10,348 bases of DNA from Chloroflexota bacterium (GTDB taxonomy: Bacteria; Chloroflexota; Dormibacteria; Aeolococcales; Aeolococcaceae), in contig DNAU01000283.1 of NCBI GenBank assembly GCA_003491925.1, positions 1 through 10,348 of the forward strand. The letters are read 5' to 3'. Under the pieces are notes generated by a model that saw nothing but the letters and a program-made list of their open reading frames with translations, did not search any database and was not told the origin of the DNA. Both the position numbers and the translations under genes were made by a program. Positions 1-10,348 of the stretch are shown here, one piece after another. Positions within the stretch are counted from its first letter, which is position 1. Each line of letters starts with the position of its first letter.

Positions 1-1047
1 CAGACCGCGGTCGGCTGCTCCACCACCGGGTCGAGCGAGGCGGCGATGCTCGCCGGGATGGCCCTCAAGTGGCGCTGGCGAGAGGCCCGGCGCGCCGCCG
101 GCGCCGCCGCCGACCGGCCCAACATGGTCATGGGGATCAACGTCCAGGTCTGCTGGGAGAAGTTCTGCCGCTACTGGGACGTCGAGCCGCGCTACGTGCC
201 GATGGAGGGGGAGCGGCGCCACCTCACCGGTGAGGAGGCGGTGAGGCTCTGCGACGAGAACACCATCGGGGTCGTGGCGGTGCTCGGTTCGACCCAGGAC
301 GGCAGCTACGAGCCGGTGGCCGAGATCGCCGCGGCGCTCGACCGGCTGCACCAGGCCGGTGGGCCGGACGTTCCCGTCCACGTCGACGCCGCCTCCGGCG
401 GTTTCGTCGCGCCCTTCGTCCAGCCCGACCTCGAGTGGGACTTCCGCATCCCCCGGGTGGCCTCGATCAACACCTCCGGGCACAAGTACGGGCTCGTGTA
501 CCCCGGGGTGGGCTGGGTGATCTGGCGCGACCGCGAGGCCCTGCCCGACCAGCTCGTCTTCCGGGTCAACTACCTGGGGGGCAGCATGCCCACCTTCGCG
601 CTCAACTTCTCCCGTCCGGGCGCCCAGGTCATCGCCCAGTACTACAACCTGATCCGGCTGGGATTCGAGGGGTATCGCCGGGTGCAGCAGGCCTGCCTCG
701 ACACCGCCCAGCACCTCTCTGCCGCCATCGCGCGCATGGGGCCCTTCCGGCTGCTCACCGACGGCAGCGAGCTGCCCGTGTTCGCCTTCACGCTCAAGCC
801 GGAGGTCGGCCGCTACTCGGTCTTCGACGTCTCCGACGGGCTGCGCAAGCGCGGCTGGCAGGTGCCCGCGTACAGCTTCCCGGAGAACCTCCAGGACACC
901 GCCGTGCTGCGCGTGGTGGTGCGCAACGGGATGTCGCGCGACCTCGCCGACCTGCTGGTCGCCGACCTCCGCCGGGAGGTCGCCCAGCTCGAGAAGCTCA
1001 GCTCACCGCTGCCCCAGCACCCCGATCGCGCGCGCTTCCATCACTGA
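1..1047 (+). CDS. gad: Glutamate decarboxylase, 5'-truncated by window edge
   Basis: Cytosolic PLP enzyme converting L-glutamate to GABA and CO2, consuming a proton; in bacteria it serves acid resistance or GABA metabolism. The frame is open from base 1, so the N-terminus (about 110 residues by family length of about 460) lies outside the window; 348 residues are visible. Group II decarboxylase landmarks appear in order. At the very start is GCSTTGSSEAAML, the PLP-phosphate region. At visible residues 128-133 is HVDAAS, whose Asp contacts the pyridine nitrogen. Then comes INTSGHKYG, whose Lys (codon 484-486) should form the Schiff base. The C-terminal domain is intact and ends at TGA 1045-1047. 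No glutamate/GABA antiporter is visible nearby, so an acid-resistance role cannot be read from context. It converges with the lipoprotein gene. The internal ATG at 46 is not the real start, because the conserved sequence begins before it. Confidence 0.95.
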   Translation, partial: QTAVGCSTTGSSEAAMLAGMALKWRWREARRAAGAAADRPNMVMGINVQVCWEKFCRYWDVEPRYVPMEGERRHLTGEEAVRLCDENTIGVVAVLGSTQDGSYEPVAEIAAALDRLHQAGGPDVPVHVDAASGGFVAPFVQPDLEWDFRIPRVASINTSGHKYGLVYPGVGWVIWRDREALPDQLVFRVNYLGGSMPTFALNFSRPGAQVIAQYYNLIRLGFEGYRRVQQACLDTAQHLSAAIARMGPFRLLTDGSELPVFAFTLKPEVGRYSVFDVSDGLRKRGWQVPAYSFPENLQDTAVLRVVVRNGMSRDLADLLVADLRREVAQLEKLSSPLPQHPDRARFHH

Positions 1048-1100
1048 CGCCGGGAGCTGACCCAGCCGGGCCGAGCACGAGGCGCCGAGCAGGTCCGAGC

Positions 1101-1146
1101 GGGCCTGCCACGACGCCTGCCGGCTCAGGACGACGCGGGCAGGCCC
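1101..1146. terminator. Weak inverted repeat between convergent genes
   Basis: GGGCCTGCC (1101-1109) and GGCAGGCCC (1138-1146) are perfect 9-base complements separated by 28 bases. They lie between the convergent decarboxylase and lipoprotein genes, and the second arm overlaps the last codons of the lipoprotein. There is no T-tract on either strand. It might act as a bidirectional termination structure, but the loop is long and such repeats arise by chance in GC-rich DNA. Confidence 0.25.
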
Positions 1147-1622
1147 AGGTCGGTGCGCACCACGTCACCCTGCGCCACCGCGGCGAGTCCGTCCGAGAGC
1201 GCCTTGGTGTCCCAGGCGGCCTCGGTGGAGACCGTCTGCGAGGGGAGCGCGTTGAGGTCGGCGATGACGGTGTTGTCATCGGTGACCAGGGTGGCGATGT
1301 CGGCGGCCGCCTGGCCGGTCGCGCCGATTCCCTGGACGGTGCGGTCGAAGGTGGTCAGCACCGCGGCGTACGACGCGGCCTGCGACTTGAGCTGGAGGAC
1401 GTTGCCGTTGGCGGCGACGAGGTCGTCCTTCCACGTCGTGTAGGCGGCGTCCACCGCGGTGGCGGCCGACAGATAGGCCTGGGCAACCTGTGCCGTCGAC
1501 GCCGGGGTCGCGGTCGGCGTCGGCGTCGACGGGGCCGACCCACCGGTCGAGGGCGTCGTTGAGCCGCCGCAGCCGACCGCCAGGAGAGCAAGACCGGCCA
1601 CCAGGATCCATCTCGCCTTCAT
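1125..1622 (-). CDS. Small putative lipoprotein of unknown function
   Basis: A 165-residue protein with a typical lipoprotein signal: a KAR n-region, a hydrophobic core, and lipobox LAVGC with the lipidated Cys at residue 18. It should be diacylated and anchored on the outer face of the cytoplasmic membrane. A Ser/Thr/Pro/Gly-rich linker runs to about residue 45. The rest is Ala-rich and probably all-helical, with no Cys and no recognisable catalytic motif. The ATG at 1622 is preceded on the minus strand by GGAGG (1633-1629) six bases upstream, which fixes the start. The gene is monocistronic or lies downstream of the small Cys/His protein, from which a 175-base gap and a hairpin separate it. 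I do not recognise the family; a substrate-binding or stress-related lipoprotein is possible, but nothing here decides it. Confidence 0.85.
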   Translation of the reverse strand: MKARWILVAGLALLAVGCGGSTTPSTGGSAPSTPTPTATPASTAQVAQAYLSAATAVDAAYTTWKDDLVAANGNVLQLKSQAASYAAVLTTFDRTVQGIGATGQAAADIATLVTDDNTVIADLNALPSQTVSTEAAWDTKALSDGLAAVAQGDVVRTDLGLPASS

Positions 1623-1650
1623 CTCGCGCCTCCACGACCTAACCGCGACG

Positions 1651-1683
1651 CCGCACCGGGCTGCATGGGCTGCCCTGGTGCGG
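1651..1683. terminator. Strong bulged hairpin between two minus-strand genes
   Basis: CCGCACC+GGGC (1651-1661) pairs with GCCC+GGTGCGG (1672-1683), giving an 11-bp stem with one bulged T (1676) and a 10-base loop. It lies 115 bases beyond the stop of the minus-strand Cys/His gene and 28 bases upstream of the lipoprotein start. There is no T-run on the minus strand. It could be a U-less terminator of the upstream gene or a 5' leader structure of the lipoprotein. The rest of 1623-1797 shows nothing recognisable. Confidence 0.35.
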
Positions 1684-1797
1684 TCCCGTCCGGTCAGATG
1701 CCCATCGTCCCTTGGCTGGCGCGGATGGTACCGCCTCCCCTGTGCACCCCGCCACGCGCGGGCGCCCGCGCTGGTGGCACCGGTTCGACACGGCCGC

Positions 1798-2040
1798 TCA
1801 GGCGCTCAGCACCCTCAGCGGCGCAGAGATCATCACCGCGGACCGGTGCAGCAGCCGCGGTGTCGGGGCATCCATCCTGGCCCGTGCGCAGTACTCCAGG
1901 ATGACCTCGGCGTGGCGGTGGCAGACGGCTCGACGCCGGTCATGGTTGGGCGAGCCGGCCGGGTAGACGAGCTCGACATCGGCGCACCGCGAGCACGTGC
2001 TGGTCCCTCTCCAGTCGCACAGAACAGGCACACGATCCAC
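1798..2040 (-). CDS. Short Cys/His-rich protein, possible zinc-binding
   Basis: An 80-residue protein starting at GTG 2040. The purine-rich leader GGGAGAGAAGG (2056-2046 on the minus strand) ends five bases before the start and supports it. Potential metal ligands are C8, C16, C19 (a CSRC knuckle), C40 and H43 (CHRH), and C51. The pair C16xxC19 plus C40xxH43 would make a plausible C3H zinc site. The core up to about residue 55 looks like a real compact domain: basic and aromatic residues sit between the ligands, and the motif ELVYPAG is followed by RRRAVCHRHAEVILEY. The C-terminal 25 residues look like an unstructured tail. There is no signal peptide. I do not recognise a named family. The RBS and Cys/His spacing argue for a real gene, but the size leaves some doubt. 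Confidence 0.6.
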   Translation of the reverse strand: MDRVPVLCDWRGTSTCSRCADVELVYPAGSPNHDRRRAVCHRHAEVILEYCARARMDAPTPRLLHRSAVMISAPLRVLSA

Positions 2041-2229
2041 GGTGACCTTCTCTCCCGGCGGCCGCCTCAGGACGGCTCCACAGCAAGTTCACCCCAGATA
2101 CCGGGTGCGGTCCTAGGGTCGAAGAGCACTGCCTTTCTGCGACCTTGGTCCCGAGCAGCGCAAGCGGTCCCACGCGTTCCTGGGCGGCCGCTCTCAATCG
2201 CCCTCACCTGTTCCCTCTGGTGCCCGCTC

Positions 2230-2246
2230 CCGTGAACAGTTCACGG
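2230..2246. promoter_or_regulatory. Perfect 17-bp palindrome upstream of uppP (candidate operator)
   Basis: CCGTGAACAGTTCACGG is a perfect inverted repeat: 8-base arms around a single A. It ends 22 bases before the uppP GTG. A site this close to a start is typical of a dimeric regulator's operator, or it could be a small leader hairpin. I cannot assign a regulator. The rest of 2041-2268 shows no gene I can support. Confidence 0.45.
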
Positions 2247-2268
2247 ACCCTGGTAGTGTCCGGGGTTC

Positions 2269-3135
2269 GTGGGCATCACCCTGCCGATCGCGCTCTTCTT
2301 CGGCGTCCTCCAGGGCGCCAGCGAGCTGTTCCCGGTCTCGTCGCTCGGCCACGCGGTGGTGGTGCCGCCCCTGCTCGGGATCGGGGTCCGGGAGAGTGAC
2401 CCCGACTTCCTCCCCTTCCTGGTGCTGCTCCACATCGGCACCGCCACCGCCCTGATCGTCCTCTACTGGCGGCAGTGGGTCCGCATCGTGGTGGGATTCG
2501 TCCGCAGCGTGATCACCGGGAGGGTCAGCGGAGGCGACGAGCGCCTGGCCTGGCTGCTCCTGGTCGGAACCATCCCCGCGGGGATCGTCGGCTTCATCTT
2601 CCAGACGCCGCTCCAGGCCAACTTCGGCAACCCGCGGCTCGCCGCGGCACTGCTCATCGTCAACGGGGGCATCCTGCTCGGCGCGGAGCTGCTCCGGCGG
2701 CGGGCGGAGCGCCGGGCGGGGATCGCCCGGCGGGACCCCACCCTCGAGGCGGGGCGCTTCCGCACCATTGAGGAGATGGGCTTCGGCCGGGCCGCCCTGG
2801 TCGGAGCCTGCCAGGTGCTGGCCCTCTTCCCGGGCATCTCGCGCTCGGGGTCGACCATGGCCGGGGGCCTCATCGGCGGCCTTCGCCACGAGGAGGCGGT
2901 GCGCTTCTCCTTCCTCCTCGCCACCCCGATCATCCTCGCGGCCGGACTACTGGAGGTGCCGTCCCTGGCCGGTTCGGCCAACCTCGGGCCGATGCTGGTC
3001 GGTGGAGTGGCCGCCGGCCTCACCGCCTACGCCAGCGCCCGCTTCCTGGTCCGCTACTTCCGGGTCGGCCGGCTCGATCCCTACGCCTACTACTGCGCGG
3101 CACTGGGGGTGGTGGGACTGGTGTTCCTCCGGTAG
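2269..3135 (+). CDS. uppP: Undecaprenyl-diphosphate phosphatase (BacA/UppP)
   Basis: A 288-residue polytopic membrane protein that dephosphorylates undecaprenyl pyrophosphate, recycling the lipid carrier for peptidoglycan and other wall polymers; overproduction gives bacitracin resistance. Both family signatures are present: QGASELFPVSSLGH at residues 15-28 (catalytic Glu19 and His28 by family alignment) and PGISRSGST at 188-196 (Arg192 being the phosphate-binding Arg). Hydrophobic segments occur throughout, and the length matches the family norm of about 270-290. The GTG at 2269 is the first start that precedes the conserved N-terminus; the upstream CGGGG is a weak ribosome site. The Phe-Pro and Leu-Gly variations in the first signature (usually FLPVSSSGH) are small. 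Downstream is a GC hairpin, then the FUSC gene on the same strand. Confidence 0.95.
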   Translation: MGITLPIALFFGVLQGASELFPVSSLGHAVVVPPLLGIGVRESDPDFLPFLVLLHIGTATALIVLYWRQWVRIVVGFVRSVITGRVSGGDERLAWLLLVGTIPAGIVGFIFQTPLQANFGNPRLAAALLIVNGGILLGAELLRRRAERRAGIARRDPTLEAGRFRTIEEMGFGRAALVGACQVLALFPGISRSGSTMAGGLIGGLRHEEAVRFSFLLATPIILAAGLLEVPSLAGSANLGPMLVGGVAAGLTAYASARFLVRYFRVGRLDPYAYYCAALGVVGLVFLR

Positions 3136-3156
3136 TGGCCGGGGACGTCCCGGAGC

Positions 3157-3175
3157 CCGCCGGCACCGCCGGCGG
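3157..3175 (+). terminator. GC-rich hairpin after uppP
   Basis: CCGCCGG (3157-3163) and CCGGCGG (3169-3175) form a perfect 7-bp stem with a 5-base loop, 21 bases beyond the uppP stop. No T-tract follows. Such U-less hairpins are proposed terminators in high-GC bacteria, so this may separate uppP from the next gene. Confidence 0.4.
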
Positions 3176-3212
3176 TCGCACTCATCGCGCAGGACTCCGT
3201 CATGCACCCTGA

Positions 3213-4404
3213 ATGCGAACGGGGAAGATGGGCGCCGTGAAGAAGCCCTCGCCGCGGCGGACCGGCCGGTTCTCCGCGCTGGTCGTGGGGCTGCGGGCCA
3301 GCCTGGAGGGCACCCTTCTCCAGGCGGCGAAGACCGCGATCGCGTCGGGCGTCTCCTGGTTCGTGGCCGCCGACCTCCTCGGCAACCAGATCCCCGTGTT
3401 CGCGCCGCTCGCCGCGGTGCTCACCGTCCAGGTGACCGTCTGGCAGTCGGTGTCGCGCGGCCTCCAGCATGTCGCCGGGGTGATGGTGGGGGTGCTGGTC
3501 GCCGGCGCCTTCGCCCACGTCGCGGGGATCCACGCCTGGTCGATCGCGCTGGTGATCTTCGTCTCGCTGCTGCTGGGGAGGGCGCTGCGCCTGGGCACCC
3601 AGGGATCGATCCAGGTGCCGATCAGCGCCCTGCTGGTGCTGGTGCTCGGTGCAACGCTGGGTGGCTATGGCTTCGACCGTGTGATCGACACCGCCATCGG
3701 CGCGGCCTGCGGGATCCTGGTGAACCTTGATCGTCTTCCCGCGGACCCATCTCGACGAGGCGGAGGCGCGCGTGCGGGGTGTCGCCGCCGGGCAGGCGGC
3801 GCTGGTGGAGAGGGTCGCCGCCCACGTCCACCCGGGTGGGCCGGCCCCGGTCGCGCCGGGCCCCGAGGCCCTCCTCGACGCGGCCCGGCAGCTGGGCCGC
3901 GAGGTGACCGCCGCCGCGCGCGTGGTGAGCCGATCCGAGGAGGCCTGCCGGTGGAACCCCGCCGGGCAGCGCGGCCGGGCCACGGCGGAGCGCCTTGGCG
4001 CCGCCATCCCCGTGCTCGAGATGGTCGAGCGCCAGGTGCGCGGCATGGCCCGCGCCGTGACCGAGGCGGGCCCGGGCTGGAGCCTGCCCTCCCGTCCTTC
4101 CCAGGCGCTGGCGCGGCTGCTCCACGAGGTCGCGGCGGAGCTCGAAGCCTGGAACCCACTGGGCAACCCGGATCAGCCCGACCACCCGACCCCCGCCGCC
4201 GAGGGCCTGGGCGAGGCCGAGAACGGCCTCTACGGCGCGGTCCTGGGCTCGCTCCGCGGTTCGGGGCTCACCCCTCATGCCGCCGCCCTGGTCACCGCGA
4301 TCGCGGTCGATGCGCGTCGCATTCGCGAGGAGCTGAGCTGGCGCCCCTCCCCCGAGATCCGGGCGCGAGGGTGGCGGTCGCTCTTCGACGAGGGGACGGT
4401 CTGA
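3213..4404 (+). pseudogene. FUSC/aromatic-acid-exporter-like membrane protein, frame broken near 3726
   Basis: The N-terminal half (residues 1-171, to Asn codon 3723-3725) reads as a FUSC-type membrane domain. Several hydrophobic helices are followed by the motif GAACGILVN, where this family normally continues into a VFPP-H segment. That continuation (LIVFPRTHLDEAEARV) lies in the +1 frame from 3727. A TGA in the +1 frame at 3721-3723 blocks any earlier switch, so the break lies within about a dozen bases of 3726. One extra base, or two missing, would explain it. The original frame stays open far downstream but encodes only Arg/Pro/Gly-rich shadow sequence that runs over the PadR gene. The joined product would be about 396 residues, normal for short FUSC proteins that efflux aromatic acids or similar compounds. 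The start is uncertain: ATG 3213, ATG 3228, or GTG 3237, which is nine bases after GGGGAAG. It may be a genuine pseudogene or an assembly error. Confidence 0.75.
3727..4404 (+). CDS. C-terminal part of the FUSC-like protein (second reading frame)
   Basis: A 225-residue reading frame from TTG 3727 to TGA 4402-4404. It begins with LIVFPRTHL, then a largely helical, Ala/Arg/Glu-rich cytoplasmic domain with no Cys and no clear membrane segment, ending in an Arg- and Trp-containing tail. It lacks its own ribosome site: only GGTG precedes the TTG, and nothing marks a true start. It is therefore best read as the 3' half of the frame-shifted gene starting at 3213, not an independent gene. FUSC proteins normally carry such a soluble helical domain after the membrane part. 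Automatic callers may report it as a separate CDS. Confidence 0.6.
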   Translation: MIVFPRTHLDEAEARVRGVAAGQAALVERVAAHVHPGGPAPVAPGPEALLDAARQLGREVTAAARVVSRSEEACRWNPAGQRGRATAERLGAAIPVLEMVERQVRGMARAVTEAGPGWSLPSRPSQALARLLHEVAAELEAWNPLGNPDQPDHPTPAAEGLGEAENGLYGAVLGSLRGSGLTPHAAALVTAIAVDARRIREELSWRPSPEIRARGWRSLFDEGTV

Positions 4405-4436
4405 CCCCTCGCCCGCGGCTGGCGGAACCCCAGGGC

Positions 4437-4476
4437 TTGCATTCAGATCTATCACGATATATCGTTAGCATATCGT
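4437..4476 (+). promoter_or_regulatory. PadR promoter with overlapping palindromic operator
   Basis: An AT-rich island in an otherwise very GC-rich sequence. TTGCAT (4437-4442) and TATCGT (4460-4465) are 17 bases apart and could be -35 and -10 elements. ACGATATATCGT (4454-4465) is a perfect 12-bp palindrome that covers the proposed -10. ATATCGT recurs at 4459-4465 and 4470-4476, an 11-base step of about one helical turn. PadR proteins commonly repress their own genes through AT-rich dyads, so autoregulation is the natural inference. The PadR ribosome site GAGG (4492-4495) follows. Confidence 0.65.
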
Positions 4477-4504
4477 CGATCGGACACCCCCGAGGTAGCC
4501 AGCC

Positions 4505-5233
4505 ATGGATGACACCGCCAGCAGAGATCAGTTCGCACCATTCGAAGGAGACCCCTGGGCGCGCGGCCTGCGGCGATTTGCCGCGAAGGCTCGGCGCGGC
4601 GCCGGCTTCGACCCGACCACCGAGGAACCCGGCAATCCTTTCGGCGGCAATCCCTTCAGCTGGGGTCCGGGACAGCCCCATCGCAGGCCGCCCTTCGGCG
4701 GCCCACGGTTCGGCCGCTTCGGCACCTTCTTCGGGCCGTTCGGGCCCGGCTCGGGCCGAGGGCCGCGGATGCGCCGGGGCGACGTCCGTGCCGCCATCCT
4801 CGCCCTGCTCCGCGAGCAGCAGCGCAACGGCTACCAGATCATCCAGGAGATCGAGCGCCGCAGCAGCGGTCTCTGGAAGCCGAGCGCCGGATCCGTCTAC
4901 CCGGCCCTCCAGCAGCTCGAGGACGAGGGCCTGATCGAGGCCGTGGAGGACGCCGGCCGGCGGGAGTTCCGGCTCACCGACGCCGGACGCACCTACGCGG
5001 ACGAGCACCCCGACGAGCTGGCCGCGCCCTGGGCCTCGGTGGCCGACTCGATCGACGAGGACTCGCGCTCGCTCTTCGAGATCATGGCCGCGGTCGGCGC
5101 GGCCACCATCCAGGTCGGCCAGGCCGGCAGCGACGCCCAGGTGGCCAAGGCGCGGCAGCTCCTGGCCGACACCCGCAAGGGCCTCTACCGGATCCTCGCC
5201 GAGGAGGACCCCGCGACGGCCCCGAAAGCCTGA
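4505..5233 (+). CDS. PadR-family transcriptional regulator with Gly/Phe-rich N-terminal extension
   Basis: A 242-residue cytosolic DNA-binding protein. Residues 1-88 are a disordered, Gly/Pro/Phe/Arg-rich extension. The PadR winged helix-turn-helix runs from about residue 89 to 170: RRGDVRAAILALL, then NGYQIIQEIERRS, then the hallmark PSAGSVYPALQQLEDEGLI, then a wing ending in REFRLTDAGR. The last 70 residues are helical and probably form the dimerisation region. GAGG (4492-4495) lies nine bases before the ATG. PadR proteins usually repress nearby transporter genes in response to ligands; the adjacent FUSC-like exporter and the convergent exchanger are candidate targets, but this is inference. 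The palindrome just upstream suggests autoregulation. Its stop lies 7 bases from the stop of the exchanger on the other strand, leaving no room for a separate terminator. Confidence 0.93.
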   Translation: MDDTASRDQFAPFEGDPWARGLRRFAAKARRGAGFDPTTEEPGNPFGGNPFSWGPGQPHRRPPFGGPRFGRFGTFFGPFGPGSGRGPRMRRGDVRAAILALLREQQRNGYQIIQEIERRSSGLWKPSAGSVYPALQQLEDEGLIEAVEDAGRREFRLTDAGRTYADEHPDELAAPWASVADSIDEDSRSLFEIMAAVGAATIQVGQAGSDAQVAKARQLLADTRKGLYRILAEEDPATAPKA

Positions 5234-5240
5234 GCCCGGG

Positions 5241-6245
5241 TCAAGCGGCGGCGACCAGAAGCCACGCCACGAACACGGCGTAGGCGCCCACGATGAGGGC
5301 GCCCGCCGGCCGGCCCAGGCCGTGCTGCCGGTGGGCGAGGCCGAGGGTCACCGCCGTCAGCCCCAGGTACCACGCCGCCACCAACCCCGCCTCCCCGGCT
5401 GGCCCTCCCAGGCCGACCAACGCGCCGGGGAGGAGGAGGCCGACGACCACATTGAGGCTGTTGCTGTTGAGGGCGATGCTGAGGACCGCCGCGCCCCGTC
5501 CGCGGACGGCGAGGTAAACCGCCGCCACCGCATTGGGCAGGCTGGTCACAGCGGCCAGCACCAGCGCCCCGGTCACGATCTCGGGCACGCCGAAGCTCCG
5601 GCCGAGATCGGAGGCGGCGCGCTCCATGGTGGCGCTCGCCAGCACCACCACGATCAGGGCTACGCCCGCCATCACCATGTCGGTGCGATCGGCGGGGACG
5701 GGGCGGATGGCCGCGTCCAGGTCTCGCTCCTCCTCCACCACCGCGGCGCGCAGCCAGTGCGCCCAGCGGTGCCCGGCAGCGAGACGGCGGAGCAGCCGCC
5801 GGTCGGCACCGAGGAGGACCAGGTACCCGACCAGCGCGAGACCGCTCAGCGCCAGTCCCGCGACCGGGGGGACGGCGCCGAGCACCGACACCATGCACAC
5901 CGCCGCGATCCAGATGGCGATCAGACCGCCGAGGATGACCACCCGGCGCCGGAACCGGATGGCGCCCGCGACCAGGGCGCCGAGGCCCAGGAGCGCGGCG
6001 AGATTGAAGACGTTGGACCCGATGACGACCCCCGCCCCGATCCGCTGCTGATGGTTCACCAGCGCGGTGATCGCCGAGGTGATCTCGGGCGCGTCCGCGG
6101 CCAGGGCGGCGACCATGCCGAGCAGGGCCTCGGAGAGACCGAGCCGCTCGCCCACCCGCTCCAGCCGCGAGACCAGCAGCCAGCTGGTGGCGAGGCTGAC
6201 GCAGGCGGCGAGTGCGAACAGCGGTGCCGCGGCCCCGACCGGCAC
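5241..6245 (-). CDS. CaCA-family cation exchanger (sodium/calcium exchanger-like)
   Basis: A polytopic membrane antiporter of 334 residues, in the range of prokaryotic NCX/CAX proteins, with about ten hydrophobic segments in two inverted halves. The alpha-1 repeat contains ADAPEITSA (Glu54) and GSNVFN (Asn81). The alpha-2 repeat contains VTSLPNAVAA, with Asn238 where the family usually has Glu, followed by NSNSLN (Asn265). A hydrophilic loop with VVEEERDLDAAIRP joins the halves. It probably exchanges Ca2+ or another cation against Na+ or H+, but loss of one of the two acidic ligands makes the substrate uncertain. I chose GTG 6245 because GGGAGG (6257-6252 on the minus strand) lies exactly six bases upstream. 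A longer frame back to TTG 6311 is possible but has no ribosome site and would add a non-membrane leader. It converges with the PadR gene. Confidence 0.88.
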   Translation of the reverse strand: MPVGAAAPLFALAACVSLATSWLLVSRLERVGERLGLSEALLGMVAALAADAPEITSAITALVNHQQRIGAGVVIGSNVFNLAALLGLGALVAGAIRFRRRVVILGGLIAIWIAAVCMVSVLGAVPPVAGLALSGLALVGYLVLLGADRRLLRRLAAGHRWAHWLRAAVVEEERDLDAAIRPVPADRTDMVMAGVALIVVVLASATMERAASDLGRSFGVPEIVTGALVLAAVTSLPNAVAAVYLAVRGRGAAVLSIALNSNSLNVVVGLLLPGALVGLGGPAGEAGLVAAWYLGLTAVTLGLAHRQHGLGRPAGALIVGAYAVFVAWLLVAAA

Positions 6246-6396
6246 AGGAGTCCTCCCTGAACGACAACCTGCCGACCAGACTTCCCGGCACTCCTCGCGA
6301 GACTGTACCAAGCGGGCCAGGTGGCTCGGTCAGCCCGCGCCGGCGCCGGGATGACGCCGCCCCCTCGTCGACGCCGACATACGGGGATGAGTGGTT

Positions 6397-6496
6397 CGGC
6401 GTCCTGTACGCCGCAGATCCGTCACCCGGCCCGGTGCAGGGGCACTAGCCAAGGTTCGGCCACCTGCATCTCGCCGGAAGGATCGCCGGGGGCGAG
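6397..6496 (+). promoter_or_regulatory. Structured leader upstream of the first secreted paralog
   Basis: Three adjacent stems can be drawn between the exchanger and the first secreted gene. CGGCGT/ACGCCG (6397-6402/6408-6413) has a 5-base loop. GGTGCAGG/CCTGCATC (6433-6440/6463-6470) has one G-U pair and a 22-base loop. CTCGCC/GGCGAG (6470-6475/6491-6496) ends one base before the ATG and would bury the ribosome site GGGGGCGAG. This may be a regulated leader RNA; I could not match it to a known riboswitch class. The remaining part of 6246-6396 shows no convincing promoter. Confidence 0.35.
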
Positions 6497-6497
6497 C

Positions 6498-6935
6498 ATG
6501 AGAGGCGTGACAAAGGCGTTGAAGGCGTTTGCGGTGATCTCCGCCGGCATCGCCGCGCTCGCCGCCAGCGAGGCCCTGGCCGCCGGCCTGAGCACCACCG
6601 GTCAGAGCCTCGGCGGCGGCCAGCAGACAGTGTCCGCCTGCACGTCCGACACCCTTCGCGTGAGCTACACGACGGCGTACTCACCGGCGGTGGGCAGCGG
6701 CAGCGGCTACGCGGTGACCGGCGTGACCCTCACCGACGCCGCCTCGACCCCCAGCCTGGCCGCCTGCACCGGGCAGGCTTATCGGGTGACCCTCCTCAGC
6801 GCAGCCGGGGTCTCGCTGGGCGCGGTCACGGGCACGGTCCCGGCGGGCGAGACCAGCTTCTCCCCCACCGCCGGCTTCGCCTCGCCGGTGGACGCCTCCG
6901 CGGTCGCGGGGGTGGCCGTGGTCATCGGCGGCTGA
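6498..6935 (+). CDS. Secreted small beta-rich protein, paralog 1 of 4
   Basis: A 145-residue exported protein. A signal peptide (residues 1-28) has a basic start (MRGVTKALK), a hydrophobic core and Ala-rich cleavage region EALAAG. The mature part begins GLSTTGQSLGGG, followed by C48 and C90, which could form a disulfide. The body is Ser/Thr/Gly/Val-rich with alternating hydrophobics, typical of a beta-sandwich. The C-terminus is GVAVVIGG, shared with the next two paralogs. There is no lipobox, sortase motif or membrane anchor. The ATG at 6498 is preceded by GGGGGCGAG; longer versions would extend into a non-coding-like leader. Its signal peptide differs from those of paralogs 2 and 3, and a 299-base gap separates it from them, so it may be transcribed separately. 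I do not recognise a named family; a surface fibre or matrix subunit is my inference from the locus. Confidence 0.88.
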   Translation: MRGVTKALKAFAVISAGIAALAASEALAAGLSTTGQSLGGGQQTVSACTSDTLRVSYTTAYSPAVGSGSGYAVTGVTLTDAASTPSLAACTGQAYRVTLLSAAGVSLGAVTGTVPAGETSFSPTAGFASPVDASAVAGVAVVIGG

Positions 6936-6952
6936 GGCTCCCGAACCTCAGC
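6931..6952 (+). terminator. Hairpin spanning the stop codon of paralog 1
   Basis: GCTGAGG (6931-6937, containing the TGA stop) and CCTCAGC (6946-6952) form a perfect 7-bp stem with an 8-base loop. No T-tract follows. It could help end transcription or protect the 3' end of the first transcript. Confidence 0.3.
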
Positions 6953-7048
6953 TCCGCCCCGCGGCTACGCCCTGGTCATGCACCTCGATCGGAGCGAGCA
7001 CGACCATCGCATCGCAGGCGCCAATGTCTGAGTTCCGTTTCACGAGGA

Positions 7049-7064
7049 CGTGACCGGCGTCACG
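7049..7064. promoter_or_regulatory. CRP/FNR-type palindrome upstream of paralog 2
   Basis: CGTGACCGGCGTCACG is a perfect 6-4-6 dyad that fits the CRP-family core GTGA-N6-TCAC (consensus TGTGA-N6-TCACA) except at the outermost bases. A further TCACG at 7040-7044 forms a second dyad with the left arm and sits exactly 20 bases from the TCACG at 7060-7064. The site is 171 bases before the start of paralog 2, within the 299-base gap. Otherwise that gap (6953-7187) holds only weak promoter-like sequence, such as TTGTGA (7109-7114) with CACTAT (7134-7139). Confidence 0.4.
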
Positions 7065-7187
7065 GGCATGGTGGCGCGGTGACGCCGGGGCAGCAGGGTG
7101 CTGACGCGTTGTGAGCGCCAAATGGTGCAGATGCACTATGGCCCCGTGGGAAGCCTTGCCCAGTGGGCGAGGGCTGACCCGCGATCA

Positions 7188-7363
7188 CCACCCACCCGAA
7201 AACTCTCGATCAGGACAGCGGAGCGAGGAATCAGATGAAGCGAATTCTCGGAGCCATCGCCGCCGGCGTGGTTGCCTTCAGCGGCATCTACGCATTGGCG
7301 GCTAGCCTCAACGTCAGCAGCAACACCCTCGGCGCGGGCGTCGCCACGGTGGCCTCCTGCCAG
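7188..7363 (+). repeat. Tandem duplication, copy 1 (leader plus signal peptide region)
   Basis: This stretch and 7687-7859 share CCACCCACCCGAA, then CGGAGCGA exactly 16 bases before each ATG, then strongly similar coding sequence from ATGAAGCGAAT through the first Cys codon. Similarity then fades. It records a gene duplication that included the 5' leader. Confidence 0.75.
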
Positions 7364-7639
7364 GCCACGGCGGTCACCGTGACCTACCCCGCGGCCGACC
7401 TCACCTACCAGGTCGCCTCGCCCGGGCCGGGCTACGTCGTGAGCGGAGCCACCGTGACCGGTGTCGCGTCGACCTGCAACAGCGTCAACGCCCAGGTGAC
7501 CCTGTACGGCACCGGTGGCACCGCGCTGGCATCCTCGCCGGTCACCTCCACCGGCACCACCGGCAGCTTCACCGTCGCGTTCGCCAGCCCGGCGTCGGCG
7601 AACCTGGTGACCAACGTCGCTGTCGTCATCGGCGGCTAA
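7235..7639 (+). CDS. Secreted small beta-rich protein, paralog 2 of 4
   Basis: A 134-residue exported protein. The signal peptide begins MKRILGAIAAGVVAFSG and ends at YALAA; cleavage probably falls around ALA|ASL. The mature N-terminus SLNVSSNTLGAGVATV leads to C42, with C81 as likely disulfide partner. The rest is Thr/Val/Ser/Gly-rich, predicted beta, and ends TNVAVVIGG. The N-terminal 43 residues match paralog 3 at 32 positions by my count, while the mature body is much less alike. GAGG (7225-7228) lies six bases before the ATG. The NTLGAG pattern after the signal recalls the N-terminal region of SipW-processed TasA-type proteins (compared from memory). With the peptidase gene downstream, this suggests a fibre or matrix subunit; the function is not established. 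Confidence 0.9.
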   Translation: MKRILGAIAAGVVAFSGIYALAASLNVSSNTLGAGVATVASCQATAVTVTYPAADLTYQVASPGPGYVVSGATVTGVASTCNSVNAQVTLYGTGGTALASSPVTSTGTTGSFTVAFASPASANLVTNVAVVIGG

Positions 7640-7686
7640 CAGAACGCGGGAGCGGCCCTCAGGGCACCGCGACTCACCGGCCGCAG

Positions 7687-7859
7687 CCACCCACCCGAAT
7701 CTCCAAGAAACCAACGGAGCGAAGTCCACCATGAAGCGAATCATCGGAGCCACCGTCGCGGGGGTCATCGCCTTCAGCGGCGTCTACGCCCTGGCGGCGA
7801 GCCTCAGCGTCACCAGCGACCAACTCGGCGCGGGCGTGACGACCGTGGCCGCCTGCCAG
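7687..7859 (+). repeat. Tandem duplication, copy 2 (leader plus signal peptide region)
   Basis: The second copy of the unit at 7188-7363: CCACCCACCCGAA at 7687-7699, CGGAGCGA at 7715-7722, then the ATG at 7731 and similar coding sequence. The distance from the first box to the ATG is 44 bases here and 47 in copy 1. Confidence 0.75.
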
Positions 7860-8117
7860 AGCGCAACCCTCAACGCCACCTACGTTCCCAGCTACCAGGC
7901 GAGCGTCCCCGGCTACAGCGCGGGCACCGTCACCCTGAACGGGCTGGCGAGCACCTGCTACGGCGTGCCCTACCGGGTCGAGCTCACCGGCAGCGGTAGC
8001 GCTCCCCTCGGCGAGGCCACCGGTACCACTCCGAGCAGCGGCAGCACCCTGGTGGTGACCCTGACGACCGTGAACGCCGCCTCTGTGACGGGCGTGGCCG
8101 TCGTCCTGGGCGGCTGA
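7731..8117 (+). CDS. Secreted small beta-rich protein, paralog 3 of 4
   Basis: A 128-residue exported protein and the closest relative of paralog 2. The signal peptide MKRIIGATVAGVIAFSG...YALAA is followed by SLSVTSDQLGAGVTTV and C42; C76 is the likely disulfide partner. The Ser/Thr/Gly/Val-rich body is predicted beta and ends TGVAVVLGG. GGAG (7716-7719) and GAAG (7721-7724) precede the ATG. The gene ends with tandem stops TGA TAA (8115-8120), notable in such GC-rich DNA and consistent with a highly translated gene. A strong hairpin follows at 8139-8172. It is 91 bases downstream of paralog 2 and probably co-transcribed with it. The presumed role is structural at the cell surface. Confidence 0.9.
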   Translation: MKRIIGATVAGVIAFSGVYALAASLSVTSDQLGAGVTTVAACQSATLNATYVPSYQASVPGYSAGTVTLNGLASTCYGVPYRVELTGSGSAPLGEATGTTPSSGSTLVVTLTTVNAASVTGVAVVLGG

Positions 8118-8138
8118 TAACCTCGCTTCGCTCCGCCA

Positions 8139-8172
8139 GCGGGTCCTACGGCCTCCCAGCCGCAGGGCCCGC
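8139..8172 (+). terminator. Strong intercistronic hairpin between paralogs 3 and 4
   Basis: GCGGGTCCT (8139-8147) pairs with AGGGCCCGC (8164-8172) with one G-U pair. Inside, after an A-C mismatch, CGGC (8149-8152) pairs with GCCG (8159-8162) around the loop CTCCCA. A short ATTTT (8178-8182) follows six bases later. It fits a partial terminator or mRNA-stabilising stem that would make paralogs 1-3 more abundant than the downstream genes. Confidence 0.5.
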
Positions 8173-8198
8173 CGGCCATTTTCCGGGGTGATGTGGAG

Positions 8199-8591
8199 AT
8201 GAGCAGGTCCCGCGCGATAGTCCGCTTCCTCGCCACCGCCGCCGTGGTGATGGTGGGGACGGCGGTCGTCGGCCGCGCTGCGGGCCTCGCCGACTCAAGC
8301 CACGACATCGGCGCCGGGACCGTTCCGACTCCGCGGTGCACGTCGGCGGCGCTGACCGTGGTGGAGACGGTGACGACCACCTACGTCACCGGCGTCACGG
8401 TGAGCAGCATCCCCTCCTCCTGCGCCGGGGCAACGATCTCTGTGACCATGGCCGAGGGGCCGACGGTCTTCTACACGCCGGCCAGCCAGACCGTTCCCGC
8501 CGGGGGCGGCCAGGTGACCGTGGCCATCCCCTCCGGCGACATCCCGGTCACCGCCGCCGCGGAGGCGGATGTCGTGATGACCGGGCCATGA
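8199..8591 (+). CDS. Secreted small beta-rich protein, divergent paralog 4 of 4
   Basis: A 130-residue exported protein. The signal peptide MSRSRAIVRFLATAAVVM...VVGRAAG has a more basic n-region than its neighbours. The mature start GLADSSHDIGAGTVPTPRC keeps the shared L-x(6)-[LI]-G-[AG]-G pattern and the first Cys (C47); the second is C75. The Thr/Val-rich body is predicted beta, but its C-terminus DVVMTGP lacks the VAVVIGG ending of the other three. I chose ATG 8199 because GGGGTGAT (8185-8192) lies six bases upstream; GTG 8193 is the alternative. Its stop overlaps the next gene by ATGA, so the two are translationally coupled. Different ends and tight coupling to the DNRLRE protein suggest a minor, adaptor or capping component; this is inference. 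Confidence 0.85.
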   Translation: MSRSRAIVRFLATAAVVMVGTAVVGRAAGLADSSHDIGAGTVPTPRCTSAALTVVETVTTTYVTGVTVSSIPSSCAGATISVTMAEGPTVFYTPASQTVPAGGGQVTVAIPSGDIPVTAAAEADVVMTGP

Positions 8592-9307
8592 AGCTCCGCT
8601 ACTGTCTGCTCGCCCTCGGAGCCCTGCTCTGCATCCCCACCGCGTCGGCGGCGAGCCTGAGCCTGGCCGCGCAGAACCTGACCCCGGTCCGGACCTGCAT
8701 CCTGAGCGGCTATCCCACCACCACTACCAACGAGATCGACGCCGCGGTCGAGCAGGGCGGTGCGGGCAACAACTACGGGGCCGCCGCCACCATGGAGGTC
8801 CAGTCGAGCCACAACGCCAACATGCGGGTCTACATTGAGTTCCTGGTCAGCGGTTGCTCCCCGGCCATCCCGGCGAGTGCGATCGTCCGCGTCGCCACCC
8901 TCCGCCTCTGGGCGACCGCGGTGCCGACCAACAACTGCCGGACGGAGGACGCCTTCCCCGTGACCGCATCCTGGAACGAGACCGGGGGCACCGGGATCAC
9001 CTGGAACAACCAGCCCTTCGGAACCACGCTCAACAACCCCGCGAGCGGCTGGACCGCCCAGATGCAGGTGGGAAGCACCTGCACAACCAACAAGGCCGCG
9101 GGCTACGTCAGCGGCTGGACGGTCACCGCTGACGTCGCGAAGTTCGTGGCGGGAGGCGCCGCCGACTACGGATGGATGATCCGCGACAGCGCCGAGCTCA
9201 CCGCCGCCGGCACCGCCTACCACGCCACCTACGAGGCCAAGAACGGGGAGACCCTCAACGCCACCGAGGACCCGCAGCTCGTGATCACCTATGTGGACGT
9301 GCCGTGA
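8588..9307 (+). CDS. Secreted DNRLRE-domain protein
   Basis: A 239-residue exported protein. The signal peptide MKLRYCLLALGALLCIPTASA is followed by ASLSLAAQNLTPVRTC, which resembles the mature N-terminus of the four preceding proteins up to the Cys (C37). From about residue 48 it reads as a DNRLRE/CBM96-type beta-sandwich: NEIDAAVEQGGAGNNYG, then TMEVQSS, NMRVYIEF, ATLRLWAT, ASWNET...GITWNNQPF, a central VTADVAKFV strand, a YGWMIRD strand, and LVITYVDVP at the end. Domains of this type bind carbohydrate or act as adhesive modules on secreted enzymes and surface proteins. Six or so Cys residues suggest disulfides. The ATG lies in the ATGA overlap with the gene before, and the stop overlaps the peptidase gene by GTGA. 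It is probably the binding or tip component of the same surface system. Confidence 0.9.
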   Translation: MKLRYCLLALGALLCIPTASAASLSLAAQNLTPVRTCILSGYPTTTTNEIDAAVEQGGAGNNYGAAATMEVQSSHNANMRVYIEFLVSGCSPAIPASAIVRVATLRLWATAVPTNNCRTEDAFPVTASWNETGGTGITWNNQPFGTTLNNPASGWTAQMQVGSTCTTNKAAGYVSGWTVTADVAKFVAGGAADYGWMIRDSAELTAAGTAYHATYEAKNGETLNATEDPQLVITYVDVP

Positions 9308-10329
9308 GCCAGGTCGGCACCGTCCCCAGGCGGCCCACGGGCGTCCACCCGCTCCGCCAACTGAGCCTGACCGCGTCCGCCCTCTCGGAGCTGGGCGCCC
9401 TGCTCGACCCGCTCCGCTCGCTGGCCACCGCGGCTCTCGAGCGCCGGGTGGTGCGCGTTCCGAGCGCGCCCGCGGGGGCCACGGGCGCACGGGCTCGCCC
9501 GAGCACCCCGAAGCCCCGCCCGGCGGAACGGAGGATCTCGGTCGCCGAGCCGTCTGCTGGGACCACCACCCCAGCCGTGGCCCAGCAGCTCGTCGCCAGC
9601 CTCCGCCGGCCGGCCAACATCGCCTTCCTGGCCGTGCTCATGGTGGTGCTGACGGCCTGGTGGGTGGAGCTTCGCCCCACCTCCCTCCTCGGCGGACCGG
9701 CCACCTTCATCACCGTCAAGGGCACCTCGATGCTGCCCACGCTGAAGACCGGCGACTTCGTTCTCGCCGAGGCGCAGGCCGCCTACAAGGTGGGTGACCT
9801 GGTCGTCTACCGGGTTCCCAAGGGCCAGATCGGGGCCGGGGACGACCTGATCCACCGGATCGTCGCGGGCAACGCCACCGTCGGATTCACGCTCAAGGGC
9901 GACAACAACCCCGCCCCCGACCCCTGGACGGTGCCGCGCAGCGACATCCTGGGGAAGGAGGCGGTGGTGATCGGCGGCTTCGGGAGCACCCTCCTGGTCC
10001 TCCGCAGTCCCCTCTTCGCCGGGCTGGCCGCCGCCCTCATCGCCATGTGGGTCGTGCTCAGCCCGCCGGAATGGCTGGGTCGGAAGAGACCGGCGGTGAA
10101 GGCGTCCGCGTCCGCGTCAGCGACGGAACCGGCATCGGTGCCGGTGCCGGAGCCGGCCCGCATCGGCGCCGAGCCTTCTCCGTCGACCGCCACCTCGGCG
10201 GGACTCCCCAAGCGCGTCCCCCGGGCGGCGCCGCGTCCCCGCCCCGATCGGCCCGGGCGGCCCCCCTCGCGGGCTCCAGCGCGGCCCCGCCCCCGGCGAT
10301 CGGCCCCGCCGATCCCCCCCGAGGTCTAA
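9304..10329 (+). CDS. Signal peptidase I, Ser/His (SipW/ER-like, S26B) type
   Basis: A 341-residue membrane serine peptidase that removes signal peptides on the outer face of the membrane. The GTG start lies in the GTGA overlap with the DNRLRE gene. A 100-residue Pro/Ala/Arg-rich cytoplasmic region precedes TM1 (about 104-121). The catalytic domain has VKGTSMLPTLKTGDFVL (Ser142 nucleophile), VGDLVVYRVP, DDLIHRIVAGN (His184, where bacterial LepB has Lys) and LKGDNNPAPDPW (Asp200). TM2 follows at about 237-255, then an 86-residue Ala/Pro/Arg-rich tail. The Ser/His dyad marks the SipW/archaeal/ER branch. SipW of Bacillus matures TasA and TapA, so its position right after five secreted proteins points to dedicated processing of those products. 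The gene ends at TAA 10327-10329; the remaining 19 bases hold nothing recognisable. Confidence 0.93.
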   Translation: MSQVGTVPRRPTGVHPLRQLSLTASALSELGALLDPLRSLATAALERRVVRVPSAPAGATGARARPSTPKPRPAERRISVAEPSAGTTTPAVAQQLVASLRRPANIAFLAVLMVVLTAWWVELRPTSLLGGPATFITVKGTSMLPTLKTGDFVLAEAQAAYKVGDLVVYRVPKGQIGAGDDLIHRIVAGNATVGFTLKGDNNPAPDPWTVPRSDILGKEAVVIGGFGSTLLVLRSPLFAGLAAALIAMWVVLSPPEWLGRKRPAVKASASASATEPASVPVPEPARIGAEPSPSTATSAGLPKRVPRAAPRPRPDRPGRPPSRAPARPRPRRSAPPIPPEV

Positions 10330-10348
10330 GAGCTTGCGCCAATAGGTG

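What the first reader, a model, noticed from the sequence alone, without database searches (positions are those of the whole stretch)
6498..10329. Candidate surface-fibre locus: four secreted paralogs, a DNRLRE protein and a dedicated Ser/His signal peptidase
Seen: six same-strand genes, the last three overlapping by ATGA and GTGA; five encode exported proteins and the sixth a signal peptidase with Ser142/His184. Known: SipW-type peptidases sit in operons with their substrates (tapA-sipW-tasA of Bacillus), and TasA forms biofilm fibres. Inferred: the four small beta-rich proteins are fibre or matrix subunits, the DNRLRE protein a carbohydrate-binding or adhesive tip, and the peptidase their processing enzyme. 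The subunits resemble no family I can name, so the system may be undescribed.
Basis: partly seen in the sequence, partly recalled or inferred. Interest (0 to 1): 0.78.

Follow-up and report, generated by a model that had tools for sequence, protein, structure and literature searches.

The report
Signal-peptidase fibre module, swappable tips
Dormibacterota and related Chloroflexota bacteria carry a compact gene set in which a Ser/His-type signal peptidase sits beside several small related proteins predicted to be exported and, usually, a sugar-binding-type protein that mostly bears the same short tag just after its likely signal peptide; the set probably builds a surface fibre with an interchangeable tip, and appears undescribed.

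Summary
In detail: six genes at 6498-10329, S1-S4, a DNRLRE/CBM96 protein and an S26B-type peptidase with Ser142/His184. It recurs: in 17 of 19 loci found with the S1-S3 profile the peptidase is adjacent on the same strand; the other two are a contig end and one weak hit. DNRLRE overlaps the peptidase gene by 4 bases in 12 of 12 loci. New here: the DNRLRE protein carries the subunits' mature N-terminal tag (10 of 12), and a second class of Chloroflexota loci has the same plan with RTX proteins and its own tag (9 of 10); across classes 0 of 22 match at 1% of shuffles. AlphaFold leaves this conserved segment unplaced on a beta-sandwich. Best explanation: a TasA/TapA-like donor-strand fibre with exchangeable tips, processed by its own peptidase. 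Cleavage, fibre formation and strand exchange are inferred, not shown. TasA/camelysin and SipW family models are not matched. New variant of a known kind.

The parts
6498..6935 (+). S1, predicted exported small beta subunit (145 aa); start supported by homologues beginning MRGV
7235..7639 (+). S2, predicted exported small beta subunit (134 aa)
7731..8117 (+). S3, predicted exported small beta subunit (128 aa); modelled protein
8199..8591 (+).
8588..9307 (+). DNRLRE/CBM96 protein, predicted tip or adaptor
   Evidence: PF24517 2.7e-15, NF033679 3e-16
9304..10329 (+). S26B-type signal peptidase, Ser142/His184, GDNNxxPDPW box, N-terminal extension and Pro/Arg-rich tail
   Evidence: TIGR02228 6.9e-19 over cut-off, PF10502 over cut-off
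8588..8591 (+). ATGA start/stop overlap S4-DNRLRE
   Evidence: 4-base overlap in 11 of 12 loci
9304..9307 (+). GTGA start/stop overlap DNRLRE-peptidase
   Evidence: 4-base overlap in 12 of 12 loci
6582..6614 (+). predicted mature N-terminal tag of S1 (AGLSTTGQSLG)
7301..7333 (+). predicted mature N-terminal tag of S2 (ASLNVSSNTLG)
7797..7829 (+). predicted mature N-terminal tag of S3 (ASLSVTSDQLG), pLDDT under 50 in both AlphaFold models
8280..8312 (+). predicted mature N-terminal tag of S4 (AGLADSSHDIG)
8651..8683 (+). same kind of tag on the DNRLRE protein (ASLSLAAQNLT), ahead of the CBM96 domain

Best explanation
This is a compact gene cluster in which an S26B-type (Ser/His) signal peptidase lies directly behind four related small proteins and a CBM96 (DNRLRE) protein, which it likely cleaves after predicted export so that they would assemble into a surface fibre with the CBM96 protein as a likely tip. 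Proposed steps. (1) All five precursors leave by Sec (inferred from N-termini). (2) The adjacent membrane peptidase, encoded apart from the cell's ordinary LepB-like S26 gene (both genes shown), removes the signal peptides at A-x-A (inferred). (3) The new N-terminus begins with a conserved segment, AASLxVTSxxLGAG, which both monomer models leave unplaced; it would insert as a donor strand into the sandwich of the next subunit, as residues 28-38 of TasA do (inferred by analogy). (4) The DNRLRE protein carries the same kind of segment in front of an unrelated domain (shown), so it could plug into a subunit groove as an end piece, as is proposed for TapA's N-terminus, and offer a carbohydrate-binding head (inferred). 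(5) The head is exchangeable: DNRLRE, perhaps a long S4 form, or in other Chloroflexota an RTX beta-roll with its own class-specific tag (gene facts shown, function inferred). In a cell likely without an outer membrane no chaperone-usher would be needed.
For: Adjacency: 17 of 19 loci (in L047 the peptidase gene runs off the contig). 4-base overlaps: DNRLRE-S26B 12 of 12, S4-DNRLRE 11 of 12. Own genome has an S26 gene that matches PF10502 at 1.1e-42 (C282) besides four divergent S26 loci, the window's included. Tag on DNRLRE: the best-scoring window of the whole protein lies at the predicted mature N-terminus in 10 of 12; RTX class 9 of 10; at 1% of shuffles or less, own-class 8 of 12 and 7 of 10, cross-class 0 of 12 and 0 of 10; controls 0 of 105 and 2 of 46 other exported-looking ORFs. 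No similarity between the two tip families beyond the signal region (hhalign 5%). Mature residues 1-12 are more conserved than the rest (mean column entropy 0.78 vs 1.21) yet under pLDDT 50 in the mature model (residues 15-36 of the precursor). Ten of 12 further peptidase loci opened have a small exported-looking protein plus an RTX-type protein beside the S26B gene (L108 by eye). TasA/TapA precedent: passages of PMC9674648 and PMC10151520, the latter also noting the overlap of tapA stop and sipW start. Absence of an outer membrane in Chloroflexota: passage in PMC12488501.
Confidence: 0.55

Rival explanations
1. The tag is only a cleavage-site context read by the dedicated peptidase; the products are separate secreted or wall-bound matrix proteins that do not polymerise by strand exchange.
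For: The tag follows the A-x-A site directly and is class-specific, as the peptidase class is. Nothing here shows polymerisation.
Against: From general knowledge (recalled), signal peptidases read mainly -3/-1, not 11 residues downstream. The conserved L and G at mature positions 11-12 are far from the site. Several paralogs per locus suit polymer subunits.
Confidence: 0.27
2. S1-S4 form an S-layer-like or amorphous coat, with the DNRLRE or RTX protein as surface lectin or calcium-binding coat component, no discrete fibre.
For: Small beta-rich exported-looking paralogs; RTX repeats (PF00353), known (recalled) for calcium-dependent folding outside the cell; no anchor or assembly gene in the cluster.
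Against: The N-terminal segment shared by subunit and tip in two classes points to a subunit-tip joint.
Confidence: 0.12
3. S proteins are type IV/archaellin-like pilins whose hydrophobic N-terminus stays on as the filament core.
For: One source names an RTX-class subunit relative (P0229) FlaG/FlaF family archaellin; a hydrophobic N-terminal run is conserved.
Against: The adjacent peptidase is S26B, not a prepilin peptidase, in 17 of 19 loci; no recurring neighbour in the listed clusters looked like a pilus ATPase or platform. The rest of the genomes was not searched for them.
Confidence: 0.06

Closest known systems
tapA-sipW-tasA of Bacillus subtilis (and sipW-calY1-bc_1280-calY2 of B. cereus)
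   Same: S26B-type peptidase in one cluster with its exported substrates; minor-protein gene overlapping the peptidase gene; minor protein sharing its mature N-terminus with the fibre subunit (TasA/TapA and calY facts from passages)
   Different: No PF12389 match; peptidase 23.9 bits against SipW cut-off 190; several subunits of about 130 aa instead of one 26-kDa jelly roll; minor protein is CBM96 or RTX, not TapA
Archaeal threads (Saci_0406/0405) and bundling pili
   Same: Sec-exported subunits joined by donor strands, signal peptidase I site, identical first mature residues among homologues, candidate cap gene beside (passages on threads)
   Different: Not compared directly; the PDB sequence search with the subunit profile gave nothing under E 0.19; no linked peptidase mentioned in the passages seen
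DNRLRE / CBM96 proteins
   Same: Over cut-off in Pfam and NCBIfam; solved relative 8wab, E 8.2e-8
   Different: Extra tagged N-terminus ahead of the domain and 4-base coupling to S26B
TasA-like plus SipW-like locus in the same genome (contig C50)
   Same: Exported-looking protein directly before an S26B-type gene
   Different: Its start (ATFTANTTSTQSISAGTLSL) is of the TasA kind by eye; the window's is not

Membership tests
S26B-type signal peptidase (TIGR02228; the S26B label is recalled) | curated cut-off and Ser...His pair with GD(N) box | tested here: met
   68.3 bits vs 51.85; Ser, His and GD invariant in 14 of 14
SipW equivalog (NF046067) | curated cut-off 190 bits | tested here: not met
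   23.9 bits
TasA/camelysin (PF12389) | family model match of subunits | tested here: not met
   no hit for S1-S4 at E 1; 0 matches in own genome at E 0.01, B. subtilis control rings
TasA/camelysin (PF12389) | jelly-roll sandwich that polymerises by N-terminal donor strand | tested here: inconclusive
   sandwich predicted, N-terminus unplaced; no significant fold match
tapA-sipW-tasA-like operon | S26B gene adjacent to exported substrates | tested here: met
   17 of 19 loci; export itself read from N-termini
tapA-sipW-tasA-like operon | peptidase needed for substrate processing | not testable with these tools
   needs a mutant
DNRLRE / CBM96 | curated cut-offs | tested here: met
   57 vs 26 bits; 59.9 vs 34 bits
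DNRLRE / CBM96 | binds a polysaccharide | not testable with these tools
   no ligand data
Type IV pilin / archaellin | prepilin peptidase processing and assembly ATPase | tested here: inconclusive
   none seen among recurring neighbours; rest of genome not searched for them

The most novel reading that the evidence does not exclude
A Chloroflexota-wide family of chaperone-free surface fibres in which a class-specific N-terminal strand is a plug: the same 11-residue tag is carried by the polymer subunits and by whatever end domain is fused behind it (CBM96, RTX beta-roll, perhaps long S4), and a linked S26B peptidase exposes the plug. Tips are thus swapped by evolution simply by putting the tag in front of a new domain.
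Probability: 0.42. Interest if true: 0.8.

Novelty: new variant of a known kind. Interest (0 to 1): 0.66.

Why it matters
If true, donor-strand fibres processed by S26B-type peptidases reach well beyond Bacillaceae and archaea, do not depend on the TasA sequence family, and reuse one plug to mount different heads. It would give a role to subunit families with 269 and 1723 scored relatives (of each only the 120 best were listed, mostly without a name or 'hypothetical protein', none with a Pfam domain), in soil and water bacteria many of which are known from genome bins. One RTX-class relative comes from a named organism, Oscillochloris sp. ZM17-4 (P0305), so the idea can be tested.

Tried and rejected
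Enzyme reading of the subunits: no consistent enzyme family; among 76 family members NCBIfam gave only scattered weak hits, best E 0.0011 to a transaminase model in one member, taken as chance. TasA membership by PF12389: none in own genome, which is 71% complete. TasA does not appear among the fold matches listed; that says little, since the models are mediocre. PDB sequence search with A5: nothing under E 0.19. A conserved seventh gene: among the 25 neighbour clusters printed (3 or more loci) all but one are confined to the genus; the exception, a transporter-like family, also occurs in L046, on the other strand 3.3 kb away. Promoter scan: no sigma-70-like site; two terminator-like sites against 0.9 expected. 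Genome-contig scan: two loci. DNRLRE by single-sequence search: 4 of 101 genomes, own included.

Literature, listings only: Dormibacter + signal peptidase, none; Limnocylindr + pili, none; SipW + Chloroflex, three, off topic by title; DNRLRE + signal peptidase, one, and Dormibacter + biofilm + adhesin, one, off topic by title; (68, 94 and 111 capped lists) showed no title describing this. Read as passages only: PMC9674648, PMC10151520, PMC9715654, PMC12488501.

Limits: two S4 segments (L028, L050) were dropped from the tag profile as misanchored (likewise 107, 108). Of 55 genomes with the peptidase profile, 8 also match the S1-S3 profile; of the other 47 I opened 12 loci, mostly the best scoring.
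Full report
OBSERVATION. The window is a whole 10,348-base contig of a 2.65-Mb, 71%-complete genome. S1-S4 hit no Pfam or NCBIfam family over cut-off. The DNRLRE protein passes the CBM96 and DNRLRE cut-offs; the peptidase passes TIGR02228 and PF10502 but not SipW; its best solved relative is SEC11C, E 1.6e-8.

HOW GENERAL. The S1-S3 profile was searched in the class (9 of 110 genomes), the phylum (9 of 301, own genome included) and one outside family (7 of 22): 19 distinct genomes, one locus opened in each (window). In 17 of 19 an S26B gene is adjacent on the same strand; in L047 it runs off the contig; L029 ends with the contig and L052 is a single weak hit without peptidase. DNRLRE lies between S4 and S26B in 12 of the 17. 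The four loci L022, L023, L025, L026 without it have a long S4 (168-185 aa); the 12 with it have a short S4 (106-131 aa by the starts chosen); L051 has neither and keeps a further weak subunit hit behind the peptidase. DNRLRE to S26B overlaps by exactly four bases in 12 of 12, S4 to DNRLRE in 11 of 12. Of the neighbour clusters printed, all but one are confined to the genus, so the cluster probably moves as a unit (inference). In the large protein set the profile scores 269 proteins; none of the 120 listed has a Pfam domain.

THE SHARED TAG. The subunits share a predicted mature start AASLxVTSxxLGAG. A profile of 41 subunit segments (32 unique; two misanchored dropped) was slid over each DNRLRE protein: in 10 of 12 the best window of the whole protein falls at the predicted mature N-terminus, 7 of 12 at 1% or less of 2000 shuffles (with 9-mers 8 of 12). 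L028 and L050 do not show it; L027, L047 and L048 are weak.

A SECOND CLASS. The peptidase profile matched 55 of 301 genomes, 8 of them matched by the S1-S3 profile too. I opened 12 of the other 47. In nine (L109-L117) the S26B gene, in eight of them one ORF of about 490-800 aa, has upstream an exported-looking protein of 118-133 aa ending near L[RN][VI]VA, and downstream an exported-looking RTX-type protein (three tested against PF00353: two over cut-off, one at 22.2 of 23 bits). The one fused ORF tested hits DUF5305 at 8.7e-4, below cut-off. Subunits and RTX proteins start alike, around [AST]NTVPxT, with deviations in L109-L111, L116 and L117. L108 has an S4-like protein (E 2.4e-5) and an RTX-like one by eye; L107 has no recognisable subunit; L118 looks like a classic SipW substrate by eye. 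The RTX-class small protein aligns to the S family by profile (93.6%, E 2.2e-7), partly through the signal region; the two tip families do not. Own-class tag: best window at the N-terminus in 9 of 10 RTX proteins, 7 of 10 at 1%. Cross-class: 0 of 10 and 0 of 12 at 1%, though 4 of 10 and 1 of 12 best windows still fall in the first 50 residues. Other exported-looking ORFs beside these loci: 0 of 105 and 2 of 46 at 1%. So, with the exceptions named, each class tags its own subunits and its own tip.

MECHANISM. In TasA the residues 28-38 at the mature start are the donor strand, and TapA's N-terminus resembles it and is thought to start the fibre (PMC9674648, PMC10151520, passages). Three gene-level features, a linked S26B gene, a conserved mature N-terminus and a second protein with that same N-terminus, recur here in two classes, without a match to the TasA family. 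I infer a donor-strand fibre with exchangeable tip. Cleavage, assembly and sugar binding are untested.

CONTEXT IN THE GENOME. Five S26 matches: a strong one on C282 (LepB-like), the window, two on C50 (one under cut-off) and one on C257. C50 has a SipW-like peptidase behind a TasA-like exported protein by eye; C257 has three exported-looking paralogs beside its S26-like ORF. The window's system is thus probably one of three peptidase-substrate sets in one cell.

VERDICT. Real, conserved and, within the searches named, undescribed; it is organised like tapA-sipW-tasA but is not a member of the TasA or SipW families by the models tested.

Noticed in passing
L058 (own genome contig C50) 7350-8922: TasA-like exported protein (by eye) directly before a SipW-like S26B-type peptidase; a second S26B-type gene lies at 1220-2446 of the same locus
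   Followed up: partly
L059 (own genome contig C257) 3448-7442, minus strand: Three exported-looking paralogs (start ..GWGGLAAWQAYTQNAGNAFAVGTL or similar) beside an S26-like ORF
   Followed up: partly
L022, L023, L025, L026 against the window and 11 other loci: The long S4 form occurs only where DNRLRE is missing: 4 of 4 without against 0 of 12 with DNRLRE; the two may replace each other
   Followed up: partly
window 9304-9600 and 10080-10329: The peptidase has an about 100-residue N-terminal extension with a conserved LxELGALLDPLR-like stretch, also in L022, L023, L024 and L026 but not in L027 or L028, and a Pro/Arg-rich tail
   Followed up: no
L114 3559-4498; L115 5328-6169: L114 has two tandem RTX-type proteins, L115 two tandem small subunits, next to one long peptidase ORF
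   Followed up: no
window 7186-7234 and 7685-7730: Similar leader stretches (CCACCCACCCGAA...) ahead of S2 and S3, perhaps from gene duplication
   Followed up: no
window 5241-6311, minus strand: Cation-exchanger-like membrane protein (by eye) divergent from S1; its ORF recurs in L025 and L029
   Followed up: no
P0229: One source names this RTX-class subunit relative an archaellin-family protein, perhaps an automatic call
   Followed up: no
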